In this document: positions 1-61,656 of the stretch, in pieces
Position numbering within the stretch: the first letter of the stretch is position 1
How the letters are laid out: every line of letters starts with the position of its first letter
Source: Candidatus Gastranaerophilales bacterium
Lineage (GTDB): Bacteria; Cyanobacteriota; Vampirovibrionia; Gastranaerophilales; Gastranaerophilaceae
Reading direction: 5' to 3'
Assembly: GCA_944323265.1 (NCBI GenBank)
Contig: CALURX010000007.1
Coordinates: forward strand, 1 to 61,656
Length of the DNA stretch: 61,656 nt
Made by a program: the position numbers and the translations under genes
Notes under the pieces: model-generated
Told to the model about the DNA's origin: nothing
What the model saw: only the letters and a program-made list of their open reading frames with translations
Databases searched by the model: none

Positions 1-228
1 TTAATCCGTTCAATGTCAAGAAGCGGTAATTGTTTAGATAATGCTCCAATAGAGAGTTTCTTCGGACATTTGAAAGACGAGATGGATTACAAAGATTGTA
101 AATCATTAGAAGAAACACGTGACAAAATAGATGAATACATTTATTATTACAATAATAGAAGATACCAATGGGGGTTAAACAAAATGACACCTTGTGAATA
201 CAGAAAATACCTTGCAATGTCCTACTGA
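1..228 (+). mobile_element. IS3-family transposase (orfB), C-terminal fragment
   Basis: The reading frame is open from the first base of the window, so this is the 3' end of a longer gene. The visible part is the end of an rve-type integrase core: SRSGNCLDNAPIESFFGHLK carries the last acidic residue of the DDE triad (Glu in IESFFGHLK), followed by the YNNRRYQ...LNKMTPCEYR ending typical of the IS150/IS3 group. It catalyses strand transfer of its own element. Being cut by the window edge, it cannot be judged intact or broken. It lies just beyond the last gene of the polyene-type operon. Confidence 0.9.
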
Positions 229-232
229 CCGA

Positions 233-251
233 TTACGTTTTTAGGGGGACA
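233..251 (+). repeat. Probable right terminal inverted repeat of the IS3-like element
   Basis: Five bases after the transposase stop the sequence reads GATTACGTTTTTAGGGGGACA. Read inward from the end this is TGTCCCCCTAAAAACG, with the TG...CA termini usual for IS3-family elements. A similar TGTCC...TAAAAA sequence starts at 61587 near the other window edge. The exact outer boundary and target duplication cannot be fixed from one end. Confidence 0.6.
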
Positions 252-288
252 ATTCAGAAAGCCCAACCTACTATTGCCCAGCAAGTAA

Positions 289-1149
289 TCACTCTAAAAT
301 ATCAAAAAAGTTATAAAACTGATACGGATACTTAATGGTGTATTTCTCCAAAAACGCAACATACGCGCTTTCCAGCTCTTCCAGAATTTCTGATTTTTTC
401 TCCGCTTCCGCCGTAAACTTTTCCGCGTGGATTACGTACTTCTTGCCCTCTTTTGCGCAGACAATAAAATATATCGGAGCGTTCATCACAAGCGCAAATT
501 TAAGCGTGCCCAGAGGAAGGGTTATTGTTTTACCAAGAAACGGACGCTTGTAAACCTTATTTGTATTCTGGGCAGACACCCTGTCGCCTGCCATAAACAC
601 GATTTCGCCTGCCTTTAGCCTTTCTGAGATTACAATTGAAGTTTCCGCATCAATATCTTCAACAGGAAAAACGTCCAAATCGACTTTTATTTCAGTCATT
701 TTAAGAAATTTATTAAACACCTCGCACGCGTTTGATTGCAGGAAAACATTTGCACGCTTAGCTTTGGGGTGATTAAGCAGAGTTCTTAAAATCTCTATGT
801 TACCGATATGTGTTGTGATAAAAAATGTTCCGTTAAAAATTTCAGGCTCTTTTAGAAGAAATTTTTTCATATCCAGATTTCCGGTGTAGGATATAAACTT
901 GTCTACAAGAGCGTTTCCGTAATTCAGAAATTGTTTAAATGAGCTTATTAAAACAGGTTTTTTCAAGATTTTGTAAAATTTTTCCGAAGCTTTTCTGCGC
1001 TCTTTTGCTGTAATAAACACCGAGAGAACAACAAAAAACGCAATAATCCTGAGCGGCCATTCTCCGAACCATTTGTACAAATACATGGTTATTATGAGGC
1101 GTTTCATTCCTGCGCCCTGTTCTTTTAGCTGGAACCATTGTTTAGGCAT
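289..1149 (-). CDS. LpxL/HtrB-like lipid acyltransferase of the polyene-type operon
   Basis: The 286-residue protein has an N-terminal hydrophobic segment (about residues 28-46) and the acyltransferase core of the lauroyl/myristoyl acyltransferase superfamily. FFITTHIGNIEIL matches the catalytic H-x4-(D/E) block, and MAGDRVS and RPFLGKTITLPLGTLKFAL match the later substrate and membrane motifs. Such enzymes transfer acyl groups at the inner membrane. In aryl-polyene clusters one like it probably attaches the polyene to its lipid anchor. It overlaps the methyltransferase by 8 bp and is the last visible gene of the operon, followed by the IS end. A second start at residue 15 (MKRLIIT) is possible. 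The family call is firm; the substrate is inferred. Confidence 0.78.
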   Translation of the reverse strand: MPKQWFQLKEQGAGMKRLIITMYLYKWFGEWPLRIIAFFVVLSVFITAKERRKASEKFYKILKKPVLISSFKQFLNYGNALVDKFISYTGNLDMKKFLLKEPEIFNGTFFITTHIGNIEILRTLLNHPKAKRANVFLQSNACEVFNKFLKMTEIKVDLDVFPVEDIDAETSIVISERLKAGEIVFMAGDRVSAQNTNKVYKRPFLGKTITLPLGTLKFALVMNAPIYFIVCAKEGKKYVIHAEKFTAEAEKKSEILEELESAYVAFLEKYTIKYPYQFYNFFDILE

Positions 1150-2185
1150 TTTTCACACACTCCAAAAGCGTGTAATCATGCGCGCCGATGTCTTCATACA
1201 CGTTATTAATTCTAAATCCGGACAGATTGATAATCTTTTCCATATCTTTTTGAGAATACATCTTGCTGCAGCCGTTTGCCATACAGGTAAAATACAATGA
1301 CGTATGTACGAGCGAGTATTTTGCGCCCTCAAATTTTTGGCGGTCAATAAACGGTTCAAGAATATAAACTTTTATGCTGTCATCGCCGGAGGCGTGGATT
1401 TTTTCAAGAATCTTTTTGATTTGTTCTTTAGAAAAACAGTCCAGAAACTGGCTCATAAAAACTGCGCCCGACATTTGAGGAAGCTCGTCTTTTAAAACAT
1501 CGGCCTTAAAAAATTTGCATTTTTTAAGTTCTTCGTCGTTCTTGATATAGTCAATATTTGCAGGAAGGTCAATCATTGTTATATCAAGATTAGGGTTATT
1601 TTTAAGACATACTTTCTCAAAAATTCCTGTGTTTCCGCCGATATCAAAAACTTTGTTACTCTTTGAAACAATTTCGCAGATTAAATCAAAGCAGGTGTTT
1701 GAATAGTAATGGTCAAATTCATACCAGCTTTTCTTCATTTTGTCGGGAAGCTTGGAGATATAAGGATAAATTGTTTCCGCATCCGAAAAAATTTGTCTCA
1801 ATCCTTTGGGCTCTGCCTCTGTGAAGGATTGTGTTAGTAAAGAAGCTCCCGAGTAGCACACATCTTTTACGAAATTAAAGTTCGCAACAGTCATCTCATC
1901 GTAGAGAAATGTTTTTCCAAGCGGGGTGATTGAATATACATCCTCCTGATTTTTAACTATTCCGATAACTTCCGCCGTCTCAAGAAGGGTTTTTGCTGTG
2001 TATTCAGAGAGTTTAAGTTTTTCAATCAAATCTTGGGCGCTTGAAGGTGCTGTGTCAATCTCTTTTAGGATTCCTAAATCAAGCATTGCGCCGATTGCGT
2101 GAAAGCTCAAAGGCGCAAACGCAATTTTTTGTGCGTCCGTAAGAGCCTGAATAAGTTCTTGTTTATGTGCTTTCCTTTTTTCCAT
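1142..2185 (-). CDS. SAM-dependent O-methyltransferase-like protein
   Basis: The 347-residue protein has an N-terminal helical winged-helix-like dimerisation region (residues 1-110) and a C-terminal Rossmann methyltransferase domain. KVFDIGGNTGIF is the glycine-rich SAM-binding motif I, and ITMIDLPANI and KFFKADVLKDELP follow as motifs II and III, as in the COMT/O-methyltransferase family 2 layout. Aryl polyene head groups are commonly methylated, so a ring-modifying role is likely. The start lies 23 bp inside the end of the MMPL exporter gene, showing tight coupling. The alternative is a methyltransferase for another small phenolic or acyl product. Confidence 0.75.
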   Translation of the reverse strand: MEKRKAHKQELIQALTDAQKIAFAPLSFHAIGAMLDLGILKEIDTAPSSAQDLIEKLKLSEYTAKTLLETAEVIGIVKNQEDVYSITPLGKTFLYDEMTVANFNFVKDVCYSGASLLTQSFTEAEPKGLRQIFSDAETIYPYISKLPDKMKKSWYEFDHYYSNTCFDLICEIVSKSNKVFDIGGNTGIFEKVCLKNNPNLDITMIDLPANIDYIKNDEELKKCKFFKADVLKDELPQMSGAVFMSQFLDCFSKEQIKKILEKIHASGDDSIKVYILEPFIDRQKFEGAKYSLVHTSLYFTCMANGCSKMYSQKDMEKIINLSGFRINNVYEDIGAHDYTLLECVKNA

Positions 2186-4184
2186 GATTTGATTTTATCA
2201 TAAAAAGGCTTACAAGATATGAGGTGAAAATTCCTAAGAAAAGAGTTATCCCCAGAGAGCTTATGAGTTTAAAACTTGTAAAAGAAAGCAGCAAAAACGA
2301 TATTGCAGTAGAGGCGCAAGAGAGAAATACCGCGTCTTTTGAGTTTTCCCCGCTGTTTAATCTGAATATTGAATAATCAAGGCTGAATCCGATGATTAAA
2401 AACAGGGCAAGGATATGGAAAAGATTTATTTCAACTCCCGTAAGGCTCAAAAGTGTTACGGCAAACGCCGCCCCGAGAAGCGGAGAAAGGGTTATTTTGA
2501 ATGCGTTTTTTATTCCGTATAAAAAGCTCAAAAATCCAAAAAGAATCAAAAACGCACATGGTATCAGAACAAAGCACTTATGCCTCAAATTCCGAAGAAT
2601 TTGGGAGATGCTGTCTGCGATGTTTATTGAATCTTTTGTTTTTTCAAACACAAGGGTGCACGAGGTGTTGTTATCAAGCATAAACTCGGATTTGAGCGGA
2701 AAATTTTCCGGGGGGTAAATCTCCGGGGGGTAAATTTGAGGGGGGTAAATTTCAAGTTTCCTATTTTTGAGTTTCTGAATGTTTTCTTTGTTCAAAAATG
2801 TTGCATAATTATCCAAATCCGCATCATAGAGAGATTTTACGAGTTCTATATTCTCCTTTTGTCTTGAACTTGAGGAGACAAAGCGGCTTAAATTTATTGC
2901 ATTATCAAGGTTAAGTTCTTCTTCTTTTTGAAGGATTTCATCAATATTTTTGCCTGTTGTTATAATAAATTCAGGACTTTTGGGCGAGAATACTTTCTGG
3001 TATAAGCTTTCTGCATACGCCAAATCCTTAGGAGGATTGTACAGGTTTTTTAAGTTGTCATTAAATTGGATTTTGAATCCGCCGATTAGTATTACAACAA
3101 GAATTAGCGCAAAAAAGTACGGCTTAATCTTTGGGTAAACAAGTTTTTTAAATCCGCCTGAGCTAACTTCAAGTTTAAACATCGGAAGAATTATAAGCAC
3201 GAAAAGATAAACCCCGATAAGCCCGAAAGATGTGAACACTGCAATTTGTCTCAAAACTTCAATATCCGAAAAAGCGAGAATTCCAAACGCGGTAACAGTC
3301 GTAAGCATAGAGGATGTAAGGCTTTTTTTGAATCCCTTTTCTTTGCCTGTAAGATAATAATGCAGCGAGTAATCAAGGCTCACACCGATTAGGGAAGTTG
3401 AAAAGACAAATGTAAGTATATGAATTTTATCAAACACAAATGTTGAAACAGAATACCCCATAAGGATTCCGAACACTATGCTCAAAATTATCGGGAAAAG
3501 AATTTTTATTGATTTGAAATAGAATCTTGCAAGCAGAATTATTGCAAGAGTTGAGATAAGGCAGATTATATTAATTTCCGTATTTGATTTTGTACTTGTG
3601 ACATAAGAATGCACCGGCGTTCCTGTAAGATAAACCCCGGGCTTTTGTTTTTCGATAATCTTAGCCGGGTTATCAGTCTCAACATGGATTACGGAATAAA
3701 ATTTGCCGTTATAGTTAATCACGTTTTCTTCCTGAAACTTTTGATTTTGCATCAAAAAATCGTTCGCAAAAAGATACGGGTCTTTATCAGGAGGTGAAAC
3801 ATAGAATCCAAGCGGATTATATAGCTTTTCCAAACCCTTCTGTTCAAGCGTTTTGTAATCTTTTGCCTTGATTAGGTTCCTGTCTTCTTCCGTCAAAAAA
3901 TTTGCAGGATAATTTCTGTAAACCTCCACAACCTCATCAGCGTAAGATTGGAGCTTGAACTCCTCAAACTCGGATTTCATCTCTTCCAGAGTATCAAAAT
4001 CGTCGGCTTCAAGGATTATATTAAGCTTTTTTGATGACATGCCGGCAATTTTTACGATATTTTTTTCAGCCTGAGAATTCGGAGTAATAAAAGCTTTCAG
4101 AAGTTCCGTCTCAACAGGCTTTGCTTGCAAAAACGCCGCGGCAAAGAAAATTAATGATAGAATTATAAAACCAATCCGTTTCAT
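2163..4184 (-). CDS. MMPL/RND-family exporter
   Basis: The 673-residue protein has a signal-anchor helix, a large periplasmic loop (about 30-195), a block of membrane helices (about 200-370), a second periplasmic loop (about 375-550) and a second helix block to the end. This is the doubled six-helix layout of MMPL lipid exporters such as those in aryl-polyene operons. GVSLDYSLHYYLTG and IGFSLDYSIFRLNSG are the two related helix-4 motifs bearing the acidic proton-relay residue. It probably moves the finished lipid-like product across the inner membrane to the adjacent LolA-like carrier, whose stop codon it overlaps (ATGA). The second loop contains an in-frame five-residue tandem repeat (IYPPE) made by a dispersed DNA word; see the repeat at 2710-2750. 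Confidence 0.85.
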   Translation of the reverse strand: MKRIGFIILSLIFFAAAFLQAKPVETELLKAFITPNSQAEKNIVKIAGMSSKKLNIILEADDFDTLEEMKSEFEEFKLQSYADEVVEVYRNYPANFLTEEDRNLIKAKDYKTLEQKGLEKLYNPLGFYVSPPDKDPYLFANDFLMQNQKFQEENVINYNGKFYSVIHVETDNPAKIIEKQKPGVYLTGTPVHSYVTSTKSNTEINIICLISTLAIILLARFYFKSIKILFPIILSIVFGILMGYSVSTFVFDKIHILTFVFSTSLIGVSLDYSLHYYLTGKEKGFKKSLTSSMLTTVTAFGILAFSDIEVLRQIAVFTSFGLIGVYLFVLIILPMFKLEVSSGGFKKLVYPKIKPYFFALILVVILIGGFKIQFNDNLKNLYNPPKDLAYAESLYQKVFSPKSPEFIITTGKNIDEILQKEEELNLDNAINLSRFVSSSSRQKENIELVKSLYDADLDNYATFLNKENIQKLKNRKLEIYPPQIYPPEIYPPENFPLKSEFMLDNNTSCTLVFEKTKDSINIADSISQILRNLRHKCFVLIPCAFLILFGFLSFLYGIKNAFKITLSPLLGAAFAVTLLSLTGVEINLFHILALFLIIGFSLDYSIFRLNSGENSKDAVFLSCASTAISFLLLSFTSFKLISSLGITLFLGIFTSYLVSLFMIKSNHGKKEST
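2710..2750. repeat. Three copies of GGGGGGTAAAT at 15-bp spacing inside the MMPL gene
   Basis: Copies begin at 2710, 2725 and 2740. Because the period is 15 bp the array stays in frame and encodes IYPPQ-IYPPE-IYPPE around residues 479-492. The same word in the other orientation (ATTTACCCC) occurs in intergenic DNA and in coaBC. Confidence 0.85.
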
Positions 4185-4693
4185 TTTGTGAACCTTATTG
4201 ATGTTTTTGTTAAATCCTTAGTTATGATAACAATCCTTGAAATATCGCTCTTTCCCTCAATCTCGATTGATTTGAGATAATTTGCGACTTTGGAATCTTT
4301 TTGAGGGGCAAGACCCAGAGTCCAGATTCCGCTATTTTTCTCAAAATAGAATTTAAAATCTTTCTCCAGCTTAGAGAAAGCGCCGGATGAAATTGCCGTA
4401 ATAACACTGTTTATCTGGCGGTATTCTTTTGATGTGTATGAAGTTGTGCTTGTTATCGGATAAGTTGTATAAAATGTTACGCCCTTGTTTTTTTCAAAGA
4501 CAAAATCTCCGGAAGACTTTAATGTAACTCCTGATTGAGGAAGATACTTTTCCTGAGAAAACTTACACCTGACACTCTCAAGCGTGGGAAGCTCCTTTGT
4601 AATATCTTCAAGTTTCTTAGGATGCTCAAATACATCCGCCAAAACAGGAGATATTATTAATAGAAAAATAATTATTAGTAAAAATTTTTTCAA
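4181..4693 (-). CDS. LolA-like outer-membrane lipoprotein carrier
   Basis: About 170 residues. The protein starts with a signal peptide (MKKFLLIIIFLLIISPVLA) and continues with the fold of LolA-like proteins: an N-terminal helix then alternating strands with SGDFVFEKNKGVTFYTTYP and IWTLGLAPQKDSKVANYLKS. It would carry a hydrophobic cargo through the periplasm after export by the neighbouring MMPL protein. I place the start at the TTG at 4693, nine bases after GAAAGG, because it gives a clean signal peptide; an upstream TTG at 4702 would add three residues. The stop overlaps the MMPL start. A LolA-like protein in this position is characteristic of aryl-polyene clusters. Confidence 0.75.
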   Translation of the reverse strand: MKKFLLIIIFLLIISPVLADVFEHPKKLEDITKELPTLESVRCKFSQEKYLPQSGVTLKSSGDFVFEKNKGVTFYTTYPITSTTSYTSKEYRQINSVITAISSGAFSKLEKDFKFYFEKNSGIWTLGLAPQKDSKVANYLKSIEIEGKSDISRIVIITKDLTKTSIRFTK

Positions 4694-4700
4694 AACAAAC

Positions 4701-4776
4701 AACCTTTCAATCTTTCAACCCTAAAACTTCCTCTCAACCCCTCTCCCTAACCCTCTCCCACAAGGGGCGAGGGGAT
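4701..4776. repeat. Composite intergenic repeat: TTTCAAC octads plus CCCTCTCC/GGGGCGAGGGG palindrome
   Basis: Bases 4701-4720 carry TTTCAA units at 8-bp spacing, and 4739-4776 carry CCTCTCCCTAACCCTCTCCC followed by GGGGCGAGGGG. The same two modules occur side by side in the tandem array at 40328-40710. It separates the thioesterase and lolA-like genes within the operon. Confidence 0.7.
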
Positions 4777-4784
4777 TCCTAAAT

Positions 4785-5192
4785 TTATTTTTCCTCTTTT
4801 AAACTCTCTTTCAGCCTCTTTGGCGCTTCAAACATACTCTCGCCTGTTTCAATATTTACACCTATCTGCATCGTATTCCCGACAAAAATCTTTTCCCCTC
4901 CGGAAAAAATCTCGTATTTAAAAATTATTGCAGGCTCAAGTTCTTTTAAACTGCATCTGACCGTAATCTCTTCGTCAAATTTTGCGGATTTAATAAACTT
5001 AAAATCCATCTTCGCAATAGGATACATAATCCCATCTTTGCGCATATCATCATAAGTGTATTTTATTTTCCTGAAAAAATCACACCTTGCAATCTCCATA
5101 TACTTAACGTAATTTCCGTGCCAGACCACGTTCATCGGGTCAAGGTCAAAAAAAGGTACTCTAAACGTTGTTTCTGATGTAATGGTTTTCAT
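4785..5192 (-). CDS. YbgC-like acyl-CoA/acyl-ACP thioesterase (hotdog fold)
   Basis: The 135-residue protein is a full-length single-domain hotdog thioesterase of the 4-hydroxybenzoyl-CoA thioesterase family. The N-terminal motif FFDLDPMNVVWHGNYVKYME contains the catalytic Asp of the family DxDPxxVVxHxNY signature. It hydrolyses a thioester between an acyl chain and CoA or ACP. Within this operon it may release or edit the ACP-bound chain, as thioesterases do in aryl-polyene pathways. It is 12 bp downstream of the ligase/dehydratase gene. The family is clear; the substrate is inferred from context. Confidence 0.85.
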   Translation of the reverse strand: MKTITSETTFRVPFFDLDPMNVVWHGNYVKYMEIARCDFFRKIKYTYDDMRKDGIMYPIAKMDFKFIKSAKFDEEITVRCSLKELEPAIIFKYEIFSGGEKIFVGNTMQIGVNIETGESMFEAPKRLKESLKEEK

Positions 5193-5204
5193 AGAAATTT
5201 ATCC

Positions 5205-6563
5205 TTATAAGAAACTTTTCAGCGGGAAAATACCGCTTGAATATATTTTATCATCATTAAAGTATTTGAAACTAACTCCGCTCTCTGTTTTTATTAACTC
5301 CAGATTGACGATAATATCCGGCTGAATAATATTGGAAAATTTAATCCTCCGAATCTGCCCCCTTCTGCATTCTATTCCGAAAGCTTCCTGAGTAAAATAA
5401 TCCGCATAGAATAATTCCACAACCCCGGGTAAAATGGGCATGCCTTCAAAATGCCCCTTGAAGAAATTACTCCCTGACATAAAATACAGATTAAATAACG
5501 CCCTGTCCTTGGAAATTTCTCTTGATATAATGAGCGGATACGAAAGATTCATGTTAAAGATTCTCTCAATTCTGCTTCGGTCAATTTTTCCGTTCAATGT
5601 TCTCGGAATCTCGTCAATGAACTTCCAGCGCTGCGGTATAACTTCAAATTTTTTTGACAAAGCTGACTTAAGCTTCTTAATAAGTGTCAGTTTATCCTCC
5701 TTTATAATAAATTTCATACCCTCAGGGTTTAAAGACGTAATTGCTGCGACTTTGCCGTTGTTTTCAAAACAAACACAATCATCAACATACTTAAGCTTCT
5801 TAATTTCTTCTTCCATACAAGCAGAATCGATTCTTTTCTCCTGAACCTTGAGTATCCTTCCGTTCCTTGAAAGAAAACGAATGTTTCGTCTGACTTGTTC
5901 AATCCTGTCGCCAATTATATCAAACTCATTGTCCGAATATTCCGTTGCAATTTTGGTATAATCATCTCCACATTCGAGAATCTGTACGCCTCTCAAAGGC
6001 CTAAGCATATCGTTTTCGTTCTCTCGCCAGCCGATGATTCCTGTCTCAGAGCTTCCGTACATGTCAATAACTCTTTTTGATATGCTTCTTGCGTATCTGA
6101 AAGTTTTATCTTCAAGCTTTGCTCCCGCACTTATTATAACCTCAGGACAAACTTCCGGTTTGTAATCGTACTTGTACATCATATCTAAAAACGACGGCGT
6201 AGTAACAAGCACGGCTCTTTCAACCTTCAAATCTTCAGGATAGTTTATTCTCTCTGTATTAATGCAGTAGCCAAATAGTGCCGGCAAAATAAATTGAGTT
6301 GTAAAACCGTACCTGTGATTTAAGGTCGTCGTTGATATAAATTCCAAATGTTTAGGCAGTTTGAGCGCATTATAGAAATCCTGACACTCTAAAATTATTC
6401 TTGAAAGAGACCTTTTTATACTTCTGCTATCTGCCGTGGTTCCGCCGGAAGAAAACGATATATACTCAGGCTTCTCGCGCATAAAGTCGAGAATAAATCT
6501 CAAGTTTTCATTCTCCTGATTGTTTTTCAGAATCAGATTTATATTAAAAAAATCAGCAGTCAT
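5205..6563 (-). CDS. Fusion of a short AMP-dependent acyl ligase and an ApeI/FabZ-like dehydratase
   Basis: The 452 residues hold two enzymes usually encoded separately. Residues 1 to about 340 are an ANL-type adenylating ligase with the phosphate-binding FSSGGTTA, MYGSSETG, the GDR hinge region, and IPRTLNGKIDRSRI carrying the C-terminal catalytic lysine. Residues about 350-452 are a hotdog dehydratase with NFFKGHFEGMPILPGVVEL, including the active-site His. Together they would activate a starter acid (for ACP loading) and dehydrate hydroxyacyl-ACP. Only about 36 residues precede the phosphate loop, so much of the usual N-terminal subdomain is missing. The gene overlaps its upstream neighbour by 11 bp, so the short form looks real rather than a start-site error. 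Confidence 0.8.
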   Translation of the reverse strand: MTADFFNINLILKNNQENENLRFILDFMREKPEYISFSSGGTTADSRSIKRSLSRIILECQDFYNALKLPKHLEFISTTTLNHRYGFTTQFILPALFGYCINTERINYPEDLKVERAVLVTTPSFLDMMYKYDYKPEVCPEVIISAGAKLEDKTFRYARSISKRVIDMYGSSETGIIGWRENENDMLRPLRGVQILECGDDYTKIATEYSDNEFDIIGDRIEQVRRNIRFLSRNGRILKVQEKRIDSACMEEEIKKLKYVDDCVCFENNGKVAAITSLNPEGMKFIIKEDKLTLIKKLKSALSKKFEVIPQRWKFIDEIPRTLNGKIDRSRIERIFNMNLSYPLIISREISKDRALFNLYFMSGSNFFKGHFEGMPILPGVVELFYADYFTQEAFGIECRRGQIRRIKFSNIIQPDIIVNLELIKTESGVSFKYFNDDKIYSSGIFPLKSFL

Positions 6564-6981
6564 ACTTCCTCTTAAAAATAAGCCTTATAATATATTCTAT
6601 AACAAAAAAGCTGCCAACCAGTAAATAAGATATGAATCCGTTATAAACAGCCCAAATTTCATAAGGCAAAAATATCGTCACAGATGCCGCAATAAAATTC
6701 AAAAACATAAACCCAGACCAGATGTATGTGAGTTTTCTTGTATAATCCATAACCCAGGGCTTAAGATGATTACCTTCAGATGCCATAGCAAATTTTTGTA
6801 TAATTGTATGCTCGCGAAAAATTGATGAAAAAAATACAACAAAAAAACCGAAATTAACAACTGCCGGATAAAACTTTAGCAGGAAAAAATCTGTAAAACG
6901 AAATAATACGATTACACAAAGCATTGTGATAATCGGCATCCCAGCTTTAAGAAGTTTTAGAAATTTATTCAATAAGCCCAT
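6553..6981 (-). CDS. COG4648-like small integral membrane protein
   Basis: About 142 residues from the ATG at 6981, preceded by GGAA; an upstream start at 7002 would add seven residues. Four hydrophobic segments are visible (about 15-32, 36-54, 85-105 and 112-132), with charged stretches between them, including FREHTIIQKFA and YTRKLTYIWSGFMFLNF. A membrane protein of this kind sits between the ACP genes and the ligase gene in aryl-polyene clusters; its biochemical role is not established. It overlaps the second ACP gene and the ligase gene, indicating one operon. The assignment rests mainly on pattern and position. Confidence 0.65.
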   Translation of the reverse strand: MGLLNKFLKLLKAGMPIITMLCVIVLFRFTDFFLLKFYPAVVNFGFFVVFFSSIFREHTIIQKFAMASEGNHLKPWVMDYTRKLTYIWSGFMFLNFIAASVTIFLPYEIWAVYNGFISYLLVGSFFVIEYIIRLIFKRKYDC

Positions 6982-7216
6982 ATACGGCTTCCACAACATC
7001 ATTAATTGTTCTTATTTTTTTGAACTCCTCGGGCGGAAGCTTTTTGTCCGTAAATTTTTGCATTCTAACAGCTATATCTACAGCGTCAATGCTGTCAAGA
7101 TCCAAATCCTCAAAAAGATTTGCATCCAAAGTAACAGCCTCCTCGCCGATTTCCATTTCTTCAACGAGAATTTTTTTTACTTCTTCAAAAATTTCTTTCT
7201 TTGAACACTTACTCAT
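6965..7216 (-). CDS. Acyl carrier protein 2
   Basis: About 83 residues from the ATG at 7216 (MSKCSKKEI). LFEDLDLDSIDAVDIAVRM is the ACP signature; the Ser of DSID receives 4'-phosphopantetheine. The helix I and helix III regions match the usual four-helix bundle. It carries the growing chain as a thioester. The start overlaps the stop of the first ACP gene by 8 bp, so the two are translationally coupled. Two adjacent ACPs at the head of the operon match aryl-polyene gene order and make an ordinary housekeeping acpP unlikely. Confidence 0.88.
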   Translation of the reverse strand: MSKCSKKEIFEEVKKILVEEMEIGEEAVTLDANLFEDLDLDSIDAVDIAVRMQKFTDKKLPPEEFKKIRTINDVVEAVYGLIE

Positions 7217-7466
7217 TAATTTTAGACTCCACAAATTCGCTGAGTGTATCTATTGAATAGAAGAATTTTTTATTTTCTTCTTTATTATTGCTTAGAGTAA
7301 TATTATACTTCCTTTTTATCGCCATTCCAAGTTCCAGAGCGTCAATGGAATCAAGCCCTAACCCCTCGCCAAACAATGGTTCGGAATCTGAAATGTCGCT
7401 TGCGGCAATGTCTTCAAGCTCCAAAGTTTCTATAATTAATTGTTTTAACTCTTCTTTTAAGTTCAT
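7209..7466 (-). CDS. Acyl carrier protein 1, first gene of the polyene-type operon
   Basis: The 85-residue protein has LFGEGLGLDSIDALELGMAI, with the phosphopantetheinylated Ser in DSID, and the fold length of a standalone ACP. It is the first gene of the operon running to 289. No Shine-Dalgarno is visible. Instead a TATAAT box lies at 7476-7481, nine bases before the ATG, directly behind the dnaK terminator, so the transcript is probably nearly leaderless. Confidence 0.88.
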   Translation of the reverse strand: MNLKEELKQLIIETLELEDIAASDISDSEPLFGEGLGLDSIDALELGMAIKRKYNITLSNNKEENKKFFYSIDTLSEFVESKINE

Positions 7467-7473
7467 AGCAAAT

Positions 7474-7481
7474 ATATTATA
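7474..7481 (-). promoter_or_regulatory. -10 element of the ACP/polyene-type operon, 7-9 nt from the start codon
   Basis: On the minus strand the sequence reads TATAATATATTTGCT then ATG. Transcription would begin at or within a few bases of the start codon. The box begins about five bases beyond the T-run of the dnaK terminator. Confidence 0.6.
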
Positions 7482-7485
7482 ACAT

Positions 7486-7519
7486 AAAAAAATCCGGCTA
7501 GAAACTATAGCCGGATTTT
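7486..7519 (-). terminator. Rho-independent terminator downstream of dnaK
   Basis: A perfect 12-bp stem (AAAATCCGGCTA / TAGCCGGATTTT) with a 7-nt loop is followed on the minus strand by seven T. It ends the dnaK transcript just before the ACP promoter. Confidence 0.9.
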
Positions 7520-7543
7520 GCGAATATTATGAAGAAACGCTTA

Positions 7544-9388
<1,845 letters not shown>

Positions 9389-9420
9389 TTATGTCTCCTT
9401 TTAATTTATTTGTTGAGTGA

Positions 9421-9490
9421 GTAGTGAATGGTGAGCAGTGAATAGAATAATTTTTCTTTGTTCACTAATCACTAGTCACTATTCACTAAT
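9421..9490. repeat. Heptad AGTGAAT-type repeats in inverted orientation upstream of dnaK
   Basis: The left arm (9421-9445) reads as heptads AGTGAAT-GGTGAGC-AGTGAAT. The right arm (9461-9490) reads TTCACTA-ATCACTA-GTCACTA-TTCACTA. The two arms are inverted copies and could fold into a long G-U-tolerant hairpin. Confidence 0.75.
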
Positions 9491-9560
9491 ATCATTAAAT
9501 CACTTTTTTCAATAAAACCTTAAAAAATAAACAAAAAATTAATTATTTGGTTTTCAGGTT

Positions 9561-10955
9561 TTATGGTTTGAGTTTACTTAGATCAAGAACCAACGGTTTT
9601 TCTTCAGGAGACATTTTATATAATTTTGACGCAAAACTTTGGATATACCCTCTATGAAGTCCTATCTTACTGAAAGTTCCGTCGTTATAAAGTTCTATCA
9701 TTCTGTCAACATATTTTTGAGAGTTTTCATAAGTTTCAGGGTGTTTTTTTAATTGTTCTTCAAAACTTCTATGTCCTCTTTCTCCGTTGCTGTCTACAGA
9801 TGCCAGGGCATAGTTGGCAAGAACATCTTCTCCGCCTCTTTTGGCTGGAGTGAGATGCTCGATACTGCCCATAGAGCCGTATATTAATTCAAACCCGATT
9901 TTTTCAGAAGAATAACCTGCGGCTTTTACTATGAATGCTGATAAGTTTTCTTTTGATGTCGGCAGTTTTAGGGCCGTCTGTATCATTCTGTGCTGGAGCT
10001 TGGTATCATCCAGCTTATTTAGAATCTTTTTTAAATCATGGATGAAAGATTTACGGTTAAAAGTGTAAATCTGCGGAATTTTGTATATTCTGAAACGAGT
10101 TTGAACAAACAAATCATTTAATTCTTTGTCATCACATAGAGGAGATGTCATCAAAACTCTATCCATTTGCCTTAGGACTTCTGCTTGTTTTTGGCGGTAT
10201 TTTTGGATGAAACGTGATTTATTTTTTGATTTTATTTTATTTTTTGCTACAGCTTTCTCATACGTTTCTTCTTCTGATAAAACAGAAAAATTCCCGGACA
10301 GTTGAATAAGTTTCCGGATTGTAGACTGTTCTGCAAATATTCCGCGGCGGTTTATACCCTCTGCTGCGCGGTGAAGTTTGTATTGAAATTCTTTTGCGCT
10401 GAAATCTACAACAACAGGCATGTTGCTTAATTTTTTCTGGGTATATTCCATAAATGCGTCAAATTCTTGACGTAAATCTTCCGGCATTTCTTTGGATTGT
10501 TCTGTAAGTTTATCAAAAATGGGCTGTTGAGCTGTACGTAGTTTAAGCTGGTGTTCTGCTGCCAGCTCATGTAAAACTTCTTCCAAGTTTTTTTTAGGGC
10601 TTGTTTTTGCAGCTGTTTGCAGAATGTTGAGGATAGATCTATTGACAGGATTGAGGCATTCTTCAAACGGCATAAGTGTTTTGACGATGTTTCTCAGAGA
10701 ACTGGAAAATACTTTACGTTTTAAAAAATATTGAATATCTTCTGGAGCAATCATTATACGCCCTGTATACATATCCGGAATTCTGTATGGGAGCAGCCTT
10801 TTTAGCAGCTCACCGTTTGGCACTCCGCCGGTGAATGAAACTGTATCGCACTTTAAAGCCGGTCTCAAGACTATGCCTTGAGAATAATCATTATGATTAT
10901 TGACCGCTGATACAGGGCGGTAAAAATTATTCAAACTAATTGGTGTTATTCTCAC
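9561..10955 (-). CDS. Uncharacterised protein with C-terminal HNH-nuclease-like motif
   Basis: The 464-residue protein starts with GTG. No known family is recognised over the first 350 residues, which are mostly helical and charged. Residues about 362-394 read SIEHLTPAKRGGED, NYALAS and N.ERG, the spacing of an HNH/GIY-free beta-beta-alpha metal nuclease motif (His367, Asn381, Asn390). The N-terminus, with ITPISLNNF and DTVSFTGG, looks like a short conserved leader segment rather than a signal peptide. It is the only gene between the secF terminator and dnaK. It may be a nuclease, or a structural protein with a chance motif; no partner or immunity gene is adjacent. Confidence 0.5.
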   Translation of the reverse strand: MRITPISLNNFYRPVSAVNNHNDYSQGIVLRPALKCDTVSFTGGVPNGELLKRLLPYRIPDMYTGRIMIAPEDIQYFLKRKVFSSSLRNIVKTLMPFEECLNPVNRSILNILQTAAKTSPKKNLEEVLHELAAEHQLKLRTAQQPIFDKLTEQSKEMPEDLRQEFDAFMEYTQKKLSNMPVVVDFSAKEFQYKLHRAAEGINRRGIFAEQSTIRKLIQLSGNFSVLSEEETYEKAVAKNKIKSKNKSRFIQKYRQKQAEVLRQMDRVLMTSPLCDDKELNDLFVQTRFRIYKIPQIYTFNRKSFIHDLKKILNKLDDTKLQHRMIQTALKLPTSKENLSAFIVKAAGYSSEKIGFELIYGSMGSIEHLTPAKRGGEDVLANYALASVDSNGERGHRSFEEQLKKHPETYENSQKYVDRMIELYNDGTFSKIGLHRGYIQSFASKLYKMSPEEKPLVLDLSKLKP

Positions 10956-11011
10956 AATAATACAATAACGCTAATAAAAAATTTTTTGCCTAATTGTAAC
11001 TAAAGTGTTAC

Positions 11012-11042
11012 AAAAAGAGCGGAAAAATTTTCCGCTCTTTTT
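11012..11042 (-). terminator. Terminator downstream of secF
   Basis: A 14-bp perfect stem (AAAAGAGCGGAAAA / TTTTCCGCTCTTTT) has T tracts on both strands. It lies 8 bp past the secF stop and separates secDF from the HNH-motif gene. Confidence 0.9.
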
Positions 11043-11049
11043 AATATCT

Positions 11050-12012
11050 TTAAGCTGCTGCCGCAGTTTTTGTCGATTTTTTCTTGTCTTCCCATATATC
11101 AACTAGCACTGAACAGAAGAATATACTTGAATAAGTACCGATTGCGATACCCAAAATCATTGCAAGTACAAAGTCCTTTGTCGTTACACCGCCAAAGAAG
11201 TATAATGCTGTTAATGTAATCAATGTTGTCAAAGACGTGTTGATACTTCTTGCAAGTGTCTGCTGGATACTTGAATTCATTATTTCGCTGAAAGTCATTT
11301 TCTTTGAATAATACTTCAAGTTTTCACGCACCCTGTCAAATACAACGATAGTATCATGTACAGAGAAGCCTATTACGGTCAGAAGTGCCGTTACGAATAA
11401 ACCGTCAATTTGTACGTCATACAGAAGTCCGAATATTGAAAACATACCGATTACAAAAAGCGCGTCATGCAGAAGCCCGAGTATCGCAGCAAGCGCATAA
11501 TCAAACTGGAATCTGAACGTCAGATAAGCAATAATTCCCAGAAGTGCCAGAGACAAAGCAATTAAAGAGTTTTTAAATAACTCTGACCCCATTGTCGGCC
11601 CTACGGATGATACCTGAACAAGCTCCGGTGATTGGAATTCCTGACCTACAATGTTTGTAATATTATTCTGGTCTGCAGAACCTTCGTCAATAAACTTTGT
11701 TCTGATAGAAAGGATTGCTTTCAAATCAGTGCTTTCCTGTGAATTAACATTGATAATCTGCAGGTAAGGATTTTCTATTCCGCCCTGCTCAAGTTTTGCT
11801 CTTACATCCGCAAGTTTATCGTTAGTGATAGATTCTTTCAAACCATATTGCAAAGTCGTTCCGCCTGTATAGTCAATGCCGACTTTCAGCGGAGTATGCG
11901 TAGGATAAGTTACTGTTGAATAAATCATTGCAACTATACCCGGCAAAAGCAGAATTGCCGAAAGTAAGAGAAATAAAAATCTGTATTTTACTATGTCTAA
12001 TTTAAATTTCAT
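11050..12012 (-). CDS. secF: Protein translocase subunit SecF
   Basis: The 320-residue protein has a first membrane helix (about 13-33), a periplasmic domain with VGIDYTGGT, and five further helices. GFSVHDTIVVFDRVRENLK is the SecF-specific motif in the helix 4-5 region, and MGSELFKNSLIALSLALLGI begins the membrane core. It works with SecD to pull proteins into the periplasm using the proton motive force. It lies 51 bp downstream of secD with an AAGGGAAA ribosome site, and its transcript is closed by a strong terminator. Confidence 0.97.
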   Translation of the reverse strand: MKFKLDIVKYRFLFLLLSAILLLPGIVAMIYSTVTYPTHTPLKVGIDYTGGTTLQYGLKESITNDKLADVRAKLEQGGIENPYLQIINVNSQESTDLKAILSIRTKFIDEGSADQNNITNIVGQEFQSPELVQVSSVGPTMGSELFKNSLIALSLALLGIIAYLTFRFQFDYALAAILGLLHDALFVIGMFSIFGLLYDVQIDGLFVTALLTVIGFSVHDTIVVFDRVRENLKYYSKKMTFSEIMNSSIQQTLARSINTSLTTLITLTALYFFGGVTTKDFVLAMILGIAIGTYSSIFFCSVLVDIWEDKKKSTKTAAAA

Positions 12013-12034
12013 TATCGTTTCCCTTTTTAATTTT

Positions 12035-12057
12035 AGTGACTGGTGAATAGTGAATAG
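12035..12057. repeat. Short heptad AGTGAAT-type repeat between secD and secF
   Basis: The sequence reads AGTGACT-GGTGAAT-AGTGAAT-AG, three heptads of the family also seen at 9421, 19081 and 40727. Confidence 0.65.
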
Positions 12058-12063
12058 AAAATT

Positions 12064-13365
12064 TTAATCCAGTATTCCGAATTTGGCCTTCTCTCGAGAA
12101 GTTTCAACAGATTGGAATCCTTCATTGATTTCACTTTTCTTCAAACCGAACCATTCCGGATGAACAAGTTTACCTGTACCAAAGATTAAGTGCATAAAGT
12201 TTCTTGTAATAGTAATTGCACTAAACATAGAAACGATTACACCGACTGCAAGCGTCAGAGCAAAACCTTTAACGACGCTTGTTCCGCAGCAGTATAAGAT
12301 TGCACAGGTAATAATTGTTGTCATGTTTGAATCGAAAATACTTGTAAAGGCTCTGTCAAAACCTGAATTAATCGCCGTAAACAATGTACGTCCTGCTTTC
12401 AATTCTTCTTTTGTTCTTTCAAAAATCAAGATATTCGCATCAACCGCCATACCGATACTCAGGATAAAACCTGCAATACCCGCAAGTGTTAATGTAATCG
12501 GAATTGCTTTAAACAGTGCGAACAAGAAAATACCGTATATAATCAACGCAACGTCTGCGATTAAACCCGGAGCCCTGTAGTATAAAGCCATAAACAGCAT
12601 AACAAAACCTAAACCTACAGCACCTGCAACTTTTGATTTTGCAATACTGTCAGCACCTAAAGTCGGGCCTACAGTGTTTTCTTCAACGATTTTTGCAGGA
12701 ACCGGAAGTGCGCCGGCGTTTAGAAGGTCAACCATTTTCTTTGCTTCTTCATAAGCAAAACCGCTGTCTCCGCCAGAAATTTGGGCTCTTCCGCCGGTGA
12801 TTGCTTCTCTGATAACAGGAGCTGACTGAAGTTCGCCGTTAAAGAAGATTGCCATTGGCTGGCCTACAAGCTGTTTTGTTAAATCAGCAAATTTCTTTGT
12901 ACCTGCACCGTTGAATTCCAAATCTACAACCCATTGGCCGTTTTGTGAATTTGTACTCAAATTGGCTCTGGTCAAATCTTTACCTGTCAAGTCTGTTGCT
13001 TCCCATTCAGGCATTCCGTCTTTCATTACAGGCTTTCTGAAATCAAGCTCGGCTGTTTCACCAAGATAAGCCTTTGCTTGCTCTAAATCTGAAACGTCCG
13101 GGATTTCAACAATAAGTCTCTTGTCTCCGGATCTTTGAACTACAGTTTCTGCAACACCGAGTTTATTAACCCTGTTTTCTATTGCAAACTGCAGGCTTGA
13201 CATCATATCAGGTGTTACCTGAGCGTTAGTAGGATTAGCTTCCAGTACGAGACGCGAGCCGCCTACCAAATCCAAACCGAGCTTTGTCGGCTTGGTAAAA
13301 ATTACCACTGTTGCGGTGATAACAAGTGTAATTATCACCCAAAACAGTATTAACTTGTTTTTCAT
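12064..13365 (-). CDS. secD: Protein translocase subunit SecD
   Basis: The 433-residue protein has one N-terminal helix, a periplasmic P1 region (starting LGLDLVGGSRLVLEA) shorter than that of E. coli SecD, and five C-terminal helices. SIGMAVDANILIFERTKEEL is the helix 4-5 motif equivalent to that of SecF. It forms the membrane SecDF complex that aids Sec-dependent export. It is followed by secF and preceded 70 bp upstream by dapA. The start has AAGGAG nine bases upstream. Confidence 0.97.
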   Translation of the reverse strand: MKNKLILFWVIITLVITATVVIFTKPTKLGLDLVGGSRLVLEANPTNAQVTPDMMSSLQFAIENRVNKLGVAETVVQRSGDKRLIVEIPDVSDLEQAKAYLGETAELDFRKPVMKDGMPEWEATDLTGKDLTRANLSTNSQNGQWVVDLEFNGAGTKKFADLTKQLVGQPMAIFFNGELQSAPVIREAITGGRAQISGGDSGFAYEEAKKMVDLLNAGALPVPAKIVEENTVGPTLGADSIAKSKVAGAVGLGFVMLFMALYYRAPGLIADVALIIYGIFLFALFKAIPITLTLAGIAGFILSIGMAVDANILIFERTKEELKAGRTLFTAINSGFDRAFTSIFDSNMTTIITCAILYCCGTSVVKGFALTLAVGVIVSMFSAITITRNFMHLIFGTGKLVHPEWFGLKKSEINEGFQSVETSREKAKFGILD

Positions 13366-13435
13366 TTATATGTACTCCTTATACCCTTTTTTATAATAAT
13401 ATCCCAAATATGAAAATAAATCTTACCTCATCGGG

Positions 13436-14314
13436 CTAAATTGAATCAAGAGTGAAAATCAATTCAGTCTTTTCCGTTTTTGTAAGTTCAACGAGCGGAC
13501 GTCTTACATAGTCCTCTATCAAACCTTTGTATGCAAGAGCTGCTTTTACCGGCACAGGGTTCGGTGCCATAAATAATTTCTTAAATATCGGATAAAGCTT
13601 TTGGTGCATATTCTTGGCTGTCATAACATCGCCTGTCTTGAAGTTTCTAATCATAGACTTGATTTCTTTTCCAAAAAGATGAGATGCAACAGAGATTACG
13701 CCATGTGCGCCCAAAGAAAGCATTGGAAGCGTAAGGCTGTCATCACCTGAATATACTGCAAAATCTTGAGGGCAGCTCATTTTCAAGTCTGTTATCATAT
13801 CCATATCGCCAAAACTTTGTTTTACGGCAACAATGTTTTGATATTTTCTTGCAAGTGTTTTAACTGTTTCAACAGACATATTAACGCCTGTTCTTGAAGG
13901 AATGTTATACAAGATTATCGGAAGTTCAACGGCCTCTGCTACTGCTGAAAAGTGTTCTATAAGACCGCTTTGAGAAGGTTTATTGTAATAAGGAACTACG
14001 GTTAATATTGCATCAGCTCCTTCTTTTTCAGCCTTTTTAGCCATCATAACTGCTGTTTCGGTTGAATTTGAGCCGGTTCCCATTATAAGTTTACCTTTAT
14101 TCGCAATAGCGCGTCTTGCACTGCATAAAATCTCGATTTCTTCTTCATGAGTTAATGTCGGAGATTCGCCGGTTGTTCCGGTAACCAAAACGGCATCAGA
14201 ACCGGTGTTTACAAGCTGATATGCCAGCATCTCGACCTTTTCATAATCAACTTCACGTTTTTCGTTCATTGGTGTAACCATTGCTGTTATTACTTCACCG
14301 GCATCATATCTCAT
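13436..14314 (-). CDS. dapA: 4-hydroxy-tetrahydrodipicolinate synthase
   Basis: The 292-residue protein is a full-length DHDPS TIM barrel. TGTTGESPTLTHEE is the signature region, VVPYYNKPSQSG carries the catalytic Tyr, YNIPSRTG follows, and IVAVKQSFGD contains the Schiff-base lysine. It condenses pyruvate with aspartate semialdehyde to start lysine and meso-diaminopimelate synthesis, needed for peptidoglycan. An AGGAG site precedes the ATG. It lies between the pan/yvcK group and secDF on the same strand, with 40-70 bp gaps. Confidence 0.96.
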   Translation of the reverse strand: MRYDAGEVITAMVTPMNEKREVDYEKVEMLAYQLVNTGSDAVLVTGTTGESPTLTHEEEIEILCSARRAIANKGKLIMGTGSNSTETAVMMAKKAEKEGADAILTVVPYYNKPSQSGLIEHFSAVAEAVELPIILYNIPSRTGVNMSVETVKTLARKYQNIVAVKQSFGDMDMITDLKMSCPQDFAVYSGDDSLTLPMLSLGAHGVISVASHLFGKEIKSMIRNFKTGDVMTAKNMHQKLYPIFKKLFMAPNPVPVKAALAYKGLIEDYVRRPLVELTKTEKTELIFTLDSI

Positions 14315-14354
14315 ATACTATTCACTCCTTCTCTATTTTAACTTCTTTATTATA

Positions 14355-15224
14355 CTACAGATTTTCTTTAAACTCATGTACTTCCATTGTTCCGCCGTCA
14401 CCGCTCTGGAAAAGACCTATTTGTACAGTATTGTAAGTCTTAAAATCGTTGTATCCATACCTGTAAGCGGTATCCGAGCCCATATATATTTTCCCTGTGT
14501 ATTTTAACTTGACCAATCTTTCCAGAAGCTCTTTGTCTTTTATCGGGTTTCCTGTTGATATTTGAACGCAGATTGCATAATCAATCGGAGCTTTGGAATG
14601 TATTACTCTAAACATAACATCCAAAACTTTGTCAACTTTTTCAAAATCATTAAAACTGTATAAAAATCCATCTTGAAATTTTGATGGAGTAGTGTTCGTT
14701 TTCTCCATTATAAATTTATTCATAATAACATTTTGTTCTTCAAGATTTACTTTTGTCTGGTTATATGGATTTTTAGGTTTTTCATATGTATTAACGGCAA
14801 CAAGATATTTGGTGAGACTTTTTTGCGAGCGTTTCATTTCATTTTCAAGATTTTTGTTAAAAACGGCTTCTTCGGCCTTTTTACATAAAAACCGTCCGCT
14901 TCTATAGAGCCCTTCAACAACATTCGTGCCTACTGTCAAAAGTTCCATCAAGATTCCAAATAGAAGTAATAAAACAATGGCGCTTATATATTTAAACTCA
15001 AATTTTACTCCGAATATATCAAATGAAACAGAGTAAATCGAATTTGCAACTTTCAAGAGTTCTTTTAGGAACGGTTTAATAAAATTTAACCAGGCCCAAT
15101 CTCCTCCTGTAAGGTTTTGCACCCAGTAAAAAAGGAGCATTAAAATACAGAACACTGCAACTATTTTGAGAAAATAGAATACATTTCTTACGAATTTAAA
15201 AAAGCCCAAAATAAATTCATTCAT
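14355..15224 (-). CDS. Uncharacterised membrane protein
   Basis: The 289 residues are not recognised as a named family. Three hydrophobic segments are likely: about 18-36, a weaker one about 45-70, and 78-97 (AIVLLLLFGILMELLTVG). A cytosolic domain of roughly 190 residues follows with a coiled, charged stretch (about 110-150) and a mixed alpha/beta end (IDYAICVQISTGNP, KIYMGSDTAYRYGYNDF). The start overlaps the panC stop region directly (stop and start abut), so it is co-transcribed with panB and panC, but nothing in it suggests a role in pantothenate synthesis. Confidence 0.55.
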   Translation of the reverse strand: MNEFILGFFKFVRNVFYFLKIVAVFCILMLLFYWVQNLTGGDWAWLNFIKPFLKELLKVANSIYSVSFDIFGVKFEFKYISAIVLLLLFGILMELLTVGTNVVEGLYRSGRFLCKKAEEAVFNKNLENEMKRSQKSLTKYLVAVNTYEKPKNPYNQTKVNLEEQNVIMNKFIMEKTNTTPSKFQDGFLYSFNDFEKVDKVLDVMFRVIHSKAPIDYAICVQISTGNPIKDKELLERLVKLKYTGKIYMGSDTAYRYGYNDFKTYNTVQIGLFQSGDGGTMEVHEFKENL

Positions 15225-16085
15225 CTATGATCCCTCCCCTAAATATATATTATCGATAAGTCTAACCCCTTCTACTCTGCAAGCGATAAGGACAATAGAA
15301 TCCTTATCGGCTTTGCTTTTTTCTTCAAGAGTGTTTCTGTCAAGAATCTCTAAATATTCCATATCATGTTTATCTGTCAAAAAGCCGTAAGCAGTTTCTT
15401 TAAGCGCCGCGACATCGGTAATTCCTTTGTTATAGCAAGCTTTAATATTATTAAGAATCCTGCTTAACACAAGCGCTTCTTTTTTACCTTCTTCTGACAG
15501 ATACTTGTTTCTTGAACTCAACGCAAGTCCTGATTCTTCTCTCACAATAGGACATTGAACAATCTTAACCGGAACATTCAAGTCTCTAACCATTTTCTTT
15601 ATAATAATCACCTGCTGCGCATCTTTCTGACCGAAAAAGCCCAAATCCGGCTGAACAATATTGAACAATTTCAGAACAACCGTACAAACTCCGTCGAAAT
15701 GTCCGACCCTTGTCTTTCCGCAAAGCTTGTTGACGTAGAAAAACGGAGGGCAAACATAAGTCAGCGTATCATTTGATAATTTACCGTTCCCCTCAGGATA
15801 CATACAGCTTGGTGAAGGTGCAAAAACCAAGTCAACGCCCTCTTTTGTGCATAATTCATAATCCTTATCAAGTGTCCTCGGGTATTTGTCATAATCTTCA
15901 GCAGGCCCGAATTGAATAGGGTTTACAAATACCGAAACCACTACTTTATCGCAAACCTCTTTTGCTTTTTTTATCAAGCTTAAGTGTCCTTCATGCAAAG
16001 CTCCCATTGTTGGTACAAGCCCAACCTTAAGCCCTTTCCACTCTTGTCTTTTTTCTCTCACTTCTTCTATTGTATGTGCTAGCAT
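15225..16085 (-). CDS. panC: Pantothenate synthetase
   Basis: The 286-residue protein has the full set of PanC motifs: LVPTMGALHEGHLSLI with the HxGH nucleotide-binding signature, VFVNPIQFGPAEDYDKYPR, FGQKDAQQV and LALSSRNKYLS with the KMSKS-like loop. It condenses pantoate and beta-alanine using ATP. It overlaps panB by 7 bp, so the two consecutive steps of vitamin B5 synthesis are coupled. coaBC at 44481 provides a later step to CoA, and the ACPs at the left end depend on the resulting phosphopantetheine. Confidence 0.97.
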   Translation of the reverse strand: MLAHTIEEVREKRQEWKGLKVGLVPTMGALHEGHLSLIKKAKEVCDKVVVSVFVNPIQFGPAEDYDKYPRTLDKDYELCTKEGVDLVFAPSPSCMYPEGNGKLSNDTLTYVCPPFFYVNKLCGKTRVGHFDGVCTVVLKLFNIVQPDLGFFGQKDAQQVIIIKKMVRDLNVPVKIVQCPIVREESGLALSSRNKYLSEEGKKEALVLSRILNNIKACYNKGITDVAALKETAYGFLTDKHDMEYLEILDRNTLEEKSKADKDSIVLIACRVEGVRLIDNIYLGEGS

Positions 16086-16903
16086 AATTTTTCTTTTTCC
16101 TCTGTCTCCAATTCAAACGATTCATTATCCGAAGGGAATAAACCCTGTTTTACATCGTTTTTATATTCACTTACACCTTTAAGAACAATATCATGCAGGT
16201 TTGCATATTTTTTCACAAACTTTGGCGTAAAATCAGTATACTTGCCTAAAATATCATCGGATACGACAATTTGTCCCGAGCATCCTGCACCTGCACCGAT
16301 TCCGATTGTCGGAATATTAAGGTTTTGGGTTATGTACTCGGCGCTTTCTTTGGGCATAAGCTCAAGCACAATTGCAAAACACCCTGCTGCTTCAAGCTTT
16401 TGCGCGCTTGAAAGAATTTCTTCCGTCATCTCAGCAGTCTTACCTTGAATTTTATGACCGCCGATTGTATTCATAAGCTGCGGCGTAAAGCCAAGATGCC
16501 CGAGAACAGGAATCCCTGATTCAATACATCTTTGAATAAGGGTTAAGATGTACTTGTTGCATCCTTCAAGCTTAATTGCCGCAGCACCTGCTTTAATCAT
16601 CTTTGAAGCATTCTCTAAACCCTGCTCAACGTTTATGTTATAGCTCATAAACGGCATATCAGCTATAATAAATGAATTTTTTGCACCCTTTGAAACTGCT
16701 TTGACAAAAACCTGCATCTCGTCAGGCGTAATAATATAAGTATCTCTATATCCCAGGGCCACCATAGCAAGAGAATCCCCTACAAGGATTCCGTCAATTC
16801 CGGCCTCTTCCAATACCTGAGCCGTAGAGTAGTCATACGCCGTGAGCATAACTATTTTTTCGTTGTTGTCTTTTAGTTTCTGAAAAGAATGCACTGTTTT
16901 CAT
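16079..16903 (-). CDS. panB: 3-methyl-2-oxobutanoate hydroxymethyltransferase
   Basis: The 274-residue TIM-barrel protein has KIVMLTAYDYSTAQVLEEAG, LVGDSLAMVALGY with the metal-binding Asp, IADMPFMSY, and VLGHLGFTPQ. These match PanB throughout at normal length. It makes ketopantoate from 2-oxoisovalerate and methylenetetrahydrofolate. The start overlaps the yvcK stop by 4 bp (ATGA) and its stop overlaps panC. No panE or panD is seen in the window. Confidence 0.97.
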   Translation of the reverse strand: MKTVHSFQKLKDNNEKIVMLTAYDYSTAQVLEEAGIDGILVGDSLAMVALGYRDTYIITPDEMQVFVKAVSKGAKNSFIIADMPFMSYNINVEQGLENASKMIKAGAAAIKLEGCNKYILTLIQRCIESGIPVLGHLGFTPQLMNTIGGHKIQGKTAEMTEEILSSAQKLEAAGCFAIVLELMPKESAEYITQNLNIPTIGIGAGAGCSGQIVVSDDILGKYTDFTPKFVKKYANLHDIVLKGVSEYKNDVKQGLFPSDNESFELETEEKEKLC

Positions 16904-18210
16904 CTTTTTGATTTCCTTCTATACCAGTAATATACTGCCCTTGCAACTCTGTGAGAGCTGTGTCTTACAAGGCCTTCTTTATTTTCCTGAATAAGTTTTT
17001 GAGAAACAACTTCTATTCCAATTGGCGCAATATTTTCCATATCTAATCTGACAGGTATTGAACCGCTCTTTGCATAGCCTTCTGAAATATTTTCTGGCAG
17101 ACTGTCATTAACCAGAACAGCATCTATAATTTTCTTGCCTTTTGCGTGAGTAATCAGAGCATTAACGTGGCTTGCAACCGAATAGTTATCAGTTTCGCCA
17201 GGCTGAGTCATTATGTTGCACACATAAATCTTCTTAGCGTGAGACTTCTCTATAGCTTCTACAATACCATTAACCAGAAGATTTGGTATTACACTTGTGT
17301 ACAAACTTCCCGGCCCTAAGATTATCAAATCTGCATCCTTGATTGCCGCAATTACCTCAGGAAGCGCATGGCATACCGAAGGCTCTGTGAACAGACGCTT
17401 AATTTTTCCGTGAACTTCAGGAATATTAGATTCGCCTTTCACAACTCTTCCGTCTTCAAAAACAGCTGCAAGCTTCATATCATCTAATGTTGCAGGGAGT
17501 ACAACCCCTCTGATATTCAAAACATTAGAGGATTCCTTAACCGCTCTTACCATATCGCCTGTAATTGAACAAAGTGCTGTTAAAAAGAGGTTCCCAAAAC
17601 TGTGCCCTTCAAGACCTTCGCCGTTTCTGAAACGATATTGAAACAGTTCCGTAATCAAATCCTCATCATCAGCAAGTGCTGCAATACAGTTTCTTATATC
17701 GCCAGGCGGAAGGACGCCCATTTCTTCTCTCAATCTTCCGGAGCTTCCGCCGTCATCGCCTACGGTTACAACCGCAGTGATATTATTTGTGTATTTTTTT
17801 ATCCCGCGAAGAAGCATTGAAAGCCCTGTTCCGCCGCCGATTGCAACGATTTTGGCTCCCTTGTTGAGTTTTCTTCTTCTGTATAATTTCTCTAATATGG
17901 AATTATTCCCTTTTTTAGAATCCATATCCATAATAGAAAGCGTTGTTTTCTGCCAGCCTTTGAAAAATATTACAGAACCTATAAGAATAAATATGGCTGC
18001 CAGAAGATTTGAAGGCAGCACAAGCGCGGCTTTTCTTATTAGTTCAAGCATAATATATATAGGTCTTACATTTGCAAGCACCATAAAACCGAGAACTATC
18101 ATTATTGACCCGAGGAAGATTAAAAAGAACCATCTTTTGACTTCAAGCCCCGGTATAAGCCAGCCTACATCCTTTGTAACCTTAACATTATCTTTTAAAT
18201 TAAAAGCCAT
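16900..18210 (-). CDS. yvcK: YvcK/CofD-like gluconeogenesis factor with membrane anchor
   Basis: The 436-residue protein has two N-terminal helices (about 28-48 and 65-85), then the CofD-like fold. KIVAIGGGTGLSMLLRGIKK, VTVGDDGGSSGRLRE, LPPGDIRNCIAALAD and LIILGPGSLYTSVIPNLL are the family motifs that bind UDP-sugar in YvcK. The cytosolic core is normal length; the membrane-anchored form is common in cyanobacteria. YvcK proteins link carbon supply with peptidoglycan synthesis and cell shape. The gene starts 3 bp after the pxpA-like gene and overlaps panB. Confidence 0.93.
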   Translation of the reverse strand: MAFNLKDNVKVTKDVGWLIPGLEVKRWFFLIFLGSIMIVLGFMVLANVRPIYIMLELIRKAALVLPSNLLAAIFILIGSVIFFKGWQKTTLSIMDMDSKKGNNSILEKLYRRRKLNKGAKIVAIGGGTGLSMLLRGIKKYTNNITAVVTVGDDGGSSGRLREEMGVLPPGDIRNCIAALADDEDLITELFQYRFRNGEGLEGHSFGNLFLTALCSITGDMVRAVKESSNVLNIRGVVLPATLDDMKLAAVFEDGRVVKGESNIPEVHGKIKRLFTEPSVCHALPEVIAAIKDADLIILGPGSLYTSVIPNLLVNGIVEAIEKSHAKKIYVCNIMTQPGETDNYSVASHVNALITHAKGKKIIDAVLVNDSLPENISEGYAKSGSIPVRLDMENIAPIGIEVVSQKLIQENKEGLVRHSSHRVARAVYYWYRRKSKR

Positions 18211-18213
18211 ATC

Positions 18214-19011
18214 CTAGTCCACCCATCCGGAAGTTTTTGCATTAATATAATTAACCGGAGCCGGAGTAATCAGGTTTCTTGCCTGCTGAACCAGCTCCAA
18301 AGAATTTTTGTACTTGTTGGAGAAATGAATTGTATTCACTTCAACAAAGCTCATTCCGCCTGCATTATTTCGGATTTGAGATGTGTGAAGCAAATGCTGT
18401 AATCTTTTTATCATCTCAAAATTGTTTGTATTATCCGGAATGGCGTAATCAATGGTTAAGTCAGGATTATAAGTCTTTTCTAAGCTTATTTCCTGAGCAG
18501 TCTGAATATTTACGTAATCTCCAACTTTTTGCGTAACCTCTCCCGCAGGAGCGTAATAAACAAGCCAGTCTGAGCATTTTTTTACGGCTTTTGCAATTGT
18601 TGAAGAGAAAATAAAATCCTCTCCTGCCATTTTATACATAGCACCGTGAGGTCTTACGTGTTCAATGCCCAATCCGTACGCTTTTGCAAAGGACATAATC
18701 GCGCCGACCTGATAAATTACCAGAGCTTCAAGCTCGTCTTCTTTGAGTTCAACCGGCCTGTAGCCAAAACCCTGAATATCATTGAATCCTATATGCGCAC
18801 CTATTGCAACGTTTTTTTCTTTTGCCTTAAGCATAGCTTCTTTAATAGTCATAGGGTCTCCGGCGTGGAACCCGCAAGAGATATTAACAGAGCTTACATA
18901 ATCCAAAAGCTCGTATTCAACATTATTTTTATAAATCCCGTAAGCCTGCGCTAAATCACAATTAAAATCAATATTCTTTATTGGTTTCTTCTCTAAAACT
19001 TCCTGCATCAT
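18214..19011 (-). CDS. pxpA: LamB/YcsF family protein (5-oxoprolinase subunit A-like)
   Basis: The 265-residue protein has the barrel motifs of PxpA/YcsF: VNISCGFHAGDPMTI, AIGAHIGFNDIQGFGYR and EHVRPHGAMYKMAG. PxpA with PxpB and PxpC hydrolyses 5-oxoproline to glutamate. The first motif, usually NxDLGE, reads NCDLAQ here, so two normally conserved residues differ. No pxpB or pxpC is next to it; it leads the yvcK-panB-panC group instead. A GGGAG site precedes the start. It is either a stand-alone variant or has a different substrate. Confidence 0.72.
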   Translation of the reverse strand: MMQEVLEKKPIKNIDFNCDLAQAYGIYKNNVEYELLDYVSSVNISCGFHAGDPMTIKEAMLKAKEKNVAIGAHIGFNDIQGFGYRPVELKEDELEALVIYQVGAIMSFAKAYGLGIEHVRPHGAMYKMAGEDFIFSSTIAKAVKKCSDWLVYYAPAGEVTQKVGDYVNIQTAQEISLEKTYNPDLTIDYAIPDNTNNFEMIKRLQHLLHTSQIRNNAGGMSFVEVNTIHFSNKYKNSLELVQQARNLITPAPVNYINAKTSGWVD

Positions 19012-19080
19012 ATTCTCCCTGCTATCATACAGTAATTATACAACTAAAAGATAAACCGACAAGAGAAAATTTTTTATTTT

Positions 19081-19215
19081 GAAGTGAGCGGCTGAAGAGT
19101 GCATTAATGGAGTGACCAGGTGATAAGTGAAGCGTGAGCGGTGAAGGGTGCGTTTTTGAAGTGATTAGGTGACTAAGAATTTATAACTTCTTCTAAACCA
19201 CTCAAGTAGTAGTGG
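19081..19215. repeat. Degenerate heptad repeat plus TTATAACTTCTTCTAAAC module downstream of recG
   Basis: Bases 19081-19150 contain AGTGAGC, AGTGACC, AGTGAAG, CGTGAGC and GGTGAAG units, mostly seven bases apart. Bases 19180-19205 carry TTATAACTTCTTCTAAACCACT, the inverted form of a module in the array at 40328-40710. The whole gap between recG and pxpA (19012-19253) is occupied by such sequence; no gene is seen. Confidence 0.65.
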
Positions 19216-19253
19216 AACCCGATAAATACAACCATCATTTCAGGAGATTATAC

Positions 19254-21614
19254 CTAGCCTGCGGCAAAAATATCTCCTTCGAAGTTAAGGCTTTTTGCCT
19301 CCTTAAGGAGCGGAAAATCGTCAATGTTGTTGTGTTTAACAAAATTAATCGCTTCTCCTCTTGCCTGCTCAAGGATTTTAGCATCATTAACAATGTCAGC
19401 AATAATCATATCCGGAAGTCCGCTTTGGCGTGTTCCTAAAAATTCTCCCGGCCCTCTTATCTGCAAATCCTGCTCTGCAATTACAAAGCCGTCGTTTGTT
19501 TGTGTCATTATATTAAGCCTTGCCCTTGTTTCCTGCGATTTTGCAGAGGAGGATAAAATACAATAAGACTGCAAATCACTTCTTCCGACACGTCCTCTTA
19601 GCTGGTGGAGTTGGGAAAGCCCAAAGCGTTCGGCGTTTTCTATAACGATTACAGTGGCATTAGGAACATCAACCCCGACTTCTACAACTGTTGTCGAGAC
19701 TAGGATATCGTATTCCCTGTTTTTGAATTTGTTCATGACTTCATCTTTTTCATCGTTTTTCAACTTGCCGTGTAAAAGTCCTATTTTAAATTGAGGGAAT
19801 ACCTCATTCTGCCACCGTTCTTTTTCAATGGTCGCGGCTTTGGCAGAAAGGGTTTCGCTCTCTTCTATCAGCGGATAAACAATATATGCCTGCCTGCCTG
19901 ATTCAACTTCCCGCCTTATAAGGTCGGAGATTTGCTTTCTGGAGTTTGTAAGAGTTGTAATAATCGGTTTTCTGCCCTTTGGAAGTTCATCCAGTATGGT
20001 TAAATCAAGGTCTCCGTTAAGGGTAATCGCAAGTGTTCTCGGAATCGGAGTGGCAGTCATTGTAAGAACTTGCGGATTATTTGATTTTTTTCTTAATGCA
20101 AGTCGCTGCTTAACACCAAACCTGTGCTGCTCATCGATTACAACAGCACCAAGGTTTGCAAATTCAATGTTGTCCTGTATAAGCGCGTGTGTTCCTACTG
20201 CAATATTTGCCTGTCCGTTTCTTAGATTTGTCTCGGATTCTCTGCGCTGTTTTTTGCCGAGGCTCCCTAAGAAAAGCTCAACTCTCAGTCCCAATGGGGT
20301 GAGCCAGTTTACGAGGTTGTTGTAATGCTGCTGGGCAAGGATTTCCGTAGGTGCCATCATCGCTGCCTGATAACCGTTCTCTATTGCCGCAAGAAGCATT
20401 GTTGTTGCAACTACTGTTTTTCCGCTCCCGACATCACCCTGAAGCAGCCGCTGCATCGGTTTTGTTGAATTTAAATCATTCAAAATCTCATTGATGGCTT
20501 TTTGCTGTGCACCGGTGAGTTTAAACGGAAGTCCTTCAATAAATTTCATAACAAGCCCATCACGCTTAACTTCCAGCGGAATTGAGGCTAAGTTTTTGTT
20601 ATTTTCTTCTCTTAAGAGTGCAAGTCTGAGCTGGATTAGGAACAATTCTTCAAACACAAGAGTGTACCGCGCGCGCTCCAGCGTTTCATTATCTTTTGGA
20701 AAGTGGATATTCTCAACTGCTTCCGCTTTTTCAAGCAAGTTGTATCTTGTTATTATATCCTGCGGCAGAACAGTCTTAATCTCATTTTTGAATAGCTGGA
20801 TTGTATTAAATATAGCCCTTCTTAAGGTCTTTATATTCAGATTTTCACTGAGCGGATAAATCGGAACAATCCTTGCAAGGTTAATATTAGAAGTATTAAG
20901 AATGTCGTCATCCATTATTGAATAAGTCGGCTTATCCAATGTCGGCATCCCATCATACGAGTTTATTTTTACAAGCCCTGAAACCATTATTCCCGCGCCT
21001 TTTGGAAATTGCGACTTCATACGCTCAAGGGTGAATTTGTTTGTTTTTGATGAAAAGAAATTAAGGCTGATACTTCCGGAACCATCATTAATCTTGACTT
21101 TCACAACCCCAAGATTGTTCTTTGTTGTAAAAGCTTCCACAGAGCGTATTGTTCCGAATATTGTCGTTGTCTCACCCGGGGTTAAGTCGCGAATACGTGT
21201 TCTGGTCGAATAATCAACGTGCTTTCTTGGAAAATAGTAGAGCAAATCCGATACCGTATAGATTCCGAGTTTGTTCAAAATATACGCAATCTTGGGCCCG
21301 ACACCTTTTAGGTACATAACATCCGACTTAAGTGTTGTCTTATGTTCCTTTTGCTCCGGCTCCGGATTTTGTTCTGCGCGGATTACACTCACAAGTCTCT
21401 CGAGTGATTTTTTGCGCTGAGGTAAAGTATCCATTTGATACCGCTCAAAATGCTCTAAAAGAACCTTCCATTTTGGGTTTGGAGAATTTTTTATTTTTTT
21501 TCGCAACTCACGGCAGATGAATGACGAAAAGCTTCCGGTTTTGCCGTTGATGTTAATGTATTTGTACTTAACTTCAATTTCTATGGCTTTTTTGATTTGC
21601 TCCAGATTCTCCAT
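19254..21614 (-). CDS. recG: ATP-dependent DNA helicase RecG
   Basis: The 786-residue protein has an N-terminal extension (about 1-100) as in cyanobacterial and Gram-positive RecG, then a helix-hairpin-like KGVGPKIAYILNKLGI, the wedge OB fold (about 130-260), and the helicase core: LLQGDVGSGKTVVA (Walker A), VIDEQHRFGVKQR (DEQH box), TMTATPIPRTLA, and QLRGRVGRSD. It remodels stalled forks and Holliday junctions. A TATAAT box lies seven bases before the ATG, with no Shine-Dalgarno, directly after the terminator of the upstream gene. Confidence 0.97.
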   Translation of the reverse strand: MENLEQIKKAIEIEVKYKYININGKTGSFSSFICRELRKKIKNSPNPKWKVLLEHFERYQMDTLPQRKKSLERLVSVIRAEQNPEPEQKEHKTTLKSDVMYLKGVGPKIAYILNKLGIYTVSDLLYYFPRKHVDYSTRTRIRDLTPGETTTIFGTIRSVEAFTTKNNLGVVKVKINDGSGSISLNFFSSKTNKFTLERMKSQFPKGAGIMVSGLVKINSYDGMPTLDKPTYSIMDDDILNTSNINLARIVPIYPLSENLNIKTLRRAIFNTIQLFKNEIKTVLPQDIITRYNLLEKAEAVENIHFPKDNETLERARYTLVFEELFLIQLRLALLREENNKNLASIPLEVKRDGLVMKFIEGLPFKLTGAQQKAINEILNDLNSTKPMQRLLQGDVGSGKTVVATTMLLAAIENGYQAAMMAPTEILAQQHYNNLVNWLTPLGLRVELFLGSLGKKQRRESETNLRNGQANIAVGTHALIQDNIEFANLGAVVIDEQHRFGVKQRLALRKKSNNPQVLTMTATPIPRTLAITLNGDLDLTILDELPKGRKPIITTLTNSRKQISDLIRREVESGRQAYIVYPLIEESETLSAKAATIEKERWQNEVFPQFKIGLLHGKLKNDEKDEVMNKFKNREYDILVSTTVVEVGVDVPNATVIVIENAERFGLSQLHQLRGRVGRSDLQSYCILSSSAKSQETRARLNIMTQTNDGFVIAEQDLQIRGPGEFLGTRQSGLPDMIIADIVNDAKILEQARGEAINFVKHNNIDDFPLLKEAKSLNFEGDIFAAG

Positions 21615-21621
21615 ATATAAA

Positions 21622-21627
21622 ATTATA
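21622..21627 (-). promoter_or_regulatory. TATAAT box seven nt before the recG start codon
   Basis: Minus strand: TATAAT, seven bases, ATG. It begins three bases after the T-run of the hairpin at 21631-21660. A transcript from this box would begin essentially at the A of the ATG. Confidence 0.6.
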
Positions 21628-21630
21628 CTA

Positions 21631-21660
21631 AAAAGCCGGATTTTTTAAAATCCGGCTTTT
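21631..21660 (-). terminator. Terminator downstream of the membrane-anchored Hsp20 gene
   Basis: A 14-bp perfect stem (AAAAGCCGGATTTT / AAAATCCGGCTTTT) with a 2-nt centre and T tracts on both strands. Confidence 0.9.
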
Positions 21661-21666
21661 ATTGTT

Positions 21667-22173
21667 TTATTCTTCAAATGGAATTGTAATAATGTATTTG
21701 TCGCCCTTGCGAACCTTTGTAATCTTATCCGGATTCAGGTTTTCATCAAGATAAAAGGATTGTGAGAAATTCATAATTTTTTCTCCGTGGCGGCTGTTTT
21801 TTTCAACTTCTCCCGAGATGGTAACTATGTTTTCATCGAGTTTAACATTAACATTCTTTTCGTCTCCGCCCAGTGGTTTTAGGTTAACTATAACTTTGTA
21901 TTCATTCGCTTCCTTAGCAAGATTAACGAGCATTGGCGCCATTCTCGGCTCAAATGGGTTATCCTGCATTACCCTGTCTTCAAACTTGTGAAATTTCTTT
22001 TCCTGATGTTGCATCATTTTTTCCATTTTTCTAATCTGATAATCAGGATTCATCATTTTGTTGAATGTCATATCTACCGCAAAATAGAATGCCAGAAAAG
22101 CTCCTAAAAATGTTGCAAGTATTACACCGATTACCTTAAGCCAGTGATGGCTGTGTCTTTCTTCTTCTAACAT
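21667..22173 (-). CDS. Membrane-anchored small heat-shock (Hsp20/alpha-crystallin) protein
   Basis: The 168-residue protein has a hydrophobic helix at about 12-34 (VIGVILATFLGAFLAFYFAV), a Met- and His-rich linker (about 38-75), and a C-terminal alpha-crystallin domain (about 85-168) with EYKVIVNLKPL, VNVKLDENIVTISGEV and DKYIITIPFEE. Ordinary sHSPs are cytosolic; here the N-terminal arm is a membrane anchor. The orientation is not certain; the basic-poor His-rich N-terminus leaves both sides possible. It probably binds unfolded clients at the membrane. It is divergent from the M16 peptidase, which would suit an envelope quality-control role. Confidence 0.75.
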   Translation of the reverse strand: MLEEERHSHHWLKVIGVILATFLGAFLAFYFAVDMTFNKMMNPDYQIRKMEKMMQHQEKKFHKFEDRVMQDNPFEPRMAPMLVNLAKEANEYKVIVNLKPLGGDEKNVNVKLDENIVTISGEVEKNSRHGEKIMNFSQSFYLDENLNPDKITKVRKGDKYIITIPFEE

Positions 22174-22283
22174 ATTAAAAAACTCCTTTCTCTCTTCAAT
22201 TTATTTACCTTATTTTAATCACCAAATCAATTATTCTGTCGGGGAATATTTGTTTGGTTTATAATATAAAAAAAGAGGTGTTT

Positions 22284-23609
22284 ATGAAAAAGTCATTAGT
22301 AAAGTATCCGTTTTTGACACAAGAAGTTGAGATATATGAGCAGGATAACGGACATAAAATCGTTCTTGCACACAAAGAAGGCGGGATGGTAAGTGTGTCT
22401 TCGTGGGTTAAAACAGGCTCAATTAACGAAAACGATAAGAATAACGGTATATCACACTTTTTAGAACACTTAATGTTTAAAGGTACTCATAAACACAAAG
22501 CAGGAGAGTTTGATCATATACTTGAATCCAAAGGGGCTATAGTAAACGCTGCAACATGGAAGGATTATACTTTCTATTATGTAACTCTCCCCAAAGGCGA
22601 GAATAATGAGAACTTTTACACTGCTATCGAACTTCACGCTGATATGATGACTGACCCTGTTATTCCTGATTACGAAATGGGTGCACCGTTTGATATAAAC
22701 GATAAAACAGTAACCGACAAACGCGAGCGCCATGTTGTAATCGAAGAGATAAGAATGAGAAAGGATCAGCCCTGGACAAAGGTATATAATGCAACGAACA
22801 ATGCAATGTACACCTCTCATCCGTATAAAAGAGATGTAATCGGTACACCTCAAATTATTTCTCAGGTTTCGCAAGAAGAGGTTATGAATTACTATAGAAC
22901 ATTCTATTCACCTCAAAATGTTACGACAATTATTGTCGGAGATTTTGATTCCGAAGATGTTTTGAAGCGCGTTGTTGAAGCTTTCAAGTGGGGCGAAAGA
23001 CCGACACCGCCTGAGCGGAATATACTTCCTGACAAACCTGTTTCTGAAACTGTTTATATCGAAAATGAAGCCAATATAAATTCTTCATTTATGATGTTCG
23101 GATTCTTAGGCTCGCTTGCCAAGGATTTGAGAAACTCGATTGCTTTAGAGATGCTTGCGATAATCTTGGGCGAAGGAACGAGTTCAAGACTTTATACAAA
23201 CCTTGTCGAGAAACAGGAAGAGCATATTTTTAACATGATTGATGCTGAAAATTACACCTTCCGTGACGGATGCAACTTCTTTGTACAGGCAAATTTCAAT
23301 CCGCAATACAAAGATAAGGCCGTATCTCTTGTAAAATCCGAAATCGAAAAATTGAAAGAAGGAATTACCGAAAGGGAATTGAATAAAGCCAAGAAAAAGC
23401 TTAAATCACGATTTGCCTGTGAGGTTGAAACAGTTTCCGATATAGGAGAAACAATCGGATACTATATGACAGTGTGCGATGATTTGGCGCTTGCAGAGGA
23501 TTATCTTCCGATTTGTGAATCAATCACCGCAAAAGATTTGGCCGAGACTGCAAAAACATATCTCGACCTGAATCATGCTGTTATATCGGTTTTAAGACCT
23601 AAAAATTAA
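22284..23609 (+). CDS. M16-family zinc peptidase
   Basis: About 441 residues from the ATG at 22284, chosen because AAGAGGTG lies just upstream; a weaker start at 22254 would add ten residues. GISHFLEHLMFKGTHKH is the inverted HxxEH zinc motif, and VVIEEIRMRKDQP supplies the third ligand region. The second half is the inactive M16 fold with LAIILGEGTSSRLYTNL. It cleaves small or unfolded peptides, acting as a dimer or monomer in the cytosol or envelope; no signal peptide is visible. A stretch of about a dozen extra residues (APFDINDKTVTDKRE) precedes the third zinc-ligand motif. Its stop is 1 bp from the stop of the opposing gene. Confidence 0.92.
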   Translation: MKKSLVKYPFLTQEVEIYEQDNGHKIVLAHKEGGMVSVSSWVKTGSINENDKNNGISHFLEHLMFKGTHKHKAGEFDHILESKGAIVNAATWKDYTFYYVTLPKGENNENFYTAIELHADMMTDPVIPDYEMGAPFDINDKTVTDKRERHVVIEEIRMRKDQPWTKVYNATNNAMYTSHPYKRDVIGTPQIISQVSQEEVMNYYRTFYSPQNVTTIIVGDFDSEDVLKRVVEAFKWGERPTPPERNILPDKPVSETVYIENEANINSSFMMFGFLGSLAKDLRNSIALEMLAIILGEGTSSRLYTNLVEKQEEHIFNMIDAENYTFRDGCNFFVQANFNPQYKDKAVSLVKSEIEKLKEGITERELNKAKKKLKSRFACEVETVSDIGETIGYYMTVCDDLALAEDYLPICESITAKDLAETAKTYLDLNHAVISVLRPKN

Positions 23610-23610
23610 A

Positions 23611-24129
23611 CTATTTGGTTATTAGTTTGTAAACCAAATCTTCAAAGAATTTGCGTCTTGAAGATGTCTTTGAAGGCACTTGCCTGTTCCCTATAACATC
23701 TTTCAAGTTATCTGCATACAAAGAATTCATCAAAGAATCCAGTCTGTCGGTCTCTTCGCCGGCTTCTCCTGCGGTTCTTATTTTTTGAAGTTCGCCGTTA
23801 TCAAGGAACTTTGCACCGCAAACATTGCATACATCAATTTGAACCCCTGCACTTCCTGCGCCCATTTTAACCATTGGAACATTACATAAAGGGCAGGTTC
23901 TGGTTTCGCTTTCGTCTACCTTAATAAAGGTTTTGTCTTTTATAGCTTCCAGAATTTCATCAATTTTTTCGTGCGGTTCATCGAATTTCTGAAACTCTCT
24001 GTTGTCAAAAAGGATTCCGCCGCAGCCTTCCAGGCAGATGTCAATATTAACACCGGCTTCCGGCATAAAAATTTTTTGCATATAATTTCCGCAGGCAGGG
24101 CAGGTAATCACTTCTTTGTTATCGCTCAT
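23611..24129 (-). CDS. Double zf-TFIIB-domain protein
   Basis: The 172-residue protein contains two related zinc-ribbon units. The first has CPACGNYMQKIF with IDICLEGCGGILFDNRE (residues about 10-50), and the second CPLCNVPMVKM with IDVCNVCGAKFLDNGEL (about 78-118). Each has the CxxC...CxxCG pattern of the TFIIB-type zinc-finger family found in many bacteria with unknown role. A helical C-terminal tail rich in basic residues follows. It has its own AAGGAG site and lies 13 bp downstream of leuD, with which it is probably co-transcribed. No function can be assigned beyond zinc binding. Confidence 0.8.
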   Translation of the reverse strand: MSDNKEVITCPACGNYMQKIFMPEAGVNIDICLEGCGGILFDNREFQKFDEPHEKIDEILEAIKDKTFIKVDESETRTCPLCNVPMVKMGAGSAGVQIDVCNVCGAKFLDNGELQKIRTAGEAGEETDRLDSLMNSLYADNLKDVIGNRQVPSKTSSRRKFFEDLVYKLITK

Positions 24130-24142
24130 ATATATCTCCTTT

Positions 24143-24637
24143 TCATCCTAAAACTAAATCGCCATGTTTTTTTATATGTTCAATCAATCCGCCGTCTTCA
24201 AGCAGTTTTATCATAACGTCCGGCAGCGGTTCGATTGTAATAATTGTGCCCTTTGTAAGGTTTGTAATTGTTCCGGCTTTTATATCCAAATCCAATTCAT
24301 CCCCTGCATCAATACCGTCTGTGTCACATTCGATTGCCAGAAGTCCTATGTTAATGGCATTTCGGTAAAAAATTCGTGCAAAAGACTTGGCAATTACTGC
24401 GCCTACGCCTGCGATTTTAATAATCTGCGGTGCGTGTTCTCTTGAAGAGCCGAGCCCGAAATTGTGTCCTGCAACGACAAAGTCGCCTTTTGACATGTTT
24501 TTTGCAAAGTTTTCGTCAGCATCTTCGAGCACATGTTTGGAAAACTCCTGTAAATCAGAGCGCAGGTGGAATAATCTTCCCGGTGCGATGTGGTCTGTTG
24601 AAATATTATCTCCGAATTTAAACGCTTTGCCTCTCAT
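24143..24637 (-). CDS. leuD: 3-isopropylmalate dehydratase small subunit
   Basis: The 164-residue protein is a LeuD-type aconitase swivel domain. KFGDNISTDHIAPGRLF is the N-terminal motif, FVVAGHNFGLGSSREHAP is the conserved loop, and AKSFARIFYRNAINIG the second. With LeuC it isomerises 2- to 3-isopropylmalate in leucine synthesis; a homoaconitase-type small subunit is the main alternative. LeuC is not in the window. The spacer between dnaN and leuD holds repeats. Confidence 0.9.
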   Translation of the reverse strand: MRGKAFKFGDNISTDHIAPGRLFHLRSDLQEFSKHVLEDADENFAKNMSKGDFVVAGHNFGLGSSREHAPQIIKIAGVGAVIAKSFARIFYRNAINIGLLAIECDTDGIDAGDELDLDIKAGTITNLTKGTIITIEPLPDVMIKLLEDGGLIEHIKKHGDLVLG

Positions 24638-24656
24638 TTTTACCTTTCTTTTTACT

Positions 24657-24748
24657 GTTGGGCTTTTTTCTGTTGGGCTGAAAGCCCAACTACTCCTTTA
24701 TAACTTCTACTAAACTCCTAAACCTCTAAACTTAAAAATCTGTTTACC
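24657..24748. repeat. Composite intergenic repeat: GTTGGGC hairpin, TTATAACTTCTACTAAAC module, TTTACCCC word
   Basis: GTTGGGCTGAAAGCCCAAC at 24672-24690 is a perfect 7-bp stem. It is followed by CTTTATAACTTCTACTAAAC and, at 24742-24756, a TTTACCCCTACCCCC run overlapping the end of dnaN. These modules recur elsewhere in the window. Confidence 0.7.
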
Positions 24749-24749
24749 C

Positions 24750-25871
24750 CTACCCCCTTAATTGAACAGGCATTACCAGATAGATGTAATCTTCATCTGA
24801 TACCGGAACAAATACGGTAGCGGAAAGAGGTGTATTTAATTGAATCTTAATCTCTTCAGATTCTGCAATCTTCAAGAATTCAAGAATAAATTTGTAGTTA
24901 AATGCAATCGCAAGCGGTTCGCCTGTGTATTTGATATCAATTTCGTCCTGCGAATTACCGGCTTCAGGCGAATCTCCGGATAACTTAAGTACATTATCCG
25001 CAAACTCGAATTTTACAATACTGTTTTTTTCGTTAACCATAACCGCAACTCTTTCAAGCGCAGAGATTAAGTCGCCTTTGTTAACAGAAGCTTCTTTCGG
25101 GAATGTCTGCGGGATGAGCTGGTTATATTTAGGGAATTGCCCTACCATAAGTCGTGTTACGATTTTTGTTTTGTCTATTGTGATAACAATCTTTTTCATT
25201 TCTTTGCAGATTCTGATAATCTCGGCTTCTGCAAGAAGTGAAATTTTTGAGAGTTCTGCAAGAACCCTTGAGGAAATTAACATTTCAAACGGTTTTTCTT
25301 CGTCAGAAGAGTGGTTTTTGACGACTTCACGCACTCTTGCAAGTCTGTTTCCGTCTGTAGCGGCCATTTCTAAAACATTTTTTTCTACTTGGCACACAAC
25401 GCCTGAGAGAAGATTGTTTGTTTCATAACCTGCAGCTGCTGAGACAACCTGTCTGATTGCTTTTGTGAAAGGTTTTGTCTCAATTTCCATGCAGTCGATT
25501 TCCTGGATGTCTTCTTCAACTTGAGGGAATTCATTTGCGGAAATACCTATAATATCGAATTTTGAGTTTTTGCAGGTGATTGTTGCAGTAAAATCTGTTG
25601 CTTCAAGCTTAATCAAATCATCATTAAGCCTTGAAATAATTTCGCCGAGCTTTTTGGCAGGAAGCGTGATTTTGCCTTCCTCTTCAACGTTTGCACTGAT
25701 TAGAGTAATTATTGATAAATCAAAATCTGTTGCCGTTAACTTGATTTGGCTCTCGCCTGCAGTTTCAATAAGCACGTTTGCAAGCACCGGCTGTAAACCT
25801 TTTACTACGGTTGCGCGTTCTACAATTCTTATCCCATTTAGTAAATCTTCTTTATTTGCAACAAATTTCAT
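24750..25871 (-). CDS. dnaN: DNA polymerase III beta sliding clamp
   Basis: The 373-residue protein has the three-domain clamp pattern. MKFVANKEDLLNGI begins domain 1, LPAKKLGEIISRL and FPQVEEDIQEI follow, ATDGNRLARV is the middle-domain motif, and it ends VMPVQLRG, a typical clamp C-terminus (VMPxRL). It encircles DNA and tethers polymerase III. dnaA is not adjacent, and the upstream gap shows no cluster of DnaA boxes. AAGGGG precedes the ATG. It is divergent from the small ORF at 26091. Confidence 0.97.
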   Translation of the reverse strand: MKFVANKEDLLNGIRIVERATVVKGLQPVLANVLIETAGESQIKLTATDFDLSIITLISANVEEEGKITLPAKKLGEIISRLNDDLIKLEATDFTATITCKNSKFDIIGISANEFPQVEEDIQEIDCMEIETKPFTKAIRQVVSAAAGYETNNLLSGVVCQVEKNVLEMAATDGNRLARVREVVKNHSSDEEKPFEMLISSRVLAELSKISLLAEAEIIRICKEMKKIVITIDKTKIVTRLMVGQFPKYNQLIPQTFPKEASVNKGDLISALERVAVMVNEKNSIVKFEFADNVLKLSGDSPEAGNSQDEIDIKYTGEPLAIAFNYKFILEFLKIAESEEIKIQLNTPLSATVFVPVSDEDYIYLVMPVQLRG

Positions 25872-26090
25872 CTCTTTAACCCCTTAAAAATATTATTTTA
25901 CACGGTAATTTTAATACAAATTTGATAATTTTACAAGCAGTCTTGACTTTTAAGGGGAAATTATTAAATCGATAATGTAAATAATTGTAAATATTTATTT
26001 CAAAATCCTAAAGTTTTTCAAAAAATTGCCGATATAAAAATTGTAAGCCAAATACATAACCCCGAGAATTTAGGAAAGGATTAAAAGAAT

Positions 26091-26249
26091 ATGCGTATCG
26101 AAAACGAAATGTTATCAAGATTCAACAAAACAGAAGAGCTGGACTTAACAAAAACTGAAATGACATTGTCACAAGAATTGGACTTCTTCTTTGATAATGT
26201 GATGGATACAGTAGTCGACTATTTCAAAGAAGAAGTCACTGTAAAATAA
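26091..26249 (+). CDS. Small acidic protein of unknown function (52 aa)
   Basis: An ATG preceded by AGGAAAGG opens a 52-residue frame beginning MRIENEMLSRF and ending YFKEEVTVK. The protein is helical and acidic (many Glu and Asp) with an aromatic patch LDFFFDNVMD. A rho-independent hairpin follows at 26286, and a divergent promoter region precedes it, so it has the signals of a real, separate gene. No family is recognised. It lies opposite dnaN. Confidence 0.65.
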   Translation: MRIENEMLSRFNKTEELDLTKTEMTLSQELDFFFDNVMDTVVDYFKEEVTVK

Positions 26250-26285
26250 CTTTTCCTCCACACTCGAAAATATACATTTATTCCT

Positions 26286-26314
26286 AAGTTACAAGTTTGT
26301 ACTTGTAACTTTTT
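26286..26314 (+). terminator. Terminator after the 52-aa small gene
   Basis: A perfect 10-bp stem (AAGTTACAAG / CTTGTAACTT) with a 6-nt loop is followed by a run of T. It ends only 16 bases before the next start codon. Confidence 0.85.
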
Positions 26315-26318
26315 GTTA

Positions 26319-26324
26319 TATGAT
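26319..26324 (+). promoter_or_regulatory. TATGAT box six nt before the dCMP-deaminase-like start
   Basis: TATGAT, six bases, ATG (26331). No Shine-Dalgarno is present and the preceding terminator leaves no room for a leader, so a leaderless transcript is the likeliest reading. Confidence 0.5.
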
Positions 26325-26330
26325 AATGGT

Positions 26331-26795
26331 ATGGCAATAAAATCTTGGACAGATTATTTTTTGGATATGGCAAAGACTTGTTCTTCTCGTTCAAACTGTC
26401 TTCGTGCGCAGGTTGGTGCGGTAATTGTAGGACAGGATAAGAAGATTAAGGCAACAGGGTATAACGGCACCCCTTCAGGCGTAGAATCCTGCTATGAAAG
26501 GGGCGAATGCTACAGGATTAAAAACAAAATCCCATCAGGTACGTGCTACGAAACTTGCCGTTCGATTCATGCGGAGCAAAACGCCATAATTCAGGCCGGA
26601 CAGGACAGATGTATGGGTGCATCTATGTACATATACGGCCATAACTTTATTTGTATTCTCTGCAAGAGATTTATTGTTCAGTCGGGAATTATTGACGTTT
26701 ACCTCAAAAAAGATGATAACTCTCCGATTCTTCATGTATCGGTCGAGGACATAAAACGCGAGCTTGAGAATCCGGCAAGTCTTCTTCCGTCATAA
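26331..26795 (+). CDS. dCMP deaminase family protein (ComEB-like)
   Basis: About 154 residues from the ATG at 26331 (MAIKSWTDYFLDMA). RSIHAEQNAII is the HAE zinc and catalytic motif, and CILCKR gives the two-Cys CxxC zinc ligands. GAVIVGQDKKIKATGYNGTP and the inserted Cys/His-rich segment (CYERGECYRIKNKIPSG) are typical of dCMP deaminases, which make dUMP for dTMP synthesis. The usual PCxxC lacks its proline here (ICILC). An upstream TTG at 26313 lies inside the terminator and is unlikely to be the start. Confidence 0.88.
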   Translation: MAIKSWTDYFLDMAKTCSSRSNCLRAQVGAVIVGQDKKIKATGYNGTPSGVESCYERGECYRIKNKIPSGTCYETCRSIHAEQNAIIQAGQDRCMGASMYIYGHNFICILCKRFIVQSGIIDVYLKKDDNSPILHVSVEDIKRELENPASLLPS

Positions 26796-26828
26796 CATCC
26801 TACAAGGATTGTAATGCTTATAGCCGCA

Positions 26829-26998
26829 TTTCTTTGACCGCAAAGAAACGCGGCGCAAAGAAACTCTCGAGCCGGAACTTCATTCGCTCAATAATATTGT
26901 TGCTCGAGTTAAGGCAAGCAAACTCGCTTACGCTCAAACAGTGCTTGCCCTTGTCATTCTCTCGCAAATATTATTGGCTCATTACGTTATGGCTCGAA
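26829..26998. repeat. Nested inverted-repeat element between dCMP deaminase and sensor kinase genes
   Basis: TTTCTTTG-accg-CAAAGAAA (26829-26848) is a perfect hairpin. An outer TCGAGCC/GGCTCGA pair (26867-26873 and 26991-26997) encloses an inner GGCAAGCA/TGCTTGCC pair (26913-26920 and 26942-26949). The words GCTCGAG, ACTCGC and CGCTCA recur inside. The base composition is richer in G+C than the surroundings. No credible gene was found in the 309-bp gap. Confidence 0.6.
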
Positions 26999-27069
26999 AA
27001 AAAAGAAAATGTTTGCTAAATGCTCTGTTGTCATAGGAAAACTAGACGTTAAAAATCTGCGAGGGCTCG

Positions 27070-27098
27070 TTGCTTAAAAAAAGTTTACATGATATAAT
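27070..27098 (+). promoter_or_regulatory. Sigma-70-type promoter of the sensor kinase, leaderless
   Basis: TTGCTT (27070-27075), 17-bp spacer, TATAAT (27093-27098), then six bases and the ATG at 27105. Spacing and the -10 match consensus, and transcription would start at the ATG. Confidence 0.7.
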
Positions 27099-27104
27099 TT
27101 CGGT

Positions 27105-28961
27105 ATGGAAACGAGCGCTGAGTTAAAACATAAGGGGAAGAAGGGCATGACTGCACAAACACGGCTTATACTTGCCGGGCTTGGTGTTAGCACTGCATTC
27201 ATTCTCTTAGCTGCAGGTTTTGCCGGCTACAGCATCTCAAAGAATATGAACAGCGCTTATAAAAACTTTGCGCAAGTTTTATCCAAAACTCTTGCAATCG
27301 AAGGCGTTGAAGTTACAAAAGAATTGCCGGAGCTTGCAAAGTATGACGCTTTGCGCGCCAACTGTGTTTCAGTGCTTAAAAGCAATGACGATATTGCTTT
27401 TATTATTTTTAAAGATAATAAATCAAAAATTATTTACTCCAGCAAAGATGATTACCCTGAACAGGCTGATAGAGCCAGAATTACTGTAAGCTCTCCCATG
27501 ATTATTAAAAATCTCAGCGATTCCGTTAACGTAGGCTCGGTTACAGTCGGATTGTCCGGTAATATTATGGATAGAGTTTCAGCAACATCAAACCTGTCGA
27601 TTGCGATAGTGTTTATACTGGCATGGCTTGTTATTGCTGGAATTATCTATATGAATTCTTCCATAATTACAAGAGAACTCCGAAAACTGCATCAAGGTGT
27701 TAAGAAAATTTCATCAGGCGAATTCGGATATATGATTGATGACAAAGATGTTGACAGCGAGGTAAAAGAGCTGTACGACGCCTTCAATGATATGTCCGAA
27801 CGCTTGAGCAGATATAATGAACAGACTATTGAAAGTTTAACATTTGAGAGAAATAAACTGGAATCAGTCTTAATGAGTATTGTTAACGGCGTTGTGGTTT
27901 GTGATAACCACGATAAAGTTATTATGGTTAACAATTACGCAAAGAGGCTTCTGGAAGTTGAAGAAGAAGATATTCTCAACACGCAAATCCAGCAATTCTG
28001 CGATTCAAGCGGAGAATTTTGTTTTGCAGACAAGATTGCGAACTTTAAAGACACTCCGCTGGATGAAGAGGGAACTCCGGTTCCTTTCAATATAGAAATT
28101 GACCAGAGAATTCTCAAATGCTTGATTTCTCCGATGTTTACGCGCTCAAATTCTTATGTCGGATATATTATCGTCCTGATTGATGTTACAAAAGACGTTG
28201 AAATGGACCAGCTAAGGTCAAACTTCATCTCTAATGTTTCGCACGAACTCAGAACACCGGTTACGGTTCTAAGAAGCTACATTGATACGTTGTATAACTT
28301 CGGAAACGATTTTGATTTCAATACTCAGCGTGAATTTATCGGTGTTATGAATCAGGAGATTATCAGACTTAATCGCATGGTTAATGATATTCTTGATTTT
28401 TCAAGGTATGAAGCTCAAAATGTTCATCTTGAAAAAACAAAACAGGATATTATGGAAATCATTGAGGATGCTGTTAATCAGGTTCAGGTGCTTGCAAAGG
28501 AACATGACTTAACGATATCTATTATGAAAGAGCCTGATTTGCCGGAAATCTATTTGAATGTTGAAAGCATCTCTCGCGCATTTATGAACATTTTATCAAA
28601 CGCAATTAAGTATTCTCCGGACGGAAAACGCATAAAAATAAGGGTAGAGCGTTCTCGCGACGGAGAGTATGTAGAAGTGAGCGTTGAAGACCAAGGGCCG
28701 GGACTTTCAGAAAAAGACCAGAAAAAAGTGTTTGACCGCTTCTATAGGGTAGAAAATGCTACCCATACGGTTAAAGGCACAGGACTTGGGCTGCATCTTG
28801 TAAAAGTTACTATTGAAAAACACCATCACGGACAGGTTTTTGTTAATTCCAAAGAAGGAGAAGGCTCTACATTCGGATTCCGTCTTCCGATAAAACCTGT
28901 GGAAGAAGAGGTCGAAGAATATATTCCGAAAAATGCTCTTCCTGCCGAGAGTGAGAGTTAG
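27105..28961 (+). CDS. PhoR/WalK-like membrane sensor histidine kinase
   Basis: The 618-residue protein has helix 1 (about 21-44), a sensor loop (about 45-160), helix 2 (about 163-184), HAMP (about 185-240) and PAS (about 250-350). The HisKA domain has FISNVSHELRTPVTVLRSY with phosphoacceptor His380, and the ATPase domain has FMNILSNAIKYSPDG (N box), VEDQGPGLSEKDQ (G1), FDRFYRV (F box) and GTGLGLHLVK (G2). It autophosphorylates in response to an envelope signal. No response regulator is adjacent, so its partner is elsewhere. Its stop overlaps the stop of ispE tail to tail. Confidence 0.93.
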   Translation: METSAELKHKGKKGMTAQTRLILAGLGVSTAFILLAAGFAGYSISKNMNSAYKNFAQVLSKTLAIEGVEVTKELPELAKYDALRANCVSVLKSNDDIAFIIFKDNKSKIIYSSKDDYPEQADRARITVSSPMIIKNLSDSVNVGSVTVGLSGNIMDRVSATSNLSIAIVFILAWLVIAGIIYMNSSIITRELRKLHQGVKKISSGEFGYMIDDKDVDSEVKELYDAFNDMSERLSRYNEQTIESLTFERNKLESVLMSIVNGVVVCDNHDKVIMVNNYAKRLLEVEEEDILNTQIQQFCDSSGEFCFADKIANFKDTPLDEEGTPVPFNIEIDQRILKCLISPMFTRSNSYVGYIIVLIDVTKDVEMDQLRSNFISNVSHELRTPVTVLRSYIDTLYNFGNDFDFNTQREFIGVMNQEIIRLNRMVNDILDFSRYEAQNVHLEKTKQDIMEIIEDAVNQVQVLAKEHDLTISIMKEPDLPEIYLNVESISRAFMNILSNAIKYSPDGKRIKIRVERSRDGEYVEVSVEDQGPGLSEKDQKKVFDRFYRVENATHTVKGTGLGLHLVKVTIEKHHHGQVFVNSKEGEGSTFGFRLPIKPVEEEVEEYIPKNALPAESES

Positions 28962-29833
28962 TTGTTGAGCTGCGGTAATTTTTCTTCCGTAATCCCGCAG
29001 GGGATAAATTCTAATCCGCTTATTACATCATATCCTTCAAGCTCTGTGTTGTTCAGGTTTTCAAGGACAAAATAAGTTGAGCCGGAGCCGGACATGATTG
29101 ATTTTGGGAATTCTTCTTTTATCTTTCGAAGCTCAGGATAATCAAAAAATACTGCACGTTCCAAATCATTGTATAAGTAATTTTGAATATTTTTTCCATC
29201 TCCAAGAGCCGTTATCATTTTTTCCGTATTATTAAAATGCGGTTTGTCTTGTAGCAAAGAATATTTTGTATAAGCTTCTCTTGCGGAGATTCCAAGTGTT
29301 TTCGGTTTGATTAGAGTAACCGGCATGGAAATATTCGGCAATTTTTCAATTTTTTCGCCTCTTCCCTGTGCAAGGAGACATCCGCCTTCAAGGCATACGT
29401 TAAGGTCAGAACCTAGCTGTGCGCAGATTTGGTGAAGTCTATCCTGGTTTAACGGTTCTCCAAAAAGTTTGTTGAGCCCATATAAGGTTCCTGCAGCATC
29501 TGTACTTCCGCCGGCAAGACCGGCTGCTATCGGAATATTTTTGGTTATGTGGATTCTAAGCGACAATGATAAACCGGTTGTTTCCATAAAAAGCTCTGCG
29601 GCTTTGTAAACAAGGTTACGATTATCATAAGGGATTTCAGGGTTGTTGCCGCTTAGTATTATTTCTTTTTCATAAGAGTTTTCAGCTGTAATGTCAATAT
29701 AATCATACAGGCTTATAAGCTGCATAATACTCTTTATATTATGATATCCGTCTTCTCTTTTGTTTACAATTTCTAAAGTAAGATTAATTTTCGCAGGACA
29801 TTTTACTGATATGTTTCTCATCTTTAATCTCAT
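28958..29833 (-). CDS. ispE: 4-diphosphocytidyl-2-C-methyl-D-erythritol kinase
   Basis: The 291-residue GHMP kinase has CPAKINLTLEIVNKREDGYH, PIAAGLAGGSTDAAGTL (ATP-binding glycine-rich loop) and KSIMSGSGSTYFVLE. It phosphorylates CDP-methylerythritol in the MEP isoprenoid pathway. The start at 29833 or the internal Met five codons on (MRNISVK) are both possible. It is 12 bp downstream of the ABC permease on the same strand and its 3' end overlaps the kinase gene by 4 bp. Confidence 0.95.
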   Translation of the reverse strand: MRLKMRNISVKCPAKINLTLEIVNKREDGYHNIKSIMQLISLYDYIDITAENSYEKEIILSGNNPEIPYDNRNLVYKAAELFMETTGLSLSLRIHITKNIPIAAGLAGGSTDAAGTLYGLNKLFGEPLNQDRLHQICAQLGSDLNVCLEGGCLLAQGRGEKIEKLPNISMPVTLIKPKTLGISAREAYTKYSLLQDKPHFNNTEKMITALGDGKNIQNYLYNDLERAVFFDYPELRKIKEEFPKSIMSGSGSTYFVLENLNNTELEGYDVISGLEFIPCGITEEKLPQLNN

Positions 29834-29845
29834 TTACCCCTACCC

Positions 29846-30691
29846 CTAGCCCTTTACGGCTCCGTCGTTTTCTCCGGAGATAAAGTATCTCTGCATCATA
29901 AGAAAGAATATTATTATCGGAATCGTTGAAAGAATAGAACCCGCTGCAATATATCTCCAGTTTGAAGAGAACATCCCTTGCAGGTTATTTATTCCGACAG
30001 GCAGGGTATACATAGCATCTTTTGTCAGCATAATACTCGGCCATAAGAATTCTCCCCAGGAGCCGATAAACGTAAAAACCGCAAGTACGGCAAGAGTAGG
30101 CTTAACCATAGGGATAACAACTCTCATAAACATCTGAAATACGTTGCATCCGTCAACAATAGCGGCCTCTTCCACTTCTTTGGGGACTTTCATAAAAGCC
30201 TGTCTCATAAGAAATATCCCGAATGCGCTCACTGCAAATGGCATTACAAGCCCGATGTAGCCCATGACATTATTAACACTGTCTGTCAGGTGGAGTTTTA
30301 GCGTAATTATATATACAGGAAGCATTATTGCTTGAAAAGGTATCATAATCGTTGCGAGTATAGAAAAGAACACAAATTTTTTGCCCTTAAAATTCATTCT
30401 TGCAAGCGGATAAGCTGCCAGAGAAGATAAAACCAGATTAAGAAGAACTGTTAAAGCTGCAACTATTACACTGTTCCAGAAGTACGCCATAAAATCAACT
30501 CTGCCCCAGACATTAACATAATTTGTCCAGGTAAAGTCAGAAGGAATAAGTTTGGGAGGATAAGCAAAAATATCCTCGTTTAATCCCTTCAAAGAAGTTG
30601 ACGTCAGCCAGATAAAAGGAAATATTGATAATAGGGATGTTATTATCAATATTGTGTGTATTAAAGTTTTTTCTGTAAGTTTTTTTAGCAT
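29846..30691 (-). CDS. Sugar-type ABC transporter permease (MalG/UgpE family)
   Basis: The 281-residue protein has six membrane helices. VEEAAIVDGCNVFQMFMRVV is the EAA loop that docks to the ATPase, with the downstream IPMVKPTLAVLAVFTFIGSW typical of the MalG family. It would form half of an inner-membrane pore for a sugar or sugar-phosphate. No second permease, binding protein or ATPase is in the window, so it is an orphan component sharing a transcript with ispE. A repeat-rich gap lies upstream. Confidence 0.9.
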   Translation of the reverse strand: MLKKLTEKTLIHTILIITSLLSIFPFIWLTSTSLKGLNEDIFAYPPKLIPSDFTWTNYVNVWGRVDFMAYFWNSVIVAALTVLLNLVLSSLAAYPLARMNFKGKKFVFFSILATIMIPFQAIMLPVYIITLKLHLTDSVNNVMGYIGLVMPFAVSAFGIFLMRQAFMKVPKEVEEAAIVDGCNVFQMFMRVVIPMVKPTLAVLAVFTFIGSWGEFLWPSIMLTKDAMYTLPVGINNLQGMFSSNWRYIAAGSILSTIPIIIFFLMMQRYFISGENDGAVKG

Positions 30692-30696
30692 TGTTC

Positions 30697-30934
30697 TTCT
30701 ATTTCTTGGGGTAGAAGCCCCAATCAGTATCTATATTTTATCCGTTCCTTGTGGTGGGTTTGTCACTTGGGCATACCTGCCCAACAAGAATCCACTACTA
30801 TTCAATTTTCCCTCTCCTGCGGGGAGGGCTAGGGAGGGGGTTAGACCTCCTTTTATTCAGTTTTCATTTTTTAGTTGGGCAAATATGCCCAACTTACGTC
30901 TGCCGGTAAGATGCTGAAACAAGTTCAGCATGAC
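30697..30934. repeat. Intergenic region built from several dispersed palindromes
   Basis: In order: TTGGGGTAGAAGCCCCAA (30706-30723), CTTGGGCATACCTGCCCAAC (30767-30785), CCCTCTCCTGCGGGGAGGG with a GGGAGGGGG tail (30810-30842), GTTGGGCAAATATGCCCAAC (30874-30893) and ATGCTGAAACAAGTTCAGCAT (30911-30931). The last closely resembles a palindrome dispersed in many bacterial genomes. No gene is present. Confidence 0.8.
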
Positions 30935-30939
30935 AGGTT

Positions 30940-33900
30940 TTATTCCTTTACTTCTTGTAGTGTAGAAGCAGGGGCTTGTTCTGCCTCTGTTTCCTCTTTG
31001 TCGAACAGGTGTTTCAGCTTATATTTAACAGTTTTCTTTTCAGCTTCAACTTCCTGAACAACTTCTTCTATAGTGGTTGCTTCGCTTCCTTCAACCGGCT
31101 CAGGGATTGAGTTAACATAATCTACCGCATTTTGGTATTCGGTTGCTGTTGCAAGCCACTTGAAAGATTTGATGAGTGAAAGCGGTTTGGCCGCATCGCC
31201 TCTTACAACAAGCTGGAATTTGGTTGCAGCATTATCAACATAACTGTTTGCAAAGCTTGGAATTGTACCCATCTCATCTTCCGGAATCATTTCGCAGAAT
31301 ATAGAGAAGGCTTTTGCTGTTACTATATTCAGGCTTGCAGCACTGTTTATAAGGTTCGCAGGGTTAATTGCACCTATCGGCCCTAAAAGGTTTGATATCA
31401 AAGATGCCATTCTTGCTCTTACCTTCATATCAGCATAGTTTCTTAAAAGGTCGAAATCGCCGAAGATGTGCAGGCTCAAAATATCTCCAAGTGATGTTAT
31501 CGGGTCTATATGGCAAATGCCGTCTTCAAAGCTTATTGTACCTTTGAGCTCCGCAAAGTGTGTTGTATCAATTGTGGTAAGTCCGCTTATGATTCCGCCT
31601 AAGGCTGTCTGGAAGAATTGTGACTCTCTTATATTTTCTGCAATAATTAAATTTTCCAGCTTACCAAAAGGTCCAAACTGACCATTTTTGATATCGAAAT
31701 CAACATCTCCCTTGAGGCTTCTCATCTGCTCTTCATAAGTTGTACCCTTAAGCGAAATATCCGCGTTGAATTTTGCTGTTCCGCTCAAAGTATCTTTCAT
31801 GCCGGCAGCGTCAATAAGGGCTTTATTAACATCCACATTCTGTCCGCGAACATGAATATCAAGAAGGCTTGAGATAAGATTCATAGAGATATTGCCGTTG
31901 ACCTGCCCTTTGAATATATTTGTTCTAAGGTTTCTCAGATAGAAAACATTCTTAGCTAGAGAAATCTTTCCGGTTGTATTTCTTATATCAATTTTCCCGG
32001 ATATAATTCTTGCAAAATCAATAGAACCGTCCTGAACTGATACAGGAATATCTGCCGGAGCTGCTGAAGATGCTGGGGCAGCAGCGTTTGAGCTTTTCGG
32101 AACATATCTCATTGCGCGTTCAACAACCTGCATTAATTTATCAACATTTAAGTATCTTGATGTTACATCTACATTTTTTATATTCATAATCTCTGACGGA
32201 ATCAGGCTTAAGTTTATTTTTGATTGAATATCTGATTCATTCAAAATCAAATCTTTTACCTCTAAATCCGCAGCATGGCTTCTGAACTGTAGGTTAGCTT
32301 CTCTGAGTGTAAGAAGAAGCTCCGGAATTGAAACTCCGCTCAGGTTGAATCCGCCTCTCATTCTCGGAGCAAAAGATTCGCCGAAAACAAATGCTCTTCC
32401 CCTCAAAGTGAATTCAGATTTGGGGAATACATAAATTTTACCCCTCAAATCCTGAGGCATTGTGATTTTGATAAGGTTAATTCTGTTACCCTCGATTGTA
32501 CCGTCTATTCCTAATATTTCGTTAAGATTAACGACTTCGTTTCCGTCCTCGTCAACACTTACACTGCGGGTAAATAATCCTGTTTTCTTTATCTTGATTC
32601 TGTTAGGCTTGAAATCAATTACAGACTGCAAAGAAGTGTTTTGGCCGTTCAGCATTGTAAAATCAATGGGAGTAATAAAGTTTTCTTTATTAGAAAGCGC
32701 CTGAACAAAAAGTGTTTGCTTTTTCCCATCTCCTTCCACTGTCAGTTTAACAGGGATTGTCCCTTTGGAGTGAATAAACGGTTTTAATTCTGCTCCTATA
32801 AGCTTAATTAAATCGTCCGTACTGACATTTCCCTGAGCAATAAAATTAATCTGTTCTAACTTATTATAATCAACAACAGAACCTGAATATTTTATTGAGG
32901 ATTTGTCGTTCAATAGCAGAGTATTTTCCTTAATATTTATATTATTATCCGCAATTTCTACATCAACCTTCGGAACAGATATTTTTGAACCTGTTTTAGG
33001 AAGTCTTATTGCAAATTCTTCATTATTAATTTTGCCGGTCAGATTTTTTGCATCGCAGAAAAATTCTCCGCTCAATTTGTTATTTGTTAAAACAAAGTTA
33101 TTTTTTCTATCCGAAAGATTAAAGTTATAAAGCCCGAATTGCATAGCTGCTACAGCTTCTTTGAGCTTTCCTTTTAATGCCATATCAATTGCTGCGTCGC
33201 CGGATTGGAAGTTATACGCTTCTCTGATTTTCCCGGGTGCAAACGCATTAAATAATACCGGAAGCGGAAGCTTTTCCGCCTTCATTGTAATATCCGCAAT
33301 TGATTTTTCATCAATTTTTCCGTCAAAATTAACTTTTGAATTACTTATCAGCAGGCTGGAATCTTTGATTTGTAAAACATTGTTATCTAAAAGAATATTT
33401 ATATTAGCGTCCGATAGAACTTTACCGAGGTTTCTAACGCTCACACCGCCGTCTTTTACGATAATCGAGCCTGTGGAAGTCAGTTTTTTAAAGTTTGTTT
33501 TTATATAACTGTCAGCCTGAATATACCCTTCAGCATTGATTGCGGAAAGTTCATTTTTTATATGCAAAGAATCCATAAAAGCTTTGGCAAGGATTACTAA
33601 ATCATTAAATTGGATTTTTCCGCTTTTAATATCCATATCCATTTTAGGATGACGGCCGTAATTTAATTTGCCCAAAAGCTGAATATTCTGGTCTTTTGCA
33701 GCATAAATATTTGTATCCAAAGTTACACTGGAGCCGAAAGTATCTGCTTTAATGTAACTTACAGGAAGCTGCAGTTGAGATACTTTCAGGGTAACACCGT
33801 CAATATAGAAATGACCGTATGAAGTTAAATCACCGTTATGGTTTCTTACACGAAGTTTTGTATCAAGATTAGCTTTTAAATCATAATTCCTGTACATAGT

Positions 33901-34674
33901 AACAGGGTTAACGAACGGAAGGTCAATTCTCTCTGCCGGATCATCTTCTTCATCCAACTTCGGTTTTGGTTTCGGAAGGAATGTATTAATATCTATATCA
34001 GCAGTTATATTTCTGTTTTTGTCGCTGAATAATTCCGCATAAGTTTTAAGTTTGGCGGTTTTTCCGTTAAAATATCCTGCAGATAATTCTTCACCATGCA
34101 AATCCAAATAGTGGTCTGATTTCAAATCATTGACTAAAATTCTGTAATTGTAAAGTTTTGCATTCGGAACCTTGATCCTTATCCAGGCAGGGTCAAAGGT
34201 AAATCTTCTTGCTTCTGCTTCTGCAGTCTGCTTTTTAGCAACAAGTTTCTGCTCTTTTCCTGCATTAAGTATATGTTCAATAAGTTTTGAGATTTTAAAG
34301 TTTTCATCATTAACAATTTCGAGGTTAACAAACGGTTTTTCGATTTCCAGACAGGAAACCTTAACCGTCAGAAGAAGCAAGCTCGGAATAGAAATTCTGG
34401 TTTTTAAGCTGTCTGCCGAGAATAATATTGATTCATCCGGCATTTTAACGCTTATTTTGTCAGTCTTAATTCCAGCTCCCAGAAGGGGCGTTGTAATGAT
34501 TTTAGGGTTTTCAAAATCAATACTCAATCCGGTTTGTTCCTTGGCAAGTTTTTGGGCCAGAGGTTTGTATTGATTTAAATCAACAACATTAGGCAATACA
34601 AATAAAAATGCCAGATATAATAAAACTATAAATCCTAAGATAACAAATCCGAATATTTTTAAGAAATTTTTCAT
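30940..34674 (-). CDS. AsmA-like envelope protein (1244 aa)
   Basis: The protein has one N-terminal helix (about 7-30) and then about 1,200 residues of repetitive beta-strand sequence, the architecture of AsmA/YhdP/TamB-family bridge proteins that move lipids between inner and outer membrane. VVDLNQYKPLAQKLAKEQTG is the AsmA N-terminal motif. The AsmA C-terminal region (about 930-1140) has LRNLRTNIFKGQVNGNISM and SGTAKFNADISLKG. A charged tail with Glu-rich repeats ends the protein. AGGGG precedes the start. It indicates a two-membrane cell. No partner gene adjoins it. Confidence 0.85.
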   Translation of the reverse strand: MKNFLKIFGFVILGFIVLLYLAFLFVLPNVVDLNQYKPLAQKLAKEQTGLSIDFENPKIITTPLLGAGIKTDKISVKMPDESILFSADSLKTRISIPSLLLLTVKVSCLEIEKPFVNLEIVNDENFKISKLIEHILNAGKEQKLVAKKQTAEAEARRFTFDPAWIRIKVPNAKLYNYRILVNDLKSDHYLDLHGEELSAGYFNGKTAKLKTYAELFSDKNRNITADIDINTFLPKPKPKLDEEDDPAERIDLPFVNPVTMYRNYDLKANLDTKLRVRNHNGDLTSYGHFYIDGVTLKVSQLQLPVSYIKADTFGSSVTLDTNIYAAKDQNIQLLGKLNYGRHPKMDMDIKSGKIQFNDLVILAKAFMDSLHIKNELSAINAEGYIQADSYIKTNFKKLTSTGSIIVKDGGVSVRNLGKVLSDANINILLDNNVLQIKDSSLLISNSKVNFDGKIDEKSIADITMKAEKLPLPVLFNAFAPGKIREAYNFQSGDAAIDMALKGKLKEAVAAMQFGLYNFNLSDRKNNFVLTNNKLSGEFFCDAKNLTGKINNEEFAIRLPKTGSKISVPKVDVEIADNNINIKENTLLLNDKSSIKYSGSVVDYNKLEQINFIAQGNVSTDDLIKLIGAELKPFIHSKGTIPVKLTVEGDGKKQTLFVQALSNKENFITPIDFTMLNGQNTSLQSVIDFKPNRIKIKKTGLFTRSVSVDEDGNEVVNLNEILGIDGTIEGNRINLIKITMPQDLRGKIYVFPKSEFTLRGRAFVFGESFAPRMRGGFNLSGVSIPELLLTLREANLQFRSHAADLEVKDLILNESDIQSKINLSLIPSEIMNIKNVDVTSRYLNVDKLMQVVERAMRYVPKSSNAAAPASSAAPADIPVSVQDGSIDFARIISGKIDIRNTTGKISLAKNVFYLRNLRTNIFKGQVNGNISMNLISSLLDIHVRGQNVDVNKALIDAAGMKDTLSGTAKFNADISLKGTTYEEQMRSLKGDVDFDIKNGQFGPFGKLENLIIAENIRESQFFQTALGGIISGLTTIDTTHFAELKGTISFEDGICHIDPITSLGDILSLHIFGDFDLLRNYADMKVRARMASLISNLLGPIGAINPANLINSAASLNIVTAKAFSIFCEMIPEDEMGTIPSFANSYVDNAATKFQLVVRGDAAKPLSLIKSFKWLATATEYQNAVDYVNSIPEPVEGSEATTIEEVVQEVEAEKKTVKYKLKHLFDKEETEAEQAPASTLQEVKE

Positions 34675-34825
34675 AATAAACCCCTATTTAAAAAACCTCA
34701 CACCTAATTTTACCACAAATCAGCATAAAAATAACAGTTATTTTTATCTATACGGATGTTTGAGCATTGGTATATCACACGAGGGAGGCTTTGAGGAAGA
34801 TAATGTATATTGGAATCTGTCATTG

Positions 34826-34945
34826 CCTCCCGACGATATATATTTACCCCGGCTGGTAGGGTTAATTAGAGGCAGGTAAGTAGGAGTATTACAAACGTTG
34901 AATGTTTTATCAATACCTGCCGACCAAATACATTTACCCCTACGT
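34826..34945. repeat. Two ATTTACCCC-type elements in the hlyD/asmA gap
   Basis: CCCGACGATATATATTTACCCC (about 34829-34850) and CTGCCGACCAAATACATTTACCCC (about 34917-34940) share the order CCGAC - AT run - ATTTACCCC with copies in coaBC. The rest of 34692-34825 holds nothing recognised. Confidence 0.7.
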
Positions 34946-34953
34946 GCGTAGCA

Positions 34954-34991
34954 CAAAAAAAAGGTGGCAAGTATGAAGAAACCTTGACACC
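34954..34991 (-). terminator. Terminator downstream of marR-hlyD
   Basis: Minus strand: GGTGTCAAG, 11-nt loop, CTTGCCACC, then eight T. The stem is 9 bp with one mismatch. Confidence 0.85.
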
Positions 34992-35015
34992 TCAGAGTCG
35001 TAATACTGAAAAATA

Positions 35016-36041
35016 TTAGTTTTTATGATTTTTGTAGTAATCTCTAATTTTAACCTTTGGCACGACTGACATACCCGGAATTATTGAATATTCACTCGGA
35101 TCAACTTTTTCAGTGAAAACAATCTTTACCGGAATTCTTTGAACAATTTTAACGAACGAACCTACTGCGTTTTCAGGCGGGAACAAACTGGCCTTAGCAC
35201 CGGAGCTTCTTTGAATACTGTCAACTTTCCCTTTGAAAACCTTGTCCGGATAAGTATCAATCTTGATATCAACATCCATACCTTCTTTCATGTGAGTAAG
35301 CTGAGTTTCTTTGTAGTTAGCAACCACCCAAACATCGTGCGGAACAATAACAAACAGCGGTGAGCCCGGTTGAACCATCATACCGACTTCAACTTTTTTG
35401 TTGGAAACAGTTCCGTCAATAGGAGCTTTAATATCCGTATATTCAAGCGCAAGTTCTGCCGCTCTTTTTTGTGCTTTTAATACATTCAAATCAGCATCGG
35501 CAACTTTTGCGTTCTGAGAAGGGTCTTTTGAAAAAATAGACTGTTCAGCTGACGTTTGTTTTGCCTGCATAGATTCAAGATTTGTTCTTGCTCTGTCGAG
35601 TGTCTGCTTTGAAACAGCACCTGCAGCATAAAGGTTTTCATATCTTTCAACATCTTTTTTCGCAAGTTCAATGGACGCATTTGCTGCATTAAGTTCAGCG
35701 TGCGCATTTTCTTGGTCTAAAAGAGCTCTTTCGTAAGCTGCTGTTGCCTGGTCAAGCTTAACCTGGTAATCAATTTTGTCGATTACTGCAACGACTTGCC
35801 CAGCTTTAACCGGCTGGTTATCTTCCACAAGAACTTTTACAATCTGTCCTGATACTTTAGGAGAAACAGAAACGGTAGTTGTTTCTACATAAGCATCATC
35901 TGTTGATTGGTAGCCGAGATAATCATAAATAAAGTACCCTGCAACCAAAACACCTATTAAGCCCAGGAAAGCAAATATATACCGCTTCTTAACCGGAAGC
36001 TTTCTTGTATTTTCTTCTTCAATTTTATTTTCTTCACTCAT
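35016..36041 (-). CDS. HlyD/EmrA-type membrane fusion protein
   Basis: The 341-residue protein has one N-terminal helix (about 22-44), then split lipoyl halves: VSGQIVKVLVEDNQPVKAGQVV and EYTDIKAPIDGTVSNKKVEVG. Between them lies a coiled-coil hairpin (about 95-195), followed by a beta-barrel region ending SIIPGMSVVPKVKI. It links an inner-membrane pump to an outer-membrane channel. It overlaps the marR gene by 4 bp and is followed by a terminator, so no pump gene is in this operon. The divergent TolC-like gene is the likely channel partner. Confidence 0.93.
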   Translation of the reverse strand: MSEENKIEEENTRKLPVKKRYIFAFLGLIGVLVAGYFIYDYLGYQSTDDAYVETTTVSVSPKVSGQIVKVLVEDNQPVKAGQVVAVIDKIDYQVKLDQATAAYERALLDQENAHAELNAANASIELAKKDVERYENLYAAGAVSKQTLDRARTNLESMQAKQTSAEQSIFSKDPSQNAKVADADLNVLKAQKRAAELALEYTDIKAPIDGTVSNKKVEVGMMVQPGSPLFVIVPHDVWVVANYKETQLTHMKEGMDVDIKIDTYPDKVFKGKVDSIQRSSGAKASLFPPENAVGSFVKIVQRIPVKIVFTEKVDPSEYSIIPGMSVVPKVKIRDYYKNHKN

Positions 36042-36493
36042 ATCCTTATCTCCAAAGTCTCATTTAATACATTTCTTAATTCTTCTAACAGTCCGCTTAT
36101 TTTTGCAAGGTCGCTGTTATCGATTTTTTCTTTTACGGCATTCATATGCGGTTTAATTTTGCTTGTAACTTCTTCTGTTTTATCGAGTCCTTTTTCTGTA
36201 ATTTCTACTATTTTAACGGGTCTGTTATTTTTTATCGAAAGTTTTCTTGCAATGTATCCTTTCTTTTCTAATCCGTCAAGCAGTTTTCCTGTATTTGCTC
36301 TATCTTTAAGAATAAGCTTAGCCAAGTCTCTCTGGCACAATTGCGGATTACAGGAAAGTGTATCCAGAACAGAGAATTCCTCCACAGTAATCCCTGCATC
36401 GTATTTTTCAAACACCTGCTGCCCGAGGAGCTTGCAATACTTTGCTGTTAATTCTATTTGGTAGAATATAGTATTAGTAAAATGATTCTTCAA
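36038..36493 (-). CDS. MarR-family transcriptional regulator
   Basis: The 151-residue protein is a winged-helix MarR regulator: LSCNPQLCQRDLAKLILKDR and GLEKKGYIARKLSIKNNRP are the recognition helix and wing. The start appears to be TTG with AGAGG upstream. It probably represses itself, hlyD and the divergent channel gene, since a perfect ATGTTGC-TTTT-GCAACAT palindrome lies in the shared promoter region. Members of this family respond to phenolic or other small ligands. Confidence 0.92.
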   Translation of the reverse strand: MKNHFTNTIFYQIELTAKYCKLLGQQVFEKYDAGITVEEFSVLDTLSCNPQLCQRDLAKLILKDRANTGKLLDGLEKKGYIARKLSIKNNRPVKIVEITEKGLDKTEEVTSKIKPHMNAVKEKIDNSDLAKISGLLEELRNVLNETLEIRI

Positions 36494-36533
36494 TTTTGTA
36501 AATCCTCTGTTTGCAGTATGTTTTTTTTACAAC

Positions 36534-36565
36534 ATGTTGCTTTTGCAACATACTTATGTTATCAT
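36534..36565 (+). promoter_or_regulatory. Probable MarR operator overlapping the promoter of the TolC-like gene
   Basis: ATGTTGC-TTTT-GCAACAT (36534-36551) is a perfect inverted repeat. It overlaps a TTGCTT -35 (36537-36542), which is 17 bp from a TATCAT -10 (36560-36565). Binding there would block transcription of the channel gene. Confidence 0.6.
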
Positions 36566-36603
36566 TACCATTAGAAAAAATCAAGTACTTGGAGAAAAGA
36601 ATT

Positions 36604-38016
36604 ATGAGGAAGTTTTTAACACTGGCTATATTAATATCAATGACAGCAGGAAATATAGTTCCTGTTATAGCGGCAGAAAAGACAGTTTTGAGTGCAGGTG
36701 CTGAGCAGACTGTTGATACAAATAAGAAGAAAAAAGAAAAGAAAAAATCAGATAAAGTTAAACCTGTTAAGAACAAATATGAATATATTAATCTTGCGTG
36801 GTGGCAGCAGTTCAATGATGAGTATTTGAATGATTATATTATAAGAGCTGTTGAAAATAACAAAGATTTGAAGATGGCGACATTAACGATAGACGAGTAT
36901 TATCAGAATGTAGTAGCGCAGCGTGCGAACGAGCTTCCTACTATTCAGGCGGGATTTATGCCGGGGTATGGTAAATTTTTGGGTTCATCAGCCGGCGGAT
37001 TTATGCTTCCTATAATAGCGAATTATGAGCTTGATTTGTTTGGTAAGAATCATAACAAAACAACTGCAGTCAGAAAGTTATATGAAGCGTCCATTCTCGA
37101 TGAGCAGTCAGCTTATATATCTATAGCTTCATCTGTCGGGAGTGTATATATAAATATTGTTAAGCTTGATGCAATGATAGATTTGCAGGAAGATATTGTA
37201 AATCTAAGAAAAGAAATTTTTGATATGATGCTTGTAAGCAATGCAGAAGGTATTGTATCAACTTCAGATTTGGTTAAGGCTAACCAGTCTTATATAACAG
37301 GCGTAACTGAGCTTACGGATTACAAAAAAGAGCGTACAAAGCTTTTGCATCAGCTTGCTGTTTTAATAGGCGACAGCCCTAACAATATTGAGGAATATAA
37401 AAGAATTGATTACAAAAAACTTGCGTTTTCAGGAACAATTCCTGAGTATGTAAGCTCTGATGTTATAATGAAGCGTCCTGACTTTATGAAGGCAGAAAAA
37501 ATGCTTGAGAAAGCCGGAATTGACGTAAAAGTAGCCAGAAAAGAGATGCTTCCTACACTCAATCTGGGCGGCGGTGTTTTGTTTAACTCTAAGCATTTTG
37601 AGAGTTTATTTACGACATCTAATATGCTCTGGGGCTTTGGCGGCGGAATTATGCAGCCTCTGTTTATGGGCGGAAGAATTAAGGCTAATTTGAAGGCTAA
37701 AAAGATTGCGTATGAAAAGAGCCTGAAAAATTATGAGAAAACAAATCTGACTTCAATGCAGGAGGTTAATGATTCTCTGGTTTCCGTAAATATGGATAAG
37801 GAAAAGTTGAGCAAACAGAGAAAGATTCAGGAACTTGAGCAGAAAGATTTTAAGCTTTCTCAGGACAAATTCAATCAGGGTGTAATTGCAAAACTTGATT
37901 TGAACCAGATGGAAGAGAATCTTTTGAGCGTTAATAAGATGGTTTATTCAAGCGAATTTGACTGCATGATTGACTATATAAGTTTTTATAAGGCAATAGC
38001 AGCACAGAATATATAA
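36604..38016 (+). CDS. TolC/NodT-type outer-membrane efflux channel
   Basis: About 470 residues from the ATG at 36604, chosen for the GGAGAAAAG site and a good signal peptide (MRKFLTLAILISMTAGNIVP). A Lys-rich segment (about 38-60) follows. The OEP repeats are visible: WWQQFNDEYLNDYIIRAVENNKD, ANYELDLFGKN, IMKRPDFMKAEKMLEKAGID and QPLFMGGRIKANLKAKK. It forms a trimeric duct for drugs or other substrates with the HlyD-like protein. No lipobox Cys is present, unlike many NodT lipoproteins. Confidence 0.92.
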   Translation: MRKFLTLAILISMTAGNIVPVIAAEKTVLSAGAEQTVDTNKKKKEKKKSDKVKPVKNKYEYINLAWWQQFNDEYLNDYIIRAVENNKDLKMATLTIDEYYQNVVAQRANELPTIQAGFMPGYGKFLGSSAGGFMLPIIANYELDLFGKNHNKTTAVRKLYEASILDEQSAYISIASSVGSVYINIVKLDAMIDLQEDIVNLRKEIFDMMLVSNAEGIVSTSDLVKANQSYITGVTELTDYKKERTKLLHQLAVLIGDSPNNIEEYKRIDYKKLAFSGTIPEYVSSDVIMKRPDFMKAEKMLEKAGIDVKVARKEMLPTLNLGGGVLFNSKHFESLFTTSNMLWGFGGGIMQPLFMGGRIKANLKAKKIAYEKSLKNYEKTNLTSMQEVNDSLVSVNMDKEKLSKQRKIQELEQKDFKLSQDKFNQGVIAKLDLNQMEENLLSVNKMVYSSEFDCMIDYISFYKAIAAQNI

Positions 38017-38090
38017 TTCTCATCTAAACAGTTGATGTGTTCAGTAGAAAAATACTATATGATACTTATGGACTATAGTAGGGATTAGGT

Positions 38091-39182
38091 ATGATAAATT
38101 CTGTATTTTTCGACGAATTATATAAGCAGTTCGCATGGTACGATTCAGTATTTACGCCTGTTGTGAAAAATTGCAGCAGTGAATTTTTCTTCGATGGGTT
38201 TGAATATAAACTCGCCTCAATTAGTACCAATATGAACGTGCTTTCACAGAATGATACTTTTTTTGTTACTAAAGTCAAAATTAATTCAAAAAACGATGTT
38301 TATATAAGAATCTCGCAGGATGCAATAAATGTTATTTTGGATAAAGTTTTGGGGAAAAATAACAGGCGTTTTGAATTAACCGAAGTTACGGAACTTGAAG
38401 CTAGAATTATTACGGCGTTTAATGATTTTTTATACGAATCTCTTGCCCCGAATTTTACTATAGAACCGCATAGACGCTATAACGAGATTTTACATTTGAC
38501 TTATTTTGTAAAAAGTGAAATCTCTGATTCTGCTGCCAAGTTTATAATTTCTGTTCCAAAAGACATTTTATCCCCTAAGGATATTAATCCAAAGGAGGCG
38601 AGATTTGAAGATAAAGATTTTGCAAGCAGCCCTGTTGAGGTTAATCTGCTTCTCGGAACAACCGTTTTCCCTGTTGCGGATATTAAAAAGCTTGACGTGG
38701 GTGATATTGTTGTATTTGAAAACAGCAGCTCTTCTGAGATGACGCTTGTTTGCGACAACATTGTACAAAAGTTTCAGGTAAAACCTAATCTTAAAATCAT
38801 AGAACCTTATGATATTGGCGGAGGAAATAATATGGATGAAAATACAAACACTAACTTGTGGGACAGTATTCAAGTCGACATGTCAGCCGAGTTTGACAAA
38901 GTAAAAGTTACTCTGGGCGAGTTGAAAAGCATTGAAGAAGGGCTGATTGTTGATTTGTGTTCTGTATACGATAACAAAGTTTCCCTCAAAGTGGGCGGAA
39001 AACTTGTCGCATCGGGAGAACTTGTAATCATAAACGACAGGTTTGGAGTTAGGATTGAGAAGGTTAATGATTCTAAGCAGCCTCAGGAAACTCCGCAGGC
39101 GCAGCACCAGGAAGAAGCTCCACAGGCTGAAGGCCCGCAAGAGGATTTTGACTACAGCGATTTTGAAGTCGAGAATCAGTAG
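38091..39182 (+). CDS. Double-SpoA (FliM/FliN/SctQ-like) switch or sorting-platform protein
   Basis: The 363-residue protein has an N-terminal region (about 1-180) and two SpoA folds. The first, about 183-240, includes VNLLLGTTVFPVADIKKLDVGDIVVFE; the second, about 265-335, includes VKVTLGELKSIEEGLIVDL and NDRFGVRIEKV. The C-terminal tail is Gln/Glu/Pro rich. Two SpoA domains in one chain match SctQ of type III injectisomes or FliY-like flagellar proteins more than separate FliM and FliN. It is first in the fliOPQR group. Confidence 0.75.
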   Translation: MINSVFFDELYKQFAWYDSVFTPVVKNCSSEFFFDGFEYKLASISTNMNVLSQNDTFFVTKVKINSKNDVYIRISQDAINVILDKVLGKNNRRFELTEVTELEARIITAFNDFLYESLAPNFTIEPHRRYNEILHLTYFVKSEISDSAAKFIISVPKDILSPKDINPKEARFEDKDFASSPVEVNLLLGTTVFPVADIKKLDVGDIVVFENSSSSEMTLVCDNIVQKFQVKPNLKIIEPYDIGGGNNMDENTNTNLWDSIQVDMSAEFDKVKVTLGELKSIEEGLIVDLCSVYDNKVSLKVGGKLVASGELVIINDRFGVRIEKVNDSKQPQETPQAQHQEEAPQAEGPQEDFDYSDFEVENQ

Positions 39183-39234
39183 TAATTGATTTTTGTAACT
39201 ATTTCATTAAATTCAAAACAGAGAAGGTGTAATT

Positions 39235-39678
39235 ATGGGATATTTAGCAAATTTTATGGTATATACGCTTGCGATGGTGGGAGTAATCGCAGTAGCATTG
39301 TTGATATTCAAAAATGCAACAACTTCAGGTGCCATAAAAAAATCAAAATATTTGAGCATAATTGATACAATGTCAATCGGCCCGAGAAAAACTCTTTATA
39401 TTGTATCAGCAGGGCATGAAAAGTTTTTGATAGCAGGTGATGTTGATAAAACAAGCTTAATTTCAAAGCTTGAATCTGCCTCTCAAGAGGTTCCGCTTGT
39501 TTTAAAAACAGAAGAAAAGAGCACGTTTAAAGAGACAATGGAGAACCTTGCCAAACCAAAAAGTTATATGGATAAATCATACGTAGGCATACGCTCAAGC
39601 GCGCTGAATACGAAGGGCTTTACATCCGATGGGACTTCCGTTATAAGAAGCCTTGCAAATAAAATGAGGGGGGATTAG
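39235..39678 (+). CDS. fliO: FliO-like flagellar export protein
   Basis: The 147-residue protein has one helix (about 9-28) then a small cytosolic domain with LSIIDTMSIGPRKTLYIVSAGHEKFLIAG, which matches FliO. FliO helps assemble the FliP ring of the export gate. Its presence suggests a flagellar rather than an injectisome-type system. AGAAGGTG precedes the start and fliP follows after 4 bp. Confidence 0.82.
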   Translation: MGYLANFMVYTLAMVGVIAVALLIFKNATTSGAIKKSKYLSIIDTMSIGPRKTLYIVSAGHEKFLIAGDVDKTSLISKLESASQEVPLVLKTEEKSTFKETMENLAKPKSYMDKSYVGIRSSALNTKGFTSDGTSVIRSLANKMRGD

Positions 39679-39682
39679 TAAT

Positions 39683-40321
39683 ATGGATTCTGTTTTACAA
39701 GATATGAACCCTGTCTTACAAATGCTTACGGTAATGACGCTTTTTTCGCTTTTACCGTTTGTTTTCTGTTGTATGACTTGTTTTTTGAGATTCACAATAG
39801 TATTTTCACTCCTTAAAACCGCAATGGGTGTGCAAGTTCCGCCTGCAATCGTTACAATCGGGCTTTGTATGATTCTTACTTTTTATACAATGGGCGGAGT
39901 TTTCCAGCAGATGTATGAAAAGGGTTCAATTCCTTATCAAAAGAATCAGAATTTGATTATGGCAATAGATGAGGGGTCTAAACCTTTGAAAGAATTTATG
40001 ATGAAGCAGACAAGAGAGAGCGACTTGGCGTTTTTTGTCGAGCTTAAGCACAAAACACCGCCTAAATCTCCTGAAGACATTACTATTTGGGAAGTTGCGC
40101 CGGCGTTTATATTGAGCGAACTCAAAACAGCATTTGAAATCGGGTTTGTTGTTTTTGTTCCGTTCATCGTGCTTGACCTTGTTGTTGCAAACATTTTGCT
40201 GGCACTTGGTATGTTCATGCTCTCTCCGACAATTATCTCGCTGCCGTTCAAGCTTTTGATATTTATTGCTGTAGACGGCTGGGCACTGATTGTTCAGGGG
40301 TTGGTGCAAAGTTATAATTAG
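39683..40321 (+). CDS. fliP: Flagellar/type III export gate protein FliP
   Basis: The 212-residue protein has the four helices and hydrophilic middle loop of FliP/SctR. FLRFTIVFSLLKTAMGVQVPP and LSELKTAFEIGFVVFVPFIV are signature segments, with ISLPFKLLIFIAVDGWAL at the end. It lacks the cleavable signal peptide usual for FliP and so has SctR-like length. It forms the core ring of the export gate with FliQ and FliR. A 450-bp repeat-filled gap separates it from fliQ. Confidence 0.93.
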   Translation: MDSVLQDMNPVLQMLTVMTLFSLLPFVFCCMTCFLRFTIVFSLLKTAMGVQVPPAIVTIGLCMILTFYTMGGVFQQMYEKGSIPYQKNQNLIMAIDEGSKPLKEFMMKQTRESDLAFFVELKHKTPPKSPEDITIWEVAPAFILSELKTAFEIGFVVFVPFIVLDLVVANILLALGMFMLSPTIISLPFKLLIFIAVDGWALIVQGLVQSYN

Positions 40322-40327
40322 TTGAAG

Positions 40328-40710
40328 AGTTGAAAGGTTGAAAAGTTGAATAGAAATTATTCCCTCTCCTAACAGGAGAGGGCAAGGGTGAGGTAACAAT
40401 TGAGGTTTAGTAGTTTATAAGTTGAGTAGTTTAGAAGAAGTTATAAGGGTTGATAAAGTTGAAAGGTTGAAAAGTTGAATAGAAATTATTCCCTCTCCTA
40501 ACAGGAGAGGGCAAGGGTGAGGTAACAATTGAGGTTTAGTAGTTTATAAGTTGAGTAGTTTAGAAGAAGTTATAAGGGTTGATAAAGTTGAAAGGTTGAA
40601 AAGTTGAATAGAAATTATTCCCTCTCCTAACAGGAGAGGGCAAGGGTGAGGTGACAATTGAGGTTTAGTAGTTTATAAGTTGAGCAGTTTAGAAGAAATT
40701 TAAAATCTAA
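40328..40710 (+). repeat. 129-bp tandem repeat array (about 2.9 copies) between fliP and fliQ
   Basis: The CCCTCTCC landmark occurs at 40362, 40491 and 40620, exactly 129 bp apart. Each unit contains octad GTTGAA runs, a CCCTCTCC-taaca-GGAGAGGG palindrome with AAGGGTGAGG, and GGTTTAGTAGTTTATAAGTTGAGTAGTTTAGAAG-type sequence. Copies 1 and 2 are almost identical and the third diverges at its end. No reading frame is conserved across copies. Confidence 0.93.
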
Positions 40711-40726
40711 TCCTTAAAATGCTCCC

Positions 40727-40754
40727 TTCACGCCTCACACTTCACTCTTCACTA
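40727..40754. repeat. Four TTCACTN heptads upstream of fliQ
   Basis: TTCACGC-CTCACAC-TTCACTC-TTCACTA, exactly four heptads, in the same family as 9461-9490. It ends just before the fliQ ribosome site (GAAAGGA). Confidence 0.75.
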
Positions 40755-40770
40755 AAGAAAGGACCAATAT

Positions 40771-41259
40771 ATGGAAATGTTAACTGAATACTTAGCAAAA
40801 GGGTTTATGGTAATGCTTGCTATTTCCATGCCCTGCGTGCTTACAGCTGCGGCAATCGGTCTTGTAGTTGGTATTATTCAGGCTGTAACACAGGTTCAGG
40901 AGCAGACAATTGCTGCTGCACCGAAAATCTTTGCAGTATTTTTAGTTATTATAATCGGCGGCGTGGGATTTATTAAATTACTTACAAATTTATTTCAGGA
41001 GGGCGCTGCGCTTGCGTTCAACACTGTCCCAAAGAACGACAGTTATGTTCTCCCTGCTGATTATTACAAGTATACAACTCCTTTTGAGGGCGAAATGAAG
41101 GACAAGTTTAAGAATCAGTCTGACTTTAATGAGCTTATGAAAAATCCGGGCAAGGTTCCGTTTATTGATAAGTCGCAGAAGATTAAATACGATGCTGCGC
41201 CGCAAGCTCCTATGCCAAAGGGTAACTTTGTGGAAATTAATAAAATGCTGGGGAGATAG
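40771..41259 (+). CDS. fliQ: Flagellar export protein FliQ with a C-terminal extension
   Basis: The 162-residue protein has an FliQ/SctS core in residues 1-90 with its two helices: VMLAISMPCVLTAAAIGLVVG and FAVFLVIIIGGVGFIKLL, linked by AVTQVQEQTIAAAPK, the family signature. Residues 91-162 are an extra hydrophilic tail (YVLPADYYKYTTP, MKDKFKNQSDF, KGNFVEINKML) not found in standard FliQ of about 89 residues. The gene after it follows without a gap. The tail may reach the cytosolic platform or periplasm. Confidence 0.88.
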   Translation: MEMLTEYLAKGFMVMLAISMPCVLTAAAIGLVVGIIQAVTQVQEQTIAAAPKIFAVFLVIIIGGVGFIKLLTNLFQEGAALAFNTVPKNDSYVLPADYYKYTTPFEGEMKDKFKNQSDFNELMKNPGKVPFIDKSQKIKYDAAPQAPMPKGNFVEINKMLGR

Positions 41260-41628
41260 ATGAGAAAAATATTTTTTGTATTAATGTGTTTAACTGTGAT
41301 GAATACAGCTCAAGCCTTTGAGGACTGTGTGATTACGACAAGCGGAAAACTTACGGATATAAAAATTGAGAATAATCAAATAATAGATGTGTATCCGCTT
41401 ATCACTGTTATGAACGAAAAAAATACGCTGATTGTAAGACCTCTAAAGGAAGGTAAGACAAGTTTCAGCGTACTGAAAAACGGCAAAGAGCGTTTTACTT
41501 TTAACGTTGAAGCAACGAAGGATAAAACTTCCGTAAGCGACGTTGAAGGCTTTGATGTTCTTCAAATTGATGAGCCGCCGCATATATATGAATATGACCT
41601 TGATATGCCTCCGATAGGAAAAGAATAA
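41260..41628 (+). CDS. Small secreted protein resembling a secretin/pilus N-domain
   Basis: The 122-residue protein has a signal peptide (MRKIFFVLMCLTVMNTAQA) and one small domain: IIDVYPLITVMNEKNTLIV and LKEGKTSFSVLKNGKERFTF. This pattern of strands resembles the N-terminal domain of CpaC-type secretins (T2SS/T3SS pilus N domain), here standing alone. It lies between fliQ and fliR, with a start 1 bp after the fliQ stop and a stop overlapping fliR. It may be a periplasmic accessory of this export system. The domain assignment is by eye and uncertain. Confidence 0.5.
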   Translation: MRKIFFVLMCLTVMNTAQAFEDCVITTSGKLTDIKIENNQIIDVYPLITVMNEKNTLIVRPLKEGKTSFSVLKNGKERFTFNVEATKDKTSVSDVEGFDVLQIDEPPHIYEYDLDMPPIGKE

Positions 41629-42407
41629 TGGATCAATTAATAACCCAAATCGCAATATTGTTTCCTGATTTTGAGCGCTGGTTCTCAGCGGGCTTTATTG
41701 TGTTTGCGAGACTTCTCGGGTTTATCAGGTTTGCTCCGGTTTTTAACAGAAGGGAGATTGCGGGGCTTGTAAAGCTTGCGCTTGTGTTTCTTTTGACACT
41801 TATTATAACTCCATTATTAAAACCGGGCCCGCCTCCGGGTGATGTTTCGCCGCTGCTTCTTCTGGTTTTGAATTTTGCAGCCGGAGCAATAATCGGGTAT
41901 ATAGCACAGCTTCTTATTCAGGCAATTGAAGCCGGGGGAGATATGATTAATACACAGATGGGTTTATCCTCCGCAATGGTTATGGACCCTACTACAAACA
42001 GCCAGACTTCTATTCTGAGCCGTGTTATTACTTTAATGGGATTGTGTATATTTATACAAATCGGCGGATTTTATTGGCTGCTCAACGCGCTTATCAGGAG
42101 TTTTGAAATCTTCCCGGTGTATGCTGTTTCAATCCCGCTTGAGAAGATTATTAATCTTGATTATCTTGTCACAACCACATCGAATGTTTTATATATGGGG
42201 CTGCAAATTGCCTCGCCGATTCTGCTTGCAACATTGGGGCAGGATATTATCCTCGGTGTTATATCAAAAACAGCACCTCAGGTTAACGTTTTCCAATTAA
42301 GCTTTCTTTTCAAACCTGTTTTGGGTGCTGCTATTATGATTTGGATTCTGCCTATGCTTGTGGAAGTAATTTCCGAATTCTTTTTATCTTTTTCAAAGAT
42401 TTATTAG
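41628..42407 (+). CDS. fliR: Flagellar/type III export gate protein FliR
   Basis: The 259-residue protein has six or more helices. FARLLGFIRFAPVF, GDMINTQMGLSSAMVMDP and LLATLGQDIILGVISKTAPQ are FliR/SctT signatures. With FliP and FliQ it makes the export gate. The start overlaps the previous stop (TAATG). flhB and flhA, normal next partners, are not present; the next gene on the opposite strand is a prepilin whose stop overlaps this one. Confidence 0.93.
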   Translation: MDQLITQIAILFPDFERWFSAGFIVFARLLGFIRFAPVFNRREIAGLVKLALVFLLTLIITPLLKPGPPPGDVSPLLLLVLNFAAGAIIGYIAQLLIQAIEAGGDMINTQMGLSSAMVMDPTTNSQTSILSRVITLMGLCIFIQIGGFYWLLNALIRSFEIFPVYAVSIPLEKIINLDYLVTTTSNVLYMGLQIASPILLATLGQDIILGVISKTAPQVNVFQLSFLFKPVLGAAIMIWILPMLVEVISEFFLSFSKIY

Positions 42408-43231
42408 TAATTAACTTTGAATCCGTTTTCAGCAAGTCTTGCAGTACATCCCCATCCGCCATTGGCTTTTACCGTATCTGTACATGCTGTACTGCTGTTT
42501 GAAACTGACCAGATATCATTTTCAGAACCGGAGTTTGCTATTGCTTTTTGATATATAGCAAAGTCGCGTCCGCCGGCAGGGTATAATATGCCGTCAGAGC
42601 CAAGATAAAAATAGAAGATGTCACGTCCGATGGTATTTGGGGCTGCCTTACCGTTTACATCTATCATCAATTCTCCTGCAACAGATTTTAATGATCCCCC
42701 GGCTTCAACTATTTTCTTTACATCTTCTTGCTCATCATCTATATCATCATAGCTGTTGTCAACCAGATATGCAAAAACTACAGCTCCGCTTTTCAAACTG
42801 AGGGCGCGCCCTTGGCTGCCATTCCCGCTGCTAAAGCTGTGTGTATTTCCCTTTCCGCCGTCAGCTGCAATGTCGTATGTTTTGATGCCGGAATAAAAAT
42901 TAGCGGCATTTTTATAATCTTGATTCGGCATTATATTGATATATTCTGCAAGTTTGGTGATTACTTTATCAACAGAGGAATCGCTTGTTGTGCCGGTAAA
43001 ACTTCCGCCCATTTCTTGCCAGGCCTCGGTTTCATATAAATCCAAAGCCTGTCCTTTTGCTGTCATAGAAGAAAACGCATTTTCTAAGTCTGATACCGTT
43101 GCCGATAACTTTGATGCGTTGGCTGCGTTACGATTATTTATCATAAAGCCTGGAGCGACAAGTGCAGCTACTACTCCTACAATTCCCATTGTGATTATTA
43201 ACTCTATCAGGGTAAAGCCTTTTTTATTCAT
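42404..43231 (-). CDS. Type IV prepilin-like protein
   Basis: The 275-residue protein starts MNKKGFTLIELIITMGIVGV: a short basic leader, the G/F prepilin-peptidase cleavage site, Glu5 and the hydrophobic helix. A large C-terminal domain (about 45-275) carries a Cys pair (CTDTVKANGGWGC) and an Asp-rich loop. It is exported and assembled into a pilus or pseudopilus. No other pilus assembly genes are near. AAAGGAA precedes the start. Confidence 0.9.
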   Translation of the reverse strand: MNKKGFTLIELIITMGIVGVVAALVAPGFMINNRNAANASKLSATVSDLENAFSSMTAKGQALDLYETEAWQEMGGSFTGTTSDSSVDKVITKLAEYINIMPNQDYKNAANFYSGIKTYDIAADGGKGNTHSFSSGNGSQGRALSLKSGAVVFAYLVDNSYDDIDDEQEDVKKIVEAGGSLKSVAGELMIDVNGKAAPNTIGRDIFYFYLGSDGILYPAGGRDFAIYQKAIANSGSENDIWSVSNSSTACTDTVKANGGWGCTARLAENGFKVNY

Positions 43232-43299
43232 ATTTAAAATTCCTTTCTTATTTAAACTTTATGTTTATAATACAATATTTTATTTTTTTTGTGAAGAAT

Positions 43300-43848
43300 T
43301 TACAGTTCAAAGTATTCTGCTTTATCCATCATCCGCTCGTCTCTATAATAGCTGTAATAGAATCTGGCCTTGCGGATTATGTCATACCACTGCTGGTAAT
43401 TTGCCATAAAATCATCTTTATTTTTGTTTATGTAATGAATAGATATAATTCCTTCCTGCGCCTGTCCCGCTCTTAGAAATTCGCATTGAGCCGGAACTTT
43501 GCCGTAAGCGTCCGTGCATCTTCCTATGATAACGTCATTTGCGCGGTATCTTAAGGTTCTATAAGGTGAAGTCGGATTTATCCTAATCATTCTTGCGGTG
43601 TTGTTTGCAACAAAAACATTCATTGGAAGCGCAGAATCCTTATAGGAGTGGATAATAACAGTCCTTGTCCAATTTTGGCTTGACTGTCCGTTTGGAACGT
43701 ATTGCAGAATTGCTTCATTACCGACTTTTTTGTAATAAGCTTTTACCCAGAGCTGCTTGTCCGGAAATTTTATTATAACGGTCTGGTACGCAAAAACGCA
43801 CAGCGTTGTAAAAAGGAGGCTAATCGTTAATAAAAGGACTTTTTTCAT
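43300..43848 (-). CDS. Secreted protein of unknown function
   Basis: About 182 residues from the ATG at 43848, which opens a clean signal peptide (MKKVLLLTISLLFTTLCVFA). A longer frame from 43914 would hide this. The mature part is basic and aromatic with WVKAYYKKVGNEAILQYVPN and a pair of Cys (GRCTDAYGKVPAQC), and no known family is recognised. The start lies inside the last 29 bp of the Nif3-like gene. Confidence 0.65.
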   Translation of the reverse strand: MKKVLLLTISLLFTTLCVFAYQTVIIKFPDKQLWVKAYYKKVGNEAILQYVPNGQSSQNWTRTVIIHSYKDSALPMNVFVANNTARMIRINPTSPYRTLRYRANDVIIGRCTDAYGKVPAQCEFLRAGQAQEGIISIHYINKNKDDFMANYQQWYDIIRKARFYYSYYRDERMMDKAEYFEL

Positions 43849-44488
43849 CTGCAATAACTCCTCTAACTCCGGTAATACTTTCAAGCAGCTTCGGCGCAAA
43901 GATTTCACTCTCAAAATGTCCTATATCGAATACTACAGGCTTTGCTTCGAGCGCCGTATGGAATTTCAAATCTCCAGTGACAAAGGCATCGACCGGCTCA
44001 GAGTTAATGAATTCAGAACCGGAGCCGGCGCAAAAACCGATTGTCCGGACGGTTTTTGCGCCGGAATTGTTTACATACCTCAAATGGGGAGATATTGTTA
44101 AAAGTTTTTTCTTTAAATCTTCAACGCTCATCGGGGTTTCAAGTGTCACGATTCTTACAAAATCATCTCCAACGCCTGTGAATCCCAATTTCTGAAGAAT
44201 TACATCCGTTGTTCCGCCCTTTGCGCGGTCAAGGTTTGTGTGAGCCGAGTACATATTAATCCTTCGGTATTCTAAAGGAACATAAAACAGCGGATGGTGT
44301 GAAATTATTAAATCACATTCTTCTTCAAGCGCTTGATGAAAAACCTTATCAGTAATCGTGAGTGCGTACATGATTTTGTTAACCTCACTTGTTTCAAGGT
44401 CAACAATCCATCCGCTTGCATCCCAGCTCTCTTGAGTTTCGAGCGGTGCAAACTCTTCTATCTTTTGAACAATTTCATACTTATTCAA
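43820..44488 (-). CDS. Nif3-like dinuclear metal-centre protein
   Basis: About 222 residues. LIISHHPLFY and SAHTNLDRAKGGTTDVI are the first metal-binding motifs, and VTGDLKFHTALEAKPVVFDIGHFESE the last. Together they match the YbgI/YqfO family; the actual reaction is unknown although GTP cyclohydrolase-like folds have been proposed. I choose the TTG at 44488, which follows GGAGGAG by six bases, over an upstream start at 44539 inside coaBC. The overlap with coaBC is then 8 bp. Confidence 0.88.
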   Translation of the reverse strand: MNKYEIVQKIEEFAPLETQESWDASGWIVDLETSEVNKIMYALTITDKVFHQALEEECDLIISHHPLFYVPLEYRRINMYSAHTNLDRAKGGTTDVILQKLGFTGVGDDFVRIVTLETPMSVEDLKKKLLTISPHLRYVNNSGAKTVRTIGFCAGSGSEFINSEPVDAFVTGDLKFHTALEAKPVVFDIGHFESEIFAPKLLESITGVRGVIADEKSPFIND

Positions 44489-45854
44489 AAATCTCCTCCA
44501 AAATACGTTTTGCGATATTTTGTTTTGTGTCTTTTTCAATATGTTTTATATTGAGCTCTCTATTTATAATATAAACTTCATTTGAATCGCTGTCAAAGCC
44601 GATGTCTTTTCTTGAAATATCGTTTGCAACGAGAAGGTCGCATCCTTTATGTTGAATCTTTATTTTTGCATTTTCGATTAAGTTTTCGCTCTCTGCGCAG
44701 AATCCGACAATAATCGGTTTTCTTGTTCCCTCTCCATCGGGGAGGGTTAGGGTGGGGGGTAACAGACAAATCTCTTTCAGAATATCAGGATTTTCAACAA
44801 GCTTAAGGGTGATACTATTATCTTCCGGATTTATACATTTACCCCCCTGTTGACATTCTGCTTGTAGCCCGGCATTTGAGGCAGACTCGGCGTTTTTATT
44901 CAAACTGGTAGCTTCACTGTTGTCTGCCGACATTATATATTTCCCCCCTCCGGAGGCTATCAGGCTTGTAGTTTCACCATCCGGCCCTATACATTTCCCC
45001 CCCCTTTTGATTTTTTCTTTAGCATAGTTTTCTACTCTGTAATCAGAAACCGCCGCAGCCATAATCACACAATCCTGAAAAGGTGTTTGCTCCTTAACTA
45101 TTTTTTCCATCTCCAGAGCGGTTTCTGTTACGTAATTCAAGTAAGGCTTATCTGTTTTGAACGTTGATATGAGCGTAACTTCCGCCCCCATAGAGTAGGC
45201 AGTGTCTGCAAGTGCAAGCCCCATTTTTCCTGATGATGAGTTAGAGATGTATCTTACAGGGTCGATTTTTTCTTTTGTACCGCCTGCAGTAATGAGAATT
45301 TTTTTGCCTTTGAGCTTCGGTGTCATTATATCGACAGTTTTGTCAAAAATTTCTTCTACCTCTCTCATTCTGCCTATACCTGATGTTCCGCAGGCCAGGT
45401 ATCCGCTTGCCGGTTCAAGGATGTGGTATCCGAGTTTGGATAATTTCGTTAAGTTCTCCTGAACAATCGGATTGTTCCACATATTTGTATTCATTGCAGG
45501 AACAATGAGAATAGGTTTTGAAAACGCGCAAGCTGTTGACAAAAGAAGGTTATCGCAAATACCGTTTGCGATTTTTCCTATTGTGTTAGCGGTTGCAGGT
45601 GCTATTACAAAAATGTCGGATTCAGTAAGCGCTATGTGTTCAGGCTTATACTCATCTATTTCGAAGTTGTTAACATAAACCTCATTATTAGATAAAGTTT
45701 CAAGCGTAAGTTTTGTAACAAGGTTGAGCGCATTTGGCGTAAGCACTACTCTAACGTTTGCGCCTGCTTTTCTGTACATTCTTACAAGCTCGCATATCTT
45801 GTAAGCTGAAATTCCTGCACTTATTCCTACTAATATATTTTTGTTTTCTAACAT
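44481..45854 (-). CDS. coaBC: CoaBC (phosphopantothenoylcysteine synthase/decarboxylase) with in-frame repeat inserts
   Basis: The 457-residue protein has CoaC in residues 1 to about 180, with SAGISAYKICELVR, PAMNTNMWNNP and the substrate-lid Cys in GYLACGTSGIGRM. CoaB follows: ILITAGGTKEKIDPVRYISN, SSSGKMG, VIMAAAVSDYRV. It makes 4'-phosphopantetheine from phosphopantothenate and Cys. CoaB is interrupted by about 60 extra residues (about 284-347) holding three GGK(C/Y)I motifs, and by about 14 more (364-379, PPTLTLPDGEG) encoded by a CCCTCTCC palindrome. The frame continues, and the rest (PIIVGFCAESENLI, LLVANDISRKDIGFDSD) is intact. No Shine-Dalgarno; TATTAT lies six bases before the ATG. 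Confidence 0.93.
   Translation of the reverse strand: MLENKNILVGISAGISAYKICELVRMYRKAGANVRVVLTPNALNLVTKLTLETLSNNEVYVNNFEIDEYKPEHIALTESDIFVIAPATANTIGKIANGICDNLLLSTACAFSKPILIVPAMNTNMWNNPIVQENLTKLSKLGYHILEPASGYLACGTSGIGRMREVEEIFDKTVDIMTPKLKGKKILITAGGTKEKIDPVRYISNSSSGKMGLALADTAYSMGAEVTLISTFKTDKPYLNYVTETALEMEKIVKEQTPFQDCVIMAAAVSDYRVENYAKEKIKRGGKCIGPDGETTSLIASGGGKYIMSADNSEATSLNKNAESASNAGLQAECQQGGKCINPEDNSITLKLVENPDILKEICLLPPTLTLPDGEGTRKPIIVGFCAESENLIENAKIKIQHKGCDLLVANDISRKDIGFDSDSNEVYIINRELNIKHIEKDTKQNIAKRILEEIFE
44726..44760. repeat. CCCTCTCC palindrome inside coaBC
   Basis: TTCCCTCTCCATCGGGGAGGG followed by TTAGGGTGGGGGG. Same module as at 4739, 30810 and 40362, here translated in frame as PPTLTLPDGEG. 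Confidence 0.8.
44825..45005. repeat. Three ATTTACCCC/ATTTCCCCC elements inside coaBC
   Basis: ATACATTTACCCCCC ends at 44846, TATATATTTCCCCCC at 44947 and TATACATTTCCCCCCCC at 45004. They are read on the minus strand as GGKCINP, GGKYIMS and GGKCIGP. The middle copy has CTGCCGAC before it, as in the intergenic copies at 34826-34945. Confidence 0.8.
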
Positions 45855-45860
45855 AGAAAT

Positions 45861-45866
45861 ATAATA
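45861..45866 (-). promoter_or_regulatory. TATTAT box six nt before the coaBC start codon
   Basis: Minus strand: TATTAT, six bases, ATG. It overlaps the foot of the palindrome at 45864-45897. Confidence 0.5.
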
Positions 45867-45897
45867 ACCGGTTGAATAATATTATTCAACCGGTTAT
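45864..45897. terminator. 34-bp perfect palindrome between thrS and coaBC
   Basis: ATAACCGGTTGAATAAT followed by its exact reverse complement. It probably ends the thrS transcript, though no long T run follows on that strand. It could also act as a regulator-binding site. Confidence 0.65.
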
Positions 45898-45920
45898 ATA
45901 ACAAAAAGCACTAATTAAAC

Positions 45921-47702
45921 TTAAGCTTTTACTCCGCGCGTTTTAATTTCTTCTTCGATTTGAGAAATAAATTCGTCAACAGGAATCGTTCCAACCTGAC
46001 CAACACCGCGTTTTCTTACTGCTACTGCGTTAGCTTCGATTTCCTTATCTCCGATTACGCAGACATACGGAATCTTTTTGTCCTGAAGGCTTTCTCTTAT
46101 CTTGTAATTCATTGATTCCGAACGGTCATCGAGTTTTACTCTTATACCTGCAGCGCGCATTTTTTTATAAACTTCTTCTGCAAAATCAATGTGTTTTTCA
46201 TTACTGATAGGAACAATTGCGACCTGTGTAGGTGCAAGCCAGGTCGGGAATGCGCCTGCGTAGTGCTCAATCAGGATTCCGTGGAATCTCTCCATAGAAC
46301 CGAAGATTACGCGGTGAAGCATAACCGGTGTTTTCATGCTGCCGTCTTTGTCTTGATATTTGATATCGAATCTTGCAGGCAGGTTGAAATCGAGCTGGAT
46401 TGTAGCGCATTGCCATGTTCTTCCAAGAGCATCCTTAACCTTGAAGTCAATTTTCGGGCCGTAGAACGCGCCGTCGCCTTCATTGATTTCGTATTTCATT
46501 CCGCGTCTTTCCATAGCTTCTTTTAAGCCTGCTTCTGCTCTATTCCAGTTTTCAATCTCACCGACATAGCTTTCAGGTCTGGTTGACAGTTCAACCTCAA
46601 AACTCATATTGAAAATTGCCATTGTATCTGCAACAAAATCAATGATTTCGTTAATCTCATCAACCAATTGTTCAGGTGTACAGAAAATATGGGCATCGTC
46701 TTGGGTAAACCCTTGAACACGGGTTAAGCCTGATAGAGCGCCAGATTTTTCTTTTCTGTAAACAGTTCCTAATTCTGCCATTCTCAAAGGAAGCGAACGA
46801 TAAGAATATCTGTTTGCCTGATAAATCAAAATGTGGAACGGACAGTTCATAGGCTTAACTACGTACTGCTCGTCAGAATCTTCATCTTTCTGGATAAAGA
46901 ACATGTTTTCTTTGTAGTGATCCATGTGGCCTGAAATTTCCCAGAGCTTCGATTTTGCAATCTGAGGGGTGTTTACAATAACATAACCTCTTTTTCTGTG
47001 TTCGCTTCTCCAGTAGTTTTCAATTTCTTCTCTTACAATCGCAAGGTTTGGATGCCACAGCACAAAACCTGAACCGATTTCCTCTCTTACGGAGAACAAA
47101 TCGAGTTGGGTGCCGAGTTTTCTGTGGTCGCGTTTTTCAGCTTCCTCAATAAAAGTTAAGTACGCCTGCAAATCTTCTTTATTCCAGAATGCTGTTGCGT
47201 AAATTCTTTGAAGCATTTTGTTTTTTTCATTACCGCGCCAGTATGCGCCTGCAACTTTAAGAAGCTTAATTGCATTTCCTTTTATATATGATGTGTTAGG
47301 AATATGAGGTCCTGCACACAAATCGTTAAACAGAACATTTCCGTCTTTGTCTTTTGTCAGATATAAAGTAGGATTATCGTTTCTGTGTTCTTCCAATAAT
47401 TCTGCTTTGTAAATTTCGCCTTCTGATTTGAATTCAGCAATCTTAGCATCTACGTCTTTTACTTCATATCTTTCAAACGTTAAATTTTGTTTGATGATAT
47501 TTTTCATTTCTTCTTCGATTTTAACCAGATCCTCTTGCGTGAAAGCGTGTCCGTCCGTTAAATCAAAATCGTAGTAGAATCCTGTATCAGTAGCCGGCCC
47601 GATAGCCAACTTTGCTTGTGGAAACAGCTTCTGTACAGCCTGTGCCATGATGTGTGAGCAAGAGTGCCTTAGCACGCTCAAAGTTTCGTTGTTCTTTTCC
47701 AT
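45921..47702 (-). CDS. thrS: Threonyl-tRNA synthetase without TGS domain
   Basis: The 593-residue protein begins directly in the editing domain (VLRHSCSHIMAQAVQKLFPQ, with LCAGPHIPNT supplying the Cys/His), then the class II catalytic core: MNCPFHILIY, FTQDDAHIFCT, APTQVAIVPISNEKH at the anticodon-binding end. It charges tRNA-Thr and edits Ser. The about 60-residue TGS domain present in E. coli is absent, as in short cyanobacterial-type forms. AAGGACAG precedes the start. No T-box leader was seen upstream. Confidence 0.97.
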   Translation of the reverse strand: MEKNNETLSVLRHSCSHIMAQAVQKLFPQAKLAIGPATDTGFYYDFDLTDGHAFTQEDLVKIEEEMKNIIKQNLTFERYEVKDVDAKIAEFKSEGEIYKAELLEEHRNDNPTLYLTKDKDGNVLFNDLCAGPHIPNTSYIKGNAIKLLKVAGAYWRGNEKNKMLQRIYATAFWNKEDLQAYLTFIEEAEKRDHRKLGTQLDLFSVREEIGSGFVLWHPNLAIVREEIENYWRSEHRKRGYVIVNTPQIAKSKLWEISGHMDHYKENMFFIQKDEDSDEQYVVKPMNCPFHILIYQANRYSYRSLPLRMAELGTVYRKEKSGALSGLTRVQGFTQDDAHIFCTPEQLVDEINEIIDFVADTMAIFNMSFEVELSTRPESYVGEIENWNRAEAGLKEAMERRGMKYEINEGDGAFYGPKIDFKVKDALGRTWQCATIQLDFNLPARFDIKYQDKDGSMKTPVMLHRVIFGSMERFHGILIEHYAGAFPTWLAPTQVAIVPISNEKHIDFAEEVYKKMRAAGIRVKLDDRSESMNYKIRESLQDKKIPYVCVIGDKEIEANAVAVRKRGVGQVGTIPVDEFISQIEEEIKTRGVKA

Positions 47703-47767
47703 TTTTTCTCTTTCTGTCCTTTTGGGTTATTTGGGGAAATATTATTTGCAATGACAACGTTCATACC

Positions 47768-47794
47768 TTATATTTACCCCACCCCCTGGGGTGG
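47768..47794. repeat. ATTTACCCC word plus CCACCCC/GGGGTGG hairpin upstream of thrS
   Basis: TTATATTTACCCC is followed immediately by CCACCCCCTGGGGTGG. It occupies the 156-bp divergent gap 47703-47858. Confidence 0.65.
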
Positions 47795-47858
47795 ACCCCC
47801 CTAACTATTCACGTGGACAGTTTAGCATAAAATTGTTTTTCATGCTAATATAAAGATT

Positions 47859-48158
47859 ATGAAGAGAGTTTTTTTATCAGTAATTTTGTTATTAAATACA
47901 AGCAGCGCTTTTGCAACATTATGCACGGATTACCTTGAGGATATTTATTCCAAGGAATACAACAAGCCAGTAAAAATAAAGTGTAAGAGCGAGTTTATTG
48001 ATAAAATAGAACAAAATTTAGGCGGGAATTTTATTTCATCAATAACGTATGGTAAAGCGGAATTAAAAATTCCGAAGCAGAGGAAAATGAGAGTTTCTTA
48101 TTTTTGCCTGATGGAAAGCTGCGACAAACCTCTGTGGGGGTATATTATTCCTGATTAA
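47859..48158 (+). CDS. Small secreted protein of unknown function
   Basis: The 99-residue protein has a signal peptide (MKRVFLSVILLLNTSSAFA) and a mature part of about 80 residues with four or five Cys (LCTDYLED, IKCKSE, YFCLMESCDK), suggesting disulphides in the periplasm. No family is recognised. TAATAT stands seven bases before the ATG. Its 3' end overlaps the opposing gene by 14 bp. Confidence 0.6.
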   Translation: MKRVFLSVILLLNTSSAFATLCTDYLEDIYSKEYNKPVKIKCKSEFIDKIEQNLGGNFISSITYGKAELKIPKQRKMRVSYFCLMESCDKPLWGYIIPD

Positions 48159-48420
48159 CAGGTTTCTTTTTCAGGGCCTGATATCCTGTATAAATTCCTG
48201 CACCTGAGGCGATTATACCATTAAGAGCAAGTGAATTTTTTAAAGGTGATTTGGAAAACTGGCATTTTCGTGACAAAAAATCAAGTCCGACACCGAAGCC
48301 GAACCAGGCTCCGGCCGTTCCGAGGCTGCTTTTCATCGGGTCATTTGTTTTAACCCCTTTGCTTTTTTGCGCACGATAAGAAACTTTTGGTGTAATGTAA
48401 TTTATTCCCTGAACATTCAT
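48145..48420 (-). CDS. Small hydrophobic protein of unknown function
   Basis: About 91 residues from the ATG at 48420 (MNVQGINYITP), with AAGAGAT upstream. A longer frame from 48558 runs through the tRNA and is rejected. Two hydrophobic, Gly/Ala-rich segments (GTAGAWFGFGVGLDFL and NGIIASGAGIYTGY) are probably membrane helices. The N-terminal VQGINYITPKVSY has the flavour of the leader of the HNH-motif protein (ITPISLNNF). No function can be given. Confidence 0.55.
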   Translation of the reverse strand: MNVQGINYITPKVSYRAQKSKGVKTNDPMKSSLGTAGAWFGFGVGLDFLSRKCQFSKSPLKNSLALNGIIASGAGIYTGYQALKKKPVNQE

Positions 48421-48448
48421 AATTATATCTCTTGTGTAAAACCTCATT

Positions 48449-48477
48449 AAAAATACCCGAGTTTCTCGGGTATTTTT
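48449..48477 (-). terminator. Terminator downstream of tRNA-Leu
   Basis: AAAAATACCCGAG / CTCGGGTATTTTT, 13-bp stem with a 3-nt loop and T tracts on both strands, starting three bases from the tRNA 3' end. Confidence 0.9.
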
Positions 48478-48480
48478 AAT

Positions 48481-48564
48481 TGCCGATGGCCGGGGTCGAA
48501 CCGGCACGTAGTTGCCTACACCAGATTTTGAGTCTGGCACGTCTACCAATTCCATCACATCGGC
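48481..48564 (-). tRNA. tRNA-Leu (anticodon CAA)
   Basis: The 84-nt sequence folds as a class II tRNA. The acceptor stem GCCGATG pairs with CATCGGC, discriminator A. The anticodon arm CCAGA-CTCAAAA-TCTGG gives anticodon CAA (codon UUG), a variable arm follows, and the T arm GCCGG-TTCGACC-CCGGC is intact. The CCA end is not encoded. Confidence 0.95.
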
Positions 48565-48724
48565 TTATTAAATTTTCAAATTACTGAATTTACCAAACTA
48601 CCCCAATTAAAACAAAAATAAAAATAAATTTCAAGCTTCTTATGCAAAGTTTACGCAAAATTACCCTTTCATAATATACACACGACTAATTCTCATAAAT
48701 AACCTGTGGAAGAATAATAGTTTT

Positions 48725-49510
48725 ATGAAAAAAGTTTTGAGTGTAATACTTTTATTATTTTTGCTCTCATCTCACGCCTATGGTGAGACTTTTCAAGGCG
48801 GTGTCTCAGAGCGTGGACAGAGTAATTCCAGCAGAATTATTGACAAGCAGACAGGAGAAGGAATTGGAGGAGCAGATATTAATCTGCCTAAACAAAACTA
48901 TTCAACAAAAACCGATGGAGAAGGGTATTTCGAGCTGGATACAACAATCAATGGGCCCAGCATAATGTCGGTCAAAAAACCAAATTATAAACCTTTCACA
49001 ATGACGATTGACGAAAAAAGCTTGAATGCGCCGATTGTGGTAGGGATTGAAAAGTCTAATGCTTCCGGCATGGCTTTGGATACTAATATGTATCATCTTG
49101 GGGATGATAGTTTTTCAGAATTGTCTGCAAATGCCGGGGAGTTTTCTATGCAGGCAATCGGGCCTTTTTATACAAAGCAATTTACTCTCAAAAGTCTTAA
49201 TCTTGCAAAACCTATATATTTGGTGATAGGCTCTATCATTGGTATTGATACGGCAATGGCGCGTTCTATGGGGCAAAATAAAATCCCAAATGCTTTTGCT
49301 TCTCCACCGGAAGTGTATTTTAACGGAAATAAAATCTCCGAGCTGCAGTTAAATGGTGATGGGCAAAGGATTAAGCTGCCGCCAAGCCTCATAAAGAAAA
49401 ATCAAGTCAATGAAATTACAATCAAGACGGGCAGAAACCTTATGCAGACGGCATACATTGATTATGACGATATAGAATTTATGAATCTCATTATTGAAAA
49501 CGAAAATTAA
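48725..49510 (+). CDS. Secreted protein with carboxypeptidase-regulatory-like domain
   Basis: The 261-residue protein has a signal peptide (MKKVLSVILLLFLLSSHAYG). Residues about 38-105 form a CarboxypepD_reg-like beta sandwich: IIDKQTGEGIGGADINLPKQ and KTDGEGYFELDTT. The C-terminal half (about 130-261) is beta-rich with FNGNKISELQLNGDGQRIKLP and INEITIKTGRNL-like strands, possibly a second sandwich that binds sugar or protein. It is envelope-located or secreted; no substrate is evident. It converges on anmK with an 8-bp gap. Confidence 0.68.
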   Translation: MKKVLSVILLLFLLSSHAYGETFQGGVSERGQSNSSRIIDKQTGEGIGGADINLPKQNYSTKTDGEGYFELDTTINGPSIMSVKKPNYKPFTMTIDEKSLNAPIVVGIEKSNASGMALDTNMYHLGDDSFSELSANAGEFSMQAIGPFYTKQFTLKSLNLAKPIYLVIGSIIGIDTAMARSMGQNKIPNAFASPPEVYFNGNKISELQLNGDGQRIKLPPSLIKKNQVNEITIKTGRNLMQTAYIDYDDIEFMNLIIENEN

Positions 49511-49518
49511 ACCTTAAG

Positions 49519-50637
49519 CTATGGCATTGTAACTTTACCTAAAACAACCCTTCTTTCTGCGCCTGTGCAGGAGGGGAGGTTGTTGGGTATATTATAAAAA
49601 TTGCAATAACCTAAAAGCGCAAAAGCCATTACTTCTTTAAAATTATTTGAGATTCCGTAATCTTCATGAGTTTTTAGCTCTATGCGTTTTGGAAGATAGC
49701 TTTTTAAATTTTTCATGAGAGTTTTATTATAAGCTCCGCCGCCCCCGATAATTACGGTATCCGGAGTTACTGTCGGATAAACAAATCTTTCATAAGCCTG
49801 CGCAATAGTTTTTGCTGTCAGCGCTGTAAGTGTTGCAAGAATATCGCGAGGTTCTGACGGTGCTGTTTTCAAAATATTTTCTATATATTTATTAGAAAAA
49901 TATTCTCTGCCGGTTGTTTTAGGCGGTGAGATGTAATAATATTCATCTTGCAAAAGACAATCCAGCCAGCTTTCGCAAACATTTCCTGAGGCTGCAATTT
50001 CGCCGTCTCTGTCGTATTTTTCACCAAAAAATTTCTGTGCGCAGTAATCAATCATTAAGTTCCCGCACCCTGTATCAAAACCGAAAGTGTCGCAATAATC
50101 TGATACAACAGTTACGTTAGAGATTCCGCCTATATTTTGTACAAGAGAATTTTTGAACCATTTTTCATCTGCAAAACACACAAGCGGTGCTCCCTGACCT
50201 CCGTATGCAATATCTTTTTCTCTATAATTTGAGATTGTTAAACATCCGGTTTTGCGAGCTATAACAGAACTCTCCCCGATTTGCAGAGTGCTTTTCAAAC
50301 TTATATTGTCAATCTTTTCGTCAAATGGGTAATGATAAACGGTTTGTCCGTGGCTTGATATCAAATCAGGTTTGCCAAACTCGCCTATAAGAATATTAGC
50401 CGCATCTGCGAAGCACTCGCCTACCGCAAAATTGAGCATACATAAATCTCTTATCGAAATCTCTCCTCTAAAAGCCGAGAAGACTTTTGCGCGAATATGT
50501 TCAGGATAAGGATGATTAATCCCTTGAACTAATTTGACTGATAAATCAGGATAAACTTCGCATAAACCTGCATCAATTGAATCGCAGGAGGTGCCGGACA
50601 TCAGACCTATTATTTTTTTAGGCATCTTTTCTTCCAT
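49519..50637 (-). CDS. anmK: Anhydro-N-acetylmuramic acid kinase
   Basis: The 372-residue protein is a full AnmK. IIGLMSGTSCDSIDAGLCEV is the ATP-binding N-terminal motif, SHGQTVYHYP, NIGGISNVT, FDTGCGNLMID and VIIGGGGAYNKTLM follow. It phosphorylates and opens anhydroMurNAc released from peptidoglycan, so this cell recycles its wall. TATAAT lies seven bases before the ATG at 50637, favouring that leaderless start over the Met four codons on (MPKK), which has a GGAAG site. Confidence 0.94.
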   Translation of the reverse strand: MEEKMPKKIIGLMSGTSCDSIDAGLCEVYPDLSVKLVQGINHPYPEHIRAKVFSAFRGEISIRDLCMLNFAVGECFADAANILIGEFGKPDLISSHGQTVYHYPFDEKIDNISLKSTLQIGESSVIARKTGCLTISNYREKDIAYGGQGAPLVCFADEKWFKNSLVQNIGGISNVTVVSDYCDTFGFDTGCGNLMIDYCAQKFFGEKYDRDGEIAASGNVCESWLDCLLQDEYYYISPPKTTGREYFSNKYIENILKTAPSEPRDILATLTALTAKTIAQAYERFVYPTVTPDTVIIGGGGAYNKTLMKNLKSYLPKRIELKTHEDYGISNNFKEVMAFALLGYCNFYNIPNNLPSCTGAERRVVLGKVTMP

Positions 50638-50644
50638 AATTTTG

Positions 50645-50650
50645 ATTATA
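50645..50650 (-). promoter_or_regulatory. TATAAT box seven nt before the anmK start codon
   Basis: Minus strand: TATAAT, seven bases, ATG. It follows the T-run of the terminator at 50658-50688 by seven bases. Confidence 0.6.
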
Positions 50651-50657
50651 ACATAAT

Positions 50658-50688
50658 AAAAAAAGGTTCCTAAAAATAAGAAACCTTC
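50658..50688 (-). terminator. Terminator of the 50.7-50.9 kb minus-strand unit
   Basis: Minus strand: AAGGTTTCT, loop of nine to ten bases, AGGAACCTT then a run of T. The stem has one mismatch. No annotated gene other than the short frame at 50827 lies upstream of it on this strand. Confidence 0.75.
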
Positions 50689-50826
50689 TTAACCCAATAA
50701 TCTCCTACCCCAAAAAAACTTTTTCTTCCTCAAATCTCTCCTCTAAGATTTAAATTTTTTTATTGATTTGTTTGTGTTTAAGTTAATTGATTTGTGATTT
50801 TTTCTTAAAACTTTTGTATCTTTTTT

Positions 50827-50859
50827 CTATTTCTGACTCCCCCCGAGCCTTGTAGCCAT
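50827..50859 (-). CDS. Very short frame (MATRLGGSQK) with strong ribosome site; possible frameshifted bS21-like gene
   Basis: AAAGGAG lies two to three bases before an ATG opening a ten-residue frame that stops at TAG. The fourth to seventh codons run into six G. With one extra G the frame would read on for 25 residues with SEIEKRYKSFKKKS, which resembles the N-terminal part of ribosomal protein bS21. A good promoter and a terminator bracket it. It may be a leader peptide, a decayed rpsU copy, a frameshift gene, or an RNA with a chance ORF. Confidence 0.35.
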   Translation of the reverse strand: MATRLGGSQK

Positions 50860-50881
50860 CACTCCTTTCAGGTATGTGTAT

Positions 50882-50910
50882 ATAGTATAATTTTCCAATC
50901 TTCTTATCAA
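50882..50910 (-). promoter_or_regulatory. Promoter of the short 50.7-50.9 kb unit
   Basis: TTGATA (50905-50910), 17-bp spacer, TACTAT (50882-50887), with a start point expected near 50875, a few bases before the strong ribosome site. Confidence 0.6.
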
Positions 50911-51028
50911 GTAAATAATTTTGTAAAAATTTTTACAATCGACCATGCTCCCCATAATTATTATGGAAAATTTGAATTTACAAAAGTTAACAACAAAATT
51001 TAACCAAAACAGTATTGACAAAATATTT

Positions 51029-51685
51029 TTATCGTTCAATCAGCCTTATTCTTGTGTCGGAATAATATTCCCGATTGCTTTTGTCCGCATTTTCAACGCG
51101 GATAATTTTATTATCAAGTTCACTGTTCGGACTTATTTCTGCAGCCTTTTTAAAATATCTTAAAGCAGCCTCTGTGTCGCCGAATTTTTCGTAAATAGCG
51201 CCTATTTTATACAAGGTTTCATAGTTTCCGGAATACCCATTTTTGTAAGCGCGTTTGTACATATTAAGAGCGTCTTTGAACTGTCTTCTCTTGTAGAAAA
51301 ATTCTCCGAGGTAGAAATAAGGCTCCGGTCTGGACTTTTTAATTCCCATTGCTTTATAAAAACATCCTTTGGCATACTTATCCATGCCGCAAAGGTCATA
51401 GAGGATTCCAAGTCTTGTAGGGTACATAACATTATCCGGACATTTTTTGCAAAGAATTGTATAGAGATTAAGAGCCGCGGTCATTTCTTCATTAACATTT
51501 CCGTTGCTTGATTTGAGCGCCATTCCGTAGAAGAACTCTGCTCTTTCTAAAATCTCTGCTTCATTCAATTTGGTGTAATCAATCGGAATCTGATACTGAA
51601 TATTCCCTTGTACTGCAGACCAAGAAGGCAGAGATGCCCCAATTATCAATAAAATTAACAAAAAAATCCTAATCAGTTGTCCCAT
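51029..51685 (-). CDS. Secreted TPR-repeat protein
   Basis: The 218-residue protein has a signal peptide (MGQLIRIFLLILLIIGASLPSWSA) and about four tetratricopeptide repeats, best seen at about 115-185: EPYFYLGEFFYKRRQFKDAL and NYETLYKIGAIYEKFGDTEA. TPRs form a protein-binding surface, here in the periplasm. TAAGAT lies seven bases before the ATG and no Shine-Dalgarno is visible. It is divergent from the nuo operon. Confidence 0.78.
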   Translation of the reverse strand: MGQLIRIFLLILLIIGASLPSWSAVQGNIQYQIPIDYTKLNEAEILERAEFFYGMALKSSNGNVNEEMTAALNLYTILCKKCPDNVMYPTRLGILYDLCGMDKYAKGCFYKAMGIKKSRPEPYFYLGEFFYKRRQFKDALNMYKRAYKNGYSGNYETLYKIGAIYEKFGDTEAALRYFKKAAEISPNSELDNKIIRVENADKSNREYYSDTRIRLIER

Positions 51686-51765
51686 ATAAATTATCTTAAT
51701 ATTACATAATAATATCTATTATATCAGGAAATTTTTTAGTAGAATATAAAAAGAGGGTTTACCGC

Positions 51766-52119
51766 GTGAAGGAACTTGTTTGTCTATCAGTATTTATAAT
51801 ACTTGCCGCTGTTTTTGCAGTATTAATGGTTGTTGCGGGTTTTATCTGCCAGTACAGACAAAAATGCGCGGTTAAAGAAACTACTTATGAATGCGGTCTG
51901 AATCCTGCTTCCGATAGCGGAATGCTTTTTGATGTCAGGTACTTTAATTATGCGGTAATGTTTTTAATCTTTGATATTGAAACGATTTTCTTATATCCTT
52001 TTGCGGTATTTGTTAATGAATTGGGGCTGTTTGCAATAATAGAGGCGTTTATTTTTGTTGCGCTTCTGTTGTTCGGATTGTTTTTTGCAATAAAAAAGAA
52101 AATGTTGAGGTGGCTGTGA
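51766..52119 (+). CDS. nuoA: NADH-quinone oxidoreductase subunit A
   Basis: The 117-residue protein has three membrane helices and the family signature [37 protein letters not shown] region, with the Cys-bearing loop near the quinone site. It starts with GTG after GAGG. It begins an operon of eleven complex I genes arranged A-B-C-D-H-I-J-K-L-M-N. NuoA forms part of the junction between the membrane and peripheral arms. Confidence 0.95.
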
Positions 52120-52694
52120 ATATAATAATATCTTCAATTGATTATATTCTAAACTGGAGCAGAGCAAATTCTCTGTGGCCTTTGACGTTTGCTACTTCAT
52201 GCTGCGGAATTGAGATGATGCAGACAGTTGCATCGGATAACGATATTGCACGTTTTGGCTCGGAAGTTTTCAGAGGCTCTCCGAGGCAGGCGGATTTGTT
52301 AATCTGTGCAGGAACAATTACGCACAAAATGGCGCCGATCCTTTTGAGGCTCTATCAGCAGATGCCGGAGCCTAAATACGTGATTGCAATGGGAGCATGC
52401 ACTTGCGGAGGGGGAATGTTTGCAGAAACTTCGTATTCTGTTATACGAGGGATTGATAAAATTATTCCGGTGGATATTTATCTTCCTATGTGTCCGCCAA
52501 GGCCTGAGGCGCTGCTTGATGCCATAAGGAAGCTGCAGGGCAAGATTAAAAAAGAATCTGTTTTAACAAGAAAAGATTTTGTAAATTCGCACAAAATAAA
52601 ATTAAAAGAGGAATGCGGTCTCCTTGTCGACGGAGATATTTATATTACTCAACTGGGAGTTAACACTTTACAAACGGAGGCAGGTGAATCATGA
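52116..52694 (+). CDS. nuoB: NADH-quinone oxidoreductase subunit B
   Basis: About 192 residues. [35 protein letters not shown] and [11 protein letters not shown] include the cysteines for cluster N2, the last Fe-S centre before quinone. I place the start at the GTG at 52116 (GTGA overlapping the nuoA stop), six bases earlier being the alternative. Its C-terminal end is longer than the minimal subunit. Confidence 0.95.
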
Positions 52695-53122
52695 ATTGGA
52701 GTGAATTTGAGAGAATATTTAATGACTGCGAGCTTGTAGGGAATAAGATTGTTATTCAATCTAATCTGCTCGGGGTGATTGAGTTTGTATTAAAAGAATA
52801 TCCTTATGATATGTTAAAGGAGATTATCGCAACGGACAAAGGAGATGAGGGAGTTGAGCTTACTTATCACCTGTATTCTGTTGATGATGAGGAAGATTTG
52901 TTTATATCAATTACTGTCAAAGACGAGATAGAAAGTGTTACAGGAATATTTAAATCTGCAGAGGCTGACGAGAATGAAATTTATGACCTTTTCGGGATAA
53001 AATTTATCGGCAATGAGAACCTGAAACGTCTTTACATGCCGGAGGATTGGGAAGGTCATCCTTTGAGAAAAGATTATAAAGAAGACGATAAGAGATTGGA
53101 GTGGAATGACAAGCAGTCTTAG
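52691..53122 (+). CDS. nuoC: NADH-quinone oxidoreductase subunit C
   Basis: The 143-residue protein matches the 30-kDa subunit: [20 protein letters not shown] and [21 protein letters not shown] are its signature. It supports subunits B and D in the peripheral arm. The start overlaps nuoB by 4 bp (ATGA) and nuoD starts 17 bp before its stop. It is separate from nuoD, unlike the E. coli CD fusion. Confidence 0.95.
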
Positions 53123-54194
53123 GTTAAATCTGGGGCCGCAGCATCCTTCAACGCATGGGGTTTTGAGGCTTCTGTTAGAACTTGACGGAGAAAAGATTCT
53201 CTCTTGCGAGCCTGAGGTCGGGTACTTGCACAGGGGCATGGAAAAGATGGCTGAAAAAATGTCATATATTCAGTATCTTCCGCTTGTTGACAGAATCGAT
53301 TATCTTGCCGGATTTTTCTATTCCGAACTTCTTTGCGGTGTTGTAGAAAACGCGCTTGAAGTTGAGCTTCCGGACAAGGTTCGTGCAATAAGGGTGATGC
53401 TGCTTGAACTCAACAGAATCTCTTCTCACCTCCTTTGGATTGGTGCATTTTTGATGGATTTGGGAGCAGTGTCTCCGTTTTTCTACGCGTTCCGTGAACG
53501 TGAGATGATTTTGAGATACTTTGAAAAACTCACCGGACAGAGAATGATGTACAATTACTTTGTCTTTGGCGGAGTAAGAAAAGATATTGAGTATCTGGAA
53601 GATGTCGAGGAGATTTTATCAATTCTGCCGGAAAAACTTGATGATTACGAAAAAATTATCACGGAGAACCCAATTTTCTTAATGCGCACAAAAGGCAAAG
53701 GAATTTTAGAGCCGAAGACTGCTCTTAATTACGCAATTACCGGAGTTAATCTTAGGGCAAGCGGTGTGGATTATGATTACAGACATAGTGATCCACTATA
53801 CAAAGGCTTTGATTTCAGGGCGGTTGTTATGGACGGCAAGGATTCCTGGACAAGGTATAAGGCAAGGGTTTTAGAGATTAAAGAGAGCATGAATATTATT
53901 CATCAGGCGCTTGTTTATCTAAAAGAGGCCGGAAAGTTGGAGCAGAAATTAATAAATCCGCTTAATCTCAAACTGCCTGAGGGCGATTATATTCGGGAGA
54001 TTGAAGCGCCAAGGGGGCTTGCATGCTGTTATGTTAAATCAACAGGCGAGGATAAGCCTTATAGGCTCAAATGGCGGACAGGGTCTTATTATTCGGTTAA
54101 CCTGCTAAGAGAGCTCTTGAAGGGCGAGTATCTTAATGATGCGATTGCGATTGCGGGCTCTCTGGATATAATTCTGCCGGAGGTGGATAAGTAA
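53106..54194 (+). CDS. nuoD: NADH-quinone oxidoreductase subunit D
   Basis: The 362-residue 49-kDa subunit has [20 protein letters not shown] with the quinone-site His, [26 protein letters not shown] with the quinone-site Tyr, and [15 protein letters not shown]. It forms the quinone pocket with NuoB. GGAGTGG precedes the ATG, supporting this overlapping start. Confidence 0.96.
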
Positions 54195-55291
54195 TGAATT
54201 ATCTTTACTTTTTATACATAGAATTTTTGCAAAAGCATGGGATTCCAAAACTTTTTGGAGACATAACTTTTTACGTGATTCCTTTTTGTATAATTTTTGG
54301 GGCGCTGCTTGTGGTAATTTTAGCGCTGGTGCTTGCGGAGCGGAAACTTTTGGGATTTTTTACCCAGAGAAAGGGGCCGAACAGGGTCGGGTATTGGGGA
54401 CTTTTGCAAACTCTTGCGGATGCTTTCAAGCTTCTTTGCAAAGAAAATATTACACCAGCCCGGGTTGACAGGTTCTTATTTAATCTTGCGCCGATTCTTG
54501 TGTTTATTCCGGTTATGGCAGCTGTCGGGATAATTCCTTACAGCGCGGAATTTACGTTTGTGAATACGCAGACAAATGTAATTTTGTATCTTATACTCGC
54601 AGCATTTCCTATATTGAGCGTATTCCTTGCAGGATGGGCAAGCTCTAATAAGTATTCGCTTTTCGGGGCTGCAAGAAGTATATCTCAGGTTTTGAGCTAT
54701 GAACTTCCGATAACGTTTGTGCTTTTGTCGGTTGTGGTACTTGCATCATCCATGAACATGACCGGAATCACAATGGCTCAGTTCTCAAAGTGGGGAATGT
54801 TTGGATGGTTTGTTTTTCCTTGTATTTTGGGATTTATAATCATGTTTATAAGCATACTCGCGGAATTAAACCGCTGTCCGTTTGATTTGCCGGAAGCGGA
54901 GAGCGAGCTTGTGTGCGGATATAATACGGAATACTCCGGCATGAGATTTGCATTATTTTATTTGAGCGAGTATGCCATGCTGTTTGCAAATTCAATGTTT
55001 ATGGCAATATTATTTTTCGGAGGATACTTGTCTCCTTTCGGAAAATATTTGAGTAATATTCTTTTTGGAGAAACCCCGTTTGCATCGGTTTTACTTTATT
55101 TTGAACAGGCTGGCTGGTTATTTTTCAAGGCTTCTTTGTTGATTTTTGTAATAATCTGGATAAGGGCGACTTTGCCGAGACTTGCCGCGTTTGATTTGCT
55201 GAAGTTTTCGTGGGTTGTTCTTCTGCCGTTATCAATAATCAATCTGTTTATTGTTGTTATTTATAAATTTATTCTGGGAGGGCTTGCGTAA
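54194..55291 (+). CDS. nuoH: NADH-quinone oxidoreductase subunit H
   Basis: The 365-residue protein has eight helices. LAERKLLGFFTQRKGPNRVG and LPEAESELVCGYNTEYSGM are the signature segments, with ELNRCPFDLPE, and IRATLPRLAAFDLLKFSW near the end. It links quinone reduction to the membrane proton channels. It starts at TAATG, overlapping the nuoD stop by one base. Confidence 0.96.
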   Translation: MNYLYFLYIEFLQKHGIPKLFGDITFYVIPFCIIFGALLVVILALVLAERKLLGFFTQRKGPNRVGYWGLLQTLADAFKLLCKENITPARVDRFLFNLAPILVFIPVMAAVGIIPYSAEFTFVNTQTNVILYLILAAFPILSVFLAGWASSNKYSLFGAARSISQVLSYELPITFVLLSVVVLASSMNMTGITMAQFSKWGMFGWFVFPCILGFIIMFISILAELNRCPFDLPEAESELVCGYNTEYSGMRFALFYLSEYAMLFANSMFMAILFFGGYLSPFGKYLSNILFGETPFASVLLYFEQAGWLFFKASLLIFVIIWIRATLPRLAAFDLLKFSWVVLLPLSIINLFIVVIYKFILGGLA

Positions 55292-55677
55292 TGATTTTGA
55301 ATCCCATAAGCAGTATTAAGGCCCTCTTTGAAGGTTTAATTACGGTTTTCAAGCATTTGTTCAGAAGACCTGTAACGTTAGAGTATCCTGAAAAAAGACG
55401 AGAGTTGAATGACGCGTTTCGCGGAAAGCCGGAAGTCAGCGGATGTATCGGGTGCGGTGTGTGCAAAAGAGTTTGTCCGTCGGGAGCAATAGAGTTTGAA
55501 AAAAATGAGGACGGTAAAGTTATTTCATACAGATTTGATTTAAAAAAGTGTATTTTTTGCGGAAACTGTGCTTATTATTGTCCTGTAAAAGCAATAAAAA
55601 TGACAAAAGACTATGAACTTGGTGTTGAAAAAAATGAAAATTTAATTCTTAAATACAAAGGAGGGGCTGATGATTAG
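55291..55677 (+). CDS. nuoI: NADH-quinone oxidoreductase subunit I
   Basis: The 128-residue protein has two 4Fe-4S motifs: CIGCGVCKRVCPSG and CIFCGNCAYYCPVKA (clusters N6a and N6b). It carries electrons to NuoB. With NuoE, F and G absent from this operon, NuoI is the most likely entry point for a donor such as ferredoxin. It starts at TAATG and overlaps nuoJ by 8 bp. Confidence 0.95.
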   Translation: MILNPISSIKALFEGLITVFKHLFRRPVTLEYPEKRRELNDAFRGKPEVSGCIGCGVCKRVCPSGAIEFEKNEDGKVISYRFDLKKCIFCGNCAYYCPVKAIKMTKDYELGVEKNENLILKYKGGADD

Positions 55678-56191
55678 CAATCCGGTAATATTTTATATTT
55701 CAGCTTTCATACTTATTTTCTGTGCAATCCTTTCCGTATGTTTAAAAAATGTTATTTATTCACTTCTTGCTTCCGTTCTGGTATTTTTTGATGCGGCTTT
55801 ACTGTTCTATGTGCTGGGCTCTGAATACAATGCAATAATTCAGGCTTCAATATACGGTTTTGCCGTACCTGTAATAATAGGTGTTTCTATTATGTTCACA
55901 GGAAGAGACGCCAAAAAACATAAAGGCTTTACTCTGCCTTATATAACAATACTATGCGGAGGTATTTTTGTTCTTGCATTTCTTTACATCATTATGATAT
56001 CCATTCTGGCCATGCCGGATACTTTCAACCTGCAGGAATTAGTTCAGGTTAGCGCCTTTGATACATTATCGGCTTTTGCAAAAGGCTTATTTGTAAACTA
56101 TGTTTGGGCATTTGAACTTGTATCCCTGCTTCTTACAATTGTTATTGCGGGAATTACCATGTTTAACCAAAAGAGAGGAGGCATAAAATGA
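55670..56191 (+). CDS. nuoJ: NADH-quinone oxidoreductase subunit J
   Basis: The 173-residue protein has five helices. NVIYSLLASVLVFFDAALLF and LGSEYNAIIQASIYGFAVPV match NuoJ helix regions, including the conserved bulge helix. It belongs to the antiporter-proximal membrane arm. It overlaps nuoI by 8 bp and nuoK by 4 bp. Confidence 0.93.
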   Translation: MISNPVIFYISAFILIFCAILSVCLKNVIYSLLASVLVFFDAALLFYVLGSEYNAIIQASIYGFAVPVIIGVSIMFTGRDAKKHKGFTLPYITILCGGIFVLAFLYIIMISILAMPDTFNLQELVQVSAFDTLSAFAKGLFVNYVWAFELVSLLLTIVIAGITMFNQKRGGIK

Positions 56192-56490
56192 TTGGAATGT
56201 ATCATTATTTATTCCTCGGATTAGCGCTTTTTGTTATCGGCCTTCTTGGCTCTGTATGTGCAAAAAATGTTATCAAGGTGCTTATTGCGATTGAATTTAT
56301 GCTCACCGGAGTAAATATCAATTTTATAACTTTTGCAACGTTTTGCGATAACGCAAATTTTGACGGATATATTACGGGACTTTTCTACACCGGATTGGGC
56401 GCGGTGGAACTTGCGATAGCGCTTTATATTTTCTACCTGATGTATCAGAAAAAGAAGAGCGACAATATTGAAAAGTACAGCGAACTATAA
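56188..56490 (+). CDS. nuoK: NADH-quinone oxidoreductase subunit K
   Basis: The 100-residue protein has three helices with VLIAIEFMLTGVNINF and GAVELAIALYIFYLMY, which include the two membrane Glu residues of the NuoK/MrpC family needed for proton movement. The start overlaps nuoJ (ATGA). Confidence 0.95.
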   Translation: MIGMYHYLFLGLALFVIGLLGSVCAKNVIKVLIAIEFMLTGVNINFITFATFCDNANFDGYITGLFYTGLGAVELAIALYIFYLMYQKKKSDNIEKYSEL

Positions 56491-56499
56491 GGAATAAAA

Positions 56500-58335
56500 A
56501 TGACAGATTTAATCTTAGATAATATATATTTAATATTATTACTGCCTTTGTGGATTTTCTTAATCATCATGTGCGGAAGATTCTTTTCCGTTTATGTTAA
56601 TAAAAAAATCATTCATTCCCTGACGCTTTTATCCTCGTTTTTAGGCGGGCTTCTCTGCTCTGTAAGCCTCTTAAAAACAGAGGGAATAATTGAACAGAGT
56701 TTTCAGTTTATTAAAATTAATGATTTTACTCTGGCTTTTGGTCTGCATATTGATAAAACTTCGCTTATTATCGCGCTTGTATTGTTCATTGTGAGTTTTT
56801 GCGTGCAGCTATTCAGTATTTCTTATATGAAAAATGAGGAAAAAGAGTACAGATTTTTTGCGCTATTAAACTTGTTTAACTTTTCTATGGCAGGGCTTTT
56901 GTTCAGCCAGAACATGTTCCAGATGTACGCCTTCTGGGAACTTGTCGGGGTTGTATCTTATCTTCTTATCGGATTTGATTACAAAAAAGAGAAAAAATCA
57001 AAAGCAGCTAAGCGCGTATTTATTATAAACAGAATAGGAGATACTGCTCTTATAGGCGCAATAATTCTTACGTCTTATTTTATGTACAATTATGCGGGGA
57101 ATTTGTCATTTACAACTCTCGGATTTGAAGATATGAACGCAATATCGACCCTTCTTTATGCGTACACATCAACTCCGCAGTTTTATCTAATCTGTATAAT
57201 GTTTATATTTGGCGCAATGGTAAAATCAGCGCAGTTTCCTTTCCATATCTGGCTTCAGGACGCAATGGAGGCAAAACTTCCGGTAAGCGCGCTTCTGCAT
57301 TCCGCAACCATGGTTATTGCAGGGGTTTATCTTTTGATAAGGCTTCTTCCGATGTTTATGCTTGAAAAACCTTTGCTTATTATTATTTGCGCAATAGGAC
57401 TTCTCAGCGCAATTTTGTGTTCAATTTATGCCTGTATTGAAACTCATCCCAAAAAAGTTCTTGCGTATTCAACCTCCGCAAATCTGGGGCTGATGTTTCT
57501 CGCCCTCGGGGTTTTGAATATAAAAGCAGCGCTTGTTTTTCTGATTGCACACGCATTTATTAAATCAATGTTATTCATCTGCCTTCCAAAAGAGGGAGAA
57601 AATATTAATTATATTACTCTTGCAACATTTGTAATCGGGGCTTTGAGCCTTGCGGGGTTGATTTTCTCAGGAGTATGCGCAAAAGAATTCTTGTACACGG
57701 CAGTAGAAGGCAATAAAATTTTTGCAATACTTTTCTGTATAAATTCTTTCCTTACTGCTTTTTATATAACAAGGCTTCCGATTGTTATGATAAAAGATAG
57801 GGAAATCGAAAAATCGTTTGATTATTCAAAATATATTCCGGCAGGTGCGCTTTTAATATTAAATATCGTATTTTATTTTATAATAAGGCGCCACCTGACG
57901 TATCAAATAGCAGAGCCATTCTGGCTTGCGCTCACTGCGTGGATTGTTGTGTATATTCTGTATACCCGGAATCTGCTCACAAGATTTCCTGCTGCGCCAA
58001 AATTTATTGAAAATTTTTCTTACAAAATTGTTCCGTTTGTATATGAAAAATTTGCAGGGGTTTGCAGTTTTGTTGATACAAAAATCCTCGGGAATTATAA
58101 ACCGCTTATTTTCGCAGCTTCAATGGGCGTAAAATTCAGCGGATTAATCGAAAAATATGTTATGGACGGTTCTGTAAGAGCGGTTACGGCTCTTTGTAAA
58201 AAGTTCTCGGCTGCGGATATGAAACTCCAGAGCAAGAATGTACAGAGCTATAATGCCTATGCGTTTATTATTATCACTCTGATTTTAAGTCTTGTAATAA
58301 TAGGATACACTTTTATATTAATTCAATTTAAGTAG
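56500..58335 (+). CDS. nuoL: NADH-quinone oxidoreductase subunit L
   Basis: The 611-residue antiporter-like subunit has about 14-16 helices. MYAFWELVGVVSYLLIGFDY carries the key Glu, and VKSAQFPFHIWLQDAMEAKLPVSALLHSATM the family signature and central Lys. A C-terminal helix region (about 500-611) matches the lateral arm. It pumps protons at the end of the membrane arm. AAGGA precedes the ATG. Confidence 0.95.
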   Translation: MTDLILDNIYLILLLPLWIFLIIMCGRFFSVYVNKKIIHSLTLLSSFLGGLLCSVSLLKTEGIIEQSFQFIKINDFTLAFGLHIDKTSLIIALVLFIVSFCVQLFSISYMKNEEKEYRFFALLNLFNFSMAGLLFSQNMFQMYAFWELVGVVSYLLIGFDYKKEKKSKAAKRVFIINRIGDTALIGAIILTSYFMYNYAGNLSFTTLGFEDMNAISTLLYAYTSTPQFYLICIMFIFGAMVKSAQFPFHIWLQDAMEAKLPVSALLHSATMVIAGVYLLIRLLPMFMLEKPLLIIICAIGLLSAILCSIYACIETHPKKVLAYSTSANLGLMFLALGVLNIKAALVFLIAHAFIKSMLFICLPKEGENINYITLATFVIGALSLAGLIFSGVCAKEFLYTAVEGNKIFAILFCINSFLTAFYITRLPIVMIKDREIEKSFDYSKYIPAGALLILNIVFYFIIRRHLTYQIAEPFWLALTAWIVVYILYTRNLLTRFPAAPKFIENFSYKIVPFVYEKFAGVCSFVDTKILGNYKPLIFAASMGVKFSGLIEKYVMDGSVRAVTALCKKFSAADMKLQSKNVQSYNAYAFIIITLILSLVIIGYTFILIQFK

Positions 58336-58350
58336 GGAAGGGAAGAAAAT

Positions 58351-59826
58351 ATGGAGATGTTTTTATCAATACCGTTTTTAATATTTTTACCGCTCGTAAT
58401 CTCGCTTCTTATTATGTCGCCTCTGTTTACGAAAAACGAAATTGTAATAAGAAGATTTGTAAAAGGTGTTTGCGTATTCCATTTTCTCTACGCAATTCTA
58501 ATGCTCGCATGTTTTGACCCTGCAAATCCTTACGTAAGCGAAATTCACTTTTTGGGGTTGGACTGGATTCAGTCTCTCGGCGTAAAATTTGTTTTTAAAA
58601 TTGATGCCGTCTCAATGATTCTTACGGTTTTGACATCCTTTGTTTTTCTTCTTGCTTCGATTGCAAGCAAACTTAATATAAGAAAAAATCACAAATTTTA
58701 TTATTCCATGCTTTTGCTTTTGATGTCTGCAATACTCGGAATTTTCACATCAGGAGATATGTTCCTATTCTTCCTGTTCTGGGAGTTGGAGATGATTCCG
58801 GCGTATTTCTTAATCGCGTTCGGCGACAATGAAAACGCAAAGGCTTCGGCTGTGAAATTTGTATTATTTACGTTTCTCGGAAGCATGGTAATGCTTCTGG
58901 GGATTCTGCTTCTTCACTATTATAACTACACTTCAAACGGAATCCTTTCTGCCTCGTTTACGGATATAATTGATTCCTCAATTCCTGCAGGAATCCAGAA
59001 TCTGATTGCAATATGCCTGATTATAGGATTTGCGGTTAAACTTCCTATTGTGCCGCTTCATACGTGGCTTCCGGACGCGCATACAAACGCGCCTACGTCT
59101 GTCAGTATGATTCTTGCCGGAATTTTGCTTAAGACAGGCGCGTACGGGATTTTTAGGTTTAATTACCAGACCATGCCGGATTCTTTTACGACCATTGCGC
59201 CCGTTCTTGCAATATTTGCGCTGATTAATATAATTTATACGGCATTTATTGCCTACGCGCAGACTGATATAAAAAGAATCGTTGCGTATTCAAGTATTTC
59301 AAATATGGGCTTGATTCTCCTCGGGCTTTGCGCGTTTAATAAGCTTGCACTTACGGCATCTGTGTTCCACATGGTTGCACACGCCCTTGTAACTTGCGGT
59401 CTTTTTATGACGGCAGGTATCGTTTATTTGAGATGTAAAACAAGGGATATAAATTCAATCGGAGGTATTGCCTCTGTTATGCCGCGTCTGTTCGGGTTTG
59501 GAGTATTGATAGTTCTTGCGTCAATCGGAATCCCGATGTTTGCGCCGTTTGTAAGTGAAATTTTGACGATGCTGGGCGCTCTAAATTCAGAACTTTCTGA
59601 GGTTATAAAATTCTCTGCAATATTTGCGCTTCCGCTCCTTATAATAAGTTCCGCTTATATGCTGAAATTCCTGCACTGCGGATTCTATGGAGAAATAAAA
59701 CCCGAGTTTGAGAAGGTAAACGATATTTCTATCCATGAGTTTTTGATACTTGCGGCAGTCAGCGCAGGATTGATTATATTCGGAATCTTCCCGGATGCTC
59801 TTTTGAGTTTGGCAGGAGGTATGTAG
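58351..59826 (+). CDS. nuoM: NADH-quinone oxidoreductase subunit M
   Basis: The 491-residue antiporter-like subunit has LFFLFWELEMIPAYFLIAF with the conserved Glu, and VKLPIVPLHTWLPDAHTNAP, the NuoM signature, with SSISNMGLILLGL following. It is the middle proton pump of the membrane arm. It starts 15 bp after nuoL with GGGAAGGGAAG upstream. Confidence 0.95.
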   Translation: MEMFLSIPFLIFLPLVISLLIMSPLFTKNEIVIRRFVKGVCVFHFLYAILMLACFDPANPYVSEIHFLGLDWIQSLGVKFVFKIDAVSMILTVLTSFVFLLASIASKLNIRKNHKFYYSMLLLLMSAILGIFTSGDMFLFFLFWELEMIPAYFLIAFGDNENAKASAVKFVLFTFLGSMVMLLGILLLHYYNYTSNGILSASFTDIIDSSIPAGIQNLIAICLIIGFAVKLPIVPLHTWLPDAHTNAPTSVSMILAGILLKTGAYGIFRFNYQTMPDSFTTIAPVLAIFALINIIYTAFIAYAQTDIKRIVAYSSISNMGLILLGLCAFNKLALTASVFHMVAHALVTCGLFMTAGIVYLRCKTRDINSIGGIASVMPRLFGFGVLIVLASIGIPMFAPFVSEILTMLGALNSELSEVIKFSAIFALPLLIISSAYMLKFLHCGFYGEIKPEFEKVNDISIHEFLILAAVSAGLIIFGIFPDALLSLAGGM

Positions 59827-61260
59827 ATGCTCAATGATATTTTTAATATACTGTTACCGCAAATGGCGCTTGGAGTGTTTATTCTCATCCAGCTTGTTCT
59901 TTCAATGATTTTATCGCCAAGATTCTATAAATTTTCAAGGCTCATATCAATTATCGGAATCTCTTTAAGTGTGGTTCTTTTGTCAACAGTACAAACAGAG
60001 CCGCAGTATTTCGGGTTTAAAAACTCTATTATGTCGGACAGCTATACGCTTCTTTTTGATTTTATAATACTTCTCTGCGGATTTTTTACCGCACTTTTGA
60101 GCAGAAGTCTTATCAGAAGCAGAAAAAGGAATGCGTATACGTTCCAGGCAATTCTTTTGAGCGCAGTTTTTGGCGCTATGAACATAGTGTCTGCCAATGA
60201 TTTTATAACCCTGTTTGTTTCAATTGAGCTTTTGAGCTTTTCAACATACTTTTTAATAGCGGCATCAAAAGGATATTATTCAAAAGAAGCCAGTTTTAAG
60301 TATCTTTTAACCTCGGCAATCGCAACCGGAGTTTTTCTGTTCGGAGTTTCCTATCTGTATGGAATCACAGGCTCTTTAAACCTGTCAGAGATTTATGAAA
60401 TAACAGCAACTCAAGAAACTTCTCTGATGTATTCAATTGCGTCAATCCTGATTGCAGCCGGGCTTCTTGCCAAACTTGCGGTATTTCCGTTTGCAAACTG
60501 GATAATAGATGTTTATAAAGGGTGCGAAACATCTGTACTCGCATTTTTATCCACAATTCCAAAGCTTGCGATGTTCGGAATTCTCTGCAGACTTCTGGTA
60601 TTTCCGCTCGGAAGCAGCTTTGAATTAACTTTTGTGCTTGTGATTTTGAGCCTTGTAACGGCGCTGTGGGCAAATACTTATGCTATTCGCGAAAATAATG
60701 TTAAAGTAATATTTGCCTGCTCTGCCTCCGCCAACTCCTCCTATGTTCTTCTTGCAGCAAGTCTTGTGTCTGTATATAACCTTTCAACAGTGATTTTTTA
60801 TCTGATATGCTACGTCTTGATGAATATTGCGGCATTTGCATTTTTAAATATCTATGGTGATAAAAATTCTATGGACGTAAATTCGTTTAAAGGATTTTTC
60901 CACAAGAACCACGGTTTGACAGGCGCTTACGCATTTTCAATAATCGGGCTTGCAGGGATTCCGATTACCTCCGGATTTGTCGCAAAAATTTATCTCTTTA
61001 CAGCGATTGCAAATTCGGGATTAATATTTGTTCCGTTCCTGCTTGCACTTTTAATCCTTACGGTTGTCGCGCTTTATTATTATCTCAAAGTTCTTCTTCC
61101 GCTTTTTGGAGAGTATGACAAGAATACGGAGGTAAAACTTCTGAATCCTGTGTTCTCGCAAAAATTTGTCCTGTATCTTACGGCAATTGCAACTCTTGTT
61201 CTCGGCTTGTATCCGGAAAGGGTAATAGAACTTTGCAGGTTCATTGCTTATAATATTTAA
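59827..61260 (+). CDS. nuoN: NADH-quinone oxidoreductase subunit N
   Basis: The 477-residue antiporter-like subunit has LFVSIELLSFSTYFLIAASK and LLAKLAVFPFANWIIDVYKG, with the expected Glu and Lys positions. In the second half, SASANSSYVLLAASL and GLAGIPITSGFVAKIYLF match NuoN/NdhB. It follows the nuoM stop without a gap and its own stop overlaps that of the glycosylase gene by 4 bp. Confidence 0.93.
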   Translation: MLNDIFNILLPQMALGVFILIQLVLSMILSPRFYKFSRLISIIGISLSVVLLSTVQTEPQYFGFKNSIMSDSYTLLFDFIILLCGFFTALLSRSLIRSRKRNAYTFQAILLSAVFGAMNIVSANDFITLFVSIELLSFSTYFLIAASKGYYSKEASFKYLLTSAIATGVFLFGVSYLYGITGSLNLSEIYEITATQETSLMYSIASILIAAGLLAKLAVFPFANWIIDVYKGCETSVLAFLSTIPKLAMFGILCRLLVFPLGSSFELTFVLVILSLVTALWANTYAIRENNVKVIFACSASANSSYVLLAASLVSVYNLSTVIFYLICYVLMNIAAFAFLNIYGDKNSMDVNSFKGFFHKNHGLTGAYAFSIIGLAGIPITSGFVAKIYLFTAIANSGLIFVPFLLALLILTVVALYYYLKVLLPLFGEYDKNTEVKLLNPVFSQKFVLYLTAIATLVLGLYPERVIELCRFIAYNI

Positions 61261-61586
61261 AGCTTATCGTATTCTCTTCTAATTTCCTGAATATCTTGCC
61301 ACATAAGCCATTTGGGGCTGCCTTTTTCTCTGGAGTCGTTTCTCAAAAGATACGACGGATGAAAAATCGGCATAAGCTTTGCGCCGTGGACGTTTTCTCC
61401 GCCCTCAAACCACTTGCCGCGGATTCTTGTAATTCCGCCCACGCTGCCGAGGATTGACTGAACTGCAACGTTTCCGCATAACAAAATCATTTTGGGCCTG
61501 ATAATATCAATCTGCGCTTTTAAATATTCCCAGCAGGCCTCTTTTTCTTCCGGAAGCGGGTTTCTGTTCTCCGGCGGACGCACTAG
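61257..61586 (-). pseudogene. Family 4-like uracil-DNA glycosylase, 5' part replaced by an insertion
   Basis: The remaining frame matches the C-terminal half of a family 4 (Fe-S) uracil-DNA glycosylase: RPPENRNPLPEEKEACWEYL, MILLCGNVAVQSILG and FHPSYLLRNDSREKGSPKW, the last with the catalytic-loop His. Family members are about 190-220 residues and begin with GEAPG-type motifs, all missing here. Upstream of Arg-Pro-Pro the sequence becomes AT-rich and unrelated, starting near TGTCC at 61587. The gene is probably broken by an IS element and not functional. Confidence 0.75.
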
Positions 61587-61656
61587 TGTCCAAATAAAAA
61601 AAACATACAACAATTGTTTTACATCTATATACCAAATTAAGCCTAGATGTAATTTG
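61587..61656 (+). mobile_element. Probable left end of an IS3-like element cut by the window edge
   Basis: TGTCCAAATAAAAAAAACA starts at 61587 and is alignable with TGTCCCCCTAAAAACG at the left-hand IS end (12 of 16 bases). Inside it, TACATCTA and TAGATGTA form an inverted repeat (about 61620-61650). It interrupts the glycosylase gene. No transposase sequence is yet reached. Confidence 0.5.

Follow-up and report, generated by a model that had tools for sequence, protein, structure and literature searches.

Coding palindromes have long been presented as an oddity of Rickettsia, in whose protein-coding genes Ogata et al. reportedly described Rickettsia palindromic elements (RPE) in 2000. The small dispersed repeats (SDR) of filamentous cyanobacteria, attributed to Elhai et al. 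in 2008, are said to be very small and mobile, 21–27 nt long and often arranged in tandem arrays. Compared by description alone, the repeats treated here resemble SDR in being very small, apparently mobile, and often tandemly arrayed, and in coming from the same broad phylum, but differ from them in length. RPE lie in frame within protein-coding genes and form stem-loops of 105–146 bp (PMC2229807). Moreover, according to PMC3733652, REPs tagged by GTAG or CGTC are found inside genes of several phyla, DNA repair genes such as uvrA being frequent hosts, and grouped repeats encoding 43–82 aa occur in Thauera and R. conorii. In-frame Rickettsia palindromes and in-gene REPs are thus already published (PMC2229807, PMC3733652), and the original prediction on this DNA, which compared the locus with Rickettsia only, was too narrow in this respect. 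CoaBC is not named in the main text of PMC3733652, and a literature search, which covered few subscription papers, returned nothing relevant on repeats in Gastranaerophilales genomes.

The coaBC gene described here resembles the RPE-bearing genes in that dispersed repeats lie in frame in a conserved gene and add residues to an enzyme that is still recognisable. It differs in its lineage, in that one of its two repeat families is non-palindromic, and in that a single gene is hit at three loops, in many species and by several families.

The coaBC Gene and Its Two Inserts

The window, i.e., the whole 61,656-nt stretch of DNA that was analysed, represents contig 7 in a genome of 2.24 Mb and 106 contigs (G000). 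The host is an uncultured gut bacterium, its closest named kin being MAGs of Candidatus Gastranaerophilales (L038 and L039). Positions 44481–45854 of its minus strand form a frame of 457 codons, stop-free throughout, that encodes the bifunctional phosphopantothenoylcysteine decarboxylase/phosphopantothenate–cysteine ligase CoaBC. The coaBC model TIGR00521 matches the protein in two stretches with 400 bits (cut-off 220), and Foldseek matches its core to the solved CoaBC 6TGV and CoaB 1U7Z. A search of the genome found no other full coaBC. As had been predicted, the frame and the catalytic motifs are kept, since the 457-aa frame is open and D271, K281, G384, F385, N411, and K444, among the residues invariant across 33 CoaBC proteins, are all present. 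Residues 281–284 read KIKR (45003–45014, minus strand) and are part of the conserved K-x-K-K active-site motif, in which K281 is invariant and K283 nearly so; the first insert starts at the very next base.

This first insert (44831–45002, minus strand), delimited by profile, blast, and alignment at what is here called site B, measures 172 nt and encodes GGKCIGPDGETTSLIASGGGKYIMSADNSEATSLNKNAESASNAGLQAECQQGGKCI, a gain of about 58 residues in which GGK(C/Y)I units occur three times. The spacing between KIK(K/R) and NPDIL is accordingly 70 residues, against 12 in most relatives (+58), in good agreement with the roughly 60 residues and three motifs first proposed. Unit comparison resolves the insert into a composite of ATTTACCCC-type units, namely a first unit of 54 nt (44949–45002, minus strand), a second unit of 102 nt (44847–44948, minus strand), which is a longer variant with related copies, also found by blast, in recJ and in an array on contig C43, and the start of a third.

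The second insert, at site C between NPDIL and GFCAES (44728–44759), is a REP-like palindrome located by pattern search, folding, and alignment. Its plus strand reads CCCTCTCCATCGGGGAGGGTTAGGGTGGGGGG, composed of CCCTCTCCATCGGGGAGGG and TTAGGGTGGGGGG, and the minus strand, on which coaBC is encoded, is read as (L)PPTLTLPDGEG. From NPDIL to (V/I)GFCAES there are 23 residues in G000 and 14 in two sister species (G048 and G052), which carry AERKGDS and AERKGET between the same flanks. The element proposed for this site is thus present, but the 14 extra residues ascribed to it count the element itself, the net gain being 9. The DNA of this copy folds at -5.2 kcal/mol, better than 198 of 200 shuffles (2/200 as good), and an intergenic copy of the same family folds with a z of -3.0. 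The insert at site C is seen in G000 only and rests on one assembly. Both repeat inserts thereby stand confirmed, in frame, in coaBC. Two predicted peptides, CIGPDGETTSLIASGGGK and EICLLPPTLTLPDGEGTR, would report the translation of the CoaBC inserts.

Two Dispersed Repeat Families

Both inserts belong to families with many copies elsewhere, as profile, pattern, and blast matches in G000 confirm for the dispersed-repeat origin first proposed. In the window, CCCTCTCC occurs 10 times against 0.5 expected, with as many in none of 100 shuffles, and ATTTACCCCCC, with at most one mismatch, occurs 6 times against 0.78 expected, a count reached by 0/100 shuffles. For the genome as a whole, where figures derive from pattern searches and stretches around matches and not from a full scan, ATACATTTACCCCC is found 52 times with at most one mismatch (reversed control, 0), and GGGGAGGGTTAGGGTGGGG, with up to two mismatches, at twelve sites on both strands. 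With one mismatch allowed, every one of the 65 species in the genus has ATACATTTACCCCC, with counts from 2 to 189 (reversed control, 0–2 per strand); in other genera it reaches high counts only in a few of this family (g7, g15, g21, and g28) and otherwise stays near background. The window also holds three 129-nt tandem repeats, 92–94% alike (40309–40700), in each of which CAAGGGTGAGG comes after the palindrome CCCTCTCCTAACAGGAGAGGG.

The ATTTACCCC element, a unit of about 51–58 nt, stands singly or in tandem and has two near-invariant blocks, GGGGKAAAT and CTAC. Successive units in G000 are spaced by 54, 102, and 57 nt within genes, and intergenic spacings include 53, 55, 56, and 58 nt. Neither a consensus hairpin nor a consensus pair was found in 20 copies, and shuffled versions of the coaBC copy fold as well as the copy itself (z +0.6); a GCTGGTAG/CTACCAGC stem, visible in a few copies of G062, was dropped on the same ground. 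The description of the inserts as palindromic elements therefore holds for the CCCTCTCC family and fails for this one, which lacks the palindrome with a conserved stem that marks REP and RPE. In G062 the element is joined to GTCATTGCGAGG...GGCAATCC palindromes, and at two loci of G000 (C9:16968 and C19:10596; L183 and L189) some copies start right after a TAA that looks like the upstream gene's stop codon. The profile gave 33 distinct matches in the G000 loci sampled, 28 of which lie outside open reading frames of 200 aa or more; thus, genes are avoided overall. A search of Rfam gave no match.

The CCCTCTCC element is palindromic, with copies reading ...GGAGAGGG-TTAGGGTG..., and the fold test shows the 20–40 bp stem-loop typical of REP. 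As with the in-gene REPs described in PMC3733652, short palindromes of this kind lie within genes. However, TTAG stands beside the stem in place of a GTAG or CGTC tetranucleotide at one end, the host belongs to the Gastranaerophilales, and no RAYT (REP-associated tyrosine transposase) gene flanked by the palindrome was found, the RAYT of G000 being flanked by GTAGGTCAGGCAATGCCTGAC. That this RAYT moves one or both families is rather unlikely, and the proposal concerns the mover only, so that it is compatible with the explanation preferred below. It draws on the REP-like form of the site C palindrome and on the single G000 RAYT gene (C13:40477–40803; NF047646, 119.8 bits, cut-off 80), but the pair flanking that gene, GTAG with GTCAGGCAATGCCTGAC, is a different one, no CCCTCTCC occurs in the 9-kb stretch around it, and the ATTTACCCC element is not palindromic. 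Moreover, the palindrome is found in 55 of the 65 species and RAYT genes in 36, none having been found in the other 29. RAYT was therefore set aside as the mover, since its flanking repeats match neither family. At the three RAYT loci L204, L205, and L206, each species' own short palindrome adjoins the gene, mostly with GTAG (GTCAGGCAATGCCTGAC in G000, GGTGCGC..GCGCACC in G048).

No target-site duplications or clean element ends were found, and the element stands in place of some host bases both in lpxK and at site C; local recombination is thus possible. Tentatively, the ATTTACCCC element could form a class of very small mobile DNA in its own right, non-palindromic, about 51–58 nt long with its near-invariant blocks, tandem-forming and present in well over 100 copies in some species, that may feed new disordered loops into core enzymes of the whole genus.

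Origin of the First Insert

The first insert as a whole matches a tandem array on contig C43 of G000 (L202) with 80% identity over 173 nt (E 2e-34; blast against sampled G000 loci), and parts of it match recJ (80% over 90 nt). This array, which lies at a contig end (positions 1–330), has a period of 54 nt and ends in the 100-nt variant that also sits in coaBC. It is non-coding, with stops in all three forward frames and frame shifts between units, and no coaBC sequence flanks it within the stretch examined there. The full-length match in non-coding DNA indicates that the first insert is a copy of a dispersed composite repeat. It also contradicts the view of the GGK(C/Y)I repeats as an old CoaBC feature that grew by internal duplication rather than incoming DNA. 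Internal duplication does occur, as the insert is common to three sister species with differing numbers of units; nevertheless, an old protein feature is very improbable, because the same element sits in uvrA, recJ, and a dehydrogenase gene and because hardly any other species has the insert.

Of about 60 species, only G000, G048, and G052 carry the first insert. A profile of the ATTTACCCC element, built with the coaBC copies left out, finds coaBC of these three with best-copy E-values of 7.6e-9, 3.9e-9, and 2.5e-13, respectively, and gave no match in coaBC of the other species tested. Alignment with relatives, most of which carry no insert, thus speaks against an old feature shared by all close relatives at equal divergence. 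The MAGs of the two sister species were assembled separately, and both contain the first insert with its flanks, so that it is not an assembly error, as had been considered at the outset. For the inserts in general, an assembly or binning error is hardly credible: the MAG does consist of 106 contigs and repeats often lie near contig ends, but the frame and the core are intact and similar inserts recur in many independent assemblies.

Insertions in Other Genes

A search for the same words in other genes, as originally suggested, was productive. In-frame copies in G000 are found in coaBC, uvrA, recJ, lpxK, and a zinc-dependent dehydrogenase gene, i.e., inserted in conserved genes as RPE are, and the four of these genes that carry the ATTTACCCC element share one reading frame (GGKCI). 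The uvrA insert GGKCISNEGGTSNNKSES is present in 6 of 13 genomes compared (G000, G052, G048, G049, G055, and, in a diverged form, G041), with a clean empty site in the remaining 7. Several ATTTACCCC-type units lie near the N-terminus of recJ in G000 and G048, with related stretches in the recJ region of G052, and the dehydrogenase gene holds one such unit. In turn, lpxK of G000 contains a GGGGAGGGTTAGGGTGGGG-type palindrome read as SPSLTLPAGEG, in the same reading frame as the site C copy; this site is empty in G048 and G052, and both lpxK copies of G055 bear a different palindrome in that loop. The G055 MAG, possibly a mixed bin, has two diverged copies of lpxK (L234 and L245), whose palindromes occupy the same loop, and also two of uvrA (L223 and L232).

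Three 15-nt repeats with ATTTACCCCCC, read in frame as IYPPQ/IYPPE, were located by pattern search in an MMPL-like membrane protein gene of the window (repeats, 2706–2750; gene, 2163–4184; both on the minus strand). Comparison with the sisters gives three repeats in G000, four in G048, and none in G052, and these are probably simple tandem growth, with a putative kinship to the element. Some other in-gene word matches, including L182 and L201, look like coincidences and were rejected.

Recurrent Insertion in the Loops of CoaBC

Three sites were compared in about 60 related CoaBC proteins, namely the CoaC–CoaB linker (site A), the stretch after K-x-K-K (site B), and that from NPDIL to GFCAES (site C). 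On a quick, approximate tree of 54 CoaBC cores, with length thresholds of 14, 20, and 20 residues for A, B, and C, the fewest changes are at least 3, 3, and 7, respectively. Several mutually unrelated repeats occupy site C across species. CoaBC inserts elsewhere include PPPNPLPHGAGE in four species and PSLTLPGGEG in G035, and site A of G014 contains three tandem copies of a NPTPQSPPSRGGEA-like sequence. Site C of G046 (L023) has 60 residues with a duplicated block (NEEHREAQYNSGTSQLCSDQRSTYV) of yet another family, not present in its sister G034 (L048) and thus gained or lost; its DNA also shows GGAACACA/TGTGTTCC inverted repeats. The differences among species at each site point to recurrent arrival in the same loops, a pattern that lay beyond the view of the original prediction, made on this DNA alone. 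Words resembling GGGGTAAAT occur in the GVN residues at site B of G033, G045, and G025 and in RGVNIKPY at site C of G034/G046; the element profile misses them, so they were not assigned to its family.

AlphaFold2 models the window CoaBC with a mean pLDDT of 82.7, mostly confident apart from residues 285–344, the only ones below 50, which are the site B insert. In line with the protein loops first proposed, the first insert is predicted to be a disordered loop and site C a short hairpin-like stretch. For CoaBC of Mycobacterium smegmatis, PMC7794376 describes the K-X-K-K loop and a flap at the CoaB active site; residues 290–298 are not visible in the crystal. Sequence alignment places site B at the end of this 290–298 stretch. 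Site A corresponds to the 180–189 linker. Among the three sister species, Ka/Ks is 0.05–0.13 for the core and 0.30–0.58 for the aligned part of the insert, the latter from few sites; thus, the enzyme is strongly and the insert weakly constrained.

These Ka/Ks values of the insert weigh against selection for a function, e.g., tuning of the CoaB active-site flap, as do the freely varying number and length of units and the many species, the majority, that have no insert. Such a function is suggested by the position of site B at the flap beside K-x-K-K, the repeated hits on the same loops, and the single frame shared by four genes, but tolerance alone explains recurrent hits and a selected role is unlikely.

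Probable Spread and Tolerance of the Repeats

The explanation that very probably applies is one of spread and tolerance, in which short dispersed repeats are kept within genes only where they are in frame, stop-free, and in dispensable loops, with the three CoaBC loops repeatedly hit by different families. Two kinds of repeat, a REP-like palindrome and a non-palindromic, tandem-forming unit of about 51–58 nt, would spread through the genomes of the genus, most likely as non-autonomous repeats that move as DNA, and the majority of copies would settle between genes. Copies that break genes would most likely be removed by selection, and an in-gene copy would survive only if it is in frame, without stops, and in a loop that the protein can spare. 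CoaBC would supply three such loops, i.e., the inter-domain linker, the active-site flap after K-x-K-K, and the surface loop between NPDIL and GFCAES, which different families have struck again and again. After arrival, an insert would drift under weak constraint, its length changing by whole codons. Judging from the sequence, the protein presumably carries the insert and works, and the effect of the insert may be near neutral.

The initial interpretation is partly supported. The inserts in CoaBC document well how proteins tolerate selfish DNA of a kind that is known but has been little studied. To this kind the locus contributes its lineage, a family that is not palindromic, and the dense occurrence of both filled and empty sites within a single enzyme, among them the flap at its active site. 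Since the same loops of this normally essential enzyme can be compared with and without inserts in dozens of related species, it becomes directly testable whether such insertions are neutral or harmful, or whether they give rise to new stretches of protein.

Follow-up and report, generated by a model that had tools for sequence, protein, structure and literature searches.

A probable stand-alone small RNA gene with a conserved promoter and 5′ motif in a family of Gastranaerophilales

The minus strand of a contig from a Candidatus Gastranaerophilales bacterium carries what we regard, with moderate confidence and from comparative sequence evidence, as a stand-alone small RNA gene of its family. 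The unit is most likely neither a relic of rpsU nor a peptide gene, nor simply a leader of anmK, and its product is probably an orphan RNA that acts in trans. Sequence inspection of the window (the whole 61,656-nt stretch of DNA that was analysed) places a promoter, a start-like site and a terminator on this strand, and a further reading frame with SEIEKRYKSFKKKS is present in the same feature. Among relatives the promoter, a 5′ motif (M1), a 3′ module (M2 in the genus of the window) and the terminator are conserved and the unit is independent of its flanks; conservation of a peptide is not seen. The features are the following:

50921..50953, minus strand: upstream conserved element GGGGAGCATGGTCGATTGTAAAAATTTTTAC, a probable regulator-binding and/or UP element.
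50882..50910, minus strand: predicted promoter TTGATA-17-TACTAT, within the conserved block TTTACTTGAT...TATACTATATA.
50659..50878, minus strand: predicted small RNA of about 220 nt, drawn from alignments and genus matches, with predicted ends.
50855..50869, minus strand: module M1, GAAAGGAGTGATGGC, in all 58 close loci.
50827..50859, minus strand: ten-codon frame MATRLGGSQK*, peptide not conserved.
50835..50849, minus strand: small hairpin GGCTC-GGGGG-GAGTC, nearest clade.
50691..50711, minus strand: 3′ module M2, genus form GGGGTAGGAGATTATTGGGTT, a single match in the window with up to 3 mismatches allowed.
50653..50690, minus strand: intrinsic terminator, a hairpin (50690-50660) and then T's.
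50783..50857, minus strand: 'bS21-like' hidden frame, a chance feature and no part of a gene.
49519..50637, minus strand: anmK, the downstream neighbour, a frequent but not constant context.

The first-pass annotation had described an independent short transcription unit, and this description is supported by sequence conservation: the unit has its own promoter and terminator irrespective of its neighbours, with exceptions in the genus g28. The 'good promoter' of that annotation holds in the sense that it is kept in relatives, whereas its consensus score taken by itself is at chance level (3 promoter-like sites vs 3.1 in shuffles). The terminator is above chance, one such hairpin having been found vs 0.2 in shuffles, and the ATG frame MATRLGGSQK* lies at 50859-50827 as described. 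From the four readings then offered for the locus, it is 'a small RNA' that stands.

The distribution of the unit was followed from the genus to the phylum. A query of 306 bases around the RNA matched the region in 21/21 other genomes of the same genus; the overall tally of that search, 28/37, includes the genome of the window itself and weak matches elsewhere. DNA similarity supplied 22 close loci and a pattern of the 3′ motif 36 further records (24 of them Candidatus Gastranaerophilales); M1 played no part in gathering these 58 close loci, which hold 45 distinct copies. A sequence-only model (R1) spans the promoter and the 5′ part of the RNA; of its 128 positions, about two thirds belong to the promoter. 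In a sample of the order it matches 320 of 383 genomes. These are 314/361 genomes of the family, mostly with one match each and including 47/49 of the window's own genus, and 6/22 from the order's other families, where the matches are weak (1e-5 to 0.008). In a sample of the phylum, the model matches 117/130 family genomes vs 4/162 non-family genomes, and none of these four reaches below E 0.001. A sister set of 40 copies, which represent 19 sister genera, was picked among the better R1 matches, many sister-genus matches spanning mainly the promoter. One genome holds a second strong match to the RNA model (G331:C145:2418-2542, E 2.7e-12), possibly a duplicate or a contamination.

Upstream of the promoter, the GCATGG and TTGTAA parts of the conserved element are invariant or at least 90% conserved in the 44 close copies that were aligned, and mean column identity from this element to just behind M1 is 81% in the same copies. 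The element extends to the sister copies, with GGCATG or AGCATG in 39/40 and [AT]TGTAA in 40/40, and is a single site in its own genome at up to 3 mismatches. Searches of the own genome for a second promoter element and for a second complement of M2 found neither. A further conserved block, with TTGTCAATA and GTAAA-TTTTGT-AATT, lies at 50981-51040 of the window and is also present in relatives; it suggests that the control region is some 150 bp long.

At the other end of the RNA, 20 of the 22 close loci that came from DNA similarity carry M2 when up to 5 substitutions are allowed. The 3′ module varies by genus, GGAGAUUAUUGGG being the form of the window's own genus, and the words GAGAUU and GGGAU recur. 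Because the 45 close copies are related and z-scores from them overstate the evidence, the enrichment was assessed with one copy per genus (15 genera, drawn from 31 sister copies out of 40; in 22 of these the terminator came from the script and in 9 the 3′ end was set by hand, and the remaining 9 copies were left out). Outside M1, GGGAT occurs 19 times vs 5.0 in shuffles and GAGATT 10 times vs 2.6, and a looser GGAG-N3-7-GG pattern is not clearly enriched (8 vs 4.6, with 10/100 shuffles as high). GGATAGT is present in 11/23 sister RNAs. The genus pattern of M2, at up to 3 mismatches, matches 38/49 genus members and seven other genomes, the latter always with 3 mismatches; a reversed control of the pattern also gives seven matches. 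Coding candidates in this part of the RNA were rejected: a peptide gene joining the ATG and the 3′ module is contradicted by their spacing, which varies modulo 3 between copies, and for a 3′ mini-ORF (WGRRLLG), frame and stop are not preserved in all copies.

A run of T's follows M2 in 42/45 close copies by script and in L014 and L015 by eye, L017 being cut by a contig end. The letters of the terminator hairpin differ among relatives and its location right after M2 is kept. A strict terminator script finds it in 23/40 sister copies, one of which (L172) is doubtful, and the RNA before the terminator measures roughly 90-330 nt in the sister copies measured. The RNA is C-poor. Its fold is not notable in the single sequence of the window (z -1.2), and RNAalifold on 14 close copies gave no pair with changes on both sides. 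The pairs of the small hairpin GGCTC-GGGGG-GAGTC are mostly kept, with one-sided changes only; a hairpin tested in 8 copies is no better than shuffles. By eye only, clade-specific hairpins behind M1 are plausible.

The element that ties the close and sister copies together is M1. The conserved motif, GAAAGGAGUGAUGGC, is present in 45/45 distinct close copies vs 0.9 in shuffles and in 39/40 sister copies vs 1.6 in shuffles (it is absent from L181), lying +15 to +118 from the predicted start in the latter. All 18 matches to the M1 core in 194 kb (the window and DNA of relatives, both strands) belong to this RNA. The profile over 84 copies is GAAAG[G/A][A/G]GUG[A/G]UGG[C/U], with seven invariant positions; the search pattern required [AG]TGG[CT] and a tetramer resembling a Shine-Dalgarno (SD) sequence, so that three of the seven (UGG) were required by the pattern, while neither the constant 2-nt gap nor its UG nor the G preceding the gap was. 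The 'very strong ribosome site' of the first-pass annotation does not survive this comparison: GGAG ends just 2 nt before the ATG, while of 38 genes to which the same register was applied, taken from the window and from 17 loci of relatives and having an SD of at least 5 nt, 35 show a gap of 4-13 nt (mode 6) and the other 3 a gap of 0 or 2. On these grounds M1 resembles a distinct motif more than an ordinary ribosome site, although its start codon may be in use.

It could also be postulated, although we consider it unlikely, that M1 is a true start site and that initiation on a frame of 2-57 codons is the function itself, the RNA serving for example as a sensor of ribosomes or initiation for which the peptide is irrelevant. 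Consistent with this, an SD-like GGAG, GAGG or GGGG with a start codon is present in 84/85 copies, both starts are used (ATG in 79 and GTG in 5 of the 84 copies), and the second codon reads GCN or GTN, its third base being free. The start-codon counts are to be read with the fact that the pattern allowed only these two codons and that a plain RNA motif would give the same picture. Against initiation as the function stand the gap fixed at 2 nt with its invariant UG spacer, unlike most scored genes, and the frames themselves: the ATG/GTG frame runs to 5-57 residues among the 45 close copies and to 2-31 among 39 sister copies, with sister lengths resembling those of shuffled tails (P 0.39), and neither a conserved peptide nor a conserved frame length was found in these two sets. 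A frame of exactly ten codons is common among the close copies, and their relatedness may account for it.

The surroundings of the unit were compared with the proposal, also made in the first-pass annotation, of a leader peptide regulating anmK. The flanking ORFs of the 45 close copies fall into 83 clusters, and anmK is the next gene downstream in only 13 of these copies (the second gene in one more; in L017 and L040 the contig ends before any downstream gene appears), which argues that the unit persists amid changing surroundings. Among the 40 copies from sister genera, 20 are followed by anmK on the same strand, so the position upstream of anmK may be ancestral; a constant location upstream of anmK is thus not found in either set. 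That the RNA is a cis-acting leader or attenuator of anmK draws on this neighbourhood and on three copies of g28 (L169, L191 and L192) in which, by eye, no terminator separates the two, so that there the RNA may be a true 5′ leader of anmK. As a general account it is improbable, since most close copies precede other genes and still have promoter, M1, M2 and terminator without an adjoining anmK; the leader proposal is therefore weakened and is not the whole story. In another genus, g33 (L177 and L194-L196), the RNA precedes a gene that we take, from its N-terminus, to be phosphopentomutase-like and not anmK.

For the stand-alone RNA, the following course of action can be proposed. A dedicated, strongly conserved promoter would make an RNA of about 220 nt ending at its own intrinsic terminator, and transcription and action in trans are both presumed. 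M1 (GAAAGGAGUGAUGGC) and M2 (the GAGAUU/GGGAU words, here GGAGAUUAUUGGG) might be contact sites, and these G-rich modules might contact an RNA-binding protein or C/U-rich target mRNAs. A regulator that binds GGCATGGTCAATTGTAAA might control, at the promoter, how much of the RNA is made. In the own genome, the complement of M2 occurs once, and a target search at a threshold of 15 of 18 yielded no further site complementary to M2; the same genome gave no PF17209 match for Hfq. At the gathering score, Rfam recognises tRNA alone in the window, and the RNA region and 13 of the 40 sister loci gave only weak sub-threshold matches to unrelated families.

A role as a sponge for ribosomes, in which many SD-like sites would bind the anti-SD, is very improbable. 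AGGAG is abundant in the close copies (129 vs 24 expected), but 5-mers complementary to the 16S end that we assumed show no excess outside M1 (217 vs 266 in close and 102 vs 142 in sister copies, like the reversed control), and the candidate was rejected. Sequestration of CsrA in the manner of CsrB or RsmZ, once favoured, is likewise highly improbable, and as a role for the whole family it is refuted. In its favour, the RNAs hold 5.5-6.1 GGA vs 0.2-0.45 TCC each (dinucleotide shuffles preserve GG and GA and are a poor null for GGA alone), each of the 22 genus members in the first sample has CsrA and FliW, 48/49 of those in the larger one have CsrA, and in the own genome the CsrA gene lies beside fliW. 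Against it, 195 of the 320 RNA-bearing genomes miss CsrA, whole genera included (CsrA in 0/33 such genomes of g15, 0/36 of g20 and 0/7 of g34, the closest genus by score). In addition, ANGGA is depleted in the 45 close copies (73 vs 127 expected) and not in excess in 20 sister copies (48 vs 44), GGAT is rare in close copies (13 vs 68), and the motif CA[AT]GGA[TA]GA of flagellin leaders is found in 0/45 close RNAs and 1/40 sister stretches. CsrA control in Campylobacter jejuni is described as a case studied without antagonising small RNAs (PMC4894983).

In the order sample, CsrA matches occur in 153/383 genomes and 27/52 genera, and are missing from many genera of the family. At the flagellin loci L086-L106, CA[AT]GGA[TA]GA, which resembles a CsrA site, lies upstream of the SD in 14/17 leaders; since these genomes have fliW-csrA, a FliW/CsrA switch of flagellin is likely in the genus.

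A decayed or frameshifted rpsU, which the first-pass annotation had raised on account of a bS21-like hidden frame, can be practically dismissed: the likeness is local (alignment score 38, reached or exceeded by 5/11,175 stop-free 24-residue pieces of the window), the frame has no Pfam match (0 families, PF01165 included, vs 80.7 bits for the own rpsU), BLASTP against the own bS21 gives a 6-residue match at E 0.24, the frame runs for 1 to at least 40 residues in the copies before it stops, with 24 of the 45 close ones showing the stop within 8 codons, and the look elsewhere in the genome that had been advised turned up an intact rpsU (G000:C34, E 4e-22). The bS21 likeness of the hidden frame is chance, and with it fall both the decayed gene and the programmed-frameshift gene.

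Sponge RNAs such as CsrB/CsrC and RsmX/Y/Z are transcribed from promoters controlled by response regulators. Like them, the RNA described here has a stand-alone gene with an intrinsic terminator, a long control region conserved upstream of it, and G-rich motifs that recur; unlike them, it persists in genera without CsrA, and its motifs are GAGAUU/GGGAU and M1, with ANGGA not in excess. Dual-function and leader-ORF RNAs share with it a start codon and a purine-rich SD-like sequence near the 5′ end, and differ in that here peptide and frame length are not conserved and the SD-ATG gap is 2 nt. The cyanobacterial Yfr1, Yfr2 and 6S RNA come from a related phylum and are in the same size range, whereas the present RNA has no Rfam match at the gathering score.

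Gastranaerophilales are gut and rumen relatives of the cyanobacteria, represented mostly by metagenome-assembled genomes (MAGs). The titles and opening lines of abstracts covered by a literature search hold nothing on small RNAs of Gastranaerophilales, Melainabacteria or Vampirovibrionia. A bolder and rather doubtful idea is that the RNA forms the core of an unrecognised global regulator, abundant and controlled at its promoter, whose G-rich modules would capture an RNA-binding protein that recognises GG and is not CsrA, or, at M1, 30S initiation complexes. If this were true, the RNA would do here, where Hfq was not found, what CsrB does elsewhere. The analysis removes a false rpsU reading of the locus and weakens its reading as an anmK leader, and a mostly single-copy RNA gene with a promoter conserved across the family would offer a defined entry point to RNA regulation in Gastranaerophilales.
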